Assembly: GCA_030428355.1 (NCBI GenBank)
Contig: JAUIBL010000001.1
Span: 124,001-188,000, forward strand
Length of the DNA stretch: 64,000 nucleotides
Origin: Alphaproteobacteria bacterium
GTDB lineage: Bacteria; Pseudomonadota; Alphaproteobacteria; Rhodobacterales; Rhodobacteraceae
Reading direction: 5' to 3'
Position numbers and translations under genes: made by a program
Part shown: one piece after another, positions 1-64,000 of the stretch
How positions within the stretch are numbered: position 1 is the stretch's first letter
Layout of the letters: the number at the start of each line of letters is the position of its first letter
Notes under the pieces: model-generated
Seen by the model: the letters and a program-made list of their open reading frames with translations, nothing else
Told to the model about the DNA's origin: nothing
The model's database searches: none

Positions 1-196
1 TGGCGAAACCGCAGCGCTCAAGCTCTGGAAAGACACTGGCGTCCGCGTGCTGCCGGGGGCTTACCTGTCGCAGGACACAGAGGCCGGGAATCCCGGCAAA
101 GGCTATATCCGGGTCGCCATGGTGGCCCCAAAAGAAGAAACCGAACGCGGCCTGACGCAGATCAGGGACTGCCTTTACGGCGGTGAAGACCAATAA
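1..196 (+). CDS. Aminotransferase class I/II, C-terminal end only
   Basis: The reading frame is open from base 2 and stops with TAA at 194-196, giving about 64 residues. The segment contains LPGAYLS followed by a [12 protein letters not shown] stretch, which resembles the C-terminal small domain of PLP-dependent class I/II aminotransferases, where an Arg after GYIR-type strands contacts the substrate carboxylate. The PLP-binding lysine would lie upstream, outside the window. The gene ends 11 bases before ftsK, so the two are probably cotranscribed; in many Rhodobacteraceae an aminotransferase gene precedes ftsK and lolA. The family call is good, but the substrate cannot be read from this fragment. 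Confidence 0.7.
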
Positions 197-207
197 AGAG
201 GCGAACG

Positions 208-3168
208 ATGGCATATCAGGCGCGGGGGCGGGACCCCCTCTTTGACAGCAACATGCAGGCTGCGCTGGAGAAGCGCGGCAAGGAACTGGGTGGCTTCGTC
301 CTGATGGCGCTGGGGGCGATGGCCGCCGCGATGATCTATTCGTATTCGCCGCAAGATCCAAGCTGGCTGTCCGCCACCGATGCGCCCGTGCAGAACTGGC
401 TTGGCCGGGCAGGGGCCTCGGTCGCAGCGCCCTTGTTCATGATCGTCGGCTGGGCAAGCTGGGGTCTCGCGCTGGTCCTGCTGGTCTGGGGCGCGCGCTT
501 TGCCCTGCACCGGGGCGAGGAACGCGCGCTGTCCTGCCTTATCTTCGCGCCGATCTGGGTGGCCTTGGCCGCCGTCTATGCCGCTGGCGTGCCGGAAAAC
601 AGCACATGGACCCACAGCTTTGGCTTGGGTGGTCTGTTCGGCGACATGATGATGGGTTCGATCCTGACGGTCCTGCCTTTGGGCACCACATTCGCGCTCA
701 AGCTCATGATGCTCCTGCTGGGCGGTGTCGTTCTTGTGATGGGCGCTTTTGTTCTGGGCTTCACCCGCCTGGAACTGTCCCGCCTTGCCCGGTTCCTGCT
801 GGTTGGTGTGATCATGGTCTATGCGACGATGCTCAACCTTCTGGGCAAAGGCGCGTCCGGTGCGCTGGTCGCCGCCCGCCATATGCAGGCGAAGAACGCT
901 GAACGCCGCGCGATCCGCGCTCAGGAAGAGGCTGAAGCCGCCGAATGGGCCGCCGCACAAGAGGCCGTGCGGGCCGAACCGCGTGTCACCCGTATCGCGG
1001 CCAAGGCAGCGCCCGCAACCTATCCCGAAGACGACCTGATCGACGATCCCTATCCGGCACCCGCACCGCAGAAGACCGGCTTCCTCTCCAAGATGCCGTC
1101 GCTGATCCGCCGCGCCGATCCCGAGCCGGAACTCGTCGAAACATGGCCCACCGGAGACCTGCCCGAGACGCTGCCGGGCGACGACCGTGTCCGCGCCAAG
1201 ATCGCCGACGCCATCAAATCGCGCGTGCGCCAGAATCCGGCGGTGACCTCGGCCAAGGCCGCGCCCCTGACCAAGGGACGGGGCCGTGGCCCCGATCCGC
1301 TGATTTTCAAACCCTCCGTCACCCTGCCGCCGGAACCCCCTGTCACCGCCCGCGCACCCGCGCCATTGCGGGCCGAACCCCCTGTGACCGCGCCGAAACC
1401 GGCCGCCTATCAGCCGCAGCCGCAAGCGCCGCTCTATGACGACGAGCCGGAAAACATCTTCGACGACATGACTGACTGGGACGATTACGGCGATGACACG
1501 CAGGCTTACGCGCCGGTGCCGCCCGCTCCGCCCGTGGTCCCGCAGCCCGAGGCGCGCAAGGTCGTCCAGCAACCTCAGCGCAGACCGCTCCAGCCGTCCA
1601 AGCGGGCGCAGCAGGAAGCGCAGCCGCAACTTCAATTCGAGGACAAGCAGGTCGATTACGACCTGCCGCCGCTGGGCCTTCTCATGGACCCGGCCAATAT
1701 CGAACGCCACCATCTGAGCGACGAAGCGCTTGAGGAAAACGCCCGCATGCTCGAGGCGGTGCTCGATGATTACGGCGTGAAGGGCGAGATCGTCAGCGTC
1801 CGCCCCGGCCCCGTGGTGACGATGTACGAACTGGAACCCGCACCGGGCCTCAAGGCGTCCCGCGTCATCGGTCTGGCAGATGACATCGCGCGCTCCATGT
1901 CCGCACTCTCCGCCCGTGTCTCCACCGTGCCGGGCCGCAGCGTGATCGGCATCGAACTGCCGAACGAAAAGCGCGAGATGGTCAGCTTCCGCGAAATCCT
2001 CTCGACCCGCGACTATGGCGACGGCACCCAGAAACTGCCGCTCGCGCTGGGCAAGGACATCGGCGGCGATCCGGTTGTCGCCAACCTTGCCAAGATGCCC
2101 CACCTGCTGATCGCGGGGACCACGGGTTCGGGTAAATCGGTCGCCATCAACACCATGATCCTGTCGCTGCTCTACAAGCTGACGCCTGCCGATCTGCGGC
2201 TTGTGATGATCGACCCCAAGATGCTGGAACTTTCCGTCTATGACGGCATCCCGCACCTTCTGTCGCCCGTTGTGACCGACCCGAAAAAGGCGGTGGTCGC
2301 CCTGAAATGGGTCGTGGGCGAGATGGAAGACCGCTACCGCAAGATGTCCAAGATGGGCGTGCGCAACATCGACGGCTACAACGGCCGCGTCGCCGACGCG
2401 CTGAGCCGTGGCGAGATGTTCGAACGCACCGTCCAGACAGGCTTTGACGACGAAACCGGCGAACCGATCTTCGAGACCGAGGAAATCCAGCCCGTCAAAA
2501 TGCCCTATATCGTCGTCATCGTCGACGAGATGGCCGACTTGATGATGGTCGCGGGCAAAGAGATCGAAGCGTGCATTCAGCGCCTCGCCCAGATGGCGCG
2601 TGCCTCGGGCATCCACCTCATCATGGCGACACAGCGCCCATCGGTCGATGTCATCACCGGCACGATCAAGGCGAACTTCCCGACCCGGATTTCCTTCCAG
2701 GTCACCTCCAAGATCGACAGCCGAACCATCCTTGGTGAAATGGGGGCCGAACAACTGCTGGGGCAGGGCGACATGCTCTACATGGCCGGCGGTTCCAAGA
2801 TCATCCGCTGCCACGGCCCGTTCGTGTCCGACGAAGAGGTCGAGGAAATTGTCACACACCTCAAGGCCTATGGCCCACCCGAATATGTCAGCGGCGTGAT
2901 TCAGGGCCCGGATGACGAAAAGGCCGACAATATCGACGCGGTCCTTGGCCTCAACACCGGCGGCAACACCGACAGCGAAGACGCGCTGTACGACCAGGCC
3001 GTCGCCATCGTGGTGCGCGACCGGAAATGTTCGACCTCCTATATCCAGCGCAAACTGGCCATCGGCTACAACAAGGCCGCGCGGCTTGTCGAACAGATGG
3101 AAGAAGAGGGCGTCGTCACCGCAGCCAACCACGTCGGCAAACGCGAAATCTTGGTGCCCGAGCAGTAA
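208..3168 (+). CDS. ftsK: DNA translocase FtsK
   Basis: This 986-residue protein is the septal DNA pump that moves chromosome termini toward dif for XerCD resolution and anchors at the divisome. Hydrophobic segments within roughly residues 28-210 form the N-terminal membrane domain. A Pro/Ala-rich acidic linker follows to about residue 490. The motor domain has Walker A GTTGSGKS at about 637-644 and a Walker B-type [12 protein letters not shown]. The last 70 residues, beginning [21 protein letters not shown], split here as a gamma winged-helix region that reads KOPS sites. Length and order fit the family. The ATG follows a GAGGCGA ribosome site. A long open frame on the opposite strand is a GC-rich shadow. 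Confidence 0.97.
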
Positions 3169-3178
3169 AGTGCCCGGG

Positions 3179-3643
3179 CTATCGTTTGATCCCCAATCTT
3201 GGGTCGAACGTGAATGGCTCTTGCGAAACGACAGTGACCCGCGACATCTCGGGGTGTTGCGGGTTCAGCAGGTAATTGACCTCATTCGGGATCACCATTG
3301 ACGGCACGCACAGGATCGCGGATTGCGCAGACTTTAGCCAACGGTCGCCGAAGGCGCGATACTCTGAAAGGCCTGCATCCAGCGGCACATCCGCGAGGTG
3401 CACAACCTCCATCGCAAGATCCGCCGGAACCTCCAGTTTGACCGCAATCAGGTTCGGCAATTTGTGCGACACCCGCATCGACGGTGGCAGATGCACGAAC
3501 ACTTCCAGACAGCTCAGGGCCAGCGATCCACCGCAATAGACGACGGCCCGTCCCGGCGAATTCCAACGCCCGCCTTCCTTTCTGGCCCCAAGCCCGTCGA
3601 GGCCCGGAGCGTATTCGGGGCGCGTCAACCGCCAGACATGCAT
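3179..3643 (-). CDS. RES-domain toxin (putative NAD+ phosphorylase)
   Basis: This 154-residue protein matches the RES family, toxins of type II systems that degrade NAD+. The conserved Arg, Tyr, Ser and Glu positions are visible: R5 in HVWRLTR, then GGRWNSPGRAVVY at 24-36, S40, and E47 in LSCLEVFVHL. The ATG at 3643 shares one base with the stop codon of the upstream antitoxin gene (TGATG), so translation is probably coupled. A TTG one codon upstream is a less likely start. The gene converges with ftsK, leaving only 10 bases between stops. Base composition is less GC-rich than the flanking housekeeping genes, which suggests acquisition. Family assignment is firm; activity is inferred. Confidence 0.88.
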   Translation of the reverse strand: MHVWRLTRPEYAPGLDGLGARKEGGRWNSPGRAVVYCGGSLALSCLEVFVHLPPSMRVSHKLPNLIAVKLEVPADLAMEVVHLADVPLDAGLSEYRAFGDRWLKSAQSAILCVPSMVIPNEVNYLLNPQHPEMSRVTVVSQEPFTFDPRLGIKR

Positions 3644-4245
3644 CAATCGAAGATGCCGTGTTCCAGCCGGGTCAGAACGCCTTCAACCTCGCGAGCGCCA
3701 ACATCCGTGCTGGCCATCTCCATCGGCACCTCGTCGTTCAGCGCGGGGTTGGGGCTGCGCAGCCATTCCTCGGCCAGATCTTCGTCTTCAAACACACGAA
3801 ACGCATGGGCCGTCACACGAACCAATCGTGCCAATCCATCCGCCTCCTCGGGCTTCAAAGGTTCGGTGCGCTGCAGGCGCCGTTCCAGCGTGCGCATCGA
3901 GATGACGCGCGCCAGATCAAGCTTGGTCAAGACAGAACACCTTTGCAGATCGCGCGCAACAGACGCCTGAATGCCCTGTGAAATCGCAGCATAGGAGAAA
4001 TCGAAATGCAGGGTCTGTCCTTCCGAGATCACTTCGTATTCAGAGCCTTGCGATGTGATCATCATCGAAGTCGAGCTGGCCTTCCGAATGTCCGATTTGT
4101 CCGAAATCACTTTCGTCCCGTCCTTTTGTCTCAGTACCTTGGTGTCCCGGGGAGACGTTTCGCCAAATGCCACAGGCAAGTTGTGCATATGGCGGTATGT
4201 TTGTGCAAGGTCAATAAATGCCAAGGGTAAAGGTTCCGTCACCAT
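3643..4245 (-). CDS. Xre/MbcA/ParS-type antitoxin paired with RES toxin
   Basis: The C-terminal half has the antitoxin/toxin-binding layout usual for RES partners: a helix-turn-helix-like region (LDLARVISMRTLERRLQR), then EADGLARLVRVTAHAFRVFEDEDLAEEWLRS and a closing NPALNDEVPME segment, corresponding to the DUF2384-type domain. It would bind and neutralise the RES toxin and repress its own promoter. The start is uncertain. ATG at 4245 gives 200 residues with only a weak AGG upstream, while ATG at 4065 gives 140 residues, closer to the usual family length. The gene precedes the toxin, the normal order for this class, and overlaps it by one base. Confidence 0.78.
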   Translation of the reverse strand: MVTEPLPLAFIDLAQTYRHMHNLPVAFGETSPRDTKVLRQKDGTKVISDKSDIRKASSTSMMITSQGSEYEVISEGQTLHFDFSYAAISQGIQASVARDLQRCSVLTKLDLARVISMRTLERRLQRTEPLKPEEADGLARLVRVTAHAFRVFEDEDLAEEWLRSPNPALNDEVPMEMASTDVGAREVEGVLTRLEHGIFD

Positions 4246-4364
4246 GACGTGAGCCTGCAACACCCGAAGGATCAGCCGAAATTCGCCACCTGCTATCGCA
4301 TATCCGCGCCCGGTTCGCCATATTGTGGTCCATGAGTTCCCGAGCAGACAGGATCCAGGACCCT

Positions 4365-4961
4365 ATGCGATTTCGTTCCCTTGCCCTGATGGCCGCGCTG
4401 ACGTGGATGTGGGCCCTTCCCGCTGCGGCCCAGCAATTGTCCCTCAACAGGCTGTCCAACTACCTTAACCAGCTCACCAGCGCCGAGGCGACCTTCACCC
4501 AGATCAACGCCGATGGAACGATCTCCACCGGGACGCTCTATATCCGCCGCCCAGGCAAGATGCGCTTTGAATACAACCCGCCCGAACAGGCGCTGGTAAT
4601 GGCCAATAACGGCGGCGTCTACGTGTTCGACCGCAAGCTGGGAGGAGAGCCGAACACCTATCCGCTTGACCGCACACCGCTTGGCCTGATCCTCGCTCGC
4701 AATGTCGATCTCAATCGCGCCAACATGGTTGTGGCGCATGGCTATGACGGCACCGCCACGACCGTGACGGCGCAGGACCCGGAACATCCCGAATATGGCA
4801 GCATCCAGCTCAAGTTCACCGACAACCCGGTCGAACTGCGCCAATGGGTCATCACCGACGATGGCGGCGGCCAGACAACTGTGGTTCTGGGCGCGCTCGA
4901 CCGCAAGCAACTGGCCAACAGCCTGTTCAATGTCGAACGGGAACGCACCGCGAACCGCTGA
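4365..4961 (+). CDS. lolA: Outer-membrane lipoprotein carrier protein LolA
   Basis: This periplasmic chaperone takes lipoproteins from LolCDE to the outer membrane. The chosen ATG gives 198 residues starting MRFRSLALMAALTWMWALP with a signal peptide cleaved near AAA-QQ. Upstream TTG (4323) and ATG (4332) frames would bury the signal peptide behind polar residues. The LolA pattern is visible: LNQLTSAEATFTQINADGTISTG, then YIRRPGKMRFEYNPPEQ, and the aromatic and Arg residues that line the lipid-binding cavity. In related genomes it normally follows ftsK directly; here the RES/Xre pair lies between. It converges with the next gene, with 20 bases between stops. Confidence 0.92.
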   Translation: MRFRSLALMAALTWMWALPAAAQQLSLNRLSNYLNQLTSAEATFTQINADGTISTGTLYIRRPGKMRFEYNPPEQALVMANNGGVYVFDRKLGGEPNTYPLDRTPLGLILARNVDLNRANMVVAHGYDGTATTVTAQDPEHPEYGSIQLKFTDNPVELRQWVITDDGGGQTTVVLGALDRKQLANSLFNVERERTANR

Positions 4962-4981
4962 TCCGCTCTGTCGGGGCGGCT

Positions 4982-5650
4982 CTACGCGGCCCCGGCATCC
5001 GCAGGCAAAACCTGCACATCGGTCACCAGAATGATCTCGCACCCCCCGACGATCGACCCGTCATCCCTCCGCGTCGACGACCGCCAGGGCGAAATCCCGT
5101 TGCCGGTGACGGTCACCAGATACCCCCGCAGCCTGACCCGCGCACCGACCCGGATCGCCATGAGCGCGTCGTTCACCTGTGGGTTGGCCGGGATCAGATG
5201 GTTGTTCGTGACCTGCTCTTTCCAGCGTTTCGGCAGATCGGCCCCGGGTCTGTTCGAGAACCAGATCATCCGGTGCCCGGTGCGGAACTCCAATCCGTCG
5301 GTACCACCGGGTGCGGCCAGATCGCCCCAGACAATCCCCAGATCGAGAGGCGACACCGCACTGGTCGGGTCATGGCGAAACTCGCGCCGCGTGACGACGC
5401 GCCCTTCGATCACGTAGCTGGCCAGCACTCGGGCCTCGAACCCATCGCCCAAGGCGACCTGCACACCCGAGACACGGCGCTGCGCAGGAGATCCGTCGGA
5501 TGCCGCGGTCAGGGGCAGGGCGGGCAGCAGCGACCGGTCCACCGCGGTGGCCAGATCGGCGCGCGGCGCGTGTTTGTCGGCGCTCAGGCCAAACACCCAT
5601 GCGGCCAGAACAATGCCGAAAACGGCGATCTTGGTGCCCTCGTCAAACAT
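4982..5650 (-). CDS. Membrane-anchored protein of unknown function
   Basis: This 222-residue product begins MFDEGTKIAVFGIVLAAWVF, a short cytoplasmic tip followed by one membrane segment (about residues 9-25), then a soluble domain without recognised catalytic motifs. The domain is rich in short beta-type strands, contains a single Cys near the C-terminus (GGCEIILVTDVQVLP) and an NPQVNDALMAIRVGARVRLRGYLV stretch, split here around ALMAI, that recalls small OB- or barrel-type folds. The ATG at 5650 was preferred to a TTG nine bases upstream. The gene converges with lolA and is divergent from the amine oxidase gene. It reads as a real gene from codon usage and length, but I do not recognise its family. 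Confidence 0.65.
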   Translation of the reverse strand: MFDEGTKIAVFGIVLAAWVFGLSADKHAPRADLATAVDRSLLPALPLTAASDGSPAQRRVSGVQVALGDGFEARVLASYVIEGRVVTRREFRHDPTSAVSPLDLGIVWGDLAAPGGTDGLEFRTGHRMIWFSNRPGADLPKRWKEQVTNNHLIPANPQVNDALMAIRVGARVRLRGYLVTVTGNGISPWRSSTRRDDGSIVGGCEIILVTDVQVLPADAGAA

Positions 5651-5815
5651 GCCGGCCAATGCCTTTCACCTTGTGTCGCGCCCCGCGTCTACCCCTTCAA
5701 AATGGCAGCAATGGGCCGGTTTCAGGCCCGACCTGCCCCACCTGCGCGCGGCGATGCGCCAACGCATCGCATGTTTGCGTTGACGCAAACGCCGCCCCGT
5801 CCCAATGCTGCGCAT

Positions 5816-7030
5816 ATGCACCGACGCCAGATCCTCACACTCGCCACAGCCGCGCTTCTGACGCCCGGCCGCGCAACCGCCCGAAACGCGCGCCAGCCGA
5901 CCGGCTATCTGCGCACCAACTGGAGCCGCGATCCCTTCGCCCTCGGGGCCTATTCCTATATCGCGCGCGCCGCCTCCCGGGCCGACACGGACGCGCTGCG
6001 CCGCCCCGTCGCCAATCGCCTCTTCTTTGCCGGAGAAGCCACCCACCCCGACTACAACAGCACCGTACACGCCGCCTATGAAAGCGGTCTGATCGTGGCC
6101 GACACTGTGGCCGACACACGCGCCGAAACGGTCGCCATCATCGGTGCCGGGATCAGCGGCCTCACCGCCGCCCGTGCCCTGCGCGACATGGGATTGGACG
6201 TGACCGTGTTCGAGGCCCGCAACCGGATCGGGGGGCGCATCTGGACGGACAGCCGCCTCGGCACGCCGCTCGATCTGGGGGCAAGCTGGCTGCATGGCGA
6301 CGACGGCAATCCGCTGGTCCCGCTGGCGCAAGAACAGAGGATGCGCAGCGTGGTCACCGGGGACGACTATGTTCTGCGCGGGGCCGGGGGCCGCAGGCTG
6401 CGTGACCGCGATGTGCCCGACTGGTTCGAGGATGTGGTGACAATCCAGCAGGAATACGGTGCCAGCACCGCAGAGATCAACTGGGATGCCTACGAGGACG
6501 ATCCCGACTACGATGGCGATGACCGGCTTTTCCCGCAGGGCTATGCGCAAATCCTCGGGCAAGCTGACAGCGATCTCGACATCCGCTTCGGCACCGAGCT
6601 GCGCCGCGTCAGCCTCGACGGCGACAGCGTTGCGCTTGCCTCGGCCGATGCTGCGCTGGGTCGGTTCGATGCTGTGGTGATCACGGTACCGCTAGGTGTT
6701 CTCAAGGCCGGACGCATCGCCTTTTCCCCGGCTTTGCCGGACGACAAGCAGACCGCGATCAACAGGCTCGGCTTTGGCCTGCTGGACAAGCTCTATCTGC
6801 AGTTCGAAGATGTGTTCTGGGATGCCGATGCGACCTGGATCCTGACACCCGAAACCGGTCTGCCGCCGGGGCAGTTCAATCAATGGCTCAACCTTGCGGC
6901 GGTGCTGGATGTGCCGATCCTGCTTGCCTTCAACGGAGCCGGGCCCGCGCGGGATCTGTCCGGCCTGTCCGACGACGCCCTTGTTGCCCGTGCCCTGCAG
7001 GTGCTCGAAGCTGCCTATCCCGACGGATAG
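5816..7030 (+). CDS. Flavin amine oxidase with circularly permuted domain order, Tat-exported
   Basis: This 404-residue protein carries all the hallmarks of the flavin monoamine/polyamine oxidase family, but in rotated order. Residues 1-22 form a twin-arginine-like signal (RRQILTLATAALL). Residues 29-91 are what is normally the C-terminus: GYLRTNWSRDPFALGAYSY (30-48), then RLFFAGEAT (68-76) and STVHAAYESG (82-91), which contact FAD and the substrate cavity. Only then comes the Rossmann-type GAGISGLTAARAL (110-122), the acidic E133 and GGRIWTD, GASWLHG (155-161), and the substrate-domain motif VPLGVLKAGRI (291-301) with K325. The protein ends AAYPDG, exactly where ordinary members continue into the GYLRTNW segment. 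The frame remains open upstream of the ATG, but that part has no family similarity. Substrate is unknown. Confidence 0.85.
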   Translation: MHRRQILTLATAALLTPGRATARNARQPTGYLRTNWSRDPFALGAYSYIARAASRADTDALRRPVANRLFFAGEATHPDYNSTVHAAYESGLIVADTVADTRAETVAIIGAGISGLTAARALRDMGLDVTVFEARNRIGGRIWTDSRLGTPLDLGASWLHGDDGNPLVPLAQEQRMRSVVTGDDYVLRGAGGRRLRDRDVPDWFEDVVTIQQEYGASTAEINWDAYEDDPDYDGDDRLFPQGYAQILGQADSDLDIRFGTELRRVSLDGDSVALASADAALGRFDAVVITVPLGVLKAGRIAFSPALPDDKQTAINRLGFGLLDKLYLQFEDVFWDADATWILTPETGLPPGQFNQWLNLAAVLDVPILLAFNGAGPARDLSGLSDDALVARALQVLEAAYPDG

Positions 7031-7079
7031 GCCTGAATCAGGATGTGTTAACAAAAGGTTAAAGGGTCAGCGCCCCTGT

Positions 7080-7107
7080 CCCAATGTTTCGCGCGCGAAA
7101 CAATGGG
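7080..7107. terminator. Long palindrome between convergent genes, possible bidirectional terminator
   Basis: An 18-base perfect palindrome at 7085-7102, built around TTTCGCGCGCGAAA, is extended by four more pairs beyond one A-A mismatch. It sits in the 101-base gap between the ends of two convergent genes. There is no T-tract, so intrinsic termination is plausible but not demonstrated; a protein-binding site is the alternative. Confidence 0.45.
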
Positions 7108-7131
7108 GCCGGTTCGGACCTATCTGCAGGC

Positions 7132-7722
7132 TTATCTGCGGACCGGGCAGGTCGCCAACTGGCCCTGATACATCACCGACCGCGCCGCCACCTCGTCGGC
7201 GACCCGCAACAGCCACGCCTTGCTGTTATAGGTCCCGCGCGAGAACCCGGTGCGGCCTTCGTGATAGGCCAGATATTGGTTGCGCGCATCCGCCAGCGAG
7301 ATCCCAAGCCGGCGGTTCGATTCCGCCATGTACCAGCCCATGAAATCCGTCGCGTCGTCGATGTCGTTGCGTTTCGCGCGGAACTTGCGCTGGTCCTGCT
7401 GGTATTCTTCCCATGTCCCGTTCAGCGCTTGGCTGTACCCGAAAGCCGAGCTTTGCCGCCCCATCGGGATCACCCCCAGCGTGTACCGGAACGGGGTTCG
7501 CGCATCCGACTTGAACTTGCTTTCCTGATACATCGACGCCATCTGCACATGCACCGGCACACCCCATTTGCGTTCTGCCGCGCGGAAAGCGCGCAGGTAG
7601 CCGGGGCGCTGTTGCAGAATGGAACAGGCATTGTCGAGGTTACGGGGCGCCGATGTACCGCCGCCGCCCCCGCACGAGGCCGCAAGCAAAACAATCACAA
7701 GGGCGCGAAAGAGTCTGCTCAT
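7132..7722 (-). CDS. Lytic transglycosylase (SLT fold) lipoprotein
   Basis: The ATG at 7722 gives 196 residues starting MSRLFRALVIVLLAASC, a lipoprotein signal with a lipobox (LAAS-C) and a glycine-rich tether. The soluble part has an SLT-type lysozyme-like fold: the presumed catalytic Glu in SMYQESKFKSDARTP, then SSAFGYSQALNGTWEEY, a pattern shared with Slt70-like enzymes, and a tail containing NQYLAYHEGRTGFSRG. It would cleave the MurNAc-GlcNAc bond in periplasmic peptidoglycan while anchored to a membrane. The frame extends a further 41 codons upstream without a signal peptide, which argues for the start chosen. It converges with the amine oxidase gene. Confidence 0.85.
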   Translation of the reverse strand: MSRLFRALVIVLLAASCGGGGGTSAPRNLDNACSILQQRPGYLRAFRAAERKWGVPVHVQMASMYQESKFKSDARTPFRYTLGVIPMGRQSSAFGYSQALNGTWEEYQQDQRKFRAKRNDIDDATDFMGWYMAESNRRLGISLADARNQYLAYHEGRTGFSRGTYNSKAWLLRVADEVAARSVMYQGQLATCPVRR

Positions 7723-7953
7723 GGGCCTCTCGCTATTATTCTGTCGAAGGCAGTTGGTCCGCCTTTCCGATTGCACCCACTCTAGCGCAAAGGGACCGTA
7801 GGGGAAATCACAATTGCTCGGGTTGGCAACCCCTTGCCATGACACGAAAAACCCTTGTGTCGAAAAGCATCACAGATTGTTTCCACAAAAAACGCGGCAA
7901 AAAATGGACAATTTGGCGAAAATCAGGCAGGTATACGGCAACGGACGGGACTC

Positions 7954-8280
7954 ATGATCAGACAACGCGCAAAATACAACATCGGCCAGGTCGTACGCCA
8001 CCGCAGACACCCCTTCCGGGGCGTGGTGTTCGATGTGGACCCGGAATTCAACAATACCGAGGAATGGTATCAGGCCATCCCCGAAGACATCCGGCCCGCG
8101 AAAAAGCAGCCCTTCTATCATCTGCTCGCAGAGAATGAACAAAGCTTCTACGTCGCCTATGTCTCGGAACAGAACCTGATCGCCGACTACTCGGGCGAAC
8201 CGGTCGAACACCCGGATGTGCCGGACCTGTTCGGCGCGTTCGAAGACGGCAGCTACGAGCTGCAGTTCCAGTACAACTGA
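7954..8280 (+). CDS. hspQ: Heat shock protein HspQ
   Basis: This 108-residue protein starts MIRQRAKYNIGQVVRHR and contains the HspQ/YccV signature: RHPFRGVVFDVDPEF, the N-T-E-E-W-Y segment, QPFYHLLAEN, and YVAYVSEQNL. In Escherichia coli HspQ binds hemimethylated DNA and acts as a specificity factor for Lon. The ATG was chosen because similarity begins there; the frame stays open for 33 unrelated codons upstream. A strong terminator follows 42 bases after the stop, so it is probably monocistronic. It is divergent from the transglycosylase gene. Confidence 0.93.
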   Translation: MIRQRAKYNIGQVVRHRRHPFRGVVFDVDPEFNNTEEWYQAIPEDIRPAKKQPFYHLLAENEQSFYVAYVSEQNLIADYSGEPVEHPDVPDLFGAFEDGSYELQFQYN

Positions 8281-8322
8281 ACGATCTCTCTTTTCTCTCT
8301 TCGTTTGCCACGAATAACGAGT

Positions 8323-8348
8323 AAGGGCTCCCCGGTGGGAGCCCTTTT
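8323..8348 (+). terminator. Intrinsic terminator after hspQ
   Basis: A perfect 10-base stem (AAGGGCTCCC with GGGAGCCCTT) closes a CGGT loop and ends in TTTT. It lies just after hspQ and just before the end of the convergent threonine aldolase gene. Because the stem carries A at one foot and T at the other, it may work in both directions. Confidence 0.85.
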
Positions 8349-8349
8349 C

Positions 8350-9399
8350 TCATGCCGCGTTCAGCAGCGAAACAAAGCGGTCGATCTCCGGTTCGGGCAA
8401 GGACCAGTCGCACACCAGCCGCCCGGTCAGCACCCCGTCCGCAGGCCCTTCGCCCAAAGCACCCCCAGACAGATGATACCGCGCCCCGCCCGCCTGCAGG
8501 GTCTGGTGCAGGGCACGCGGCGCGCGGAAGAAGATCATGTTCGCCGTGACATCATTCACGATCTCGACCTCGTTGCGCTTGCGCAGCCCGTCCAGCAGAT
8601 GCGCCGTCTTGGCATTGGCCTGTATCGCGAGGTCCTTCCAGAGGTCATCGCGCAGATAGGCCGCCATCTGCGCCGACAGGTACCGGTGCTTGGAGAAAAG
8701 ATGCCCGCCCCGTTTGCGGCGCAGCTCGAACTCCCAGGCCTTGGACGGGTCGAAAAACACCACCGCCTCGACCCCCATCAGCCCGTTCTTGGTGCCACCA
8801 AACACGGCAACATCCACACCCAGCTTCCAGGTCATCTCGGCCGGGGTACAGCCCAGCGCCACCGCCGCATTGGCAAAGCGCGCGCCATCAAGATGCACCG
8901 GCAGGCCATAGGACTTGGCCACGTCGCAGAGCGCCTGCAACTCTGACAGGCTGTAGACATTGCCCATCTCGGTCACCTGCGTGATCGACACCGCGCCCCG
9001 GCGCGGGCCGTGCACACCGCGATTGCCCTGACTTTCGATGGCACGGGTCAGCGCGTCGGGGGTCATCCGGTCCGACCCCGGCACCAGCGTCAGCTTTGCA
9101 CCAGCCGTGTAGAATTCGGGCGCGTTGCACTCGTCCTCTTCGATATGCGCGACGGGCGAACAGAACACCGTGTCGAACGGCTCGACCAGCGTCGCCAGCG
9201 CCAGCGCATTGGCCGCGGTGCCGGTGGCCGCAAGGTACACCGCCGCTTCGGGCGCTTCGAAGAGATCACGGATGCGCTGGCGCACCTCGTCCATCATCGG
9301 ATCGGCACCGTACCCCATCATGTGGCCCTGATTGGCCTCGGCCAGAACATCCAGAACGGCCTGCGGCACGGGTCCGCTGTTGTCGGAGGCAAAAAACAT
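8350..9399 (-). CDS. ltaE: Low-specificity L-threonine aldolase
   Basis: This 349-residue PLP enzyme cleaves L-threonine or allo-threonine to glycine and acetaldehyde. Fold-type I motifs are visible: FASDNSGPV at the N-terminus, AATGTAANALAL for phosphate binding, HIEEDECNAPEF, VHLDGARFANA with the PLP-ring Asp, and FGGTKNG containing the Schiff-base lysine. The ATG at 9399 shares one base with the stop of the upstream YcgN gene, so the two are translationally coupled. A 360-codon version starting upstream would duplicate the neighbour's coding sequence. Length agrees with the family. Confidence 0.93.
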   Translation of the reverse strand: MFFASDNSGPVPQAVLDVLAEANQGHMMGYGADPMMDEVRQRIRDLFEAPEAAVYLAATGTAANALALATLVEPFDTVFCSPVAHIEEDECNAPEFYTAGAKLTLVPGSDRMTPDALTRAIESQGNRGVHGPRRGAVSITQVTEMGNVYSLSELQALCDVAKSYGLPVHLDGARFANAAVALGCTPAEMTWKLGVDVAVFGGTKNGLMGVEAVVFFDPSKAWEFELRRKRGGHLFSKHRYLSAQMAAYLRDDLWKDLAIQANAKTAHLLDGLRKRNEVEIVNDVTANMIFFRAPRALHQTLQAGGARYHLSGGALGEGPADGVLTGRLVCDWSLPEPEIDRFVSLLNAA

Positions 9400-9872
9400 C
9401 AGATCGGCTCCTCGATGATGTGGTCTTCCCAATCGTCTTCGTCGACTTCGAATTCGGCCACGGTGCGATTTCGCATCGAAACCCCGGCTTCATGCACCGT
9501 CTCGGGCGTGCCCGAGATCAGCGGATGCCAATCGTAAAGCGGCTTGCCCTCCCAGAGCAGCCGATAGGCGCAGGTCTTGGGCATCCAGTAGGCATGATCG
9601 TCGATATTCGATGGCTTCAGAACGATACATTCCGGCACGAACTGGTGACGGATCTCGTATTGCGCACAGCGGCAGGTGGTGTCGTCGAAGAGGCGACACG
9701 CCACACAGGTCAGCTCCACATGGCCGGTGTCTTCGTCCTCGAGCTTGTTGAGGCAGCACTTGCCACACCCGTCGCACAGGGCTTCCCATTCCTGCGGGTT
9801 GAGGTCGGTCAGCGCCTTGCGTTCCCAGAACCGGGGTGCAAGGCCTGTGCGATCAATCGGGTCGGTGCTCAT
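9399..9872 (-). CDS. YcgN family (UPF0260) cysteine cluster protein
   Basis: This 157-residue protein has the family's cysteine pattern: CDGCGKCCLNKLED, then CVACRLFDDTTCRCAQYEIR, and a C in MPKTCAYRLLWEGKPL. These eight or so cysteines suggest a metal or iron-sulfur site, although the family has no established reaction. The closing PLYDWHPLISG segment is also conserved in these proteins. The gene overlaps ribF upstream by four bases (ATGA) and ltaE downstream by one base, placing it inside a ribF-ycgN-ltaE operon. The acidic tail ends EEPI. Confidence 0.9.
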   Translation of the reverse strand: MSTDPIDRTGLAPRFWERKALTDLNPQEWEALCDGCGKCCLNKLEDEDTGHVELTCVACRLFDDTTCRCAQYEIRHQFVPECIVLKPSNIDDHAYWMPKTCAYRLLWEGKPLYDWHPLISGTPETVHEAGVSMRNRTVAEFEVDEDDWEDHIIEEPI

Positions 9873-10801
9873 AGCGCGGTCAGGATCGCGCGCGCCTGGG
9901 CGCAGTCGGCATCCATCTGCGTGATCAGCGCCTCAAGGCTGTCGAACTTCAATTCGGGTCGCAGGTAGTCGATGAGTGCCACCGAGACAGTGGCCCCATA
10001 CAGATCGCCAGTGAAGTCAAACAGGAAGGTTTCAAGATTGGCGCGGTTTTCGCCGAACATCGGCCGCACCCCGATCGAGGACGCGCCGTGATACGAACCC
10101 GCATGTGGCCCGTCGAGCACATCGACCAAGACGGCATAGACACCGAATTTCGGCGGATGCAGCCCGTCGATCGACATGTTGGCGGTGGGATAGCCCAATT
10201 CGCGCCCGCGCTGTTCGCCGCCGATCACCTCGCCTTCGATGCGGTGCCAATGGCCCAGCATGTCGGCGGCCAGACGCGGATTGCCGTCAGAGAGGGCCGT
10301 GCGGATGGCGGTGGAGGACACGGCACCGGCCTCGGCGGTGACAAGCTCTGCCACCGTGACGCCAAACCCCATCCGGGCACCGAAGCGGCGAAGATCGTCG
10401 ACAGTGCCTTTGCGGCCCTTGCCGAAACAGAAATCCGCCCCGACCACGACATGACGCAGTCCGAGGCCCTCGGAAATCACGTTCGCAGCGAAACCTTCGG
10501 GCGTCAGGGCGGCCAACTGGCTGTTGAAGTTGAGTTCATAGAGAATCTCGACCCCCAGCTTGCGCAGGCGCGTCGCGCGCGCGGTGGCGTTCATCAGTCG
10601 GAAGGGCGGGGCATCGGGGGCGAAGTATTCGCGCGGATGCGGCTCGAACGTGAGGACGCCCAAAGGCGCTGCGGGCATCGCGTCGCGGGCAAGCTGGATC
10701 ACGGCCTGATGGCCGGAATGCACGCCGTCGAAATTGCCGATGGCGACGGTTGCGCCCTTGTCGGCCTCGGCAATGAATTGATAATCCCGCACGATCTTCA
10801 T
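9869..10801 (-). CDS. ribF: Bifunctional riboflavin kinase / FAD synthetase RibF
   Basis: This 310-residue enzyme phosphorylates riboflavin to FMN and adenylates FMN to FAD. The N-terminal nucleotidyltransferase domain shows AIGNFDGVHSGHQAVI with the HxGH-type motif, FEPHPREYFAPD, and a VVGADFCFGKGRKG motif. The C-terminal kinase domain shows GEVIGGEQRGRELGYPTANM and FGVYAVLVD. The ATG at 10801 begins the recognised sequence; the frame extends 12 codons further without similarity. Its product supplies FAD for flavoenzymes such as the amine oxidase nearby, though no regulatory link is visible. No FMN riboswitch was seen upstream. Confidence 0.95.
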   Translation of the reverse strand: MKIVRDYQFIAEADKGATVAIGNFDGVHSGHQAVIQLARDAMPAAPLGVLTFEPHPREYFAPDAPPFRLMNATARATRLRKLGVEILYELNFNSQLAALTPEGFAANVISEGLGLRHVVVGADFCFGKGRKGTVDDLRRFGARMGFGVTVAELVTAEAGAVSSTAIRTALSDGNPRLAADMLGHWHRIEGEVIGGEQRGRELGYPTANMSIDGLHPPKFGVYAVLVDVLDGPHAGSYHGASSIGVRPMFGENRANLETFLFDFTGDLYGATVSVALIDYLRPELKFDSLEALITQMDADCAQARAILTAL

Positions 10802-10858
10802 GCGCAGAGGACTAGCGGTGGCGCTGGGGGGTTGCAATCCCCGCTGCGGGCTGGCGGG

Positions 10859-10903
10859 GATTTTCCGGTGACGGAAAATCGCGGATGCGTCGACGCATCC
10901 GCG
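10859..10903. repeat. Extragenic palindrome pair (REP-like)
   Basis: Two back-to-back dyads fill the ribF-maoC gap. The first has 9-base arms GATTTTCCG and CGGAAAATC around GTGA (10859-10880). The second is a perfect 24-base palindrome at 10880-10903 centred on GTCGAC. Their centres are 22 bases apart. Such compact paired palindromes are typical of interspersed extragenic repeats; copy number in this genome is not known from the window. Confidence 0.6.
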
Positions 10904-10915
10904 CCCGTGGCAGCG

Positions 10916-11359
10916 TCAGTCGAACTTGCGGGACGGGGCGAGCACCTTGGCTTCGCCGATCAGCACCTTCTTGCCATCGACCGAGCAATGGCAATCCAGC
11001 GTCACGCGCCGCTTGGCGATGTCGATGTCGACCACCTTGACCTCGGCATAGACCACGTCGCCGGGGCGCACGGGGGCGAGAAATTTCAGCGTCTGCCCCA
11101 TATAGACCGTACCATGGCCGGGAAGCTGTTCGCCGATCACCGCCGAGATCAGCCCTGCGGTCAGCATCCCATGCGCGATGCGGCCTTCGAAGATGGTGTC
11201 CTGCGCGTAATCGTCGTCCAGATGCACCGGGTTCCGGTCGGTCGAGATCTGCGCGAACATCTCGATGTCCTGATCGGTCACCTGTTTGCGCAGGTGGCGC
11301 GACATCCCCATTTCGATGTCTTCGATGCAGATCGTTCCGCGTGGCAGGTTGTCCAACAT
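10916..11359 (-). CDS. MaoC family dehydratase, (R)-enoyl-CoA hydratase-like
   Basis: This 147-residue hot-dog fold protein contains the hydratase-2 motif: ISTDRNPVHLDDDYA followed by FEGRIAHGMLTAGLI, with the catalytic Asp and His. It would hydrate trans-2-enoyl-CoA to (R)-3-hydroxyacyl-CoA, the type of reaction that feeds polyhydroxyalkanoate synthesis. The N-terminal MLDNLPRGTICIEDIEMGM is usual for MaoC proteins. The start at 11359 was preferred to one four codons upstream. A striking 12-base inverted repeat lies 23 bases upstream of the start codon and may be its operator. Confidence 0.88.
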   Translation of the reverse strand: MLDNLPRGTICIEDIEMGMSRHLRKQVTDQDIEMFAQISTDRNPVHLDDDYAQDTIFEGRIAHGMLTAGLISAVIGEQLPGHGTVYMGQTLKFLAPVRPGDVVYAEVKVVDIDIAKRRVTLDCHCSVDGKKVLIGEAKVLAPSRKFD

Positions 11360-11381
11360 TTCGCACTCCACTCGCAGGCGA

Positions 11382-11434
11382 CAAAGTAATAAATAGCTAA
11401 GTCAGATGCCCGATTTGGCAACTTTATTACTTTG
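11382..11434. promoter_or_regulatory. Perfect 12-base inverted repeat upstream of maoC gene
   Basis: The arms CAAAGTAATAAA (11382-11393) and TTTATTACTTTG (11423-11434) are perfect reverse complements separated by 29 bases. The arms are AT-rich in an otherwise GC-rich region and lie just upstream of the MaoC start at 11359 (minus strand), within the 104-base gap to the next gene. This suggests a two-site operator or promoter element; a stem-loop with a 29-base loop is less likely. Confidence 0.5.
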
Positions 11435-11463
11435 CAGCCGCAGAAAAGCAAGCAAAATCTGCG

Positions 11464-12336
11464 TCATCGGAGTTGCCCAATGGTATAGGTCGGAGACGCG
11501 TTTTCTTTTGCAAGATAGGCGCTTAGCGCATCCGGATCGGGTTGGTGCGACGTTTTTGTCTCGGCTGCGGCAAGACCTCCGGAAATGAAAAGGGAATCGA
11601 TGTCCTCGCCCATCGCGCCGTCGATGTCGGTGTGGACGCCATCTCCGATGGCCAGAATACGGGTCGGGTCGACGTCCAGCCCAAGGGCGGCGATGCGGCG
11701 GCGGGCAAGGTCATAGATCGGCGGATGGGGCTTGCCGAAGTAGAGGCTTTCGCCTCCCATCTCGGTATAGAGCGCGGCCAACGCGCCCGCGCACCATTCG
11801 CGCGTGTCGCCGCGATCCACTACGAGGTCCGGATTGGCGCAGAGCAGTTTCAGGCCCTTTTGCTTGGCGTAAAGGAACTGCGGACGGTTGACCGCCGGAT
11901 CGGCATGGGGGTCGAACGGGCCGCAGCAGACGATGCCGTCTGCGTCTTCCAGCTCGACGCGCTGAATGTTCACCGGGTCCTTGATCAATTCCATCGGGTC
12001 GAAGAAGGTCTCGTCAAAGGGCTGCCCCATGAACCAGACCTTTTCCCCCACCGCGCCACGGAACATCGCGGCGCGGGCGCTGTCGCCGCTGGTGGCGATG
12101 CTGTCATAGCAGTCCTCGGGTACGTTCAGACGCATAAGCTGTTTGGCCACCTCGTGCCGCGACCGGGGCGCATTGGTCAGCAGAACCACCGTGCCGCCGC
12201 CCTGCTTGAAGCCGCGCAATGCCGCGACCGCCTCTTCATGGGCGGTGACTCCATTGTGCACGCAACCCCAGAGATCGACGAGCAAAACGTCGTAGCGGTT
12301 GGCGATGTCGGCGAGGGACGAGATGATCTGGGTCAT
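11464..12336 (-). CDS. TIGR01459-type HAD family hydrolase
   Basis: This 290-residue protein belongs to the NagD-like branch of HAD phosphatases. Motif I is LLVDLWGCVHNG, motif II is LLTNAPRSR, the motif III lysine is in YFGKPHPPIYDLA, and motif IV is ILAIGDGVHTDIDGA. The cap region between motifs II and III holds CCGPFDPHADP. These residues support phosphatase activity with an aspartyl-phosphate intermediate, but the substrate is unknown. The ATG at 12336 begins MTQIISSLADIA. In other alphaproteobacteria this family often lies near ribF, as it does here. Confidence 0.9.
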   Translation of the reverse strand: MTQIISSLADIANRYDVLLVDLWGCVHNGVTAHEEAVAALRGFKQGGGTVVLLTNAPRSRHEVAKQLMRLNVPEDCYDSIATSGDSARAAMFRGAVGEKVWFMGQPFDETFFDPMELIKDPVNIQRVELEDADGIVCCGPFDPHADPAVNRPQFLYAKQKGLKLLCANPDLVVDRGDTREWCAGALAALYTEMGGESLYFGKPHPPIYDLARRRIAALGLDVDPTRILAIGDGVHTDIDGAMGEDIDSLFISGGLAAAETKTSHQPDPDALSAYLAKENASPTYTIGQLR

Positions 12337-12415
12337 GAAGGCACCTGATTGACGCGGGTTGCGCCACATATCGCCCGAACCGGGAACGATTGCCAGCCGA
12401 GGCGGGCAAACTTCA

Positions 12416-12745
12416 TCACTGAGATGCGAAGACAGCTTTCAGGTTCACGAGGTCGGCTTGGTGGGCGAACGCGAAACCGAGGATCACCCATAGAAACGGG
12501 ATCAGGTTGAGAAATGTCCGGAACGGTTGCTTGCGTGTCTTGTGCCGGAACCGGCGCTGCGCCGCTTTTGCGCCGAACCAGCCGCCAAGAAAGGCGAGCG
12601 TGAGCAGGTTGGCTTCGGAAATACGCCAAGCGCCCCGGATGGAGCGTTCTTTATCAAGGTAGAACATCCAAAAGGCGACGCCGTTGACGAATGCGAAGAC
12701 GCCGCCTGTTAGAAGAAGCCCGGTGGTGAGTGGTGTGACCGTCAC
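12416..12745 (-). CDS. DUF1294 small membrane protein
   Basis: This 109-residue protein has three or four hydrophobic segments and the DUF1294 signature: FYLDKERSIRGAWRISEANL, then LAFLGGWFGAKAAQ and FRHKTRKQPFRT. The function of this family is unknown. The start is GTG (12745). It lies between the HAD gene and the pyrophosphatase gene on the same strand, 11 bases after the latter ends on the coding strand, so it is probably cotranscribed with it. Confidence 0.88.
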   Translation of the reverse strand: MTVTPLTTGLLLTGGVFAFVNGVAFWMFYLDKERSIRGAWRISEANLLTLAFLGGWFGAKAAQRRFRHKTRKQPFRTFLNLIPFLWVILGFAFAHQADLVNLKAVFASQ

Positions 12746-12756
12746 TCAGAGTGGGA

Positions 12757-13677
12757 TCAGAGTTTCAGATTCGGGATGATCTGCTTTTTCCGGCTGACGA
12801 CGCCGGGCAGGACCACGGTGTCACCCGACACGGTTGCGCCAAAGCTCTTTTCGGCCAGGGTTTTTACCAGATCGTTCGGCACCAAAAGGGTCGATTCCTC
12901 GTTCAGGATGTCGACGACGAAGAGGATCACCTGATCGACGCCGTCTTCCTTGGCGACATCGACCATCGACGCCATCAGGCTTTCCTTGCGGTCGAGCACG
13001 ATTTTCGGCGAGGTGGTTTCCAGAACCGACACGCGGAACTTGGTGCCCTCGACCGGGTATTCCTTGCTGTCCATGCGCAGGAGTTCGGCGTCCGAGAAAG
13101 CCGACACATCGGATTTCGCAGCGAACATTTCGGCGGCGAAGTCGGGGATCGACACGCCAAGATCGTCGGCCAGCGCATGGGCGATTGCCTTGTCTTCCTG
13201 CGTGGTCGTCGGCGAGCGGAATTCCAGCGTGTCGCTGAGGATGCAGGAGAGCATCGCACCCTTGATGCCGCGCGGGGCCTGGGCGAGATCGTCACCGATC
13301 ATCTTCCACATGATGGTGGCGGTGCAGGCGACGGGTTCGATGCGGATGTCGATCGGGCCCTTGGTTTCCAGACCACCGACCAGCTTGTGGTGGTCGATGA
13401 TCGCGCGGATGTCGGCGCTGTTGATCGCGTCGGGCAGCTCGGCCGGGTTGTTGGTGTCGACGATGACGACGGGCTGGTCGGCCTCGACGGTCGAGATGAT
13501 CTCGGGCTTGTCGAGTTTCCAGTGGTCGAGTACGAAGGCGGCTTCGGTGTTGGGCTCGCCCAGCAGGACGGGCTTGGCGGCCTCGCCCTTGATCTGGTTG
13601 AGGTACCACGCCCAGATGATCGGGCTGCCGGTGCTGTCGGTGTCGGGGGACTTATGTCCGAAAACGAGGGTTGTCAT
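12757..13677 (-). CDS. ppaC: Manganese-dependent inorganic pyrophosphatase (family II)
   Basis: This 306-residue enzyme hydrolyses pyrophosphate to two phosphates in the cytoplasm. Family II motifs are clear: FGHKSPDTDS at the N-terminus, VDTNNP, IDHHK (the DHH motif that binds Mn), and the C-terminal SRKKQIIP motif that binds substrate. The length matches the Bacillus-type enzyme, and no CBS insertion is present. The ATG at 13677 was preferred to an upstream extension of nine codons. Family II pyrophosphatase in place of the soluble family I enzyme is common in this lineage. Confidence 0.95.
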   Translation of the reverse strand: MTTLVFGHKSPDTDSTGSPIIWAWYLNQIKGEAAKPVLLGEPNTEAAFVLDHWKLDKPEIISTVEADQPVVIVDTNNPAELPDAINSADIRAIIDHHKLVGGLETKGPIDIRIEPVACTATIMWKMIGDDLAQAPRGIKGAMLSCILSDTLEFRSPTTTQEDKAIAHALADDLGVSIPDFAAEMFAAKSDVSAFSDAELLRMDSKEYPVEGTKFRVSVLETTSPKIVLDRKESLMASMVDVAKEDGVDQVILFVVDILNEESTLLVPNDLVKTLAEKSFGATVSGDTVVLPGVVSRKKQIIPNLKL

Positions 13678-13794
13678 GCGGGGCCTCTGCTCTGCCAAAG
13701 TCAAATCGCGCGCCTTATAGGGCGCGCGACTGGGCTTGTCACCTGTGGCAGTTTGCGCTTGCGGTGCTGACTGCGCCCGCGCTCCGGCCTGCGC

Positions 13795-15417
13795 TCAGTT
13801 CGAGACCTGTTCGCGCAGGATGGACGCGGTGAGCGAGATCAGCAGGTAGATGCCCGAGAAGACGAGGAAGGTCAGCAGCGTGTTCTCGAAGGCGCGGGGG
13901 TAGCTCGGGTCCTGGGCGGGCAGGGGATAGACCGAGGTGGTCAGGTACCGCGCCTGACTGTCGGCGTCGCGCCGCGCCTGGTCGAGCCGTTCGAGGGCGG
14001 CGGCCAGCATCATGTCGCGGGTGGCGAGATCGGCCTCGGCCAGCTGGATCTGCACCGCGGTTTCCGCCAGCGACCCGGCCCCTTCGCTTTGCGCGGTCAT
14101 CTCGGTGGTGATCTCGGCCTTGAGCGCCTCAAGGCGGCGGATGTCGGCCTCGACCCCTTCGACGCGGCTGCGGTTGGGGCGGGCATTGTCGAGCAGCGCC
14201 TGCAATTGCAGGGTCTTTTCCTGGATTTCCGTCTCGACGGTTTCGATCCGGGCCTGCAGCGCCCCGATGCGCGCCCTCGGGTCGAGAACCGCGCTCTCCT
14301 GTTGCATGCGCACCAGCTTTTCCTGTGCGGCGCGGCGGGCCTCTTCGGCCTCGGCCAGACCCAGCTCGGCATCCTTGACCGCGTTCTCGCGCTTGCGCGC
14401 CGACAGGTTGTCGACCCGCTCCTCGGCATAGCCGATCAGCGCGGTGGAGAAATCGGCGGCGACCTGCGGATCGGCGGCGGCCACCTCCATGCGGATCACG
14501 CCCTCGGTCGGGTCATAGCCGATCTGGACGTATTTCTTGTAGAGCTTGTACATGTCCTCGGCGGTGGCGTCTGCCTCGAGCCGGTGCAGCGGATCGATCG
14601 CGGGCTGCGCGAAATGGGCGTGAAAGCCCTCGTCCTCGTTCAGGCGCAGCATGGCGTCCTTGGAGGTGAGATAGCTCTGCACCGCGATGGCGTCCTGGTT
14701 GGTGGCGAATTGCGTGCCCGAGAAGAGCCCGCCGATGCCGCTGCCACCGGATTCCGCCTTGAGGATGAGGAACTCCGATTTCGAGGCATACATCGGCGTG
14801 GCGAGGGTGAAGAAATACCAGCCGGCGACAAGGGTGGGCAGGAGCACGAAGGCGGCCAGACGGGCAAAGAGCATCCGCATCCGACGCCGCCGGCGGCGGG
14901 CCATGTCCTTCTGGATCGCCATGATCTCCTGCTGACGCCGCTCCGCCGGGCTGCGATTGTCGGTCGCGGGGAGGTTTCGGCTGTCGTCGGCCACGGCTTG
15001 CGGCAGTTGCGGCTGTTTGGCCAGCGGCTGACCGGGAGAGGGTGCCTTGGGCTTGGCTTGCGCCGCAGCACGTTCGGGAAGCATCAGGTCGAGCGCGTTT
15101 TCGCGCTGGAAGGGGTCGATGCCCTTGAGCCGCAGCAGATACACCGCTTCGTAATCGGTGTTCGGTTCAAGCCCGTGTTTCTGCGCGATCCGTCGCGCCA
15201 TGCGCAATTGGCGTGCCGTCAGTCCTTCGTTGCGGATCGCCGTCAGCGCCTGTTCGACGCCCCCATCGGCGGGGCGTTTGACGCGCGGGCTGGCCGTCTG
15301 GGCTGCAGGTGCGGCCGCGGCTGCCGCCGGGTGCCCGGCGGCCGCCATCTGCGCCGGTGCGATGCCGTGTTCGCTGCGACGGATGCGAAAGCGTTTAGCT
15401 GTGGGTTTCATAGTCAT
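13795..15417 (-). CDS. Capsule polysaccharide export inner-membrane protein, KpsE-like, with long N-terminal extension
   Basis: This 540-residue protein has the polysaccharide co-polymerase layout: TM1 at about 182-203 preceded by a run of arginines, a periplasmic region with a long coiled coil (about 330-500), and TM2 near the C-terminus (TLLTFLVFSGIYLLIS). KpsE-like proteins are usually about 370-400 residues. The extra part is residues 1-175: a Pro/Ala-rich stretch and a small helical domain around VEQALTAIRNEGLTARQLR to LRLKGIDPF. It overlaps the KpsT-like ATPase gene by about 23 bases and is cotranscribed downstream of it. It should span the periplasm in ABC-driven capsule export. No permease gene is adjacent. 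Confidence 0.82.
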   Translation of the reverse strand: MTMKPTAKRFRIRRSEHGIAPAQMAAAGHPAAAAAAPAAQTASPRVKRPADGGVEQALTAIRNEGLTARQLRMARRIAQKHGLEPNTDYEAVYLLRLKGIDPFQRENALDLMLPERAAAQAKPKAPSPGQPLAKQPQLPQAVADDSRNLPATDNRSPAERRQQEIMAIQKDMARRRRRRMRMLFARLAAFVLLPTLVAGWYFFTLATPMYASKSEFLILKAESGGSGIGGLFSGTQFATNQDAIAVQSYLTSKDAMLRLNEDEGFHAHFAQPAIDPLHRLEADATAEDMYKLYKKYVQIGYDPTEGVIRMEVAAADPQVAADFSTALIGYAEERVDNLSARKRENAVKDAELGLAEAEEARRAAQEKLVRMQQESAVLDPRARIGALQARIETVETEIQEKTLQLQALLDNARPNRSRVEGVEADIRRLEALKAEITTEMTAQSEGAGSLAETAVQIQLAEADLATRDMMLAAALERLDQARRDADSQARYLTTSVYPLPAQDPSYPRAFENTLLTFLVFSGIYLLISLTASILREQVSN

Positions 15418-16054
15418 AGAGCTGTTTCGCTTCTTCCAGGCTGTCGAACATGTGAAGCTGGCCGTCCTTGAGAACGGCCGCCTTGCTGACGAACCGCGCC
15501 AGCGTTTCGGGTTGGTGGGACACCATGATCATGGTGGTGGTGCGCAGCCGCTCGGCCAGGATGTCGCCCGCCTTTCGGTTGAATTCCACATCGGTGTAGG
15601 TCGGCATCCCCTCGTCCACGAGATAGATGTCGAAATCGAGCGCCAGCAGCAGCGCGAAGGTGAACCGCGCCCGCATGCCCGAGGAATAGGTGCCCAGAGG
15701 CTGGTCGAAATATTCGCCCAGATCGCAGAGCCAGCGGCAATAGGCCTCCACGTAATCGGGATCGAGCCCGTAGAGCCTGGCAATGAAGCGCGAGTTCTCC
15801 ATCGCGCTGTGCCGCGTGACGACCCCGCCCATGAAACCAAGCGGAAAGGACACCCGGCAGGTCTTGCGGATCTCGCCCTCATCGGGCTTTTCCAGCCCCG
15901 CCATCATCTTGACCAGCGTCGTCTTGCCGGTGCCGTTCGGGGCCAGTATCCCCAGCGACTGCCCCAGTTCGACACGGAACGACGCCCGGTCCAGGATCAC
16001 CTTCCGGTGCGATCCCGTCCAGAACGATTTGCTCACATTGTCGAATTCAAGCAT
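15395..16054 (-). CDS. Polysaccharide export ABC transporter ATP-binding protein, KpsT-like
   Basis: This 219-residue ATPase has Walker A GILAPNGTGKTT (35-46), the signature region LGTYSSGMRARFTFAL, Walker B FDIYLVDEGMPTYTD and the switch region MIMVSHQPE. The Met-Arg-Ala signature and the short length are typical of KpsT/Wzt-type exporters of capsule or O-antigen rather than importers. It would power export of a surface polysaccharide with a KpsM-type permease, which is not next to it. The gene is first in a two-gene minus-strand unit with the KpsE-like gene. Confidence 0.9.
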   Translation of the reverse strand: MLEFDNVSKSFWTGSHRKVILDRASFRVELGQSLGILAPNGTGKTTLVKMMAGLEKPDEGEIRKTCRVSFPLGFMGGVVTRHSAMENSRFIARLYGLDPDYVEAYCRWLCDLGEYFDQPLGTYSSGMRARFTFALLLALDFDIYLVDEGMPTYTDVEFNRKAGDILAERLRTTTMIMVSHQPETLARFVSKAAVLKDGQLHMFDSLEEAKQLYDYETHS

Positions 16055-16593
16055 CGAGACCCCATTTCAATCCCGCACAGCATTGGCGCAGGTTGGTTTC
16101 CAAAGGGTTTAGAGGTCGAGTTTGACTGGATTGTGGCCAATCCATGCCAAAAGGCGGGTATTGTCGCGGGTCCGATGTCAGACGGGCCGTGCAAGCCGGA
16201 GATCAGATGCCGACGGCAGGACCCATGTTGCTGACCGCGTGACGGTTTGATGAGGGATCTATCCCCAAGATTCGGAGCGGACGACACAAATGGTTCATGA
16301 AGCGTCGCGAATCGCCATCCGCGTTTTTCGCGACTCTGGCTTGGTGGCTTTCAGATCCGAGCGTTTGGGATGAACCGGAGTCGACGTGACGCAAATACCT
16401 GTGTGCAAATGGACTGACTTTCCTTGGTGCGCAGGCGTTTTTCCCGGCGATCTCGTAAAAAACTGCCCAAATGTCCCGCAGGTTGTCGCCGGAGCGCGAA
16501 ACTTGGACGACCGTGTTGCAATGCGGGACGCAACGCGATTTATTTCTCCACGACAAGCGGAACCAATCCGCGGACAACACAGGGAGTTCGTTT
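16055..16593. other. 539-base intergenic region between kpsT-like and potA-like genes
   Basis: This divergent promoter region separates the polysaccharide export pair (minus) from the ABC importer operon (plus). Short open frames here lack ribosome sites and recognisable composition. The only clear element is an AGGGAG ribosome site at about 16581-16586 serving the TTG start at 16594. I see no RNA gene or mobile element. Confidence 0.5.
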
Positions 16594-17703
16594 TTGCCCG
16601 ACACGTCAAACAGTGACGCGTTCGTCGAATTTGAACGAGTGCAAAAGAGCTACGACGGCGTACAGCTTGTCGTGAAAGACCTTAACCTCACCATGCCGAA
16701 GGGCGAGTTTCTGACGATGCTCGGGCCGTCGGGATCGGGCAAGACCACCTGCCTGATGATGCTTGCCGGGTTCGAGACCGCCACCTATGGCGACATCCGG
16801 CTGGATGGTAGGCCGATCAACAACATCCCGCCGCACAAGCGCGGGATCGGCATGGTGTTCCAGAATTACGCGCTGTTCCCGCATATGACGATTGCGGAGA
16901 ACCTGAGCTTCCCGCTTGAAGTGCGCAAGATCGGCAAGTCGGATCGCGAGGCCAAGGTGAAGCGCGCGCTCGACATGGTCGAGATGGGGGCCTTTGGCGG
17001 CCGTCGTCCGGCGCAACTGTCAGGTGGTCAGCAGCAGCGGATCGCGCTGGCGCGGGCGTTGGTGTTCGAGCCCGAGCTGGTTCTGATGGACGAACCGCTG
17101 GGCGCTCTGGACAAGCAGTTGCGCGAGAAGATGCAGTTCGAGATCACCCATCTGGCGCACCGTCTGGGCATCACCGTGGTCTACGTGACCCACGACCAGA
17201 CCGAGGCCCTGACCATGTCGGACCGGGTTGCGGTGTTCGACGATGGCCGCATTCAGCAATTGGCGCCGCCGGACGAATTGTACGAGAAGCCGCAGAACAG
17301 CTTTGTCGCGCAGTTCATCGGCGAGAACAACACGCTCGAAGGCACCATCCGCGAGATCAAGGGCGAGCGGTGCGTTGTGCAGCTTGACGATGGCGAGCTG
17401 ATCGACGCGCGTCCGGTCAATGTCAGCCAGGTGGGCGAGCGCACCCGCGTGTCGATCCGCCCGGAACGGGTGGAGTTCAACAAGGACCGTCTTCAGGAAG
17501 GCGCGCACATGCTCAAGGCCGAGGTGCTCGAGTTCATCTATATGGGCGACATCTTCCGCACCCGGCTGAAGGTGGCGGGCAATGACGAGTTCATCATCAA
17601 GACCCGCAACGCGCCGGACCAGGTGCGGCTCGAGCCGGGCGCGCAGATCGAGGTCGGGTGGCTGCCCGACGATTGCCGCGCCTTGGACGCGCCCAAGACA
17701 TAA
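16594..17703 (+). CDS. Spermidine/putrescine-type ABC transporter ATP-binding protein, PotA-like
   Basis: This 369-residue ATPase has Walker A LGPSGSGKTTCLM, a Q-loop in GMVFQNYALFPHMT, the signature LSGGQQQRIALARAL, Walker B LVLMDEPLGALD and the switch His in VYVTHDQ. A C-terminal TOBE-type domain begins after about residue 240 (FIGENNTLEGTI). Together these place it in the PotA/FbpC group that drives uptake of small periplasmic substrates. The start is TTG at 16594, chosen for its well-spaced AGGGAG site; no in-frame ATG gives a complete N-terminus. First gene of a five-gene operon. Confidence 0.9.
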   Translation: MPDTSNSDAFVEFERVQKSYDGVQLVVKDLNLTMPKGEFLTMLGPSGSGKTTCLMMLAGFETATYGDIRLDGRPINNIPPHKRGIGMVFQNYALFPHMTIAENLSFPLEVRKIGKSDREAKVKRALDMVEMGAFGGRRPAQLSGGQQQRIALARALVFEPELVLMDEPLGALDKQLREKMQFEITHLAHRLGITVVYVTHDQTEALTMSDRVAVFDDGRIQQLAPPDELYEKPQNSFVAQFIGENNTLEGTIREIKGERCVVQLDDGELIDARPVNVSQVGERTRVSIRPERVEFNKDRLQEGAHMLKAEVLEFIYMGDIFRTRLKVAGNDEFIIKTRNAPDQVRLEPGAQIEVGWLPDDCRALDAPKT

Positions 17704-17755
17704 CGAATTGCCGCGGGGTCGCGATGCGCCCCCGTGTCATTACAGGCGTTGCTGG

Positions 17756-17797
17756 TTCGGCCCGACCGACAGCGCCACGTGTGATAAGCGGGCCGAA
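17756..17797 (+). promoter_or_regulatory. Intercistronic inverted repeat before the binding-protein gene
   Basis: The 9-base arms TTCGGCCCG (17756-17764) and CGGGCCGAA (17789-17797) flank a 24-base loop, immediately upstream of the GGGAG ribosome site of the solute-binding protein gene. In importer operons such a structure can block exonucleases or act as a processing border for the abundant binding-protein message. Function here is inferred. Confidence 0.5.
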
Positions 17798-17811
17798 ACG
17801 GGAGAATATGA

Positions 17812-18924
17812 ATGAAACGGACAAAAACACTTTTGGCGACCAGCGCGCTGACCGTAGCCGCGGCCGGTGCCTATGCTGCGGGCCATGGTATGGCCGACAG
17901 CATGACACTTGTCAGCTGGGGTGGTGCCTATCAGGCATCGCAACAGAACGCCTATGTCGCGCCCTATCTCGAAATGAACCCGGGCGTGACCGCGTCCTGG
18001 GACGAAAGCTCGGCCGAAGCGGTGGCCAAGCTGCGCGCGATGAACGAAGCGGGCAACATCACTTGGGACGTGGTCGACGTTGTGGCCTCGGACGCGATGC
18101 GCCTGTGCGACGAAGGTCTGGCGATGGAAATCGACCATGACGAAATGCTCGAAGCTGCGCCCGATGGCACCCCGGCGTCCGAAGATTTCGGCGACCTTAT
18201 CGTGTCGGACTGCTTTGTGCCGCAGATCGTGTATTCGACAACCTTTGGCTACCGCACCGACCTCGTGGGCGACACGCCGCCGACATCCGTCTGTGACGTG
18301 TTCGATCTCGAAGCCTATCCGGGCAAGCGGTCGCTGCAGCGCCGTCCGATCGACAACATGGAATGGGCCCTGTACTGCGATGGCGTCGCCAAGGAAGACA
18401 TCTACGACGTGCTGAGCACCGACGAGGGTGTCGACCGCGCGCTGGCCAAGCTTGACACCATCAAGAGCGAAGTCGTCTGGTGGAGCGCCGGTGCGGAAAC
18501 ACCGCAGCTTCTGGCAGATGGCGAAGTCGTGATGGGCTCGACCTTCAATGGCCGCCTGTTCTCGGCGATTGCAGAGCAGAACCAGCCGATCGGCATGCTG
18601 TGGGACATGCAGTCCTTCGATCTTGACGGCTGGATCATTCCCGCCGGCCTGCCCGAGGACCGTCTGGCCCGCGCGCTGGACTTCCTGCGCTTTGCCACCG
18701 ACACGCAGCGTCTTGCCGATCAGGCCAAGTTCATCTCCTACGGTCCGGCCCGTGCGTCTTCCGCACCGTTGGTCGGCAAGCATGCCGAGCTGGGGATCGA
18801 TATGGCGCCGCATATGCCGACCGATCCGGCCAACGCGACCAACGTCCACATCTATGACTACGAATGGTGGGCAGACAACCGCGACGATATTGACGCCAAG
18901 TTCCAGGCGTGGCTGGCACAATAA
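17812..18924 (+). CDS. PotD-like periplasmic solute-binding protein
   Basis: This 370-residue protein starts MKRTKTLLATSALTVAAAG, a signal peptide ending near AYAAG. The mature part has the PotD/PotF pattern: MTLVSWGGAYQASQQ, NAGNITWDVVDV-like strand, TTFGYRTDLVG, and WWADNRDDIDAKFQAWL at the C-terminus. It would capture a small cation or related solute in the periplasm and deliver it to the two permeases downstream. The preceding GGGAG site is well placed for the ATG. Stem-loops on both sides suggest that its message is more abundant than the rest of the operon. The substrate is not fixed by sequence. Confidence 0.88.
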   Translation: MKRTKTLLATSALTVAAAGAYAAGHGMADSMTLVSWGGAYQASQQNAYVAPYLEMNPGVTASWDESSAEAVAKLRAMNEAGNITWDVVDVVASDAMRLCDEGLAMEIDHDEMLEAAPDGTPASEDFGDLIVSDCFVPQIVYSTTFGYRTDLVGDTPPTSVCDVFDLEAYPGKRSLQRRPIDNMEWALYCDGVAKEDIYDVLSTDEGVDRALAKLDTIKSEVVWWSAGAETPQLLADGEVVMGSTFNGRLFSAIAEQNQPIGMLWDMQSFDLDGWIIPAGLPEDRLARALDFLRFATDTQRLADQAKFISYGPARASSAPLVGKHAELGIDMAPHMPTDPANATNVHIYDYEWWADNRDDIDAKFQAWLAQ

Positions 18925-18940
18925 GCCCTTGATGGCTTTG

Positions 18941-18964
18941 GGGATGGGCCGTCTGGCCCATCCC
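18941..18964 (+). terminator. Strong stem-loop after the binding-protein gene (attenuator-like)
   Basis: A perfect 10-base stem (GGGATGGGCC with GGCCCATCCC) closes a GTCT loop and can be extended by an outer TTGAT/ATCAA pairing. It begins 16 bases after the stop codon and lacks a T-tract. It probably protects the upstream message or partially terminates it, as REP structures do after malE. Confidence 0.65.
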
Positions 18965-18983
18965 GATCAAGAAGGACTGTCTG

Positions 18984-19271
18984 ATGCCCAAAGGCTATAT
19001 CATCGGCCACATCACAGTGAACGACCCCGAGGCGTACAAGGAATATATCGCGCGCGACACGCCGATCCTTGAAAGCTACGGCGCACGGTTCATCGTGCGG
19101 GGTGGACAATCCGAGACGATGGAAGGCGAGACGCAGAACCGCCATGTCGTCATCGAATTCGACGATTACAAAACCGCGAAGCGCGCGTATCACGACCCCG
19201 CCTATCAGGAGGTCGCCGAGATTCGCCGTCGCACCGCGACAAGCACAATCATACTAGTCGAGGGCACCTGA
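18984..19271 (+). CDS. DUF1330 family protein
   Basis: This 95-residue dimeric alpha-beta barrel-type protein has the DUF1330 pattern: GYIIGHITVNDPEAYKEYI, a RFIVRGG strand, and HVVIEFDDYKTAKRAYHDPAYQ. No enzyme activity is established for the family. It lies inside the transporter operon between the binding protein and the first permease, with an AGAAGGA ribosome site and only three bases to the next gene. This location suggests a role in handling the imported solute. It could be a small heme- or metabolite-related monooxygenase-like fold, but the sequence alone does not show this. Confidence 0.9.
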   Translation: MPKGYIIGHITVNDPEAYKEYIARDTPILESYGARFIVRGGQSETMEGETQNRHVVIEFDDYKTAKRAYHDPAYQEVAEIRRRTATSTIILVEGT

Positions 19272-19274
19272 GCC

Positions 19275-20975
19275 ATGACGGACGCCGCAACCGAACCCGA
19301 CAAGATCACCGGCCCGACGCCCGACATCGCCCTGCGCGCCGGGGATAAAACCAAAAGCGGACCGGTCCTTGCCGCTGACGGAACGCCGCTCAAGCGATCC
19401 CTGAACCGCGCCTTGCGGGCACAGAAGCTGCGTGCGCTGGCTTTGATCGCGCCGCTCTTGCTGTTTGTGCTCATCACGTTCATTGCGCCGATCGGGGACA
19501 TGCTGTTCCGCTCGGTCGAGAACCAGATCGTGTCGAACACGATGCCCCGCACAACCGCGGCGCTGCAGGACTGGGATTCGAATTCCGGTGATCTGCCCCC
19601 TGAAGAGGTGTTCGAAGCGGCGTTCTATGACCTGTTCCTTGCCTCGGAAAACAAGGTCCATACCCGTCTCGGGTCACGTCTGAACTACGAGCAATCCGGG
19701 ATGTCGTCGATGTTCCGCCGCGCCGGGCGCGGTGTCGGCGATATTGGCGACGTGTATCTTGATCAGTTCAAGGATCTGGATCGCGACTGGGACGAGGCAC
19801 TTCCCTGGGCCGAGCTGATGGGCGATCCCGACTGGATCGCCGCACAGGATGCCTGGTCGGAGGCGGATGGCCCGATGCCGTCCTTCGAGCTGCGCGCCGG
19901 CATCGCCGAAGTGTTGCCGCGCACGGCGGACGCTTATGAGACCTTTGCCCGTTTCATGCAGGACTCGAACGGTGACAGCCCGCTCGAGGAAGAACCGTGG
20001 TCAATGGTTCACACCGCCCTCTATCAGGACCTCGCGGCCGGGGATGTGGCAGGCTATGACGGCCCGCGCGCCGACATGCTGCGCGCAGCGGATGCGCTGG
20101 TGGCAGATCCTGCGTTCGAGACCATCAGCTTCCGCGACGGGTTCGAAGAGATCGACGAAGACTGGCTCAGCGTCGAGAACTGGCGTGTGATCAAGCTTTA
20201 CAGTCCGGATTACACGGTCGGCTATTTCGCGAGTGCCGTGGATATGGAAAAGACGCCGGATGGCATCGAGGTGCGCCCGGAGGATGAACAGCTTTACATC
20301 CGGCTGTTCCAGCGGACGCTGTTCATGAGCCTTGTCATCACGTTCAGCTGTATTCTGCTGGGCTATCCGATTGCCTACCTGCTGTCGAACCTGCCGTCGA
20401 GCAAGGCGAACCTGCTGATGATCCTTGTCCTGCTGCCGTTCTGGACGTCGCTTCTGGTGCGGACCTCGGCGTGGAAGGTCATGCTGCAACAGCAAGGGGT
20501 GATCAATGATGTGCTCGTCTGGCTGGGCATGGTGGCCGATGACGGGCGATTGGTGATGATCAACAACCAGTTCGGCACCATCGTGGCCATGACGCATATC
20601 CTGCTGCCCTTCATGATTCTGCCGATGTATTCGGTGATGTCGACCATCCCGCAATCCTATGTGCGCGCCGCCAAATCGCTGGGCGCGACCAACTGGACGA
20701 CCTTCTGGCGGGTCTATTTCCCGCAATCGGTGCCGGGCATCGGCGCGGGGTCGATCCTCGTGTTCATCCTGTCGATCGGCTATTACATCACGCCGGAAAT
20801 TGTCGGAGGTACATCGGGTATCTTCATTTCGAACCGGATTGCCTTCCACATTTCCAGCTCGCTCAACTGGGGCCTTGCGGCGGCCTTGGGGACGATCCTG
20901 CTGGTGGTGGTTCTGGTACTTTACTGGGCCTACGACCGGATCGTCGGCATCGACAACGTGAAACTGGGGGGCTGA
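19275..20975 (+). CDS. ABC transporter permease, PotB-like, with large periplasmic insertion
   Basis: This 566-residue permease begins with a cytoplasmic tail and TM1 (about 56-80, LALIAPLLLFVLITFIAPIG). A hydrophilic region of roughly 250 residues (about 85-340) follows, rich in acidic residues and tryptophan. The ordinary permease domain comes after it (FQRTLFMSLVITFSCILLG onwards) with the EAA loop AAKSLGATNWTTFWRVYFPQ, which contacts the ATPase. PotB proteins are usually about 290 residues with a short first periplasmic loop. The insertion is therefore an added periplasmic domain, probably contacting the binding protein or solute. It starts three bases after the DUF1330 gene. Confidence 0.88.
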   Translation: MTDAATEPDKITGPTPDIALRAGDKTKSGPVLAADGTPLKRSLNRALRAQKLRALALIAPLLLFVLITFIAPIGDMLFRSVENQIVSNTMPRTTAALQDWDSNSGDLPPEEVFEAAFYDLFLASENKVHTRLGSRLNYEQSGMSSMFRRAGRGVGDIGDVYLDQFKDLDRDWDEALPWAELMGDPDWIAAQDAWSEADGPMPSFELRAGIAEVLPRTADAYETFARFMQDSNGDSPLEEEPWSMVHTALYQDLAAGDVAGYDGPRADMLRAADALVADPAFETISFRDGFEEIDEDWLSVENWRVIKLYSPDYTVGYFASAVDMEKTPDGIEVRPEDEQLYIRLFQRTLFMSLVITFSCILLGYPIAYLLSNLPSSKANLLMILVLLPFWTSLLVRTSAWKVMLQQQGVINDVLVWLGMVADDGRLVMINNQFGTIVAMTHILLPFMILPMYSVMSTIPQSYVRAAKSLGATNWTTFWRVYFPQSVPGIGAGSILVFILSIGYYITPEIVGGTSGIFISNRIAFHISSSLNWGLAAALGTILLVVVLVLYWAYDRIVGIDNVKLGG

Positions 20976-20978
20976 GCC

Positions 20979-22169
20979 ATGTCGGACGCCATTCTCACAC
21001 CTATCGAGAAAAAGCCCATCGGCTTCACGGCGGGTGTTCTGGCCGCAGCGGGCGGGTTCGCCGGTCTGTTTCTCGGCACGGCACAGGGCTCGGGCCTGAT
21101 GGGCATCGTCATTGGGGCAGCTCTCATGGCTGCGCTTGCGGTCGTTGCCATGCAGATGCTGGGAGAGGCGATGGAAAAGCCGGTGCGCTGGGGCCTGATA
21201 GCCCTGGGCGTGGCTGCCGGGTTTATGTACAACGCCATCCCCGGACTGATCATGGGCGGCCTGTTCGGCTGGTTCTTCGGCTGGTTCATCTACTGGATCG
21301 GCATGGGGCGCTACCGCGTGCATCTGGTGCCATATCTCACGCCGGGGCAGGTGCTGTGGCACTACACATTCCGGGTGATATGCGGTGCGATCTTTGTCTT
21401 CCTGATCACGCCGATCCTCGTGATCATTCCGCTGTCCTTCAACGCGCAGAACTTCTTTACCTTCACACCGGAAATGCTGCGCTTCGATCCTGCAGGCTAC
21501 AGCCTTCAGCATTACCGCGACTTCCTGACCAACCCGGAATGGACCAGCGCGGTGAAGAACTCGCTGTTGATCGCGCCCGTGGCGACCCTGATCTCTGTGT
21601 CTTTGGGAACGCTTGCGGCCATCGGTCTGAGCCAAAGCCACGTGCCCGGCAAGCGGGCCATCATGGCGATCCTGATTTCGCCGATGATCGTGCCGCTGAT
21701 CATCTCGGCCACTGGGATGTATTTCTTCTACTCCAAGATCGGTCTGGTGGGCACCTATTGGGGCATCGTTCTGGCGCATGCGGTTTTGGGTATTCCCTTC
21801 GTGATCATCACCGTGACCGCAACGCTGGTCGGGTTCGACCGGTCGCTGACGCGGGCTGCGGCCAATATGGGGGCCGACCCGGTGACGACCTTCTTCAAGG
21901 TCCAGATGCCGCTGATCCTGCCGGGGGTGATCTCGGGCGGCTTGTTCGCCTTTATCACATCCTTCGACGAGGTGGTGGTTGTGCTTTTCCTTGGATCGGC
22001 CGAGTTGCAGACCTTGCCCTGGCAGATGTTCACCGGTCTGCGCGAGCAGATTTCACCAACGATCCTTGCGGCAGCGACGATCCTTGTGGCGATCTCCATC
22101 GGTTTGCTGACCTCGGTCGAGCTGTTGCGCCGCCGGTCCGAGCGGCTGCGGGGGATGTCGCCGGGGTAA
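20979..22169 (+). CDS. ABC transporter permease, PotC-like, with extra N-terminal membrane segments
   Basis: This 396-residue protein has a C-terminal PotC-type domain (about residues 130-390) with TM segments beginning FRVICGAIFVFLITPILVI and the EAA loop AAANMGADPVTTFFKVQMPL. The first 120 residues contain about four extra hydrophobic segments rich in Gly and Ala (GFTAGVLAAAGGFAGLFLG, ALIALGVAAGFMYN), not found in ordinary PotC proteins of about 260-280 residues. It follows the first permease by three bases and closes the operon. Three evenly spaced palindromes come immediately after its stop. Confidence 0.88.
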   Translation: MSDAILTPIEKKPIGFTAGVLAAAGGFAGLFLGTAQGSGLMGIVIGAALMAALAVVAMQMLGEAMEKPVRWGLIALGVAAGFMYNAIPGLIMGGLFGWFFGWFIYWIGMGRYRVHLVPYLTPGQVLWHYTFRVICGAIFVFLITPILVIIPLSFNAQNFFTFTPEMLRFDPAGYSLQHYRDFLTNPEWTSAVKNSLLIAPVATLISVSLGTLAAIGLSQSHVPGKRAIMAILISPMIVPLIISATGMYFFYSKIGLVGTYWGIVLAHAVLGIPFVIITVTATLVGFDRSLTRAAANMGADPVTTFFKVQMPLILPGVISGGLFAFITSFDEVVVVLFLGSAELQTLPWQMFTGLREQISPTILAAATILVAISIGLLTSVELLRRRSERLRGMSPG

Positions 22170-22177
22170 GGGGGAAG

Positions 22178-22240
22178 CGCCTTCGAAGGCGATTTGTCCG
22201 CATGTTCGAAAATGCGGCTGAAGGCTCTTCGAAGAGCCTT
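22178..22240. repeat. Three TTCGAA-centred palindromes spaced 23 bases apart
   Basis: Palindromes at 22178-22191 (14 bases, perfect), 22198-22217 (20 bases, one mismatched pair) and 22221-22240 (20 bases, perfect) all have TTCGAA at the centre. Their centres fall at 22184.5, 22207.5 and 22230.5, exactly 23 bases apart. The flanks differ (CGCC, CCGCAT, AAGGCTC), so the units are not simple copies. The array follows the transporter operon and precedes the ilvE terminator. Confidence 0.7.
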
Positions 22241-22252
22241 TGCACCAACAAA

Positions 22253-22282
22253 AAAGGCCCTGCATGGACGTGCAGGGCCTTT
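22253..22282 (-). terminator. Intrinsic terminator of ilvE
   Basis: A perfect 12-base stem (AAAGGCCCTGCA with TGCAGGGCCTTT) closes a six-base loop. Read on the minus strand, it is followed by a run of T from the A-tract at 22249-22255, fitting termination of ilvE. On the plus strand the T-run is three bases, so termination of the transporter operon would be weaker. Confidence 0.85.
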
Positions 22283-22302
22283 CGCTTTGGTTCGGGGTGT
22301 CG

Positions 22303-23172
22303 TTAGCTACGCACCAGTTTCTCGTAGCCTTCCGCGATGTCGCGGGTCAGCGCGCCGACTTCGAAGTTGTAATCGCCGATCTGGCCGACGGGGGTCACTT
22401 CCGCTGCTGTGCCGGTGAGCCAGCACTGTTCGAACCCTTCCAGCTCTTCCGGCATAATGTGGCGTTCGTGCACCTTGATCTGACGGTCCTTGAGCATGCC
22501 GATCACCGTCTGGCGGGTCAGGCCGTTGAGGAAGCAGTCAGGCGTTGGCGTGTGCACTTCGCCGTCCTTGACGAAGAAGATGTTGGCCCCGGTCGCCTCG
22601 GCCACATAGCCGCGATAGTCGAACATCATCGCATCGGAACAGCCTTTGGCTTCGGCGGCGTGTTTGGACATGGTGCAGATCATGTAAAGCCCTGCCGCCT
22701 TGGCATGGCTCGGGATCGTTTCGGGCGACGGGCGCTTCCATTTGGAGATGTCGAGCTTTGCGCCCTTCATCTTGGCGTCGCCATAATAGGCCCCCCATTC
22801 CCAGCTGGCGATGGCCATGCGCACGGGGTTGCGTGCCGAGGCGACACCCATGTCGGGACCCGCACCGCGCCACGCGACCGCGCGGACATAGGCGTCGGAC
22901 TGGCCATTGGCTTCGAGAACCGCCTTCTTGGCCGCTTCGATTTCGTCCACCGTGTAGGGGATTTCGAAGTCGATCATCTCGGCCGACTTCTTGAGCCGCT
23001 CGGAGTGTTCGCGCGACTTGAAAATCTTGCCGTTATAGGCCCGCTCGCCTTCGAAGACCGAGCTGGCATAATGCATCGCATGGGTCAGGATGTGGACATT
23101 TGCATCACGCCAGTCGATCAGTTGCCCATCCATCCAGATCTTGCCGTCGCGGTCGTCATAGGTTCCGGCCAT
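22303..23172 (-). CDS. ilvE: Branched-chain amino acid aminotransferase
   Basis: This 289-residue fold-type IV PLP enzyme transfers the amino group between glutamate and the keto acids of Leu, Ile and Val. Visible motifs are HAMHYASSVFEGERAYNG, the PLP lysine in SHAKAAGLYM, then the FDYRGYVAEATGANIF segment, and LTGTAAEVTPVGQIG near the C-terminus. The ATG at 23172 begins MAGTYDDRDGKIWMDG; nine codons upstream were excluded because they lack similarity. It converges with the ABC importer operon and is divergent from petP, with a 162-base gap. Confidence 0.94.
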   Translation of the reverse strand: MAGTYDDRDGKIWMDGQLIDWRDANVHILTHAMHYASSVFEGERAYNGKIFKSREHSERLKKSAEMIDFEIPYTVDEIEAAKKAVLEANGQSDAYVRAVAWRGAGPDMGVASARNPVRMAIASWEWGAYYGDAKMKGAKLDISKWKRPSPETIPSHAKAAGLYMICTMSKHAAEAKGCSDAMMFDYRGYVAEATGANIFFVKDGEVHTPTPDCFLNGLTRQTVIGMLKDRQIKVHERHIMPEELEGFEQCWLTGTAAEVTPVGQIGDYNFEVGALTRDIAEGYEKLVRS

Positions 23173-23334
23173 TTCAAATCTCCTCGCCCGGATTTTCATA
23201 AATTGCGCAGATTAGGTCCGAAACGGACATAATATTGCGCCAAAACTGAGATTCGCTACCATTTGAGCCTTGGAATGTCAACAAGACTGACGTATTTTCG
23301 GAACCAACCGAAAAGACGGATCGGACAGCGACCT

Positions 23335-23844
23335 ATGGCGGAAGGACAATCGCAGAACACGTCGAGCGGGCAATCCCTGCTGTATCTCACGGACGAACAG
23401 CTTCGGCAGGGAATCGAGGCGATGTTCTTTGCCTATCGCGGGTTCACCGCCGACCCGGACCGCATTCTCGAAGGGCTGTCCTATGGGCGCGCCCATCATC
23501 GCGCGATCCATTTCATTCACTGCGCACCGGGCACGACGGTGAACAACCTGCTCGCCATCCTTGGGGTGACGAAGCAATCGCTGAACCGTGTGTTGCGGAC
23601 CCTGATCGAAGATGGTCTTGTCACAAGCCATGTAGGACGCAGCGACAAGAGAGAGCGGCATTTGACCCTGACCGAAGCCGGAGAGGCGCTGGAACAGCAA
23701 TTGTCCGACGCGCAGCGCGTCCGGATGCGGGATGCCTATCGCAAGGCTGGCCCCGAGGCGGTGGCCGGGTTCAAGACGGTGCTGGAAGCGATGATGGACG
23801 ACGACATGAAGCGTGCCTATCTCGCCCTGAGGGAGGGACGCTGA
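23335..23844 (+). CDS. petP: MarR family regulator PetP
   Basis: This 169-residue winged-helix protein has the MarR core: FAYRGFTADPDRIL, HFIHCAPGTTVNNLLAILGVTK split around the recognition helix KQSLNRVLRTLIEDGLV, and the wing GRSDKRERHLTLTEAGEAL. It is followed after one base by an OmpR-type regulator gene. This pair corresponds to petP-petR, first described upstream of the cytochrome bc1 operon in Rhodobacter capsulatus. The petABC genes are not next to it here. The ATG at 23335 was preferred to frames starting up to 24 codons upstream, which show no similarity. Confidence 0.85.
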   Translation: MAEGQSQNTSSGQSLLYLTDEQLRQGIEAMFFAYRGFTADPDRILEGLSYGRAHHRAIHFIHCAPGTTVNNLLAILGVTKQSLNRVLRTLIEDGLVTSHVGRSDKRERHLTLTEAGEALEQQLSDAQRVRMRDAYRKAGPEAVAGFKTVLEAMMDDDMKRAYLALREGR

Positions 23845-23845
23845 G

Positions 23846-24547
23846 ATGGCCGATCCGGACGCCCATCTGCTGATTGTCGATGATGACGAACGGATCAGGG
23901 GACTGCTGCAGAAGTTCCTGATCCGCAACGGGTTTCTTGTCAGCGCCGCCCGCGATGCGGCTCATGCGCGGCGCATCCTGTCGGGGCTGGATTTCGATCT
24001 GATCGTGCTGGATGTGATGATGCCGGGCGAAGACGGGATCAGCCTGACGCGCGGCATCCGGGAACGCTCGACCACGCCGATCTTGCTCCTGACCGCGCGG
24101 GCGGAAACCGAAGACCGCATTGCGGGGCTTGAGGCCGGGGCCGATGATTACCTCGCCAAGCCGTTCGAGCCGAAAGAACTGCTGCTGCGCATCAACGCCA
24201 TTATGCGCCGGATGCCGGAACAGACCGCTGCGGACAGTGCGCCGAAATACCTCAACCTCGGTCCGATCCGCTATGACACGGAACGCGCCGAGCTGTGGCG
24301 GGGGGAAAACCTTGTTCGCCTGACCTCGACCGAGATCCAGTTGATGAAGATCTTTGCCGCCAAGCCGGGTGTTGCTTTGAGCCGCACGCAACTGGTCGAA
24401 GAACTGGGCCGCGACCGGGGACAAAGCCAGGAACGCGCGGTGGATGTGCAGATCACTCGCCTGCGCCGCAAGCTCGAGGACAATCCGAAACAGCCGCGCT
24501 ACCTGCAAACGGTGCGCGGCGCCGGGTATATGCTTGCACCCGACTGA
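23846..24547 (+). CDS. petR: OmpR-type response regulator PetR
   Basis: This 233-residue regulator has a receiver domain with the acidic pocket D12-D14, phosphoacceptor D56 (IVLDVMMPGEDG), a TAR segment (LLLTARAETED) and the conserved Lys in YLAKPFEPKEL. It is followed by an OmpR-type winged helix (QERAVDVQITRLRRKLEDN, VRGAGYML). No sensor kinase is encoded nearby, so its phosphate donor is elsewhere or it works unphosphorylated. In Rhodobacter capsulatus PetR is needed for growth that depends on the cytochrome bc1 complex. It is coupled to petP through a one-base gap. Confidence 0.88.
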   Translation: MADPDAHLLIVDDDERIRGLLQKFLIRNGFLVSAARDAAHARRILSGLDFDLIVLDVMMPGEDGISLTRGIRERSTTPILLLTARAETEDRIAGLEAGADDYLAKPFEPKELLLRINAIMRRMPEQTAADSAPKYLNLGPIRYDTERAELWRGENLVRLTSTEIQLMKIFAAKPGVALSRTQLVEELGRDRGQSQERAVDVQITRLRRKLEDNPKQPRYLQTVRGAGYMLAPD

Positions 24548-24595
24548 CGGGTTTGGTCTTTGCGTATCTGAAGAGAGAAAACAGGGGGTGCGCCC

Positions 24596-25522
24596 ATGGC
24601 GACAGCTTTGATCACACATGCGGAGTGTCTGGAGCATGTGACACCAGACGGGCATCCCGAACGCGTGGCGCGGTTGGAGCATGTGCTGCACGCCTTGCAG
24701 GGGCTGGACCTGCGGCGCGAGAGCGCGCCGTTGGTGGACCCCGCGCATCTGGCCTATGTGCACCCGCAATCGCATGTAGACGCCATTGTCGCGGCGCAGC
24801 CTGCTGAAGGGTTTCACCAATTGGACGCCGATACATGGATGTCACCGGGCAGCGTAAACGCGGCCTTTCGGGCGGCGGGGGCGGTCGTGCGGGCTGTGGA
24901 CATGGTGCTGGACGACGAGGTCGGCAACGCGTTCTGCGCCATCCGTCCGCCGGGGCACCATGCGGAAACGGCAACGCCCATGGGGTTCTGCCTGTTCGGC
25001 AACGCGGCCATCGGGGCCAAGCACGCGCTCGAGGCGCATGGGCTGTCCCGTGTCGCGGTGGTGGATTTCGACGTACACCACGGCAATGGCACGCAGGATC
25101 TGCTGTGGAACGAGGCGCGGGCGCTGACCATCACCAGCCAGCAGATGCCGCTTTGGCCGGGTACCGGTGATCCGTCGGAACGGGGCGCGCATGACAATGT
25201 GCTGAACATACCCTTGCCGCCGCGATCCGGCGGGGAAGAGATGCGGGCGACCTATGAGGCGCAGGTCTTCCCGCGTCTGAGGGACTTCAAGCCGGAGCTG
25301 ATCATCATCTCCGCAGGTTTTGATGCGCATCAGGACGATCCACTCGCGGAATTGCAGTGGTCGACAGGAGATTTCCGCTGGCTGACCAAACAGCTTTGCA
25401 CGCTGGCGGCTGATCTGTGCGACGGGCGGATCGTCTCGACTCTGGAAGGGGGCTATGATTTGTCTGCGCTCGCGGAGAGTGCGCGTGCGCATGTGGAAGA
25501 ACTGATGGAGGCCGCGTCATGA
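24596..25522 (+). CDS. Histone deacetylase / acetoin-utilization family deacetylase
   Basis: This 308-residue zinc hydrolase has the HDAC core: AIRPPGHHAETATPMGFC with the two active-site His, VVDFDVHHGNGTQDL with the zinc Asp and His, and IISAGFDAHQDDPL with the second zinc Asp, then LEGGYDLSALA with the catalytic Tyr. Bacterial members deacetylate acetylpolyamines or proteins; which one applies is not evident. It overlaps xseB by four bases (ATGA), so it belongs to the xseB-ispA-dxs transcription unit. The ribosome site CAGGGGG precedes the ATG. Confidence 0.92.
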   Translation: MATALITHAECLEHVTPDGHPERVARLEHVLHALQGLDLRRESAPLVDPAHLAYVHPQSHVDAIVAAQPAEGFHQLDADTWMSPGSVNAAFRAAGAVVRAVDMVLDDEVGNAFCAIRPPGHHAETATPMGFCLFGNAAIGAKHALEAHGLSRVAVVDFDVHHGNGTQDLLWNEARALTITSQQMPLWPGTGDPSERGAHDNVLNIPLPPRSGGEEMRATYEAQVFPRLRDFKPELIIISAGFDAHQDDPLAELQWSTGDFRWLTKQLCTLAADLCDGRIVSTLEGGYDLSALAESARAHVEELMEAAS

Positions 25523-25761
25523 GCGACACACCTGTGGACCAGATGAGCTTTGAGGCGGCGATGGCCGAGCTTGAAAAGGTGGTGGGCCAGTTGGAGCGCG
25601 GCGATGTGGCGTTGGAGGAATCCATCGCGCTTTACGAACGCGGGGCGGCTTTGAAAAAGCGCTGCGAGGCCAAGCTGAACGAAGCGCAGGAAAAGGTCGC
25701 GGCGATCACGCTGGACGCCGATGGCAAGCCGACGGGCACCACGCCCTTCGATCCCGAGTAA
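25519..25761 (+). CDS. xseB: Exodeoxyribonuclease VII small subunit
   Basis: This 80-residue protein has the XseB pattern: MSFEAAMAELEKVVGQLERG, followed by LEESIALYERGAAL and KCEAKLNEAQEKV-like helix (here KRCEAKLNEAQEKV). XseB helices coat the XseA catalytic subunit in the single-strand exonuclease. XseA is encoded elsewhere. The gene overlaps the deacetylase gene by four bases and precedes ispA by nine bases, an order common in proteobacteria. Confidence 0.95.
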   Translation: MSDTPVDQMSFEAAMAELEKVVGQLERGDVALEESIALYERGAALKKRCEAKLNEAQEKVAAITLDADGKPTGTTPFDPE

Positions 25762-25770
25762 GCTGGTCTG

Positions 25771-26640
25771 ATGTTTTCCGACGCGCTGCGCCGCGATGCT
25801 GCCCGGATCGGCGCGCATCTGGAGACGGTTCTGGCAGGCGAGCCTGACCTGCCTGTGATCGAAGGGATGCGCTATGCCGTGGCGGGCGGCAAACGGCTGC
25901 GCGGGTTTCTGGTGATGGAAAGCGCGCGTCTGCATGGCGTGGATGAGGCGAAGGCCATCTGGCCTGCCGCCGCGATTGAGGCGATCCACGCCTACAGCCT
26001 TGTGCATGATGACCTGCCCTGCATGGATGATGACGATCTGCGGCGGGGTCTGCCGACCGTACATCGCAAATGGGATGACGGGACGGCGGTTCTGGTGGGC
26101 GATGCGTTGCAGACCCTTGGGTTTGAGCTGGTGCTGGACCCGGCCTGTCACGGCGACGGTGCGGTGCGGGCCGATCTGGCGCTGAGCCTTGCTCGGGCGT
26201 CAGGGCATAAAGGCATGGTTCTGGGGCAGGCGTTGGACATTCAGGCGGAAACCGCAGAAACGCCGCTGACGCTGGACCAGATCACCGCGTTGCAGGCGGG
26301 TAAGACAGGGGCGCTGATCGTGTGGTCGGCGCAGGCAGGGGCGCGGTTGGCGCAGGCCGACCTCAAGCCTTTGACCGATTATGCCACTGCCCTTGGTCTC
26401 GCGTTCCAGATTGCCGACGATATTCTGGACGTCGAGGGCGACGAGACTACCGTTGGCAAGGCGGTGGGCAAGGATGCGGACCGGGGCAAGGCCACGTTTG
26501 TCTCTTTGCTGGGTCTCGACGGTGCAAAGCAGCGTGCGTCTCAACTGGTCGAAGCCGCCTGTGATGCCTTGTCGCCCTATGGTGCACAGGCGCAAACCTT
26601 GAATGAGGCGGCGCAGTTCGTTATTTCGCGCGACACCTGA
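25771..26640 (+). CDS. ispA: Polyprenyl synthetase, farnesyl/geranyl diphosphate synthase
   Basis: This 289-residue trans-prenyltransferase condenses isopentenyl diphosphate with allylic diphosphates. The first aspartate-rich motif is DDLPCMDDDDLRRG and the second is FQIADDILDVEGD, both binding Mg-diphosphate. GKDADRGKATFVSLLG follows as in IspA proteins. The residues before the first Asp-rich motif (HAYSLVH) suggest a C15 or short-chain product. It sits between xseB and dxs in an isoprenoid precursor operon. The function is certain at family level; exact chain length is inferred. Confidence 0.93.
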   Translation: MFSDALRRDAARIGAHLETVLAGEPDLPVIEGMRYAVAGGKRLRGFLVMESARLHGVDEAKAIWPAAAIEAIHAYSLVHDDLPCMDDDDLRRGLPTVHRKWDDGTAVLVGDALQTLGFELVLDPACHGDGAVRADLALSLARASGHKGMVLGQALDIQAETAETPLTLDQITALQAGKTGALIVWSAQAGARLAQADLKPLTDYATALGLAFQIADDILDVEGDETTVGKAVGKDADRGKATFVSLLGLDGAKQRASQLVEAACDALSPYGAQAQTLNEAAQFVISRDT

Positions 26641-26661
26641 TGCGACCCGGAGGCGCGGCAT

Positions 26662-28587
26662 ATGTCCTTTTCAACAGAGACCCCGCTTCTTGATACGGTC
26701 GCTTCCCCGGCCGACCTGAAACGGTTTTCCGATGCGCAGCTTGAGCAGGTGGCGGATGAGTTGCGGCGCGAGACCATCTCGGCGGTGTCGAAGACGGGTG
26801 GGCATCTGGGGGCGGGGCTTGGCGTGGTCGAGTTGACCGTTGCCCTGCACGCGATTTTCGATGCGCCGCGCGACAAGATCATCTGGGACGTGTCGCACCA
26901 GTGTTACCCGCACAAGATCCTGACCGGGCGGCGCGATCGGATGGGCACGCTGCGGCAAGAGAACGGGCTTTCGGGTTTTACCAAACGGTCAGAATCTCCG
27001 TATGACCCGTTTGGCGCGGCGCACAGTTCGACCTCGATCTCTGCTGCTTTGGGCTTTGCCGTTGCGCGCGATCTGGGCGGGAATTGCGACACCGGTCACG
27101 GCGACGCGATTGCTGTGATCGGCGACGGCGCGATGAGCGCGGGCATGGCCTATGAGGCGATGAACAACGCGGGCCATCTGAAAAAGCGGCTGATCGTCAT
27201 TCTGAACGACAACGAGATGAGCATCGCGCCGCCCGTGGGCGCGCTGTCCTCTTACCTGACGCAGCTCTATGCCGGTGCCCCGTTTCAGGACCTCAAGGAA
27301 GCCGCGAAGGGTGCCGTCAGCTTCCTGCCCGAGCCGTTCCGGGAAGGCGCGAAGCGGGCGAAGGACATGCTTAAGGGTATGGCCGTTGGCGGGACGCTTT
27401 TTGAGGCGTTGGGGTTTTCCTATGTCGGGCCGATTGACGGGCATGATCTGGACCAGTTGCTGCCGCTTCTTCGGACGGTGAAAGCGCGGGCGCATGGGCC
27501 GATCCTGATCCATGTGCTTACCAAGAAGGGCAAGGGCTATGGCCCGGCCGAGGACTCGGCGGATCGTGGGCACGCGCGGGGCAAGTTCGATGTGCTGACC
27601 GGCGAGCAGAAGAAAGCGCCGTCCAACGCGCCAAGCTACACCAAGGTGTTTGCCGATGCGCTGTTGCAGGAAGCGGCGGATGATCCGATGGTCTGCGCGG
27701 TGACGGCGGCGATGCCGGATGGCACAGGGTTGGACCTGTTTGCAGAACGCTACCCGTCGCGGACCTTTGATGTGGGCATCGCGGAACAGCATGGCGTGAC
27801 CTTCTGCGCCGGGCTGGCAGCGGGCGGAATGAAGCCGTTTTGCGCGATGTATTCGACCTTCCTTCAGCGCGGCTATGACCAGGTGGTGCATGACGTGGCC
27901 ATTCAGCGCCTTCCGGTGCGCTTTGCCATCGACCGCGCGGGGTTGGTCGGAGCCGATGGGGCGACCCATGCGGGAAGCTATGACATTGCCTATCTGGCGA
28001 ACCTGCCGGGCTTTGTCGTCATGGCGGCGGCGGATGAGGCGGAGCTCAAGCACATGGTGGCGACGGCGGTGGCGCATAACGATGGCCCCATCGCGTTCCG
28101 CTATCCGCGCGGCGAAGGGCGCGGGGTGGAGATGCCCGAGCGGGGCGAAATTTTACCAATTGGTAAAGGAAGGATGATCCGCGAGGGCAAGCGCGTGGCG
28201 ATCCTGTCCTTCGGTACCCGACTGGGTGAGGTGCTGACCGCCTGCGAGGCCTTGGAGGCCAAGGGGATCACCCCGACCGTGGCCGATGCCCGCTTTGCCA
28301 AGCCACTGGACCGTGACCTCATCTTGAAACTGGCGGCAGAGCATGAGGCGCTGATCACCATCGAGGAAGGCGCGGTCGGCGGCTTTGGCAGCCATGTCGC
28401 GCAGTTGCTGGCCGAGGAAGAGGTGTTCGACCATGGGCTGAAGTTCCGGTCGATGGTGCTTCCGGACATCTTCATTGATCAGGCCAGCCCGGAAGCGATG
28501 TATGCTGTCGCGGGTCTTAATGCCGAGCAGATCGAGAACAAGGTTCTGGATGTTCTGGGTGTCGCGTCGCTGGGCAAACGGGCCTAG
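26662..28587 (+). CDS. dxs: 1-Deoxy-D-xylulose-5-phosphate synthase
   Basis: This 641-residue TPP enzyme joins pyruvate and glyceraldehyde 3-phosphate in the first step of the MEP pathway. Visible motifs are [17 protein letters not shown], the [17 protein letters not shown] region, TPP/Mg binding in [18 protein letters not shown], and the transketolase-type central domain with [18 protein letters not shown]. The length equals the family norm. The GGAGG site and ATG at 26662 agree with the family N-terminus. It ends by overlapping the convergent exoD-like gene by four bases. Confidence 0.97.
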
Positions 28588-29216
28588 AAGATCCCGGTGA
28601 TCAGCGCGGCCACCACCGCAAGAGACAGGCCAAGCACCGTGTATCCCGCGATCAGCACATAGCCGTCGCGCACCATCAGCGCGAAAGCGATCAGGGCAAC
28701 GCCGCCTGCACTGACCGAGGTGAACATCGGCAAAAGCTCAAGAAACGGCCAGGTCGCGGCAACGACCATCACGGCCATCAGCGCGATTCTGTCCATTGGT
28801 GGTGCCGAGAGAAAGCGCAGGCGATGGCGGCTTTTGCTGTCGAGCCATCCGGCGGGTTTGCGCAGATACGCGACCGCCCGTTTCAACTGCGGAGCCGTCA
28901 ACCGGCGCGAGGCCAGGAACCGGGGAAGCCAAAGCTGGTTGCGCCCGAAGAATGCCTGGATCGAGATCGTCAGAATGACCAGCCCGCCAATGGTGGGCAT
29001 CAACGGAATGATCGACAGCGGCGACACGAGGATCAGGGCAGGCACCAACAGGGCCGCGCCGAAAGACCTGGCTCCGACGCGGTCAAGCATGTCCTGAATC
29101 GTCAGGCCATCCCGGGCATCATGATGACGGGTTTCCGCCCCGGTGAACGCATTGTCCGGATCGAGTGTGTTGAGCACATCCGTCAGCGACCGTGGAACGG
29201 TCTGGTGCAGTGTCAC
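28584..29216 (-). CDS. ExoD-like exopolysaccharide synthesis membrane protein
   Basis: This 210-residue protein has the ExoD family pattern: [39 protein letters not shown] and a middle segment [17 protein letters not shown], followed by three or four C-terminal membrane helices. ExoD is needed for exopolysaccharide production and alkaline tolerance in Rhizobium, but its biochemical role is not known. The GTG start overlaps the stop of the upstream NAD-binding gene by four bases (GTGA). It converges with dxs. Confidence 0.87.
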
Positions 29217-30076
29217 TGTCGGCCCTGCTCTGCTGCGAGGATGGCCGCAAGTCCCGACCGGTAGTCGGGGTACTTCAGTGCGACACCCAGATCCTGCTTG
29301 ATCCGGTCATTCCTGACGCGTTTGCTTTCGGCATAGAAACTGCGGGCCATGGGCGACAGTTCTGCGTCGTCGAAGGACAGTTCGGGGGGCGCATCGACGC
29401 CCAGCAGTGTCGCTGCATGTAGGATGACGTCCTGCGGTGGGGCTGGGTCGTCATCACACAGATTGTAGGCCGTTCCCGGCTTGGGATGCAGCATCGACGC
29501 CTCGAGCACCTGAGCGATGTCCTCGACATGGATGCGGCTGAACACCTGACCCGGCTTGATGATGCGGCGGGCGGTGCCATCGCGCACCTTGGCGAAGGGC
29601 CCCCGTCCCGGGCCGTAGATGCCCGCGAGGCGGAAGATGTGCAAAGGCAGATCGGGGATGGACGACCACGCCGCCTCGGCCCGGACGCGGCGGCGACCGC
29701 GTTCGGTGGCCGGGGTCAATGGGGCGGTTTCATCCACCCAATCGCCCTGCGCGTCGCCGTAAACGCCAGTCGTGGACAGATAGCCGACCCAGTCAATCCG
29801 CGTGGCTTGCGCCGTGATGTCCGTCTTCAACAAGGCAAGCGTCGGATCTCCGTCCTCGGTCGGGCCGGCGGACACCAGAACGTGACTGGCGTTTTCCAGC
29901 CACGGCAGAATGGCCTCTCTGTCCCACAAGAGAGGTGTGATCCCTTGGGCATGAAAATCGCCGAACTTGTCCGGATCGCGGGTGGTGCCTGCGATTTTCC
30001 AGCCCTTGGGCAACAGACGCCGCGCAAGGAATGCCGCGCTGTACCCGTGGCCGAGAGAGAGCAGAGTGTTGTCCAT
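29213..30076 (-). CDS. NAD(P)-binding SDR/epimerase-like protein (YeeZ type)
   Basis: This 287-residue Rossmann-fold protein starts MDNTLLSLGHGYSAAFLARR, where GHGYSA replaces the usual GxGxxG loop, as in YeeZ-type proteins. Later motifs are VGYLSTTGVYGDAQGDWVDE with the Ser-Thr-Tyr active-site area, LHIFRLAGIYGPGRGPF, and SRIHVEDIAQVL. No clear YxxxK is visible at the usual spacing, so catalytic activity is doubtful and a redox-sensing or binding role is possible. A GTG one codon upstream was rejected in favour of ATG at 30076. Its stop overlaps the exoD-like start. Confidence 0.82.
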   Translation of the reverse strand: MDNTLLSLGHGYSAAFLARRLLPKGWKIAGTTRDPDKFGDFHAQGITPLLWDREAILPWLENASHVLVSAGPTEDGDPTLALLKTDITAQATRIDWVGYLSTTGVYGDAQGDWVDETAPLTPATERGRRRVRAEAAWSSIPDLPLHIFRLAGIYGPGRGPFAKVRDGTARRIIKPGQVFSRIHVEDIAQVLEASMLHPKPGTAYNLCDDDPAPPQDVILHAATLLGVDAPPELSFDDAELSPMARSFYAESKRVRNDRIKQDLGVALKYPDYRSGLAAILAAEQGRQ

Positions 30077-30145
30077 CACACCAAAGTGGTACCGTTGAAT
30101 TCAAAACCAAGTGGGTCAGTCACAGTCCCACAAAGATGTTAACGC

Positions 30146-30901
30146 TCAAGAGGCGTAATCGGATCCCTCGGCGTCCAATATTTTTTTCAGTTCAGACAGA
30201 TGGCGGGCATCCTGTTCGGGATAGCCTTCGAGTTCGCGCGCGGTTTTCTCGGCGATTTCGTCGGACAGCACCTTGAGCGGCCGCCCCGTCTGCAAGGCGC
30301 GGATATAGGTCTCGGCGGCGCGTTCGAAATAGTAGAGGCGGTTGAACGTGTCCGCGACGCTGTCGCCGATCACCATCACGCCGTGGTTGCCCATGATCAT
30401 CACCTTCTGTTTCGGATCGGTGAAAAGCTGCGCACAGCGTTCGCCTTCTTCCTCGAAAGCCAGCCCGCCGTAATGACTGTCGATCACGTAGCGGTTGAAG
30501 AAGGTGGCGCAGTTCTGATCGATGGGCGGCAGGCGCGGGTCTTCGAGGCAGGCCAGCACTGTGGCGTGGATCGAATGGACATGCATCGCACACCGGGCAT
30601 GCGGACAATGGCGATGCAAGCCGCCATGCAGGCCCCAGGCGGTCGGATCGGGCGCATTCGGCCCTTTGAGCGTGTCGGGATCGTTGGCGTCGACGACCAG
30701 CAGGTCGCTTGCCTTGATGCGGGAAAAGTGCATCTGGTTCGGGTTCATCAGGAACCGGGTGCCGTCATCATTGATCGAAAGGCTGAAATGGTTGGCAACG
30801 CCCTCGTGCATGTTGAGCCGCGCCGTCCACCGGAAAGCGGCTGCAAGATCAACGCGTTCCTGCCAATGCTCGATATTGGGGGCGAGTTGCGTGACAGACA
30901 T
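30146..30901 (-). CDS. Class II aldolase/adducin family protein
   Basis: This 251-residue protein has the zinc-dependent aldolase fold of L-fuculose-phosphate aldolase: FRWTARLNMHEGVANHFSLS at the N-terminus, the metal pair in AMHVHSIHATVLA, and the third His in MGNHGVMVIGDSVADTF. The family includes sugar-phosphate aldolases and decarboxylases, and the sequence here resembles the unassigned 'class II aldolase/adducin' group of about 250 residues. No sugar kinase or transporter lies next to it, so the substrate is unknown. It is followed on the coding strand by the NAD-binding gene after 69 bases. Confidence 0.9.
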   Translation of the reverse strand: MSVTQLAPNIEHWQERVDLAAAFRWTARLNMHEGVANHFSLSINDDGTRFLMNPNQMHFSRIKASDLLVVDANDPDTLKGPNAPDPTAWGLHGGLHRHCPHARCAMHVHSIHATVLACLEDPRLPPIDQNCATFFNRYVIDSHYGGLAFEEEGERCAQLFTDPKQKVMIMGNHGVMVIGDSVADTFNRLYYFERAAETYIRALQTGRPLKVLSDEIAEKTARELEGYPEQDARHLSELKKILDAEGSDYAS

Positions 30902-30978
30902 GTGGGCCTCCTGTTGTTGGTCTCAGAGCAAGCCTTTCCTGATGCAAAGTCAAGCGGCGAGATGGGACATGGGCCGCG

Positions 30979-31398
30979 TCAGAGCGGGCGGGACGGCACC
31001 CAGGCATAACCGTCTGCGCAGAGCAGATAGCATTCGCGCAAACCGTGCGGTTTGTCGGCGGGCGGGTGCAGTATGGTGAAGCCGTTTTCTTCGGCGATGC
31101 CCGCCGCCTGATCGGGGTCCGTGTCGTATAGCCTGATTTCCACCCCTGCGCCTCTGGGCGGGAGTTCCGGCAAAAGGCCAATCAGGGGATTGCTGGCATA
31201 GGTTCGGTCGGCATGGATTTGGAAGACCTGATCGCCATAGGTCAGGATGGCAAAGTCGTCAGACACCCGGAACGCCGTCATGCCGAACACCTCGCTTAGC
31301 TGTCCAACCATACGGCGCACATCCCGTGTCAGCAGATTAAGGCCGATCCCCCTGAGGCTTGCCCCGAACTCCGCAGCCGACACCGTGTCGTAGTCCAT
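30979..31398 (-). CDS. VOC (glyoxalase/bleomycin resistance) fold protein
   Basis: This 139-residue protein starts MDYDTVSAAEFGASLRGIG and contains the paired beta-alpha-beta modules of the VOC superfamily: GIGLNLLTRDVRRMVGQLSE in the first and VEIRLYDTDPDQAAGIAEEN in the second, ending AWVPSRPL. Possible metal residues are H in FQIHADR and E in RGAGVEIRLYD. Substrate cannot be predicted. The start at 31398 was chosen over a frame running 45 codons upstream into unrelated sequence. It is divergent from the AMP nucleosidase gene with a 100-base shared promoter region. Confidence 0.82.
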   Translation of the reverse strand: MDYDTVSAAEFGASLRGIGLNLLTRDVRRMVGQLSEVFGMTAFRVSDDFAILTYGDQVFQIHADRTYASNPLIGLLPELPPRGAGVEIRLYDTDPDQAAGIAEENGFTILHPPADKPHGLRECYLLCADGYAWVPSRPL

Positions 31399-31498
31399 CC
31401 GTGATTTCCAGTTTGCGGTGATTGCGGGCAGCTTGATCCCGTGCCATTGACCTGTCAACCTGCGCCCAAGGCAGGAAACGACCCAACAGAGGCTGTGT

Positions 31499-32983
31499 AT
31501 GCAGGACCGTTCGATCAACCTTGACGTCGTCACTCCGGACAGTCCGGCACCGGAGCGGTTCGAGGAGGCCGGGGCTGCCGTTGATCGGTTGTGCGCGCTT
31601 TATGACATGGCGACACGTTTCCTGTGCGACAGCTTCCAGAAAGCGATGGAGCAGGGTCATCCGGGTGTGCGGTATCGCGCGTTCTACCCCGAGGTGCGGA
31701 TCACCACGACCAGCTTTGCCAAGGTGGACAGCCGGTTGAGTTTCGGCCACGTGGCGCATCCGGGCACCCATGCCGCGACGATCACCCGGCCTGACCTGTT
31801 CCGGCATTACCTCGAGCAGCAGATTTCGCTCTTGCTGGAAAACCACGGTGTGCCGGTTGAGATCGGGGTGTCGGATACGCCGATGCCGGTGCATTTCGCG
31901 GTGGCCAATGATGCGACGATCACCGTCCCGCAGGAAGGTGCCGCCGATTTCATCCTGCGCGATGTCTTCGATGTACCAGATCTGGCGACGACCAATGACG
32001 ACATCGTCAACGGCGTGGCCAAGCCTGCGCCCGACGGGACAGAACCGCTGGCACCCTTCACCGCGCAGCGTGTGGATTATTCGCTGGCGCGGCTGTCGCA
32101 TTATACGGCAACCGACCCGCATCATTTCCAGAACCACGTTCTGTTCACCAACTACCAGTTCTACGTGGCCGAGTTCGAAGCCTATGCGCGGGCGCAACTT
32201 GCCGACCCAAGCAGCGGCTATACAAGTTTCGTCAGCACCGGGAATGCCGAGATTTTCGAGGCGGATGCGCCGCTGCCTGCGGTCGACAAGATGCCCCAGA
32301 TGCCGACCTACCACCTCAAGCGCAAAGGTGGTGCGGGGATCACACTGGTGAATATCGGGGTAGGCCCGTCGAACGCCAAGACAGCAACGGATCATATCGC
32401 GGTGCTGCGGCCGCATGCGTGGCTGATGGTCGGGCATTGCGCGGGTCTGCGCAATTCGCAAAGCCTGGGTGATTTCGTGCTGGCCCATGCCTATCTGCGC
32501 GAGGATCGGGTTCTGGATGACGACCTGCCGGTCTGGGTGCCGATCCCGGCGCTGGCCGAGATCCAGATCGCGCTGGAACGGGCCGTGGCGACGGAAACGC
32601 AGCTTGAGGGGTACGACCTCAAGCGGATCATGCGGACGGGGACCGTGGCGAGCGTGGATAACCGCAACTGGGAACTGCGTGACCAGCGTGGCCCCGTGCA
32701 GCGCCTCAGCCAGAGCCGGGCGATTGCGCTCGATATGGAAAGTGCCACCATTGCCGCCAACGGATTCCGGTTCCGGGTGCCCTATGGCACGCTTCTCTGT
32801 GTCAGCGACAAGCCTTTGCATGGCGAATTGAAGCTGCCCGGCATGGCATCGGATTTCTATAAAACGCAGGTGGCGCGGCACCTGATGATCGGGATTCACG
32901 CGATGGAACACCTGCGCGAGATGCCGCTGGAACGCATCCACAGCCGGAAGCTTCGCAGCTTTGAGGAAACCGCGTTTTTGTAA
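31499..32983 (+). CDS. amn: AMP nucleosidase
   Basis: This 494-residue enzyme hydrolyses AMP to adenine and ribose 5-phosphate. The N-terminal domain (about 1-190) has the Amn-specific region FYPEVRITTTSF and VGFGHVAHPG-like SFGHVAHPGTHAAT. The C-terminal nucleoside phosphorylase-type domain has ITLVNIGVGPSNAKT, MVGHCAGLRNSQSLGDFVLA, and DMESATIAANGFRFRVPYGT with the purine-binding residues. The length agrees with E. coli Amn (about 480). A long open frame on the opposite strand is its shadow. In this lineage the enzyme helps control AMP pools. Confidence 0.94.
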   Translation: MQDRSINLDVVTPDSPAPERFEEAGAAVDRLCALYDMATRFLCDSFQKAMEQGHPGVRYRAFYPEVRITTTSFAKVDSRLSFGHVAHPGTHAATITRPDLFRHYLEQQISLLLENHGVPVEIGVSDTPMPVHFAVANDATITVPQEGAADFILRDVFDVPDLATTNDDIVNGVAKPAPDGTEPLAPFTAQRVDYSLARLSHYTATDPHHFQNHVLFTNYQFYVAEFEAYARAQLADPSSGYTSFVSTGNAEIFEADAPLPAVDKMPQMPTYHLKRKGGAGITLVNIGVGPSNAKTATDHIAVLRPHAWLMVGHCAGLRNSQSLGDFVLAHAYLREDRVLDDDLPVWVPIPALAEIQIALERAVATETQLEGYDLKRIMRTGTVASVDNRNWELRDQRGPVQRLSQSRAIALDMESATIAANGFRFRVPYGTLLCVSDKPLHGELKLPGMASDFYKTQVARHLMIGIHAMEHLREMPLERIHSRKLRSFEETAFL

Positions 32984-33168
32984 GCGATTCTGTCTTTGCG
33001 ACACCGAATGGCGGATTCGCCGGGTTTGGGGTGTGACAAAGCGGTGGAAATCGGCTGAAAAAGGCGAAAAACGCGAGGGAAACGCCTACCAACCGTTGTG
33101 TTTCTCCTCAATATACGGTTAGTTTTTGCACACGAGGCCCAAGATCGGGCAGTTAAGGAGACCACGAA

Positions 33169-33456
33169 ATGGCGAAACCAATGACCAAGACCCAGCTTGT
33201 GGCCGCTCTGGCCGAAGAAATGGGCAGCGACAAGAAAACCGCAGGTGCGGCACTCGACGCGGTGACGAGCATCATCACCAAGGAAGTTGCAGGCGGCGGT
33301 GCTGTCACCATTCCGGGTGTTGGCAAAATCTATTGCCGCGAGCGTCCCGAGCGCATGGTGCGCAACCCGGCCACCGGCGAGCAGTTCAAGAAAGAAGCCG
33401 ACAAGGTGGTCAAGATGACCATCGCGAAGGCTCTCAAGGACAGCGTAAACGGCTGA
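33169..33456 (+). CDS. HU family DNA-binding protein
   Basis: This 95-residue histone-like protein has the HU pattern: MTKTQLVAALAEEMGSDKKT, then AVTIPGVGKIYCRERPERMVRNPATGE where the beta-arm with the tip RNPATGE enters the minor groove, and a C-terminal helix. It bends DNA nonspecifically and compacts the nucleoid. The TAAGGAG ribosome site is strong and a good terminator follows, indicating a monocistronic, abundant message. The 185-base upstream gap holds its promoter; an AATATACGG element at about 33111-33118 is a candidate -10 region. Confidence 0.95.
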   Translation: MAKPMTKTQLVAALAEEMGSDKKTAGAALDAVTSIITKEVAGGGAVTIPGVGKIYCRERPERMVRNPATGEQFKKEADKVVKMTIAKALKDSVNG

Positions 33457-33477
33457 TCCGACCATTGGACTTACCTC

Positions 33478-33504
33478 AAAGGCCGCTCTTTCGAGCGGCC
33501 TTTT
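33478..33504 (+). terminator. Intrinsic terminator after the HU gene
   Basis: The 11-base stem AAAGGCCGCTC with GAGCGGCCTTT closes a TTTC loop and ends in TTTT. It separates the HU gene from the convergent mnh operon and may serve both. Confidence 0.9.
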
Positions 33505-33516
33505 GCGTGTCCGGGG

Positions 33517-33873
33517 TCAGGATTTCGGCGTGCTGTGATCCTCGTGCAGTGCGGTGTCGAGTTTGCCTTCCTCAATGCCTTCGTTTTTCCAAAGCGGCAC
33601 ACCTGTCGACACAACTGAGCGGCCCATCATGTGGGCGCCAATCGGGGCGGTGAGCAGGATGAACAGCACGATGGCGATCACCCGGATGATGATGTCCGAG
33701 GTGCCGAAGATCACAGCGCAAGACAGCAGGATCAAGCCACAGGCCAGCGTGCCAATCTTTGTCGAGGCATGCATGCGCAGCAGCACGTCAGGCAACCGGA
33801 CGATGCCAAGGCCACCGATCACGGCAAAAAAGCCGCCGAGGATGATCAGGGAACCGGTGATGAGCTCAATCAT
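33517..33873 (-). CDS. mnhG: Na+/H+ antiporter subunit G
   Basis: This 118-residue membrane protein has the MnhG/MrpG pattern: three helices with GSLIILGGFFAVIGGLGIVR, RLPDVLLRMHASTKIGTL and a C-terminal segment TAPIGAHMMGRS, followed by a hydrophilic tail. It is the last gene of the operon and starts eight bases inside mnhF. The ATG at 33873 was preferred to a long upstream frame that only repeats mnhF sequence in another frame. Its stop lies near the HU terminator. Confidence 0.92.
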   Translation of the reverse strand: MIELITGSLIILGGFFAVIGGLGIVRLPDVLLRMHASTKIGTLACGLILLSCAVIFGTSDIIIRVIAIVLFILLTAPIGAHMMGRSVVSTGVPLWKNEGIEEGKLDTALHEDHSTPKS

Positions 33874-34165
33874 GATTTGACCTTTCTCTGCTGCGTTCGG
33901 TGTTGCGTTCGGCAAAGCGGGCAAGGGCGACTGTCGCAAGGAAGCCGACCAGTGCCAAAACCAGCGCCACATCAAGGAAGGCCGGCGTGCCATAGCGGAT
34001 GGCGGCAAGGCCGCAGAAGGCGACGATGGCCACGGTCATGAAATCGAGCGCCACGACGCGGTCTTGCAGGCTTGGACCTTTGATCAGGCGGACGAAGGCC
34101 AGCACGACGGAAAACACGACGCACATAAAGCCGATCTCAAGGCTGATTTCGAGAAATCCATCCAT
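33866..34165 (-). CDS. mnhF: Na+/H+ antiporter subunit F
   Basis: This 99-residue protein has three membrane helices and the MnhF motif FVRLIKGPSLQDRVVALDFM, with the conserved Gly-Pro-Ser and Asp-Arg-Val. ATG at 34165 shares one base with the mnhE stop; a GTG one codon upstream would overlap by four bases. It ends after an Arg-rich tail (RFAERNTERSRERSNHD) and overlaps mnhG by eight bases. Confidence 0.93.
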   Translation of the reverse strand: MDGFLEISLEIGFMCVVFSVVLAFVRLIKGPSLQDRVVALDFMTVAIVAFCGLAAIRYGTPAFLDVALVLALVGFLATVALARFAERNTERSRERSNHD

Positions 34166-34644
34166 CACGCGCCCTCCACGGCATCAATCACCCAACGCTC
34201 CATCCCGTCTTTCAGGCTCTTGCGCAGGGCATCGGGGTCATCGGCAAACATTGCATGCACCAGCAGCGTCTTGCGGTCCTCGCTCACATCAAGGCTCAGC
34301 GTGCCGGGGGTCAGCGAGATCAGGTTGGTGACCAGCAGGATTCCGGTGTCGGTTTTCACGTCGAGCGGTACTTCGATGATCGCCGGGCGCGACCGGTGTT
34401 TTGGGGTCAGAATGTCGAAAGCGACCTCGATGCTCGAGACGATCAGTTCATAGTGGAACATGATCACCAGCTTGATCCATGCCGTGACGCGCCGGAAATA
34501 GGTGCTCGTCCCGATCAGCGGCTGGATCAACCACAGCGCACCATAGCCGATCACGAAGCCGGTGATCAGGCCAACCAGTGAGACGGACCCTGTAAACGCG
34601 ACCCACGCGATGGCGAGGATGATGTTCAGTCCAAACGTGTTCAT
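34165..34644 (-). CDS. mnhE: Na+/H+ antiporter subunit E
   Basis: This 159-residue protein has two or three N-terminal helices (LNIILAIAWVAFTGSVSLV) and the MnhE cytoplasmic domain: PAIIEVPLDVKTDTGILLVTN split around the strand, then LISLTPGTLSLDVSEDRKTL. The TPGT motif is characteristic of the subunit. It overlaps mnhD by four bases (ATGA) and shares one base with mnhF. Confidence 0.93.
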   Translation of the reverse strand: MNTFGLNIILAIAWVAFTGSVSLVGLITGFVIGYGALWLIQPLIGTSTYFRRVTAWIKLVIMFHYELIVSSIEVAFDILTPKHRSRPAIIEVPLDVKTDTGILLVTNLISLTPGTLSLDVSEDRKTLLVHAMFADDPDALRKSLKDGMERWVIDAVEGA

Positions 34645-36137
34645 GGCTGCTCTCCCAGCACCGCGATGATGTAGGCTGTCGGATCAAGAAGCTGCGCGGC
34701 CGAGGCTTCGGCGAATTGCACGAAGGGTTCCGGCATCGTCCCGATGACAACGGTCAGAACCGCCAGCCCGGCAATCGGGATCAGCATCGCTGCGCGGTCG
34801 CGGGTGCTGAGCGATGACAGTTTCGGCTCAACCCCGTCGGGATGCGGTTCCCAGAACGCCTGCGCCCAGATCTTGGTCATGGAGTAGATGGTCAGCAGAC
34901 CCACGGCCAACGCAATGCCCGCGATGATCCAGCCCTGAACGTCGAGCGCCGCCTTGACCAGCAGGAACTTGGCCCAGAAGCCCGAGAGCGGCGGGAAGCC
35001 TGCGAGCGAGAAGGCGGGGACGACGAAGAGCACTGCAAGGAGCGGCGCGGATTTGTAGAGACCGCCGATCCGCGACAGCTCGGTCCCGCCAGCGATGCGC
35101 TGGGCGACACCCGCGATTAGGAACAGGTTCGCCTTCACCACGATGTGGTGCACGAGGTAGAATACGGCGCCGACGATCGCGAGCGGGGTTAGCAAGGCAA
35201 GACCAAGGATCATGTAACCGATCTGGCTCACGATGTGGAACGACAGGATCTTGCGCATGTCGCTTTGCGCCGCAGCGCCAAGGACGCCGACCACCATGGT
35301 AAAGCCCGCCACCCAGAGCAGGATCGTATGGGTGAACGCCGTGTCATGGTCGAAGATCAGTGTGAAGGTCCGCAGCAAGGCGTAGACACCCACCTTGGTC
35401 AGCAACCCGGCAAACACTGCCGAGACCGAAAACGCGGGGGTGTGGTAGGACGCGGGCAGCCAGAAGAAGAGCGGGAAGACCGCTGCCTTGACGCCGAACG
35501 CGATCATGAAGAGGACCGCAACGATGGTCAGCAGGCGCTGATCTGCTCCGTCCACCGCAGTCGCCAGATCGGCCATGTTGAGCGTGCCGGTCATGCCGTA
35601 GAGCAGACCGATACCCGTCAGGAACATGATCGTGGAGACAAGGTTCAGCGCGACGTATTTCACGCCGCCGTCGATCTGCTCGGGGCGTCCGCCCAGCACC
35701 AGCAGGCCGAAGGATGCGATCAGCATCACCTCGAACCAGACATAGAGGTTGAAGAGGTCGCCAGTGATGAACGCGCCGACCACACCGGCGATCAGCATGT
35801 TGAAAAGCGCGTGATAGCCAAGCCGCTCCATCCCTTCATCTACATCCGCGATGGCGTAGATCGACACGGCAACGGCTACAATAGCGGTGATCAGGACCAT
35901 GACGGCAGACAGAAGGTCGGCAACCAGCGTGATGCCGAAGGGCGCAGGCCAGTTGCCCATCTGCCCGGCGATCACGCCTTCGCGTAGAACGGTCGCCATC
36001 AGGATAATCGACGCGACCAGCAGCACGGAGGAACCGGCCACGGAAATCCAGCGCCCCAGGGGGCTTTGCCGCGTGAGGAACGCAAGGACAGCCGTCAGGA
36101 AGGGAATGACGACGGGAAGTGCAAGAAGCCAGCTCAC
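34641..36137 (-). CDS. mnhD: Na+/H+ antiporter subunit D
   Basis: This 498-residue polytopic protein is homologous to the proton-pumping NuoL/M/N subunits. Visible motifs are YVWFEVMLIASFGLLVLGG with the conserved Glu of TM5, AVFPLFFWLPASYHTPAF, TKVGVYALLRTFTLIF with the TM8 Lys, and HHIVVKANLFLIAGVAQ. It carries ion exchange together with MnhA. GTG start at 36137 overlaps the mnhC stop by four bases (GTGA). Confidence 0.95.
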   Translation of the reverse strand: MSWLLALPVVIPFLTAVLAFLTRQSPLGRWISVAGSSVLLVASIILMATVLREGVIAGQMGNWPAPFGITLVADLLSAVMVLITAIVAVAVSIYAIADVDEGMERLGYHALFNMLIAGVVGAFITGDLFNLYVWFEVMLIASFGLLVLGGRPEQIDGGVKYVALNLVSTIMFLTGIGLLYGMTGTLNMADLATAVDGADQRLLTIVAVLFMIAFGVKAAVFPLFFWLPASYHTPAFSVSAVFAGLLTKVGVYALLRTFTLIFDHDTAFTHTILLWVAGFTMVVGVLGAAAQSDMRKILSFHIVSQIGYMILGLALLTPLAIVGAVFYLVHHIVVKANLFLIAGVAQRIAGGTELSRIGGLYKSAPLLAVLFVVPAFSLAGFPPLSGFWAKFLLVKAALDVQGWIIAGIALAVGLLTIYSMTKIWAQAFWEPHPDGVEPKLSSLSTRDRAAMLIPIAGLAVLTVVIGTMPEPFVQFAEASAAQLLDPTAYIIAVLGEQP

Positions 36138-36493
36138 TTATGTGCCTCTTCGGGTTCGGCCAAACGCATGTCGTCCGGCGTCAAGGAATTCAGGGTCGTC
36201 CACGCGCGGAAGACCAGCACGATGGCAAAGGCAAAAAGGCCGAAGCCGATCACGATTGCGGTCAGCACCAAGGCTTGCGGGAGGGCGTTGGCCGCGAGGG
36301 CCGGAGCATCCGCACCTTCGGGGATCAGGGGCGGCGCGCCATCGGTGAGGCGGCCCGCGACAAAGATCGTCAGGTTCGCGGCGTTCGAGATCAGCACGAG
36401 GCCGAAGATGAACCGCAGAAGGTGGTTCGACAGCATCAGGTAGACCGCCGCCGCGACCAGAACGCCGATGGTGATGGCAAAAAGGAACTCCAT
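36134..36493 (-). CDS. mnhC: Na+/H+ antiporter subunit C
   Basis: This 119-residue protein resembles NuoK: MEFLFAITIGVLVAAAVYLM, then FGLVLISNAANLTIFVAGR and QALVLTAIVIGFGLFAFAIV. The ATG at 36493 shares one base with the mnhB stop, matching the overlap pattern across the operon. A longer frame upstream only reads mnhB in a different phase. A charged cytoplasmic tail ends AEPEEAHK. Confidence 0.94.
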   Translation of the reverse strand: MEFLFAITIGVLVAAAVYLMLSNHLLRFIFGLVLISNAANLTIFVAGRLTDGAPPLIPEGADAPALAANALPQALVLTAIVIGFGLFAFAIVLVFRAWTTLNSLTPDDMRLAEPEEAHK

Positions 36494-36912
36494 CAGATTT
36501 CCTCCTCCATGGCGAAGACAAGGGTGAGGATCGACCCGAAGACCACAAGGTAGACGCCGATGTCGAAGACCAGCACCGACGAGAGCGGCAGGCCCTTGTC
36601 GTCCTCGGTTGCGCCGATGAAGAGCCATTGCCCGGTGAAAAGTGCATCGCCAAAGAGTGCCGCGAAAAGACCGGCGGCAAGGGCGATGCCCAGCCCCCAG
36701 ATCGCGATGGTCTGCGGCATCACACGCAGCGCCGCGCGGGCGTCCTGGGTGCCGCAGGCGATGGCGTAAAGGACAAAGCCGGTTGCCCCCGTTAGTCCGC
36801 CGATGAACCCGCCACCGGGTTCGTTGTGGCCGCGCAGCATCATGTAGAACGAGAACACGAGCAGCAGACCGGCAAGGTAGCGCGTCCCGACGCGCAGGAT
36901 GACGGAATTCAT
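36493..36912 (-). CDS. mnhB: Na+/H+ antiporter subunit B
   Basis: This 139-residue subunit has four helices and the MnhB pattern: RVGTRYLAGLLLVFSFYMML, RGHNEPGGGFIGGLTGATGF with the conserved glycine run, and VLVFDIGVYLVVFGSILTLV. It overlaps mnhA by four bases (ATGA). With MnhA it forms the large hydrophobic core specific to Mrp antiporters. Confidence 0.94.
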   Translation of the reverse strand: MNSVILRVGTRYLAGLLLVFSFYMMLRGHNEPGGGFIGGLTGATGFVLYAIACGTQDARAALRVMPQTIAIWGLGIALAAGLFAALFGDALFTGQWLFIGATEDDKGLPLSSVLVFDIGVYLVVFGSILTLVFAMEEEI

Positions 36913-39167
36913 TTCTGGTCTCCTTTGCGTGTTGTGCGCAGCAGCGCGTACGCCGACAGGGCGGCGATCACGACCACGGCGATCTCTCCGAATGTGTCGA
37001 GCGCGCGGAAATCCACGAGGATGACGTTGACGATGTTGCGCCCGTAGGCTTCGGGCCAGCTTGTCACCTCGAAATACTCGGTCAGGCGCAGGTCAAGCGG
37101 GCTGGAGACCACAGCGATCAGAGTGAGCGATACGGCGACACCGACCGCGATGGAGAGTACTGCATGGTTCAAGCGGAACTCGGCCTTGGGCATCGAGGGC
37201 AGGCGCAGCATGACGACCGCCACCAGAACGACGATCAGCGTTTCGACCAGAAGTTGGGTGATCGCCACGTCCGGGGCGCTGAACACGATGAAGATCAGCG
37301 CAATGCCGATACCGACCACGCCAAGAGCCGCAATCCCCGCGATGCGCGAGTTGGTGACAAGCGCGAGCAGCGCACCCGCGATGGTCAGCAGGGCAATCGA
37401 GGTGTGCTTCCACTCTACATCGGACAGATCGACCGCGATCATCGGCATGCCGGTGTAGAGCAGCGTCAGCAGGATGCCTGCCGCGATGGTCAGGAAGGTG
37501 CCGAAAAGAAAGCTGGAGAGTTTGCCGTTTTGCACAAGCTGGGTTTGCCACTTTGCAAATCCCTTGAGGCCATCAAGGAAGCTGTCCCAGCCCTTGTCGA
37601 GGTTCGGGATCGACTGGAACCCGCGCTCGAGCATCGCGCGCAACTGGACGTGACGCCAGTAGAACAGGAGGCCCAGCACAAAGGTCGCGATGCTGAGGAA
37701 CAGGGGGATGTTGATCCCGGCCCAGAGCTTGAGTTCTTTTGCCTCGCCGACCTCGCCCGTCAATGAAATCACAGTCGGGTTGATCAGCGCGACTTGCAGC
37801 AGATCGGGGTAAATGCCGAAGACCGCGCCAAGGCTGGCAAGGATGATCGGTCCGGCCCACATCTGCCAGGGCGCTTCGCGGGGGGATTGGCCGGATGGAA
37901 CAGCCCCTTGCCAGAACGGGCGGAACGCAACGACACCGGCAACGGCGAGCATGAGCGCGTTCGACAGGAGCGCGGCACCTGCCACGAACAGAGGCTCGGA
38001 CGCCACAGCGATGGCGCCTGCGTATTTCAGTTCCTTGCCGATGAAGCCAAGGAAGGGCGGGAAACCTGCCATCGACAGGGCAGCCAGCGCAGCCGCAATG
38101 GCTGTGATCGGCATGATCCGCCCCAAACCGCCCAGTTGATCGGTCTCGCGCGTGCCGGTGGACAGGTCGATGCAGCCCACGACGAGGAAGAGCGACGCTT
38201 TATATAGCGAGTGCACAATCAGGAAGGTTGCAAAGGCGGTCATGGCGTAGCCCGACTCCTGCCCCAGAAAGAGCGTCAGCGTGCCAAGCGCCATGAGTGT
38301 CGTGTAAGCCAGCGCCTGCTTGAGGTCGGTCTGACGCAGCGCCAGAAGGCTGGCGAACACGGCTGTCACCGCTCCGAAGATGGTCAGCGTCCAGAGCCAG
38401 ACATCGGTGCCGGACATCGCCGGGTGCATCCGCGCCATGACGTATACGCCCGCCTTGACCATGGTGGCCGAGTGCAGAAAGGCACTGACCGGGGTGGGCG
38501 CGGCCATTGCGTTGGGCAGCCAGAAATGGAACGGCACCTGCGCCGATTTGGTGAACGTGCCCGCCAGCAACAGGATCAGGATCGGCAGGTACATCGCGTG
38601 CTCTTTGAGCGCGCTGCCCTGCGCGATGATGCCGGAGATGCTAGTGGTGCCAGAGGCGGCGGCCAACAGGATCAGACCTGCAAGGAAGGCCAACCCACCC
38701 GCGCCGGTGACAAACAGCGCCTGCAACGCGTTGCGGCGGCTTTTCTCGGTCTCGTGCGAAAACCCGATCAGCATGTAGGAGGTGAGCGTCGTCAACTCCC
38801 AGAAGACGAAGAGCAGGATCAGGTCGTCCGCGAGCACAAGGCCCAGCATCGACACCATGAAGGCAGTCAGGAACAGTGCGAACCGGGCATATTGCGGATG
38901 CCCGGCGAGGTAGGTGTTGGAATAGAGCAGCACCAGCGTGCCGATGCCCGAAATGAGCAACGAGAAGGTAAGGCTCAGCCCGTCCACGAGAAACGCCAAT
39001 TCGATGCCCAGCGACGGTATCCACGGGATCGTCAGGCGGATCACCTCGGTGGCGGCGATGGTCGGAACCATCGACGCGAACCAGGCAAAAAGTGCGGCGG
39101 CAAACAGGACCGGGACAATCCCGGTCAGACCGTTGCCGCGCGTGTCGGTGGCAAATCCGCCGGCCAT
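36909..39167 (-). CDS. mnhA: Na+/H+ antiporter subunit A (with MbhD/MnhB-like C-terminal part)
   Basis: This 752-residue protein is the largest Mrp subunit. Its N-terminal two thirds is NuoL-like: FVFWELTTLTSYMLIGFSHE with the conserved Glu, QVPFHFWLPNAMAAPTPVSA, and TMVKAGVYVMARMHP with the functional Lys. The C-terminal part after about residue 590 has the MbhD-like region FIVFSAPDVAITQLLVETLI with the Asp and Glu typical of MrpA. The ATG at 39167 shares one base with the stop of the upstream usp gene. The whole array usp-mnhABCDEFG therefore runs as one unit with overlapping ends. Confidence 0.95.
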   Translation of the reverse strand: MAGGFATDTRGNGLTGIVPVLFAAALFAWFASMVPTIAATEVIRLTIPWIPSLGIELAFLVDGLSLTFSLLISGIGTLVLLYSNTYLAGHPQYARFALFLTAFMVSMLGLVLADDLILLFVFWELTTLTSYMLIGFSHETEKSRRNALQALFVTGAGGLAFLAGLILLAAASGTTSISGIIAQGSALKEHAMYLPILILLLAGTFTKSAQVPFHFWLPNAMAAPTPVSAFLHSATMVKAGVYVMARMHPAMSGTDVWLWTLTIFGAVTAVFASLLALRQTDLKQALAYTTLMALGTLTLFLGQESGYAMTAFATFLIVHSLYKASLFLVVGCIDLSTGTRETDQLGGLGRIMPITAIAAALAALSMAGFPPFLGFIGKELKYAGAIAVASEPLFVAGAALLSNALMLAVAGVVAFRPFWQGAVPSGQSPREAPWQMWAGPIILASLGAVFGIYPDLLQVALINPTVISLTGEVGEAKELKLWAGINIPLFLSIATFVLGLLFYWRHVQLRAMLERGFQSIPNLDKGWDSFLDGLKGFAKWQTQLVQNGKLSSFLFGTFLTIAAGILLTLLYTGMPMIAVDLSDVEWKHTSIALLTIAGALLALVTNSRIAGIAALGVVGIGIALIFIVFSAPDVAITQLLVETLIVVLVAVVMLRLPSMPKAEFRLNHAVLSIAVGVAVSLTLIAVVSSPLDLRLTEYFEVTSWPEAYGRNIVNVILVDFRALDTFGEIAVVVIAALSAYALLRTTRKGDQK

Positions 39168-40183
39168 CAGTGAAGCCCTCCTGTTTGCGCACCGCCGATC
39201 GGTGTGACGAAACCCGGTGCCTTTGCGGTCAGGACGGAACAGGTGACGCGGTTCAGGATAGTCTCGGCGGTGTCGCCGATGAACAGCCCCGCCACTCCGG
39301 TCCGGGTCAGGGTACCCATGACGATCGTGTCGATGCTTTCCGCCATGACATGCTCGGGGATCACGTCGCCCGCAACGCCCTTGATGTGAAGAACCCGCAT
39401 GATGTCTTCGAACTCCGTATAGTATGACACAAGCTCTTGCAGCCGTGCCTTGCTGTCGTTTTGGGTCTGGGCGATCATGCGATCGATCTCGTCTTCGGGG
39501 ATATTCGCAAGGCCGTGTCTCAAGGCCGCTTCCTGCTGAAGCCGCCAGACATTGATGACATCCAGTTTCGCATGGTCGTTTCGCGCCAACGAGGTCGCAA
39601 GATCCATCAGGGTGCGGTTCAGTTGGTCACGCTTGGCATCCTCGGGATCGGGATCGACCGCAACAAGGATACGCCGCGAGCGTGGCGCGGCAACCGAATT
39701 GAGAACCCAGATCGGGCAGGGGCATTTGCGCAAAAGATGCATGTCCGCGCCGGGAAAGAACTGCCGCCCGGCTGTCCGATGTGCGCCTTTGATCACGATG
39801 TCATGCCGGTCACGCATGACCTGACGGATGATTTCGATGAAGGGTGTGCCGATCAGAACCTTTGTCTCGACCTCCAGCCCTGCATCCCTGAGCGCTTTGG
39901 CCCGATCTTCGAGTTTCGCGCGATGTACGGCGATCACCGTTTCGCCGATGTCACGGCTGCCAAGACCGGGGATCATGGTGAATAGACGCGAGATGTCCTG
40001 CGCACCACCGCTGTCGATGGTGCTGACCATGGTGACGCGTGCCTGATTTGTGCCCGCAAGCCAGATCACACGCTCCAGCGCAAGCTCGTACGCGCTTTGC
40101 TCGTCGCACACGAAGAGAATGTTCCTGAAACGATGCACGCCCTGCTCCCTGTCCCGACGTACCAGATAGGGTGCATTTTCCAT
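39167..40183 (-). CDS. Tandem universal stress protein (UspE-like), first gene of the Mrp operon
   Basis: This 338-residue protein contains two Usp domains. The first starts NILFVCDEQSAYELALERVI, with the DRHDIVIKGAH strand; the second starts RRILVAVDPDPEDAKRDQLN and ends with the ATP-binding type loop MGTLTRTGVAGLFIGDTAET. The layout matches UspE. Its stop shares one base with the mnhA start, so it is cotranscribed with the antiporter genes, which is not the usual position of usp genes. It begins 58 bases from a divergent LysR-type gene and shares an inverted repeat with it. Confidence 0.9.
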   Translation of the reverse strand: MENAPYLVRRDREQGVHRFRNILFVCDEQSAYELALERVIWLAGTNQARVTMVSTIDSGGAQDISRLFTMIPGLGSRDIGETVIAVHRAKLEDRAKALRDAGLEVETKVLIGTPFIEIIRQVMRDRHDIVIKGAHRTAGRQFFPGADMHLLRKCPCPIWVLNSVAAPRSRRILVAVDPDPEDAKRDQLNRTLMDLATSLARNDHAKLDVINVWRLQQEAALRHGLANIPEDEIDRMIAQTQNDSKARLQELVSYYTEFEDIMRVLHIKGVAGDVIPEHVMAESIDTIVMGTLTRTGVAGLFIGDTAETILNRVTCSVLTAKAPGFVTPIGGAQTGGLH

Positions 40184-40208
40184 TGACCAAATCGAAAATT
40201 ATCGGCTC

Positions 40209-40231
40209 TTTGATAGACAAAATTTATCAAA
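40209..40231. promoter_or_regulatory. LysR-type operator candidate between usp-mnh and lysR
   Basis: The dyad TTTGATA-N9-TATCAAA lies in the 58-base gap between the divergent genes. It contains a T-N11-A type core and is AT-rich. Its position, 11 bases upstream of the regulator's ATG, fits autoregulation and control of the antiporter operon. Confidence 0.6.
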
Positions 40232-40241
40232 AGAGACTTCG

Positions 40242-41180
40242 ATGCCAAGTTTACAGCAGCTTCGATACCTTGTGGCGGTTGCGGATCACCTGCATTTCCG
40301 GCGTGCGGCCGAGACCTGCAATGTCACGCAGCCCACCCTGAGCGCCCAGATCAAGGAGCTTGAACTGCGGCTGGGCACAAGCCTTGTTGAGCGCAACCGG
40401 TCGAAAGTGGTCATGACCGCCACCGGCAAGGACATTGCAGAGCGCGGACGCCGCATACTCAGAGAGGTGGCCGAGATCCACACCATCGCCAAGTCACGGC
40501 AAAGCGTTCTGAGTTCGGTCATCCGGATCGGCGTGGTGCAGACGGTTGGGTCGTATTTCCTGCCTCTCGTGATCCCCGATCTTCATCGCCAATATCCCAA
40601 GCTCGGGCTTTACGTTCGCGAAGGTCTGCCGGATGTGCTGCTTCGGAGCCTTGAGGACGGCGCGCTGGACCTCTTGTTCTTTCCCTTGCCCGTCAATCGG
40701 ATCGAACTGGACAGCCAATCGCTGTTTCGCGAGCCGATCCAGGTGGTGATGCCCGCGGATCACAGACTGGCGCAAGAGCCGGAAATCGACCCGGTCATGT
40801 TGCGCGGCGAGACCATTCTTTCGCTTGAACCGGGACACAGGCTGTACGAACTGGTCCGGCAGATCTCGGATGATTACGGGGTGGAACTGTCGCATGATTA
40901 TGAGGGCACAAGCCTTGATACGCTGCGCCAGATGGTGGCCACCGGAATGGGCCTGTCCCTGATGCCTGCCCTTTACGTCAAATCCGAAGTGGCGCATCAG
41001 GACATCGTCGTGGCCCGTCCTTTCCGCGGCACGGCACCTTCCCGCACCATCGGGATGGTCTGGCGCAAAGGTACGTCGCGCGAAACGGAGTATCGTCTGC
41101 TGTCGGCGCTTGTGTGCAAATCCTTGGCAGAGCGGGCACCCGAGATCACCGTTCTCGGGGATGTCTCGCGCGATCCCTGA
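40242..41180 (+). CDS. LysR family regulator, OxyR-like but without redox cysteines
   Basis: This 312-residue regulator has an N-terminal winged helix (LRYLVAVADHLHFRRAAE, then TQPTLSAQIKELELRLG) and an OxyR-like effector domain. In OxyR the peroxide-sensing Cys199 lies in LEDGHCLRD; here the same place reads ILSLEPGHRLYEL with R200 in place of the Cys, and no second sensing Cys follows. The only cysteines are near residues 26 and 289. Peroxide sensing by the OxyR mechanism is therefore unlikely. Its divergent position points to control of the usp-mnh operon. Confidence 0.88.
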   Translation: MPSLQQLRYLVAVADHLHFRRAAETCNVTQPTLSAQIKELELRLGTSLVERNRSKVVMTATGKDIAERGRRILREVAEIHTIAKSRQSVLSSVIRIGVVQTVGSYFLPLVIPDLHRQYPKLGLYVREGLPDVLLRSLEDGALDLLFFPLPVNRIELDSQSLFREPIQVVMPADHRLAQEPEIDPVMLRGETILSLEPGHRLYELVRQISDDYGVELSHDYEGTSLDTLRQMVATGMGLSLMPALYVKSEVAHQDIVVARPFRGTAPSRTIGMVWRKGTSRETEYRLLSALVCKSLAERAPEITVLGDVSRDP

Positions 41181-41559
41181 CCACCGCTGCCTGTCGCCGG
41201 GTTCAAACGGCGACGGAAAGCCCATATGTCTCGAGCGATTTGATGGTCCGCACCCGGCGCTTTGTGGTTGACCATGCGCCCTTGCGCCACTCGTCTTCAG
41301 CCTCAACAGTGACATGGTGATTCGCTTGGCGAAACGCTGACAAGCAACACGCGCTGCACAGTTCGACGGTTGTGGGATTGTGTCCGCTTTTGCTGCTGCA
41401 GAGAACAGTCCTGCCTGAGCTGTGGACCGGCGTTTCAATGAAAGGCGCGGTGTGGATTTCGTGTGACCGCACTCTCTGCGCCCACAGTACGAAAGAGACA
41501 CTGTCTATCACCACAGGCGCGTACAAATATTTGCGCAGGGCATCGGGAATTTTGGAGTT
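41181..41559. other. 379-base intergenic region between lysR gene and tRNA-Ala
   Basis: The region includes a minus-strand frame of up to 107 codons at 41203-41526 containing CSACC and TTKRRVRTIKSL, but it has no convincing ribosome site or recognised domain. The sequence is less GC-rich than genes nearby. A short unannotated RNA or peptide is possible; nothing firm is visible. Confidence 0.4.
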
Positions 41560-41635
<76 letters not shown>

Positions 41636-41701
41636 GTGTGCGCGTTCCATTACGCAAAGCCGGGGGCGGGATCAAGCGTGATTCCGCCCCTTTGGCAGAA
41701 A

Positions 41702-42019
41702 TTAATCGTCGTCGTCGCCTGCGACGTCGGCAATGTCGTCAAGCGACATGTTGTCGTCGTCATCGTCCTCGAGTACGTCATCGTCTTCGAGATCGACATC
41801 GACATCATCATCTTCCAGAACATCGACATCATCGTCGGCGTCCATCTTGACTTTGCTCTGACGATCTTCGGCATCAGCCGCGATCATGCGCGTCTTGCCG
41901 GTGTCAATTTCGACCACCTCGCCGGTATACGGGCTGATGATCGGAGTCTGGTTCAGGTCATAAAAACGCTTTCCCGTCGTCGGGCAAACGCGTTTGACGC
42001 CCCATTCTTCCTTGGGCAT
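41702..42019 (-). CDS. TIGR02300 / FYDLN acid family protein
   Basis: This 105-residue protein has the family's N-terminal motif: KEEWGVKRVCPTTGKRFYDL, then NQTPIISPYTGE, resembling a small zinc-ribbon-like start with only one clear Cys. The C-terminal half is almost entirely Asp and Glu in alternating runs (VDVLEDDDVDVDLEDDDV). Function is unknown; such acidic tails may mimic nucleic acid or act as chaperones. It is typical of alphaproteobacteria and frequently lies next to a tRNA-Ala, as here. Confidence 0.92.
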   Translation of the reverse strand: MPKEEWGVKRVCPTTGKRFYDLNQTPIISPYTGEVVEIDTGKTRMIAADAEDRQSKVKMDADDDVDVLEDDDVDVDLEDDDVLEDDDDDNMSLDDIADVAGDDDD

Positions 42020-42123
42020 GGGAGATCCCCTTTATTGCGTGGTCATATCGACAATCTGCGCCAACTGCCATAACACCGTACCGGTGTCAAAGGCTTTAGG
42101 GCGCAGAGTTCATCGAGCGGCAT

Positions 42124-42816
42124 ATGGGCGTCACAACCTTTCCCGGCAATCCCGAAATTCCGTTGAAATTACGGCAGAATGCACGCGCCCGGCGGATGAC
42201 GCTGCGGATCTCGCGGGTTGATGGCGGCGTTACGCTTACCGTGCCGCGCGGAGTGTCCGAGAGGGAGGCACTGGCCTTCGCCGCCGAAAAGCGGGACTGG
42301 GTCATCGGCCACCTGTCACAGCAGGCGACACCAGAGTCTGTTGGACCGGGTCAGCGGCTGGATGTCGGTGGCCAGAGTTTTGAAATCTTGCAGGGAAACG
42401 GACGGCGCATTACCGTGTCGGACGGATGCATCTTTCTGCCATCCCCGATCGGGACAGGCCGTCTCCACTTGCAGGTGTGGCTCAAGGAACAGGCGCGGGC
42501 TGCCTTGACGCGCGCATCGGATCACTATGCCGCGCGGCTGGGGCGCCGCTATACCCGGCTCACCGTGCGGGACACGCGGTCGCGATGGGGGTCGTGTTCG
42601 TCTGCCGGAGCCCTGATGTATTCCTGGCGGCTGATCCTCGCGCCGAAACCGGTTCTGGATTACGTGGCCGCGCACGAGGTCGCGCATTTGAAGGAAATGA
42701 ACCATTCCGCAGCGTTCTGGCGTGTGGTCGATGATCTTTACGGTCCCCATCAGGAGGCCCGGGCCTGGCTGCGGCATGAAGGCCCGAAACTGCACCGCTA
42801 CCGGTTTGAAGCTTGA
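42124..42816 (+). CDS. YgjP/DUF45-type M48 family metallopeptidase
   Basis: This 230-residue protein has the YgjP-like zinc site: VAAHEVAHLKEMNHSAAFWRVV with HExxH and a downstream His, split here around MNH. Upstream the segment LTVRDTRSRWGSCSSAGALM is the family's RWGSCS motif. The N-terminal half (RARRMTLRISRVDGGVTL) carries the usual strand-rich region. Related proteins interact with HsdR-type or SprT-like functions, but no substrate is established. It stands alone, divergent from the FYDLN gene. Confidence 0.9.
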   Translation: MGVTTFPGNPEIPLKLRQNARARRMTLRISRVDGGVTLTVPRGVSEREALAFAAEKRDWVIGHLSQQATPESVGPGQRLDVGGQSFEILQGNGRRITVSDGCIFLPSPIGTGRLHLQVWLKEQARAALTRASDHYAARLGRRYTRLTVRDTRSRWGSCSSAGALMYSWRLILAPKPVLDYVAAHEVAHLKEMNHSAAFWRVVDDLYGPHQEARAWLRHEGPKLHRYRFEA

Positions 42817-42846
42817 CCCGTTCCGGTGCTGTGATCACATTCCGGT

Positions 42847-43497
42847 ATGAGCGTCCTGACCCGTCCTTCGGAACCCACCCTGTCTGCCCATGACCGCGTC
42901 TATCGCGGATTGCGGAACAGGATCATGTTCGGCCAGATGTCCCCCGGAGAGCAATTGACCCTGCGGGGCGTTGCGCGGGATTTCGATGTGTCCATGACAC
43001 CTGCACGTGAAGCGTTTCAGCGACTTGTCGCGGAAGGGGCCTTGTCGATGTCCGCGTCGGGCCGGGTCTCTACACCGGAATTGTCCAACGACCGGATCGA
43101 GGAACTGGCTGCTTTGCGTGCCTTGATCGAGGTTGAACTGGCAAGCAGGGCGCTTCCGCGTGCCCACCTTGCGCTGATCGACCGGTTGCAGGCGATCAAC
43201 GGGACAATTTCCGACGCAATCTCGAACCGGGATGCGTCGGGGTATATTCGCACCAATCTGGATTTTCACCGCACGCTGTATCTTCGGGCGCAGGCCCCTG
43301 CCATGCTGGCCATGGCCGAGCAGGTCTGGTTGCAGCTTGGTCCCACGATGCGGGCGCTGTACGGCCGGTTGCGCCGCACCGAGGCACCGCAATACCACCG
43401 TCTGATCGTGGCGGCATTGAAGGCCGGGGATGAACCCGGCCTTCGTTTGGCAGTCCGGTCGGATGTGACGCAAGGTCTACGCCTGCTGACCGGGTGA
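42847..43497 (+). CDS. GntR family regulator with FCD domain
   Basis: This 216-residue regulator has a GntR winged helix (VYRGLRNRIMFGQMSPGEQL, then LRGVARDFDVSMTPAREAFQ) and an FCD effector domain with metal-binding type residues (NLDFHRTLYLRA, YHRLIVAALKAGD). FCD members usually respond to carboxylic acids or amino-acid derivatives. It follows the metallopeptidase by 30 bases on the same strand but has no obvious target operon next to it. It converges with the usp gene. Confidence 0.88.
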   Translation: MSVLTRPSEPTLSAHDRVYRGLRNRIMFGQMSPGEQLTLRGVARDFDVSMTPAREAFQRLVAEGALSMSASGRVSTPELSNDRIEELAALRALIEVELASRALPRAHLALIDRLQAINGTISDAISNRDASGYIRTNLDFHRTLYLRAQAPAMLAMAEQVWLQLGPTMRALYGRLRRTEAPQYHRLIVAALKAGDEPGLRLAVRSDVTQGLRLLTG

Positions 43498-43505
43498 TCC
43501 GGCGC

Positions 43506-44345
43506 TTAGTGCGCCATGAATACCGGCACTTCGCAGGTTTCGAGCATGTTGCGTGTTGCACCGCCAAGGATCGCCTCACGGAAGCGGGAATGGCCATAGG
43601 CCCCCATCACCACCATGTCGGCGCTGATGTCGGTGACGTGACGCCGCATCACGTCGGACACGCGCGGCATTGTCTTGGACAACACGTCGATCTCTACCTT
43701 CACGCCATGACGCGCCAGGAATTGCGATAGTTGACCACCCGGATCGGATCGGGTCGGCCCGTGCTTTGGCGGGTCGATCACAACGACATGTGCGGATTGC
43801 GCCGTGCTCAGCAGCGGCAGGGCGCTGCGCACGGCCCGCAGCGCTTCGGCGCTTTCATTCCAGCCGATCGCGACCTTGTGGGGCAGCTTCAGCGCCGGCC
43901 CTCCATCGGGAAGGACGATGACGGGGCACTGCCCCTCGAACAATGCACCTTCGACCACGGGTTCGAGTTCGATCCCCCGATCCGTTCCGTAGGGGCGCGG
44001 CACGATCGACAGATCGGCGAACCGGGCATGGGATGCGACAAATCGAGCCACATCGGCAAGCTGGCAGACCGCGTCCACCACACCCCAGCGCAGGTCGGTC
44101 GCCGCAAGCAGCTTTTTGGCAGCGGCGGCCAGTTCCGAGGCATCCTCGCGGGCCTGGTGCAAGGTTTCCTGCAGAACGGCGGCGTTCATCCCGGCATAAT
44201 AATAGCCGGTTTGCGTCCGATCGACGCCAATACACACAACATCAAGATGAGCGTCCAATCCGCTGGCGATGGAAGCGGCCTGGGTAACTGTCTCGGTCAG
44301 ATGGGCCTGATCCGTGGCGACGGCCAGAATCGATTTGAAAGACAT
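43506..44345 (-). CDS. Universal stress protein (tandem domains), divergent from ccoN
   Basis: This 279-residue protein has two Usp domains: the first starts SFKSILAVATDQAHLTETV; the second has LPHKVAIGWNESAEALRAVR and ends with VVMGAYGHSRFREAILGGAT, the G-2x-G-9x-G(S/T)-like nucleotide loop. The ATG at 44345 was chosen over an extended frame of 23 codons. It is divergent from ccoN, and the FNR-type box in the 200-base gap could regulate both, so it may be an oxygen-responsive Usp. Confidence 0.9.
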   Translation of the reverse strand: MSFKSILAVATDQAHLTETVTQAASIASGLDAHLDVVCIGVDRTQTGYYYAGMNAAVLQETLHQAREDASELAAAAKKLLAATDLRWGVVDAVCQLADVARFVASHARFADLSIVPRPYGTDRGIELEPVVEGALFEGQCPVIVLPDGGPALKLPHKVAIGWNESAEALRAVRSALPLLSTAQSAHVVVIDPPKHGPTRSDPGGQLSQFLARHGVKVEIDVLSKTMPRVSDVMRRHVTDISADMVVMGAYGHSRFREAILGGATRNMLETCEVPVFMAH

Positions 44346-44439
44346 GAGTGACTCCCTTGGATGTATTTCCCACTGGCCCAGCATCGACCGAAGTCGGCTG
44401 AGGCGCTTTGACACCCATCAAGCAAGTCCCGCAATTCTA

Positions 44440-44453
44440 TTGATGCAGATCAA
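44440..44453. promoter_or_regulatory. FNR/FnrL box upstream of ccoN
   Basis: TTGATGCAGATCAA matches the FNR-type consensus TTGAT-N4-ATCAA perfectly. It lies 92 bases upstream of the ccoN start and 94 bases from the start of the divergent usp. FnrL activates cbb3 oxidase genes under low oxygen in Rhodobacteraceae, so this is the probable control point. Confidence 0.9.
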
Positions 44454-44545
44454 GGATAGCTTTCGCCAAGTCTCGCATTAAGGGCCCAGTCTGAAAACCG
44501 CCTGCGCGGCAGCCGAATCGTGCAGGTAAGACGAAGGGACAAAAA

Positions 44546-46156
44546 ATGTTGAACTATATCAAGCTGGTCGCGCTTGGTTTGATCACGCTTTTCGCGATGA
44601 TCGCTGCAAGCTACGCGCGCGATTTGGCCTATCAGGTTCACGCCATTCTTATCATGGCGGTATCTGCCGGGCTCTTCCTGTGGACGTTGCGGAACACCGA
44701 TGAACCGGTGCCGGCGGCCGTTCTTGAAACAAGCTACATGGACGGTGTGATCCGCTACGGCGTGATCGCAACGGCGTTCTGGGGTGTGGTCGGGTTCCTT
44801 GCCGGGACCTTCATCGCGTTTCAGCTCGCGTTTCCGGCGCTGAACTTTGACTGGGCGCAGGGCTATGCGAACTTTGGACGTCTGCGCCCGCTGCACACCT
44901 CTGCGGTGATCTTCGCCTTTGGCGGCAACGCCCTGATCGCGACATCGTTCTACGTGGTGCAACGGACAAGCGCCGCGCGTCTTTGGGGCGGCAACATGGC
45001 CTGGTTCGTGTTCTGGGGCTACAACCTGTTCATCGTTCTGGCGGCGACGGGCTATCTGCTGGGCGCAACCCAGTCCAAGGAATACGCCGAACCGGAATGG
45101 TATATCGACCTTTGGCTGACCATCGTCTGGCTGGCTTATCTGGCGGTTTTCCTCGGCACGATCATCAAGCGTAAAGAGCCGCATATCTATGTGGCCAACT
45201 GGTTCTTCCTGTCCTTCATCGTCACGGTCGCGATGCTGCATGTGTTCAACAACCTCAGCATTCCGGTCTCGATCTTCGGCTCCAAGTCGGTTCAGGTCTT
45301 CGCAGGCGTTCAGGACGCCATGGTGCAGTGGTGGTATGGCCACAACGCCGTGGGCTTCTTCCTGACCGCAGGCTTCCTCGGCATGATGTACTATTTCGTG
45401 CCCAAGCAGGCGGAACGTCCGGTCTTCAGCTACAAACTGTCGATCATCCACTTCTGGGCGCTGATCTTCCTGTATATCTGGGCCGGTCCGCACCACCTGC
45501 ACTACACCGCTCTGCCGGACTGGGCCTCGACCCTCGGCATGGTGTTCTCGATCGTTCTGTGGATGCCTTCATGGGGCGGCATGATCAACGGTCTGATGAC
45601 GCTGAGCGGCGCATGGGACAAGCTGCGCACCGACCCGGTCATCCGGATGATGGTGATCTCGCTTGGCTTCTACGGCATGTCGACCTTCGAAGGTCCGATG
45701 ATGTCGATCCGCGCGGTCAACTCGCTGTCGCACTACACCGACTGGACCATTGGTCACGTGCACTCGGGTGCGCTTGGCTGGAACGGCATGATCACCTTCG
45801 GTGCTCTGTACTTCCTCGTGCCGAAGCTCTGGAACCGTCAGCGGCTCTACAGCCTGAGCATGGTCAGCTGGCACTTCTGGCTCGCCACCATCGGCATCAT
45901 TCTCTACGCGGCCTCGATGTGGGTCACCGGGATCATGGAAGGCCTGATGTGGCGTGAAGTCGACGCAAACGGGTTCCTCGTGAACAGCTTTGCCGACACC
46001 GTGAGCGCGAAATTCCCGATGTACGTCGTACGTGCGCTGGGTGGGGTGATGTACGTCACCGGGGCGCTGATCATGTGCTACAACCTGTGGATGACTGTGA
46101 AGCGCAGCCCGGCCAAAGATGCCGCGGTCTCGCCCGCAGCTGTCGCGGCCGAATAA
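44546..46156 (+). CDS. ccoN: Cytochrome cbb3 oxidase subunit I
   Basis: This 536-residue heme-copper oxidase subunit has 12 or more membrane helices. Heme and copper ligands appear in [20 protein letters not shown] (His of heme b), [19 protein letters not shown] with the Tyr/His of the CuB site, [11 protein letters not shown] with the CuB His pair, and [15 protein letters not shown] near the end, where His residues bind hemes b3 and b. It reduces oxygen to water with high affinity. It is the first gene of ccoNOQP, 92 bases downstream of an FNR box. Confidence 0.97.
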
Positions 46157-46169
46157 GGAGGCTTGGACA

Positions 46170-46898
46170 ATGGGTATTCTTGACAAGCATAAGGTACTTG
46201 AAACCAACGCGACATTGTTGCTGGTCTTCAGCTTCCTGGTCGTGACCATCGGTGGACTGGTGCAGATCGTGCCGCTGTTCTACCTCGAGAACACCATCGA
46301 AGAGGTCGACGGCATGCGCCCCTATACGCCTCTCGAACTGGCCGGACGGGACGTCTATCTGCGCGAAGGCTGCTATGTCTGCCACAGCCAGATGATCCGC
46401 CCGATGCGCGACGAGGTCGAACGCTATGGCCACTACAGCCTCGCGGCAGAGTCGATGTACGATCACCCGTTCCAGTGGGGTTCCAAGCGGACAGGGCCCG
46501 ACCTTGCCCGCGTCGGAGGCCGCTACTCGGACGATTGGCATGTCGATCACCTTCGCGATCCCCAGTCCGTCGTTCCGGAATCGGTAATGCCGAAATACGG
46601 CTATCTCGAAGCGACACTTCTGGACGGCGAACATATCGGTGATCTGCTGGCCACCAACGCCTTTGTCGGTGTGCCTTACACCAGCGAAATGATCGAAGCG
46701 GCGCAGCAGGATTTCCGTGCTCAGGCCGATCCGGACAGCGATTTCGATGGTCTGCTCGAGCGCTATGGCGAAAACGTCAACGTGCGCAACTTCGATGGGC
46801 AGCCCGGTGTTTCGGAAGCGGATGCTCTGATCGCGTATCTCCAGATGCTTGGCACGCTGGTCGATTTCTCGACCTTCACGCCTGATGCAAGCCGCTGA
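46170..46898 (+). CDS. ccoO: Cytochrome cbb3 oxidase subunit II
   Basis: This 242-residue membrane-anchored cytochrome c has one N-terminal helix ([20 protein letters not shown]) and a heme site CYVCH at 68-72, with a distal Met expected in the [12 protein letters not shown] region. The ATG at 46170 follows an AAGGAGG site 13 bases after ccoN. An upstream frame beginning inside ccoN was rejected. It passes electrons from CcoP to CcoN. Confidence 0.96.
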
Positions 46899-46909
46899 GG
46901 AGGAGTGAC

Positions 46910-47095
46910 ATGGAAACCTATTCATTCCTTCGCGAATTCGCCGATAGCTGGATGCTTCTGGTCCTGTTCCTGTTCTTTGTCGGGGCGATCCTTTGGGCCT
47001 TCCGTCCCGGCAGCAACAAGACGCATCGCGACACAGCCAACATCCCGTTTCGCAATGAAGACAAACCCGCCGCATCCAAGGAGGCGAGGACATGA
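46910..47095 (+). CDS. ccoQ: Cytochrome cbb3 oxidase subunit IV
   Basis: This 61-residue protein has one membrane helix ([18 protein letters not shown]) and the [17 protein letters not shown] tail typical of CcoQ. It protects the assembled complex from oxygen. The AGGAGG site is strong, and it overlaps ccoP by four bases (ATGA). Confidence 0.95.
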
Positions 47096-47964
47096 GCAAG
47101 AAGCAAGACGACGACCTTGATTATGAAACCACCGGTCACGAGTGGGATGGGATCAAGGAATACAACAAGCCCCTGCCGCGCTGGTGGCTCTGGACCTTCT
47201 ACGCGACCATCGTCTGGGGTGTGCTCTACACGATCGCCTACCCCGCATGGCCGGGCATCAAGGAAGCCACACCGGGTATCCTCGGATTCTCCACACGGGC
47301 ACAGGTCGCGGAAGAGATCGCCCGGTTCGAAGACGCCAATGCCGGGATCAACGCCCAGCTTGCGTCGGTCGAACTGACCGAGATCGCGCAGGACGCCGAC
47401 CTCAACCAGTACGCTCAGAACGCGGGTGCTGCGGTGTTCCGCACATGGTGCGCACAGTGCCACGGATCCGGTGCAGCCGGTGCCAAGGGCTACCCGAACC
47501 TTCTGGACGACGACTGGCTCTGGGGCGGTGACATCGAGGCGATCCATGCCACAATCGCGCATGGTATCCGCAACGAGGAAGACCCGGACGCCCGTTGGTC
47601 TGAAATGCCGGCTTTCGGCGACATGCTCGCTGAAGAGGAAATCAGCCAGGTGGTCAACTACGTGATGTCGCTCTCGGGTGAGCCGCAGGACGCCTCCATG
47701 GTGGCGGCTGGTGAAACCGTGTTCCTCGACAATTGCGCAGCGTGTCACATGGATGACGGCACCGGTGACCGGTGGCAGGGCGCGCCGAACCTGACGGATG
47801 CGATCTGGCTCTATGGCGGGGATTACGAGACCCTGAAAGAGACCGTGACCTATTCGCGCTTTGGTGTGATGCCGTCGTGGACAGATCGTCTGAGCGAAGC
47901 CGAAATCCGCGCTGTGGCGACCTATGTCCATGGTCTTGGCGGCGGCGAAACAGCGGTCGAATAA
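47092..47964 (+). CDS. ccoP: Cytochrome cbb3 oxidase subunit III (diheme)
   Basis: This 290-residue protein has an N-terminal helix ([20 protein letters not shown]) followed by two cytochrome c domains with CAQCH at 120-124 and CAACH near residue 220. Distal methionines are in [12 protein letters not shown] and GVMPSW. It accepts electrons from soluble cytochromes. A strong hairpin after the stop closes the operon. Confidence 0.97.
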
Positions 47965-47972
47965 ATAAAATA

Positions 47973-47996
47973 CCGTCCGGCCTTCGGGCCGGACGG
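47973..47996 (+). terminator. Stem-loop after ccoP
   Basis: A 10-base stem (CCGTCCGGCC with GGCCGGACGG) closes a TTCG tetraloop, a very stable form. There is no T-tract. It is either the terminator of ccoNOQP or a stabiliser of its 3' end. Confidence 0.75.
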
Positions 47997-48051
47997 GAAA
48001 GCGTCGGTCCTCTTTCTGTTCGCGCGTTTCGAGGCACCGGCGCTTTGTTGT

Positions 48052-48159
48052 TCAGGCTCTATGCCAGAACCGACCGCGCCTTGGTCTTTTCCCGGCGTGG
48101 TTTTTCTTTGCCTGCCCCTGCCAGATACAGGGCGGCAGATAGACAATCGGATCTATCAC
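48052..48159 (-). CDS. Possible 35-residue peptide overlapping the small upstream gene
   Basis: A GTG start overlaps the stop codon of the 46-residue gene (GTGA), with a GGGAGG ribosome site placed seven bases upstream. The predicted product, starting with MIDPIVYLPPCIWQGQ and ending in a basic tail, is short and has no known relatives that I recognise. Support is the ribosome site and overlap only. Confidence 0.3.
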   Translation of the reverse strand: MIDPIVYLPPCIWQGQAKKNHAGKRPRRGRFWHRA

Positions 48160-48296
48160 CGCCAATCCTCCCAGCGTTTTGGCCGAGTCTGCTCAGGCAG
48201 GTCTTCACGATACCAGGATTTCGGCAGTGACGGCCGATGGCGGGCCTCGGACGCGCCGCTGGCGTGTAAGAGTGTTTTGGCAAGTGTGCGGAACAT
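48156..48296 (-). CDS. Small 46-residue protein divergent from LysR gene
   Basis: This minus-strand frame encodes a protein starting MFRTLAKTLLHASGASEA and ending RWEDWR. A strong AGGAGA ribosome site lies six bases upstream of the ATG. The protein is basic, with several Trp and Pro residues and no membrane segment. It is divergent from the LysR gene, with a 98-base intergenic region, which is the standard arrangement for a LysR regulator and its target. No family was recognised. Confidence 0.55.
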   Translation of the reverse strand: MFRTLAKTLLHASGASEARHRPSLPKSWYREDLPEQTRPKRWEDWR

Positions 48297-48377
48297 ATCG
48301 GTCTCCTGTGATCAATGCTGATATGCATGGATACTTGCGTTTTTTGGCGTTTTATGCGACCCAGGGATAAATCCAAT

Positions 48378-48396
48378 ATGTAAGATCAGATTACAT
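48378..48396. promoter_or_regulatory. Inverted repeat overlapping the LysR start codon
   Basis: ATGTAA-N7-TTACAT spans 48378-48396, with the last two bases being the first two of the LysR ATG (48395). This suggests an autorepression site. No ribosome site precedes the ATG, so the message may be leaderless. Confidence 0.55.
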
Positions 48397-49273
48397 GATT
48401 GATTGGTCCCGACTTCCTTCTCTTTCGGCTCTGCGGGCCTTCTGTGCCTTTGTCCAAACCGGATCGGTGACGGATGCCGGGGCCGCGCTGAATGTCAGTC
48501 ATGCCGCGATTTCCCAACAATTGCGCAGTCTTGAGACCCATCTCGGGACTCCACTCTTTGACCGGACAAGCCGGGCGCTGGAGCTGACGGATGACGGGCG
48601 CGACCTTGCCCGCGCCCTCGAAGACGGATTCGGGCGCATCGCGTCCGGTGTCGAAGCGCTGGCGCAGTCGGATTCGCAACGCCCGCTGAACGTGGGCTGC
48701 ACGCCGACCTTTGCCAGCGCGTGGCTGATGCCGCGCCTTGGCGGTTTCCAGATGGAACATCCCGGCATCGACATGATTGTCACTCCAAGCCCGATTCTGA
48801 CAGACCCGTCCCCCGGCGGCATCGACGTGGCCATCCGCTATGGAACCGGCGGTTGGGCCGGGTTGGACTGCGAACGCCTGCTCGACTCACCACTGGTGGT
48901 CATCGGCGCGCCGTCCCTGTTCAAGGGACGTCCGCCCAAGGAACCGCGCGATCTGATCGACTATCCCTGGCTGGAGGAACTGGGCACGACGGAATCCTCG
49001 GCCTGGCTGACGCAGCATGGGCTGGCCCATGCCAAGGTGCGCTCACGCACCCATGTGCCGGGCAATCTGATGCTCGATGGCGCACGAAACGGGCAGGGGG
49101 TTGCCGTGTCCACGCGAATCGCGGTGGCCGAAGACCTGGCCGCCGGGCGGCTGATCGCCGTTTTCGAAGACCGACTGGATGCGGGGTACAACATCGTGAC
49201 CCGACCGGGTGTACACCGTGCCCCGCTCAAGGCGTTTCTGCGCTGGATCCGCAGGCAAGCGGCAAAAACCTGA
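48395..49273 (+). CDS. LysR family regulator, GcvA-like
   Basis: This 292-residue regulator starts MIDWSRLPSLSALRAFCAFV and has the LysR winged helix (SVTDAGAALNVSHAAISQQL) and an effector domain with LNVGCTPTFASAWLMPRLG and IDVAIRYGTGGWAGL, as in GcvA and AmpR-type proteins. It sits between ccoNOQP and ccoGHIS, which are adjacent in many relatives. The divergent small gene is its likely target. An inverted repeat overlaps its start codon. Confidence 0.9.
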   Translation: MIDWSRLPSLSALRAFCAFVQTGSVTDAGAALNVSHAAISQQLRSLETHLGTPLFDRTSRALELTDDGRDLARALEDGFGRIASGVEALAQSDSQRPLNVGCTPTFASAWLMPRLGGFQMEHPGIDMIVTPSPILTDPSPGGIDVAIRYGTGGWAGLDCERLLDSPLVVIGAPSLFKGRPPKEPRDLIDYPWLEELGTTESSAWLTQHGLAHAKVRSRTHVPGNLMLDGARNGQGVAVSTRIAVAEDLAAGRLIAVFEDRLDAGYNIVTRPGVHRAPLKAFLRWIRRQAAKT

Positions 49274-49289
49274 ATTAAAGATACAGTAT

Positions 49290-49303
49290 TTGATGCAAGT
49301 CAA
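49290..49303. promoter_or_regulatory. FNR/FnrL box upstream of ccoG
   Basis: TTGATGCAAGTCAA matches the FNR consensus at nine of ten positions (GTCAA in place of ATCAA). It lies 66 bases upstream of the ccoG start at 49370. It would give the ccoGHIS unit its own low-oxygen promoter. Confidence 0.75.
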
Positions 49304-49369
49304 AGTCTGGCGCGGCGCTCCCTGAGAAAAGACGATCAAGCCAATCCGTCTTTGGGAGCCCATTCTCTC

Positions 49370-50806
49370 GTGTCTCAAGCAGAAAACACAACGCCGCCGA
49401 AACTTTACGCCGCGCGTGAACCTATCTTCCCGAAGCGCGTGAAGGGGAACTTCCGCAGCTTCAAATGGATCCTCATGATCATCACCTTGGGCATCTATTA
49501 TGTGACGCCGTGGATCAGGTGGGATCGGGGTCCGCAACTGCCTGATCAGGCGGTACTTGTCGATCTGGCAAACCGGCGGTTCTTTTTCTTCTGGATCGAG
49601 ATCTGGCCGCATGAATTCTACTTCGTTGCGGGTCTGCTGATCATGGCCGGCTTGGGCCTGTTCTTGTTTACCTCGGCGCTGGGCCGCGTCTGGTGTGGCT
49701 ATGCCTGCCCGCAGACCGTGTGGACGGACCTCTTCATCCTTGTGGAACGCTGGATCGAAGGCGACCGCAACGCGCGTCTGCGCCTACACCGTCAGGAAAA
49801 GATGGACTTCCGCAAGGCACGTTTGAGGCTCACCAAATGGGTCTCATGGTTCTTCATCGGCCTCGCTACCGGCGGGGCGTGGGTGTTCTATTTTGCCGAC
49901 GCGCCAACGCTGCTGCGCGATCTCGTAACCGGGCAGGCACACCCGGTGGCCTACACCACCATGCTGATCCTGACCGCGACGACGTTCTTCTTCGGCGGCT
50001 TCGCCCGCGAACAAATCTGCATCTATGCCTGCCCGTGGCCGCGTATTCAGGCCGCAATGATGGACGAGGATACCCTGACCATCGGCTACCGCGAATGGCG
50101 CGGTGAACCGCGCGGCAAGCACCGCAAGGGCGATGGTTCAGAGCAACTGGGTGACTGCATCGACTGCATGGCCTGCGTGAACGTCTGCCCCATGGGCATC
50201 GACATCCGCGATGGGCAACAGATGGAATGCATCACCTGCGGGCTGTGCATCGACGCCTGTGACGACATCATGGAAAAGATCGGCAAGCCGCGTGGTCTGA
50301 TCGACTATCTGGCGCTGTCGGACGAACCACGGGAACGGGCCGGGGAAAAACCGCGCACGGCGTGGTTCCATATCTTCCGCGTGCGGACGATGATGTACAC
50401 CACTCTTTGGGCGCTGGTTGGTATCGGGCTTGTCTTTGCCCTGTTCATCCGGCCTGAGATCGACATGACCGTGGCGCCTGTGCGGAACCCGACATTTGTG
50501 ACGCTGTCTGACGGCTCGATCCGCAACACGTACGATGTGCGACTTCTGAACAAGCATGGCGAGGACCGGCCATTCCGGGTGTCGCTGACGGGCCATCCGT
50601 CGCTTCGGGTTCAGCTTGAAGGCACGCCTTACGAAACCGTCGATGTCCCTGCCAACGAAACCTACCTGCAGCGCGTCTATGTGGTGGCCGCCCCGGGGTC
50701 TGATCCGGCCGAAGCCGAACGCACCGACATCCGGTTCTGGGTCGAAGACCTGACCAACGGGGACCGCGCCTATACAGACACACTCTTCAACGGGAGAAGC
50801 AACTGA
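49370..50806 (+). CDS. ccoG: Cytochrome cbb3 oxidase accessory protein CcoG (cupric reductase-type ferredoxin)
   Basis: This 478-residue membrane protein has several helices and two [4Fe-4S] clusters: CIDCMACVNVCPMGID and the CITCGLCIDACDDIM motif, with further conserved cysteines in GRVWCGYACPQTVW and ICIYACPWPR. CcoG (RdxA/FixG) reduces Cu(II) for delivery to CcoN. A C-terminal immunoglobulin-like domain follows the last helix. The GTG at 49370 and a TTG at 49352 are both possible starts. It shares one base with ccoH downstream. Confidence 0.93.
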   Translation: MSQAENTTPPKLYAAREPIFPKRVKGNFRSFKWILMIITLGIYYVTPWIRWDRGPQLPDQAVLVDLANRRFFFFWIEIWPHEFYFVAGLLIMAGLGLFLFTSALGRVWCGYACPQTVWTDLFILVERWIEGDRNARLRLHRQEKMDFRKARLRLTKWVSWFFIGLATGGAWVFYFADAPTLLRDLVTGQAHPVAYTTMLILTATTFFFGGFAREQICIYACPWPRIQAAMMDEDTLTIGYREWRGEPRGKHRKGDGSEQLGDCIDCMACVNVCPMGIDIRDGQQMECITCGLCIDACDDIMEKIGKPRGLIDYLALSDEPRERAGEKPRTAWFHIFRVRTMMYTTLWALVGIGLVFALFIRPEIDMTVAPVRNPTFVTLSDGSIRNTYDVRLLNKHGEDRPFRVSLTGHPSLRVQLEGTPYETVDVPANETYLQRVYVVAAPGSDPAEAERTDIRFWVEDLTNGDRAYTDTLFNGRSN

Positions 50807-51267
50807 TGACACAGGAACGCAAACTCACCGGCTGGCATGCCTTGGCCATCTTTGGCGGCGCATTCACCGTCATCATCACAGTCAACCTGTTCCTCGCGTT
50901 TTCGGCGGTGAGCACCTTTCCGGGTCTGGAAGTGAAAAACTCCTACATCGCCTCGCAAAGCTTTGACGACCGGCGCGCCGAACAGGAATCCCTTGGCTGG
51001 GAAGTCTATGCCGAGGCCAAGGACGGTCTCCTGATCCTGAGCATCAAGGACGATCAGGGCAAACCCGTTCAGGCGGGTACTCTGGACGCCGTTCTGGGCC
51101 GTGCGACCCACGTTCAGGATGACCGGACACCCGAGTTTGCCTTTGACGGTCGCGCCTATGTGGCACGGGAAACACTTGCGCCGGGCAACTGGAACATCCG
51201 GATGAAAGCCACATCTCTGGACGGTGTTGCCTTTGAACAGCGCGTTGTCCTTCACGTCGAGAGCTGA
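50806..51267 (+). CDS. ccoH: CcoH/FixH family assembly protein
   Basis: This 153-residue protein has one N-terminal helix (GWHALAIFGGAFTVIITVNL) and a periplasmic FixH domain with ASQSFDDRRAEQESLGWEVY and the closing LAPGNWNIRMKATSLDG. It is needed for cbb3 oxidase assembly. ATG at 50806 shares one base with the ccoG stop, and the gene is three bases before ccoI. Confidence 0.92.
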   Translation: MTQERKLTGWHALAIFGGAFTVIITVNLFLAFSAVSTFPGLEVKNSYIASQSFDDRRAEQESLGWEVYAEAKDGLLILSIKDDQGKPVQAGTLDAVLGRATHVQDDRTPEFAFDGRAYVARETLAPGNWNIRMKATSLDGVAFEQRVVLHVES

Positions 51268-51270
51268 TCC

Positions 51271-53457
51271 ATGACCCTCGCGATGCGCCCCCCTGCCTCG
51301 GCCTGTCCCGCCTGTTCCGCCGCTCCGGCGGCCGAGGCCTTGGCTGAGGCAGCATTGCCCAAGGACGTGAACATCGTTCTGTCCCTGCCGTCGATCCATT
51401 GCGCCGCCTGCATCTCGGGGGTTGAACGCATTCTCGCGGCAACCGATGGCGTAAAGGGCGCGCGCGTGAATCTCACTCTCAAACGGGCGCAGATCGAGGC
51501 GGCGTCCGACATCACGGCAGACGATCTGATCCGAGTGTTGGAGCGTTCCGGTTACGAAGCGCACGAGTTGGACACCACCGCCCTGCGCGCCACCGACACC
51601 GACAAGGCGGGGCGCGATCTTCTGATGCGTCTGGCTGTGTCCGGCTTTGCGGCGATGAACATCATGCTCTTGTCCGTGGCGGTCTGGTCCGGCGCCGATG
51701 GCCCGACACGGGACATGTTCCACTGGATTTCCGCCGCCATAGCGCTGCCGACCATCGCGTTTTCCGCGCAGCCGTTTTTCAAACACGCATGGACCGCGCT
51801 CAGGGCAGGGCGGCTCAACATGGATGTGCCGATCTCGCTGGCGATTGCGCTGGCGGTGGTCACGTCGCTTTGGGAAACATCGCTGTCCGGCGAACACGCC
51901 TATTTCGACGCCGCGATCACGCTGACCTTCTTCCTCTTGGCAGGTCGGTATCTGGATCACCGCACCCGTGCCGCCGCGCGCTCTGCGGCCGAGGAGCTGG
52001 CCGCTCTGGAAGTACCGCGCGTCTGGCGCGTGACGGATGCGGGAGAAGAGCAAATCCCGATGGCCGAGCTTCTGGTGGGCGACCTGATCCGCGTGCGCCC
52101 CGGCGGGCGCATGCCTGTCGACGGAGAGATCGTCGAGGGTCAGTCGGAACTAGATCGCTCGCTTTTGACCGGCGAGACCCGTCCCATCTATGCCGGGGTC
52201 GGCTCGACCGTCAGCGCGGGCGAGGTCAACCTGACCGGCCCCCTGACGGTCCGCGCCAGCGCCGTGGGCCGAGACATCTCTCTGCATCGCATGGCCGATC
52301 TGGTCGCCATCGCGGAATCCGGTCGCTCGCGCTATACGTCGCTCGCCGACAAGGCGGCCAAGCTCTACGCGCCGGGGGTGCATATCCTGTCGGCGCTCGC
52401 CTTTGCGGGCTGGTACATTTACACCTTCGATCTGCGCACCGCGCTCAACATCGCGGCGGCGGTGCTCATCATCACATGTCCCTGTGCGCTGGGCCTTGCC
52501 GTGCCAGCCGTGACCACGGCGGCATCGGGCCGTCTGTTCCGCAAGGGGCTTCTGATCAAGGACGCAACCGCGCTGGAACGTATGGCGCAGGTCGATACTG
52601 TCGTCTTCGACAAGACCGGAACCTTGACCGCTGGCACACCCGAAGTGGTCAATCTTGGCGATCATTCGCGCCGCGATCTGGGCATCGCGCTGGCACTGGC
52701 GGAAGGGTCATCGCACCCGTTGTCGCAATCACTGGCCAAAGCCATTCAGGCGGCGGGCATCGCACCGGCCAAGGTGACGGGTCTGACCGAAATTCCCGGT
52801 CATGGCACCGAAGGCACATGGAAGGGCCAGACCGTGCGTCTGGGCCGCTCGGCCTGGGTGGGTGGTGGCGACAGTCCGGAAACCTGCGCCTGGCTGCGTA
52901 TCGGGGAGACAGTGGCTGATCCGTTCCGCTTTGCCGACCAGATTCGCGATGGGGCAGAGGCCCTTGTCAGCCAGCTCAAGGACAAAGGCTACGAAGTGAT
53001 CCTGATGTCCGGTGACACGACCCCTGCGGTCGAGGCATTCGCCGCGCGGATCGGTATCGACAAATGGGTCGCTGAAGCCCTGCCGCAGGACAAGGCGGCG
53101 CGCATTGACCAGCTGACGCAAAGCGGCAAGCACGTGCTGATGGTCGGAGACGGCCTCAACGACACCGCCGCGCTGGCTGGCGCCCATGCGTCGATCTCGC
53201 CGGCCTCTGCTCTCGATGCAGCGCGGGTCGCGTCGGACGTGGTGCTGCTGGGCAAATCGCTCGATCCGATTGCGGATGCGCTGTCCATCTCGCGTGTCGC
53301 CATCAAACGTATCCGTCAGAACTTCAGCATCGCGACATGGTACAACATCATCGCCGTTCCGCTGGCCGTGGCCGGTCTCTGTTCGCCTCTGATCGCCGCC
53401 TTGGCGATGTCCACCTCTTCGATTACGGTGTCTTTGAACGCCCTGCGCCTTAAGTAA
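51271..53457 (+). CDS. ccoI: Copper-translocating P-type ATPase CcoI
   Basis: This 728-residue P1B-type ATPase has an N-terminal metal-binding domain with CAAC at 44-47, preceded by another pair (CPAC at 12-15). Transmembrane copper motif CPC is at 403-405 (TCPCALGLAVP), the phosphorylation motif DKTGT starts at D447, and GDGLNDTAALA is the hinge motif. It moves copper to the periplasm for cbb3 oxidase. It is closely coupled to ccoH and ccoS. Confidence 0.94.
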   Translation: MTLAMRPPASACPACSAAPAAEALAEAALPKDVNIVLSLPSIHCAACISGVERILAATDGVKGARVNLTLKRAQIEAASDITADDLIRVLERSGYEAHELDTTALRATDTDKAGRDLLMRLAVSGFAAMNIMLLSVAVWSGADGPTRDMFHWISAAIALPTIAFSAQPFFKHAWTALRAGRLNMDVPISLAIALAVVTSLWETSLSGEHAYFDAAITLTFFLLAGRYLDHRTRAAARSAAEELAALEVPRVWRVTDAGEEQIPMAELLVGDLIRVRPGGRMPVDGEIVEGQSELDRSLLTGETRPIYAGVGSTVSAGEVNLTGPLTVRASAVGRDISLHRMADLVAIAESGRSRYTSLADKAAKLYAPGVHILSALAFAGWYIYTFDLRTALNIAAAVLIITCPCALGLAVPAVTTAASGRLFRKGLLIKDATALERMAQVDTVVFDKTGTLTAGTPEVVNLGDHSRRDLGIALALAEGSSHPLSQSLAKAIQAAGIAPAKVTGLTEIPGHGTEGTWKGQTVRLGRSAWVGGGDSPETCAWLRIGETVADPFRFADQIRDGAEALVSQLKDKGYEVILMSGDTTPAVEAFAARIGIDKWVAEALPQDKAARIDQLTQSGKHVLMVGDGLNDTAALAGAHASISPASALDAARVASDVVLLGKSLDPIADALSISRVAIKRIRQNFSIATWYNIIAVPLAVAGLCSPLIAALAMSTSSITVSLNALRLK

Positions 53458-53470
53458 CCCGGAGCATTCC

Positions 53471-53629
53471 ATGAACGTCCTGGCCTATCTGATCCCCGTA
53501 TCTCTGATCCTTGGCGGCATCGGGCTCGTGGCGTTTGTGTTCACGGTCAGGTCAAAGCAGTATGAAGACCCGGATGGCGCGGCGCAGCGTATCCTGTCGG
53601 ACGATTACGACGACCGTCCGAAACCGTGA
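53471..53629 (+). CDS. ccoS: cbb3 oxidase maturation protein CcoS (FixS)
   Basis: This 52-residue protein starts MNVLAYLIPVSLILGGIG, a single membrane helix, and continues RSKQYEDPDGAAQRIL, the CcoS pattern of YEDPDGAA. CcoS is required for heme b and CuB insertion. It is 13 bases after ccoI with a GGAGCATTCC site, and is the last gene of the unit. It converges with the carboxypeptidase gene, with nine bases between the stops. Confidence 0.92.
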   Translation: MNVLAYLIPVSLILGGIGLVAFVFTVRSKQYEDPDGAAQRILSDDYDDRPKP

Positions 53630-53638
53630 AACTTAAGT

Positions 53639-55189
53639 TCAGCTTGGCCCGATCATGAAGCAGGTGACCTGCCGCGCCTGAAGCCTGCGGCAGGCAAGGT
53701 CCGCCGCATCGCGGGTCAGCCCCATGAAGTTCGCATCAAAGCCACGCGATCCGTTCACCACCTTGCGCAGCGATCCGTCCAGCGTGGCCATTTCGGCAAG
53801 CGCTGTCGTGAGCAGCGCCTTCTCGGCAGCATGACGGCTTGAGAAGCGCCCGACATTGATGCCCCAGTGCCGACCGCCGGACGTCGAGATCCGCGTCACG
53901 ACTTCGGCTTCGCGTGCCTCGACCGGCTGAGCGGGTGCGACCTGCGGTGACTTTGCAGAGGCCAGAACGAGGGTACGCGGCCGTACAACAGGCTTGACCG
54001 AAGCGCTGGGTGCCGTTTCCTGCTCGGCGATCACGGCAGCCACGGCGGCATCCGTTGCCGGTGCGGCCATCGCCACCTGCGCCGATGTGGCGGTCACGTT
54101 CTGCACCTCTGCCGTCTGAACATCTTCCAGAACCGACTGGATGTCTTGCTTGAGTTCGGCCACCAGAGCGTCCGGCAAGATCGGCTCTGCCACCGGCCGC
54201 GCAACCGGGCGCAGGCTGGTTTTCACAGCAGCGGCCACCACGCGAATGGATTTCGCCCGTGTGTTCGTGGACGGCGTTTGGCTCCGCGCAATCACTGTTT
54301 CAGGCGCAGCCGATGTGTCCGGCCCCAGATAGGGCGGTTTGCGCGGAGTGCGCAGCGCCATGCGGCTGGGGGCCTTGCTGAACCCGAGATCCATCAGCTT
54401 TGCCACCTGCGCATTGCGCGACGCCGTGGAATTGCCGCCGAACACGGTCACGATGATCCGTTCGCTGCCACGTTCGGCGGATGCAACAAGGTTGAATCCG
54501 GCCGCGCGGGTGTAGCCCGTCTTGATCCCGTCGGCACCCTGATAGGCATCCAGAAAGCGGCGGTTCGTGTTCGCGACGGCTTTGATCCCCGCATCTGTGC
54601 TGCGGCGCGAGAAGAGGTTGTAATATTGCGGATAGTCGTAAAGCACATGACGCCCGAGAATGGTCATGTCGCGCGCCGTGGACAGGTGCCCGCTTTCCGT
54701 CAACCCGTGGGCGTTCTTGAAGGTTGTCCGGCTCATGCCCAGTGCCTTGGCGGTGCGGTTCATGCGCCGGGCAAAGGCAGCTTCGGACCCTGAGATCGCC
54801 TCGGCGATCGCGGTTGCGGCATCGTTGGCGGATTTGATGGCGGCGGCCCGCACCAGATAGCGCAGTTGAATGGTCGATCCTGCCCGTAAACCCAGTTTGG
54901 ACGGCGGTTCGGCGGCGGCTTTCTGAGAGATCCGCACCGGCGTGTCCATGCTGATTTCGCCGTTCTGAACGGCCTCGAAGGCGATATAGAGCGTCATCAT
55001 CTTGGTCAGAGAGGCCGGGTGCAGGCGTGTGTCCGCGTTGTCCGAATGGATCACCTCACCATTTCGGGCATCCATGACCATTCCCGCATAGGGCGCTGCC
55101 ATGGCGCTCATCGGCAGAAGAACTGCCAACCAGATTGCGGTGATCAAATACAGGCCAATTCGGCCCGGCTTTCTACGCCGTCCCGTCAC
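53639..55189 (-). CDS. D-alanyl-D-alanine carboxypeptidase with SPOR domain
   Basis: This 516-residue penicillin-binding protein has a signal peptide (LYLITAIWLAVLLPMSAMA), and the three S11 motifs: SLTK at 60-63, SAN at 120-122 and KTGYT near residue 222. It removes the terminal D-Ala of peptidoglycan side chains. A Pro/Ala/Val-rich linker (about 310-430) joins it to a C-terminal SPOR domain (HWGINVGRFSSRHAAEKAL) that binds denuded glycan strands at the septum. The start is GTG. It faces ccoS. Confidence 0.92.
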   Translation of the reverse strand: MTGRRRKPGRIGLYLITAIWLAVLLPMSAMAAPYAGMVMDARNGEVIHSDNADTRLHPASLTKMMTLYIAFEAVQNGEISMDTPVRISQKAAAEPPSKLGLRAGSTIQLRYLVRAAAIKSANDAATAIAEAISGSEAAFARRMNRTAKALGMSRTTFKNAHGLTESGHLSTARDMTILGRHVLYDYPQYYNLFSRRSTDAGIKAVANTNRRFLDAYQGADGIKTGYTRAAGFNLVASAERGSERIIVTVFGGNSTASRNAQVAKLMDLGFSKAPSRMALRTPRKPPYLGPDTSAAPETVIARSQTPSTNTRAKSIRVVAAAVKTSLRPVARPVAEPILPDALVAELKQDIQSVLEDVQTAEVQNVTATSAQVAMAAPATDAAVAAVIAEQETAPSASVKPVVRPRTLVLASAKSPQVAPAQPVEAREAEVVTRISTSGGRHWGINVGRFSSRHAAEKALLTTALAEMATLDGSLRKVVNGSRGFDANFMGLTRDAADLACRRLQARQVTCFMIGPS

Positions 55190-55392
55190 GATTTCCGCCT
55201 TCTCTGCCTCAGACCGCCGGATTGTTCCGGTCGGATATTTATTGGGTAAAGCGTAACACAGGGCAGAAGGCCGATAAAGTCCTTATTTTCATAACTTTTT
55301 TGGAATTTTTCTGCACTTGCACGCAAGATATTGGGGGCCGTATCGACGTGCCAACTAGGTCAGCCATTATGGCAGAAATGTGGCAAACCCGA

Positions 55393-56091
55393 TCAGCCGA
55401 TTTCAGCCACCAGCGGCGGCAAATCACCAAGATGCGCGATCTCGCGAAAGCGTGGACTTTGCGGCGCGTCCGCCTTTTCAAGGTCCCATTCCAGATCATG
55501 AGGAACGAACACACCCCAACTTCCGGCCCTGACGGCGGGCACCACGTCGGACTTCATCGAATTGCCCACCATCATCGCCGCCTCGACACCACCCGACTGT
55601 CGCCCGAACACCGTGCGATAGGTGTCGACCGATTTGTCCGACACGATGGCCACGTCATCGAAAAGATCACCCAGACCCGACTGCGCCAGTTTGCGCTCCT
55701 GGTGCAGCAGGTCTCCCTTGGTGATCAGAACAAGCCGATATGTTCCCGCCAGCGCATCCACGGTGTCCCGGACATGCGGCAGCAATTCGATCGGATGCGC
55801 AAGCATGTCCTGCCCGGCATCAAGGATGTTGCGGATCACATGGCCGGGTACAGCGCCATCGGTGACGTCGATGGCGGTTTCGATCATCGACAGGACAAAG
55901 CCCTTAACACCGAAGCCATAGTGCCCGATATTGCGCCGCTCGGCTGCGATCAGACGCTCATGCAGCAGGGATTTGTCCGTATAATCAGACAGTAACTCTT
56001 CGAAGCGCTCTTGTGTGAGTTTGAAAAAGCGCTCGTTGTGCCACAACGTATCGTCCGCATCGAACCCGATTGTTTGCAGCTTTCGCGTCAT
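55393..56091 (-). CDS. HAD family hydrolase
   Basis: This 232-residue protein has motif I IGFDADDTLWHNERFF, motif II YRLVLITKGDLLHQE, motif III lysine in VAIVSDKSVDTY and motif IV AAMMVGNSMKSDVVPA. The arrangement resembles YjjG/Gph-type HAD phosphatases with a helical cap (residues about 20-90). The substrate is not known. It is divergent from clpS, with an 85-base gap that contains the promoters of both. Confidence 0.9.
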   Translation of the reverse strand: MTRKLQTIGFDADDTLWHNERFFKLTQERFEELLSDYTDKSLLHERLIAAERRNIGHYGFGVKGFVLSMIETAIDVTDGAVPGHVIRNILDAGQDMLAHPIELLPHVRDTVDALAGTYRLVLITKGDLLHQERKLAQSGLGDLFDDVAIVSDKSVDTYRTVFGRQSGGVEAAMMVGNSMKSDVVPAVRAGSWGVFVPHDLEWDLEKADAPQSPRFREIAHLGDLPPLVAEIG

Positions 56092-56176
56092 GGCAGGGCA
56101 CGCGCCTCTTTTCTCGAAGTCAGGACAGGTTATATAGAGCCATCAAGGATATGGAACCCGAGGTCCAGACCCAAGC

Positions 56177-56536
56177 ATGAGACAGCTTTCGGCCATCACT
56201 GCGTCGTCCCGCCCAAAGGCAGGGCCACCTTCGAACGATGACAACGATACAGGTGTCGTCGTCGAGACGCGTGCCAAGACGAAACGTCCGCCTCTCTACA
56301 AGGTGCTGCTGCTTAACGACGATTACACCCCGATGGAATTCGTGGTGCATGTTCTGGAGCGGTTCTTCGGCATGACCCATGCGCAAGCTTTCGAAATCAT
56401 GCTGACCGTCCATAAAAAGGGCGTTGCCGTTGTCGGTGTGTTCAGCCACGAGATCGCGGAAACCAAGGTGGGGCAGGTGATGGATTTCGCCCGGCGTCAC
56501 CAGCACCCTCTGCAATGCACCATGGAAAAGGAATAA
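56177..56536 (+). CDS. clpS: ATP-dependent Clp protease adaptor ClpS
   Basis: This 119-residue adaptor has a flexible N-terminal tail and a folded domain with [20 protein letters not shown], the N-end-rule pocket (ND and M), [18 protein letters not shown], and [20 protein letters not shown]. It delivers N-degron substrates to ClpAP. No clpA gene follows, although clpS-clpA pairs are common. It is followed after 25 bases by an rsmC-like gene. Confidence 0.95.
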
Positions 56537-56561
56537 CCGGGCCGCTGTCCGGGATCTCCGA

Positions 56562-57575
56562 ATGACCCTTGCCCGATTAGACCACGCGCTCGACACTGGC
56601 GCGCTCACGCTGTCGCAGGATGCACGCGTGGTGGTTCTTGAACCGGCGATGGAGTCCGATCTGACGCCCCTTGCCGGGATGCGGATCTCAGTCCAGCACA
56701 GTTTCAAACCGGCATACGATCATTTTCAGTTATTGGGCTTTGACGTCACAACCGATGCGACCGGCCCGGCTGATGTCGTGCATGTTACAGTGCCCCGCAG
56801 CCGCGAACTCGCACGGGGTCTTCTGGCGCAGGCCGAAGCGATTGCCGAAAATGGCCTTGTCATCGTGGACGGAGCGAAAACCGATGGCATCGACGCCATC
56901 CTGAAATTCGCCAAGAGCAAGGTCGCCATTGACGGCCAGATGTCCAAGGCACATGGCAAGATTTTCTGGTTCCGCGCCTGCGCCGCCTTTGCAGACTGTG
57001 CCTTGCCCGACCCGGCACCCATCGCATCGGGTTGGATCACGCAACCGGGCGTGTTCTCGGCGGATGGGCCGGACGACGGATCTCAGGCGTTGGTTGCGGC
57101 ATTGCCGAAAACGCTCAAGGGGCAGGGCGCGGATCTTGGCGGCGGCTGGGGGTATCTCACCCATCACCTACTTGATCTTCCCGGTGTGACCCATGTCGAT
57201 CTAGTCGAGGCGGACCGGCGTGCGCTGACCTGTGCCGAGAAAAACGTCAGGGATGATCGCGTCAGCTTTCATTGGGCCGATGCCACCGCATGGGGCAAGG
57301 CGGGCAGTCTGGACTGGGTGGTGATGAACCCACCGTTCCACACCAGCCGCACGCCCGATGCGCACCTGGGACAGGCGTTCATCCGCTCCGCCGCGCGTCT
57401 GCTGCGCCCGAAGGGCACTCTTGTTTTCGTGGCCAACCGACATCTTCCCTATGAAACCACGCTCTCGGAGTGCTTTCAGCAGGTCGCGGAACTGGACGGC
57501 AACAGTCGTTTCAAGATACTGCAGGCTGATCATCCGAAAGGTTCGGACAAACCCGGCCGTACAAAACGGCGTTAA
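56562..57575 (+). CDS. Class I SAM-dependent methyltransferase, RsmC-like
   Basis: This 337-residue protein has the RsmC/RlmG two-domain build: an N-terminal domain with reduced SAM-binding residues (about 1-160, ending in GVFSADGPDDGSQAL) and a catalytic domain with motif I LKGQGADLGGGWGYLTHHLL, motif IV VVMNPPFHTSRTPDAHLGQAF and RLLRPKGTLVFVANRHLPYE. The NPPFH motif signals base N-methylation, as in 16S rRNA G1207. The target here is inferred. Confidence 0.9.
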   Translation: MTLARLDHALDTGALTLSQDARVVVLEPAMESDLTPLAGMRISVQHSFKPAYDHFQLLGFDVTTDATGPADVVHVTVPRSRELARGLLAQAEAIAENGLVIVDGAKTDGIDAILKFAKSKVAIDGQMSKAHGKIFWFRACAAFADCALPDPAPIASGWITQPGVFSADGPDDGSQALVAALPKTLKGQGADLGGGWGYLTHHLLDLPGVTHVDLVEADRRALTCAEKNVRDDRVSFHWADATAWGKAGSLDWVVMNPPFHTSRTPDAHLGQAFIRSAARLLRPKGTLVFVANRHLPYETTLSECFQQVAELDGNSRFKILQADHPKGSDKPGRTKRR

Positions 57576-57587
57576 GGGAGACCCGGA

Positions 57588-58391
57588 ATGTCATTCTCCA
57601 TCGAAGGCAAGACAGCCATTGTCACCGGTGCTGCAAACGGCGTCGGCCTCGCGATTGCAAGGCATTTCGTCGATCAGGGGGCGAACGTCATGTTCGCCGA
57701 CATGGACGAGGCGCGCCTCTCGCACGAATGCGGTGAGATCGTCGAAGAGGATGGCAACATACGTTATTTTGCAGGCGACCTGCGCGAACGACTGACATTG
57801 GCCAACCTGCTGTCCGCCACGATCGACGCCTTCGATCGCGTCGACATCCTTGTGAACGGCAGTCGTCAGGTTCTGCCGTCCGATCCTCTTGATCTGGACG
57901 ATTCCACCGTTGAAGCGTTGATGCTGCAGAATGTCACCAACACGTTCCGCCTGTCGCAGATGGTCGCCAAGCGCATGATCAAGCAGGCCGCCGACAAGGA
58001 AGACGGTCAGGCGGGGGCCATCGTGAACCTGTCCTCTATCGCGGCGCGTCGCACACAGCCGGAACTGCTGGGCTTTTCGGTCTCGATGGCGGCTCTTGAT
58101 CAATTGACCCGATCTCTTGCCGTCTCGCTGGCAGAACACCGCATCCGCGTGAATTCGGTGGCCTTGGGATCGGTCATGTCCGCCAGCCTTGCGCAGGCCC
58201 TCAAGGATCACGACGACTACCGCAAGGAAATCGAGAGCCACACACCTCTGGCCCGTATCGCCAGCCCGGCAGAACTGGCGCAGGCGGTGCAATTTCTTGC
58301 CTCGGAAAGCTCTGGTTTCATCACCGGCCAGATCATGACAATCGACGGCGGACGCACCCTGATCGACCCGGTCAACGCCCCCGCACACTGA
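57588..58391 (+). CDS. Degenerate short-chain dehydrogenase (SDR) lacking catalytic Tyr and Lys
   Basis: This 267-residue Rossmann-fold protein retains the cofactor loop TGAANGVG (13-20), LVNGSR in place of NNAG (around 89-93), and VNLSSIAA with the Ser. The YxxxK pair that is essential in SDR enzymes reads FSVSM (163-167): Phe replaces Tyr and Met replaces Lys. The rest of the C-terminal region (RVNSVALGSVMSASLAQ, FITGQIMTIDGG) is typical. It is unlikely to be an active dehydrogenase by the usual mechanism and may bind nucleotide or act as a scaffold. It lies 12 bases after the rsmC-like gene. Confidence 0.9.
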   Translation: MSFSIEGKTAIVTGAANGVGLAIARHFVDQGANVMFADMDEARLSHECGEIVEEDGNIRYFAGDLRERLTLANLLSATIDAFDRVDILVNGSRQVLPSDPLDLDDSTVEALMLQNVTNTFRLSQMVAKRMIKQAADKEDGQAGAIVNLSSIAARRTQPELLGFSVSMAALDQLTRSLAVSLAEHRIRVNSVALGSVMSASLAQALKDHDDYRKEIESHTPLARIASPAELAQAVQFLASESSGFITGQIMTIDGGRTLIDPVNAPAH

Positions 58392-58449
58392 GCGTTTTCG
58401 CCACGCCACCAAGCCTTTGGACCGGCTTGTGATTCCCGTGTCGCACTGT

Positions 58450-58476
58450 ACTGTCCTGTCAGAAATATAGGACAGT
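58450..58476 (+). promoter_or_regulatory. Inverted repeat covering the hemF ribosome site
   Basis: The 8-base arms ACTGTCCT (58450-58457) and AGGACAGT (58469-58476) flank 11 bases. The second arm contains the AGGA ribosome site, and the ATG is three bases after the repeat. A hairpin in the message would hide the site; alternatively the dyad is a protein operator. Confidence 0.6.
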
Positions 58477-58479
58477 GAC

Positions 58480-59373
58480 ATGACGGATAATTTTGACACC
58501 GAAAAAGCGCGCGCATCCGCGTGGTTCCGCGAACTGCGCGATCAGATCGTTGCCGCGTTCGAGGGGCTCGAGGACAGCCACGACACCGGACCGCTGAGCG
58601 ATGCCGCTCCGGGGCGGTTCGAGGTGACCGAGACCAAGCGCCATTCCGACGACGGATCAGATGCGGGCGGCGGCTTGATGAGCGTGATGCGCGGGGGGCG
58701 GGTGTTCGAGAAAATCGGCGTCAATGTCTCGACCGTCTATGGCACGCTGGGCGAACGCGCGCAGCACGCAATGGCCGCGCGCAAGGGTATTCCGGGCATG
58801 AAGGACGATCCGCGCTTCTGGGCCTCGGGCATCAGCCTTGTTGCGCACATGCAGAACCCGCATTGCCCGGCGGTGCACATGAACACCCGGATGTTCTGGA
58901 CGCCGCATGCCTGGTGGTTCGGCGGCGGGTCCGATCTTAACCCGTGCATCGAATATGCCGAGGACACGCAGCATTTCCACGACACGCAGAAGCGGCATCT
59001 CGATCCACACGGAGAGGCGCATTACCCGCGGCTCAAGGAATGGGCGGACGAGTATTTCTACGTGCCGCATCGCGGCCGGGCGCGCGGCGTCGGCGGGATC
59101 TTCATGGACGACCACAACACCGGCGACTGGGAAAAAGACTTTTCCCTGACACAGGACATTGGCCGCGCCTTCCTGCCCGCTTTTGTGCCGCTTGTCGAAA
59201 AGCGCCGCGTGCAGGATTGGTCTGACGCGGACAAGGAGGCCCAGCTTGTGCATCGCGGGCTCTATGCCGAATACAACCTTGTCTATGATCGGGGCACGAA
59301 GTTCGGGCTTGAAACCGGGCATGATGCCAACGCCGTTCTGATGAGCCTGCCGCCGCTGGCGAAGTGGGTCTGA
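58480..59373 (+). CDS. hemF: Oxygen-dependent coproporphyrinogen III oxidase
   Basis: This 297-residue enzyme decarboxylates two propionates of coproporphyrinogen III using oxygen, in heme synthesis. HemF motifs are NPHCPAVHMNTRMFWT, WWFGGGSDLNPCIEY, the FYVPHRGRARGVGGIF segment and RGLYAEYNLVYDRGTKFGL. Length is normal (about 300). The ATG lies just after an inverted repeat that overlaps the ribosome site. Aerobic heme synthesis near cbb3 genes suits an organism living across oxygen levels; an oxygen-independent counterpart is not in the window. Confidence 0.96.
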   Translation: MTDNFDTEKARASAWFRELRDQIVAAFEGLEDSHDTGPLSDAAPGRFEVTETKRHSDDGSDAGGGLMSVMRGGRVFEKIGVNVSTVYGTLGERAQHAMAARKGIPGMKDDPRFWASGISLVAHMQNPHCPAVHMNTRMFWTPHAWWFGGGSDLNPCIEYAEDTQHFHDTQKRHLDPHGEAHYPRLKEWADEYFYVPHRGRARGVGGIFMDDHNTGDWEKDFSLTQDIGRAFLPAFVPLVEKRRVQDWSDADKEAQLVHRGLYAEYNLVYDRGTKFGLETGHDANAVLMSLPPLAKWV

Positions 59374-59376
59374 GGT

Positions 59377-59922
59377 TCACGCGTCGCGCCATGTCCCCGG
59401 CGCGATGCCGTCCAGCGACCATTCGCCAACGGACCACCGCACCAACCGTAGGCAGGGCAGTCCGACATACGCCGTCATCCGGCGCACCTGCCGGTTGCGC
59501 CCTTCGGTGATGGTCAGACGGAGCCACGCATCCGGAACCGTCTTGCGGAAGCGGACGGGTGGGTCGCGCTCCCAAAGCTCGGGTGGCGCGATCTGTTCGA
59601 CGTGCGCAGGCCGGGTTGGTCCATCCTTGAGGACCACGCCTGCGCGCAACTGCTCAAGCTGGTCCTCGGTGGGCGTCCCTTCGACCTGAGCGAGGTAGGT
59701 CTTGGGTGACCGGAACTTGGGATTGCTGATTTTGGCCTGCAACTTCCCGTTGTCGGTCAGCACCATGAGCCCTTCGCTGTCGCGATCCAGTCGTCCTGCG
59801 GGATAGACGCCGGGCACAGTGATGAACTCAGACAGGGTGCGCCGCGCCGTGCCTTCAGTGCCTTTGTCGGTGAACTGCGACAGCACATCGAAGGGCTTGT
59901 TGAACAGGATCACACGGGTCAT
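59377..59922 (-). CDS. 23S rRNA pseudouridine synthase, RluE/RsuA type
   Basis: This 181-residue RsuA-family enzyme lacks an S4 domain and begins [18 protein letters not shown]. The catalytic Asp lies in [20 protein letters not shown] and the family motif [20 protein letters not shown] follows. The short length and absence of the S4 domain point to RluE (U2457 of 23S rRNA). It ends on the same strand by overlapping tadA by four bases. It converges with hemF with three bases between stops. Confidence 0.92.
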
Positions 59923-60380
59923 GCGCGGGTTCCCCGTTTTGCGGCAAAGAAGTCGACCAGCAATTGCTCGGCCTCAACCGCGCCCAGCCCGTCATAGACC
60001 TCGGGCACGTGATGGCATTGCGGATGGGTGAACACCCGTGCGCCATGCGCCACGCCGCCTGACTTGGTATCCTGCGCCCCATAATACAGCCGCCGGATAC
60101 GGGCATTCGCGATAGCACCGGCACACATCGGACAGGGTTCCAGCGTCACGTAAAGATCGTGATCTGTCAGGCGCTCCACACCCAAGACAGCACAGGCATC
60201 GCGGATCGCAAGTATCTCGGCATGGGCCGTCGGGTCGTTCAACTCGCGCGTCCGGTTGCCTGCTGCCGCAACCACTGTGCCATCGGCTGCCACGACAACG
60301 GCGCCCACGGGCACCTCGCCCCGGTCGGCGGCCTCGCGCGCCTGATCCAGCGCCAGCGACATATTTGATCGGAACACCAT
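59919..60380 (-). CDS. tadA: tRNA adenosine deaminase TadA-like nucleoside deaminase
   Basis: This 153-residue zinc deaminase has [14 protein letters not shown] with the zinc His and catalytic Glu, and [20 protein letters not shown] with the two zinc Cys. It converts A34 to inosine in tRNA-Arg(ACG). ATG 60380 gives the usual length; an internal ATG at 60362 ([10 protein letters not shown]) is an alternative. A much longer upstream frame was rejected because it is the complement of rluB. It overlaps the RluE-type gene by four bases. Confidence 0.92.
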
Positions 60381-60443
60381 CCGCCTGTCATAGACCGCGC
60401 AATCGGCTTTCCCAAGGGGCGGATTTCGACTAAGCCGCAAGGC

Positions 60444-61268
60444 ATGACCCAAAATACGCCCCCCGGTGATCGCATCGCCAAAGTCATTGCCCGCGCCGGG
60501 ATCGCCAGCCGCCGCGAAGCCGAGCAGTTGATCCTGCAGGGGCGCGTTTCGGTGAACGGCAAGACCATCAACAGCCCTGCGCTGAACGTCACGGCATCGG
60601 ACAAGGTGGTGGTCAACGGCAAGGTGGTGGGCACCCCCGACGAGCCTCGGCTGTGGCTTTATCACAAGCCAGTCGGCCTTGTGACAACGACCAAGGACGA
60701 ACAGGGGCGGCCGACGATCTTTGACAAGCTGCCCGAGGACATGCCCCGCGTGATGAGCGTCGGGCGGCTCGACCTCAATTCGGAAGGCTTGCTGCTCTTG
60801 ACCAACGATGGCGGCATCAAGCGCAAGCTCGAACTTCCCTCGACCGGCTGGTTGCGCAAATACCGGGTGCGGGTCAAAGGGTCACCGACCGATGATCAGC
60901 TTGAACCGCTGCGCAAAGGGGTTGTGATCGATGGAGAACGATTCCAGCCGATGACCGTCACGCTGGACCGGCAGCAGGGGGCCAACGCCTGGCTGACGGT
61001 GGGTCTGCGCGAGGGCAAGAACCGCGAGGTCCGGCGCGCCATGGCGGACCTTGGCCTGACGGTGAATCGCCTGATCCGCATCTCCTACGGTCCGTTCCAA
61101 TTGGGCCAACTCAAACCCGGTGAGGTCGAAGAGCTGCGCCGCAAGGTGCTCAGGGACCAGTTGGGGCTGGATGCGCCATCCGACGCGAAACCTGCCAAGC
61201 CCCTGAAACAAGGGGCAAAAGCGGTTCGTCGTAAACCGCGACCGAACAAGGCCGGCAAGACTCCCTGA
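60444..61268 (+). CDS. rluB: 23S rRNA pseudouridine synthase, RluB-like
   Basis: This 274-residue protein has an N-terminal S4 domain (IAKVIARAGIASRREAEQLI, GRVSVNGKTINSPA) and a pseudouridine synthase domain with LWLYHKPVGLVTTTKDEQGR and the catalytic Asp in VMSVGRLDLNSEGLLLLTND. GKNREVRRAMADLGLTVNRL is the conserved closing motif. A Lys/Arg-rich tail follows, as in RluB. It is divergent from tadA with 63 bases between starts. Confidence 0.93.
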   Translation: MTQNTPPGDRIAKVIARAGIASRREAEQLILQGRVSVNGKTINSPALNVTASDKVVVNGKVVGTPDEPRLWLYHKPVGLVTTTKDEQGRPTIFDKLPEDMPRVMSVGRLDLNSEGLLLLTNDGGIKRKLELPSTGWLRKYRVRVKGSPTDDQLEPLRKGVVIDGERFQPMTVTLDRQQGANAWLTVGLREGKNREVRRAMADLGLTVNRLIRISYGPFQLGQLKPGEVEELRRKVLRDQLGLDAPSDAKPAKPLKQGAKAVRRKPRPNKAGKTP

Positions 61269-61321
61269 TCTTTCCCATTTGATGCCTATTTTCCGCCCGG
61301 ATTGGCGGCGACACCGGCATC

Positions 61322-61519
61322 ATGCTGATCACGTTCATCACCTCTGCTGTGCTTGTGACCTCGGTCCTTCTGGTTCTGTCGAACCTGGGAACGGTGGCCG
61401 ATGACACGACAAAAGCCGTACGTGGCGCGATGCACCGCATCCGCAGCGAAGGGGCGATGGCCTCGTGGATCGCGTTCGCCATTCTGTGGCTCACCATTTT
61501 TGCATTGGGGTTGCTGTGA
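61322..61519 (+). CDS. Small two-helix membrane protein, first of the XpaC/telA module
   Basis: This 65-residue protein has two predicted membrane segments: LITFITSAVLVTSVLLVLS and ASWIAFAILWLTIFALGLL, with a short polar loop (ADDTTKAVRGAMHRIRSEG). It shares one base of its stop with the next gene (TGATG), so the two are coupled. I do not recognise the family. Its position parallels that of the 29-residue protein ahead of the second XpaC-like gene, suggesting a small partner subunit. Confidence 0.7.
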   Translation: MLITFITSAVLVTSVLLVLSNLGTVADDTTKAVRGAMHRIRSEGAMASWIAFAILWLTIFALGLL

Positions 61520-62373
61520 TGGATCTGCGGGTCACAAAGCTGTTCGACAACCGGCGCAGCGCGGCGCTGGGCAAGGTCGCCCCGACCGATGACGTGCCTG
61601 TCGGCTTCATGGTGCTGGCCACATGCCCGCTGATCCTGTGGTTGCTGGACGGGACCGTTGCCGGGTTCGCATCGGCGCTGCTGATCATCGCGCTGTTCGG
61701 CGTTGGCCTGCTGTGCCTGTCGGTCGGTCAGAAGGCGCATGTCGCCTACGATATGGCCGAGATCGCCGCCCGCCCGAAAATCCCGTTCAAACTGATCGGC
61801 AGCGCCATCATTGCCCTTGTCGTCGGGCTTTTGGCCAGTACCAAAATCATGGTCCCGGCTGTTCCGACGGTGATCGCCCTGTCAATTTTCATCCTGTGTC
61901 TGATTTCATTCGGCCTCGATCCGATGCGCGACAAGGGCATGGACAACCCTGTCGCCAAGCTTCGCATCCTGAACACGGACCTGTACCAAACATTCGATGA
62001 TCGCTGCGAAGCGTTGTTGTTCGCGCTTGTGGGCCTTGAAGATGACGATCTGTACGAGCGCACGCGGGTCAGTGTGAACAAGATCATGGGATTGCTGGCC
62101 ACGATTGACGTGTCGACCCCGACATTGCGCCGTATTGCGCCAACCGTGTCCAAATTGCTCGACAAGATCGAAACCGAAGTCGCCGCGCTGACCGACCAAC
62201 CTGATAGACAGATCACGCCTTTTCAACGGCGTAAGTTCCTCATCAAGATCCAGACTCTGGTCGATACGTTCGAGACCCGTGCCCGCGAGCGTGGAATCGG
62301 CGCAGGCCGAGACAATTTCGAGCTTCAGACCGATCTTCTGTTCACCCGGATGAACCGCTATCGCGCCGCATGA
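61519..62373 (+). CDS. XpaC-like membrane protein, first copy
   Basis: This 284-residue protein has an N-terminal pair of helices (about 29-70), a segment AARPKIPFKLIGSAIIA, a second helical pair (91-130) and the motif FGLDPMRDKGM at 131-141, followed by a helical cytoplasmic domain (about 142-284) with heptad-like leucines. The same order is found in the next large gene, which I identify as XpaC-type, so the two are paralogues. The function is unknown; the family name comes from hydrolysis of an indolyl phosphate in Bacillus. It probably works with TelA. Confidence 0.75.
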   Translation: MDLRVTKLFDNRRSAALGKVAPTDDVPVGFMVLATCPLILWLLDGTVAGFASALLIIALFGVGLLCLSVGQKAHVAYDMAEIAARPKIPFKLIGSAIIALVVGLLASTKIMVPAVPTVIALSIFILCLISFGLDPMRDKGMDNPVAKLRILNTDLYQTFDDRCEALLFALVGLEDDDLYERTRVSVNKIMGLLATIDVSTPTLRRIAPTVSKLLDKIETEVAALTDQPDRQITPFQRRKFLIKIQTLVDTFETRARERGIGAGRDNFELQTDLLFTRMNRYRAA

Positions 62374-62411
62374 GCGGAACTGCGCCGACTTCCCCCTAGC
62401 AAGCACTGGGC

Positions 62412-62452
62412 ACATCCCCTAAGTTTCCACCAACACTTGGGAAAGGGGATGT
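62412..62452 (+). promoter_or_regulatory. Bulged hairpin over the ribosome site of a 29-residue gene
   Basis: The arms ACATCCCC and GGGGATGT form an outer stem and TTTCC with GGAAA an inner stem, separated by a TAAG bulge and an 11-base loop. The 3' arm contains the AAGGGG ribosome site for the ATG at 62454. It may control translation of the downstream unit. Confidence 0.45.
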
Positions 62453-62453
62453 C

Positions 62454-62543
62454 ATGTCCGGTGCCGGCCTGCAAAAAGTCAGCTATGTTCTGCTGATTGT
62501 TCTGCTGTTTGGGGTCGCGAGCGGCTGGCTGGGAGGTCTTTGA
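62454..62543 (+). CDS. 29-residue single-helix membrane peptide
   Basis: The frame encodes MSGAGLQKVSYVLLIVLLFG and ends in a Gly-rich SGWLGGL. It is one hydrophobic helix with a short polar start. A good AAGGGG site precedes the ATG, and the stop is two bases before the next gene. The C-terminal helix resembles that of the 65-residue protein that precedes the first XpaC-like gene. It is too short for standard gene callers, but spacing and ribosome site support it. Confidence 0.6.
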   Translation: MSGAGLQKVSYVLLIVLLFGVASGWLGGL

Positions 62544-62545
62544 CC

Positions 62546-63448
62546 ATGGGCCAGCGCTTTGGTGGCAAATACAGCCCGAACGCAGAAACACGTCCCTCTG
62601 GCAACAGCGCGTCTTCCGGCACGTTCAAAGGCGCGGCGGTCGATCCCGTGGGGGCGCGGTCCAATGTTCTGTTCGTACCGCCCATCGTCCTTGCCTTCAC
62701 CTCGATAAATGATGGGGCCATCGGTCTGGCTCTGGGCATGATCGGTGCCGGTGCGTTGTTGCTTGGGGCCTGGCTCTTGCGCGGCGGGCTCACAGCCGAG
62801 GCTGCATACAACGCGCGCAAGGTGTCGCGGCGTCCGGCATTCCCGCGCAAGATCGCAGCCGCAATCCTTGCAGGTGCCGGGGTCGGGGTCGCCGCCTTTG
62901 CAAACGAACCGGGCGTGATTGCCCCCGTCATCTATGGCGCGGCGGCAACGGCCTTGCACCTTGGAGCATTCGGTCTGGACCCGATGAAAGACAAGGGTAT
63001 GGAAGGGATCGACACCTTCCAGCAGGATCGCGTCGCGCGCGCCGTGGACGAGGCGGAAACCCATCTTGTCGCGATGCTGGATGCGATCAAACGGTCGGGT
63101 GATCGCGCCATGATCGCCCGCGTCGAGCGGTTTCAGACCACTGCGCGGGACCTGTTCCGCAGCGTCGAGGATGATCCAAGAGACCTCACGTCTGCGCGAA
63201 AATACCTGAGCGTCTATCTCTTGGGCGCGCGCGATGCGACGGTCAAGTTCGCCGATGTCTATGCACGGTCCGGTGATGCGCAGGCCCGCAGCGATTACGC
63301 CGCGTTGCTGGACGATCTGGAACAGAATTTTTCCGCACGCACCCGGAAGATGTTGCTGGATGACCGCTCTGATCTCACGGTCGAGATCGACGTGCTCCGC
63401 GACCGCTTGCAGCGGGAAGGTGTCCGAATTGATCGGGACATGAAATAG
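62546..63448 (+). CDS. XpaC-family (5-bromo-4-chloroindolyl phosphate hydrolysis) protein, second copy
   Basis: This 300-residue protein has a polar N-terminus (1-40), a helical pair (about 41-80), SRRPAFPRKIAAAILAG, a second helical pair (101-142) and FGLDPMKDKGM at 142-152, then a helical domain (about 153-300). The matching motifs in the neighbouring gene show common ancestry. XpaC proteins are often encoded next to telA, as here. The gene ends 29 bases before telA and is cotranscribed with it. Confidence 0.82.
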   Translation: MGQRFGGKYSPNAETRPSGNSASSGTFKGAAVDPVGARSNVLFVPPIVLAFTSINDGAIGLALGMIGAGALLLGAWLLRGGLTAEAAYNARKVSRRPAFPRKIAAAILAGAGVGVAAFANEPGVIAPVIYGAAATALHLGAFGLDPMKDKGMEGIDTFQQDRVARAVDEAETHLVAMLDAIKRSGDRAMIARVERFQTTARDLFRSVEDDPRDLTSARKYLSVYLLGARDATVKFADVYARSGDAQARSDYAALLDDLEQNFSARTRKMLLDDRSDLTVEIDVLRDRLQREGVRIDRDMK

Positions 63449-63477
63449 AATAGAAATTGTTTGCAGAGGAAATCTCG

Positions 63478-64000
63478 ATGTCTGAAACAACCCGCGCCAA
63501 AGCCCAGGACACGCTTGCTCTGGTCGAAGAAGTGAACGCCGTTGTGCTTCCGGAACCCAAGGCACCTGACGCTATCGTGCCTTTGGCTCAGGCTGATCCC
63601 GTCATCAGCGAGGAAATCCGCTCGCGCATGGCTGAAATCGACATGACCGACACCCAGTCCATCGTGTCCTTCGGATCAAACGCACAGGCGGAACTGCAGG
63701 AAATCTCGCAGGCGATGCTGGCGGATGTGCGCAACAAGGATGTCGGCCCCGCGGGCGACAGCCTGCGCGGGATTGTCAGCACCATCAGGGGGTTCTCGGT
63801 TTCGGAACTCGACGTCCGCCGCGAACGCAGTTGGTGGGAAAAACTGTTGGGCCGCGCGGCACCTTTCGCGAAATTCACAGCGAAATTCGAAAAGGTCCAA
63901 AGCCAGATCGACAAGATCACCGAAGACCTGCTCAAGCACGAACACACGCTGCTCAAGGACATCAAGTCGCTTGACCTGCTCTACGACAAGACGCTGCAAT
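63478..64000 (+). CDS. telA: TelA-like toxic anion resistance protein, N-terminal part (continues past window)
   Basis: The frame is open from the ATG at 63478 to the end of the window, giving the first 174 residues of a protein whose family is usually about 350-400 residues. The TelA/KlaA pattern is visible: SFGSNAQAELQEISQAML, then RERSWWEKLLGRAAPFAKF and KVQSQIDKITEDLLKHEHTL, with KSLDLLYDKT at the end. TelA was named for tellurite resistance, but its wider role is membrane or envelope stress. AGAGGA precedes the ATG. Confidence 0.88.
   Translation, partial: MSETTRAKAQDTLALVEEVNAVVLPEPKAPDAIVPLAQADPVISEEIRSRMAEIDMTDTQSIVSFGSNAQAELQEISQAMLADVRNKDVGPAGDSLRGIVSTIRGFSVSELDVRRERSWWEKLLGRAAPFAKFTAKFEKVQSQIDKITEDLLKHEHTLLKDIKSLDLLYDKTLQ

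Follow-up and report, generated by a model that had tools for sequence, protein, structure and literature searches.

Does the reading frame at positions 5,816 to 7,030 of the window, a 64,000-nucleotide stretch of DNA from a member of the Rhodobacteraceae, encode a flavin amine oxidase whose segments have been rotated by natural circular permutation, or is the unusual order the product of an error? The original prediction held that the segment that normally closes amine oxidases comes first, behind a twin-arginine-like signal, and that the FAD-binding Rossmann motif follows it. All of the motifs that it placed are present in the 404-aa translation: RR at residues 3–4, GYLRTNWSRDPFALGAYSY from residue 30, RLFFAGEAT from residue 68, STVHAAYESG from residue 82, GAGISGLTAARAL from residue 110 and AAYPDG at the C-terminal end. 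In Pfam-A, the protein matches PF01593 with an E-value of 1.5e-68 and 232.6 bits (curated cut-off, 19.8) in three stretches, the best of which aligns residues 217–402 to profile positions 177–366. A six-frame search of the same genome orders the pieces along the gene as profile positions 343–442, 1–83 and 176–374, the third extending a few codons beyond the stop. The closing segment thus precedes the Rossmann motif within the open reading frame, as had been claimed. The normal-order relative L156, used as a control, yields a single stretch covering profile positions 1–441. The best solved-structure match in phmmer is human LSD1, again with the pieces in rotated order. Since the N-to-C order differs from that of the PF01593 profile, the protein is a permuted variant and not an ordinary member of the family.

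The features of the gene are collected in Table 1. The sequence shows that ~70 residues usually found at the end of the protein, namely, a strand, the GEA flavin motif and the last helix, come first, that a few residues link this former C-terminal part to the first Rossmann strand, and that the chain now opens between the last helix and the strand with GYLRTNW. Circular permutation of this PF01593 protein is supported by its conservation across genera and phyla, the confident predicted fold and the analysis of the joint. We consider it very probable that the product of this gene is an intact FAD amine oxidase of the PF01593 family that has undergone natural circular permutation and is exported.

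Table 1. Features of the permuted gene, in window coordinates.
Feature	Position	Strand	Remarks
Circularly permuted flavin amine oxidoreductase gene (PF01593)	5816..7030	+	404 aa; coordinates include the stop
Twin-arginine-like signal, residues 1-28 (MHRRQILTLATAALL...)	5816..5899	+	By eye; RR/KR of relatives; low pLDDT
Former C-terminal segment, residues 29-96: GYLRTNW strand, FFAGEA flavin motif, STVHAA helix	5900..6103	+	PF01593 343-442
Joint, residues 97-106: tail of the former C-terminal helix up to the first Rossmann strand	6104..6133	+	Model; motif spacing
Rossmann FAD-binding part, residues 107-190 (GAGISGL, GGRIW, LGASWLHG)	6134..6385	+	PF01593 1-83; NAD_binding_8
Stretch between pieces, shortened substrate-domain part	6392..6460	+	Profile positions 84-175 unmatched
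Substrate-domain and second FAD-domain part, to the new C-terminus	6461..7027	+	PF01593 177-366
Lys325 (LLDK)	6788-6790	+	Within the substrate-domain and second FAD-domain part; aligned to LSD1 NLNK
Last helix, residues 386-400	in 6461..7027	+	AlphaFold model

A search for PF01593 homologues in reversed order, proposed along with the original prediction, yielded 57 complete permuted relatives, which we refer to as class I. They come from a scan of 84,980 species with the patterns GY[LI]RTNWS and YN[SG]TVHAA, which reaches close relatives only and found 62 loci. The 57 complete proteins are 397–412 aa long; excluded are L073, whose frame is interrupted, L111, in which the matching region lacks an open frame, L101 and L107, which are truncated by a contig end, and L115, which has a short partial match to residues 1–73. 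All four motifs are found in permuted order in 51 of the 57 proteins. In the other six, the pattern missed one or two motifs, yet a motif of the former C-terminal part again lies ahead of the Rossmann motif. Alphaproteobacterial hosts include Roseobacter-type genera, Roseibium, Erythrobacter, Nioella and Parvularculaceae, whereas hosts beyond this class are Okeania (five bins), Hydrocoleum (one locus), Opitutaceae (three bins) and Verrucomicrobia (one bin). In the six loci assigned to Okeania or Hydrocoleum (L076, L079, L085, L086, L087 and L094), the GC content is 0.35–0.39, below that of all others, which we take to fit these cyanobacteria. Judging from these sequences, with hosts mostly known as bins, transfer of class I between phyla, into Cyanobacteria, is likely.

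The distribution of class I is patchy. At E ≤ 1e-60, and with its own genome included, the gene is found in 15 of 394 genomes of the family and in 3 of 385 genomes of the class. We also searched with a profile covering the joint region (A3), scoring the best 12 or 25 candidates per genome. The profile matches at 1e-16 in 36 of 298 Pseudomonadota genomes, and the joint is spanned in four of them, three of which (the window, G919 and G847) are themselves rows of the profile, whereas G092 is not. The other A3 matches listed cover one side of the joint and at most ~20 positions of the other (ranges 56–160 or 2–83). Within the phylum to which the Okeania genome G789 belongs, a joint-spanning A3 match is present in one of 146 genomes, G789 itself. 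No place in the plasmid records covers 80% of the permuted protein.

A structure prediction, also proposed at the outset, gave a confident fold: the AlphaFold model built from 58 aligned permuted proteins has a mean pLDDT of 87.9 and a pTM of 0.86, a confidence that depends on this one alignment of 58 rows. A model from a 9-row alignment (pLDDT 54.1) was discarded. Residues 1–23 have pLDDT values below 50. The model contains strands at residues 30–35 and 69–71, a helix at 84–99 and a strand at 105–109, which is the first Rossmann strand; the last two elements leave a joint of about 5 residues. Both parts are predicted to fold into one domain pair, with the packing of residues 29–96 judged from pLDDT and pTM. 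The top Foldseek matches are LSD2 and LSD1 (for LSD2, E-value 4.1e-21, query TM-score 0.65, 365 columns), in alignments that follow the chain order only and cannot display the permuted part in place. Matches in a viral structure library are weaker, the best having an E-value of 3.6e-10.

The joint can also be followed through motif spacing. In class I, 26 of 30 rows have a distance of 21 residues from the motif histidine to the Rossmann strand, as do 8 of 9 rows of a second permuted class (class II, see below); the remaining spacings are 22, 22, 26 and 23, and L135 reads 21. The eight nearest normal-order proteins end 16–18 residues past this histidine (L188 by eye) and four others end 19, 20, 32 and 43 residues past it; the pattern failed on the remaining normal-order rows. 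The spacing of 21 versus 16–18 residues indicates that the natural ends were fused with almost no extra linker. A different change affects the substrate domain. The spacing from ASWLH to GY is 80 residues in the window protein and 78–84 in class I where the pattern matched, versus 111 in three class II rows. Among normal-order rows, it is 122, 123 and 127 in three and 114 and 133 in a further two. The class I substrate domain is ~40 residues shorter than in close relatives, and the gap in the PF01593 profile places the loss near residues 192–216. This shortening suggests a more open or shorter pocket.

Nearly full-length colinear matches are present in eight other genomes among the 195 searched, own included. 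Five of these belong to the same genus (G003, G008, G009, G011 and G016; 5 of 16 other genomes, 71–79% identity) and three to the family beyond the genus (G089, G092 and G027; 51–58% identity). No such match is found in the other 11 of the 16 genomes of the genus. G072, which matches over residues 1–69 only, at a contig end and with one stop, is left out of the count. The single TGA in G092 was rejected as a frame defect, because it sits beyond the end of the intact frame. The surroundings of the gene, with ftsK, lolA, slt-like and hspQ genes (named by eye), are common to five Marivita relatives. In ten Marivita loci from genomes devoid of the gene, nine of them with both flanks, nothing matches the protein at 1e-4. 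Three Marivita loci without the gene (L137, L139 and L145) have 223–232 bases between the flanking genes, corresponding to an empty site, and at the same position L138, L140, L142 and L146 carry other genes (LysR-type, transporter and others, assigned by eye). Given the lack of a match in the gene-less Marivita loci and the three empty sites, the permuted gene was gained or lost as a unit.

These loci bear on the most direct objection, namely, that an assembly join or a frameshift has fused two neighbouring normal-order genes. The reading frame in the window is open far upstream (760 aa) and could hide a longer gene. However, several relatives have an in-frame stop just upstream of the start (frames of 407 and 409 aa in G089 and G027), the permuted order is identical in the 57 complete copies from many assemblies, and none of the ten Marivita loci holds a copy in another order. 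The normal-order relative at the locus and the assembly join against which the original prediction was to be weighed are not what we find: independent assemblies keep the permuted order and refute the assembly-join reading, to which we leave practically no probability. An intact frame could still belong to a protein that is no longer an oxidase, being either a binding protein or the product of a decaying gene. The ~40 missing residues of the substrate domain, the patchy presence in 15 of 394 family genomes, and the interrupted or shifted frames at two of the 62 loci (L073 and L111) would all fit such a fate. By contrast, the residues expected of a flavin enzyme are invariant in 58 rows. These are K325, which we take to be the flavin-side lysine equivalent to K661 of LSD1, G110, G112, G115, G139, G140 and R141 of the Rossmann GxGxxG and GGR motifs, and G73 and E74 of the GE flavin motif, even though the latter lies near the N-terminus. 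In comparisons of the window gene with four Marivita copies, pN/pS is 0.24–0.32 in the mature part, 0.18–0.38 in the former C-terminal segment and 0.19–0.83 in the joint. With the low value of the mature part and the uniform length of the 57 copies (397–412 aa) also speaking against it, loss of the oxidase function is improbable.

Circular permutation and domain swapping can interconvert, and the N-terminal segment might be donated to a second subunit, in which case the permutation would have produced an obligate oligomer, a domain-swapped dimer. However, the monomer is modelled with confidence, and the ~5-residue joint coincides with the point at which the eight closest normal-order proteins terminate; we regard the swapped dimer as very improbable. 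For an intact permuted monomer, the question becomes where it works and what accepts its electrons. RR is present in the window protein and RR or KR is found within the first 12 residues in 56 of 57 relatives, a count of the motif for which starts were chosen before an in-frame RR/KR, so that it indicates the existence of such a start and not its use. The signal and the kept motifs point to an FAD enzyme that is folded before Tat export. The protein would fold with FAD in the cytoplasm, the twin-arginine pathway would then export it in the folded state, and periplasmic amine oxidation would proceed by hydride transfer to FAD. O2 would be the likely acceptor, given that the protein retains the flavin-side lysine and that no adjoining partner cytochrome c gene is recognised; by analogy, this is the better guess and not a result. 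Open reading frames of at least 70 aa with a CxxCH motif lie within 3 kb at 7 of the 57 loci, several contigs ending before 3 kb, and only that of L114 resembles a real cytochrome by eye, an oxidase subunit. No partner cytochrome c gene is recognised within 3 kb at the 57 loci, some of whose contigs end sooner.

According to the available text of a study on Tat-type amine oxidoreductases, enzymes whose gene adjoins one for a cytochrome c are dehydrogenases, and most of the tested enzymes without such a neighbour react fast with O2; an exception is one enzyme from Erythrobacter, which has a Tat signal, lacks a cytochrome and reacts poorly with O2 (PMC12224317). The dehydrogenases with a neighbouring cytochrome c gene described there lend some plausibility to a cytochrome-dependent dehydrogenase in place of an O2-using oxidase, the more so as a partner cytochrome may be encoded elsewhere. 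Set against the lack of a recognised partner near the 57 loci, a dehydrogenase is possible but unlikely.

The nearest solved relatives of the permuted protein are LSD1/LSD2 and polyamine oxidases. With LSD1/KDM1A, LSD2/KDM1B, and polyamine and spermine oxidases it shares the profile segments, the flavin motifs, the lysine position and the predicted fold, but it differs from them in its rotated segments and in the missing part of the substrate domain (profile positions 84–175). Among the closest normal-order relatives found are amine oxidases with an RR/KR start from Rhodobacteraceae and other Pseudomonadota (L018–L020, L156, L157 and L188), of which L018–L020 are 37–39% identical to the permuted protein over residues 208–402. 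The RR/KR start, identified by reading, is common to these proteins and the permuted one, whereas in the former the Rossmann motif directly follows the signal, the GEA motif comes last and the substrate domain is longer. Tat-exported amine dehydrogenases of the NicA2/Pnao type resemble the permuted protein in their export signal (putative in our case), superfamily and lysine, but have an adjacent cytochrome c gene, as described in the available text (PMC12224317), whereas none is recognised at the permuted loci.

Permutation is not confined to close relatives of the window protein. In the phylum search, the pieces along the gene are 26–185 then 230–401 in G919 and 28–185 then 232–401 in G847. 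The two genes encode permuted proteins of 414 and 418 aa with no RR signal at the start. Class II loci include L166:5400-6644 (-), L167:5207-6463 (-), L171–L187 and L189, with a longer substrate domain than in class I. Among 143 relatives of G919, itself included, 19 match at 1e-40; 18 of these are permuted, and L188 has the normal order with RR. Fifteen of the 18 genomes belong to one proteobacterial genus with large genomes (g714), in which at least ten other searched genomes yielded no match. Among the permuted copies, L187 and L189 are distant and come from other families. Relatives of class II on plasmids in Synechocystis and Haloarcula were considered as permuted candidates and rejected, since they read as normal order.

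To place the two classes, phylogenies were built from rotated sequences, with 30, 24 and 19 class I rows in the first, second and third tree, respectively. The second and third trees exclude the long row L189 and several close rows; also left out of the trees are 9 of 32 loci of the motif scan without a scored frame, as well as L199, L210 and L229. Class I forms one clade in all three trees (support 96, 99/97 and 100/99, respectively). Class II is one clade in the second and third trees, without L189, and has a support of only 58 in the first, which contains L189. Class I is placed nearer to the normal-order LSD1-like rows than to class II in the best trees, with weak branches (90/81 and 89/80 in the second tree, 85/32 and 92/89 in the third). 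Forcing all permuted rows together costs only 7.4 and 1.2 lnL units (AU test p-values of 0.34 and 0.47). At the level of sequence, the identical joint favours one permutation event, and the tree slightly favours two. If there were two, independent permutations of the fold would have hit the same joint, the first in an exported class that has a shortened substrate domain, occurs mostly in Alphaproteobacteria and later crossed to Cyanobacteria and Verrucomicrobia, the other in the signal-less g714 class; we hold this scenario tentatively, at somewhat below even chances.

Tandem duplication is a usual route to circular permutations. Before class I spread, an ordinary gene would have been tandemly duplicated or fused, with subsequent loss of the outer parts. 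No tandem intermediate was found among the loci examined. Stop-containing matches in G102 and G038 were considered as tandem normal precursors and rejected by a motif scan, in which the 13 kb of L048 (G102) contained one copy and L052 (G038) none. L030 (G146), considered as a distant permuted copy, was likewise rejected, as its frames have the normal order, preceded by chance similarity.

Natural permutation is known as a kind of rearrangement, and the amine oxidase case is a new variant of it within the open-access literature, as covered by titles and beginnings of abstracts. Murzin, as cited in PMC2395249, reportedly described a probable circular permutation in a flavin-binding domain in 1998. 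The cpRAS GTPases, a natural circular permutation in another family, represent the same kind of rearrangement as the permuted amine oxidase, but are GTPases (PMC2430557, available part). The claim of the original prediction that no example had been described stands for open-access titles and beginnings of abstracts, among which we find no description of a permuted amine oxidase; subscription papers and preprints lie outside this scope. A survey counting 54 cases of circular permutation does not contain 'amine oxid' in the available main text (PMC4432964). Words beginning with 'permut' are absent from the main text of PMC7576179 and from the available main text of PMC12224317, the words oxidase, flavin, FAD, Rossmann and oxidoreductase are all absent from PMC11757225, and 'amine oxidase' is absent from PMC2395249. 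For Marivita together with amine oxidase, no related open-access paper was found, judging by title. The surprise is real but moderate, permutations being known in other families and the chemistry not being shown to be new.

The natural permutation of a two-domain flavin enzyme with the LSD1/MAO fold, maintained under selection, shows that the natural ends of this fold can be fused and that new ends can be opened in its substrate domain. The permuted enzyme offers a ready template for amine oxidase engineering and is useful for studying folding and FAD loading before export. It also calls for caution in annotation, since a profile-based assignment gives the family name and hides the order of the segments. 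The two permuted classes provide a concrete case for testing whether permutation recurs at one place; if the two events were indeed independent, the amine oxidase fold would tolerate, and perhaps favour, the fusion of its natural ends.

Outside Marivita, the permuted genes have no widely common surroundings. Pfam names obtained for 20 of 93 picked neighbour ORFs reveal no theme beyond TetR-type regulators, and no neighbour among these 20 hints at the substrate. At five loci (L096, L102, L105, L106 and L113), a protein of one related cluster is encoded directly downstream of the permuted gene, and the three of these downstream proteins that were scanned (L096, L102 and L113) are TetR-type according to Pfam. 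A promoter and terminator scan found nothing. Just upstream of the permuted gene in the window lie two dyads, at 5752-5769 and 5773-5790 (CGATGCG..CGCATCG and GTTTGCGTTGACGCAAAC), which are largely conserved across five aligned Marivita upstream regions and are perhaps operators. Farther upstream, between ftsK and lolA, the window carries a RES-type and Xre-type gene pair (3179-4263, assigned by eye). Among the matches listed for five compared Marivita relatives, none falls on this pair, which, judging from its sequence, may be an inserted toxin-antitoxin pair.
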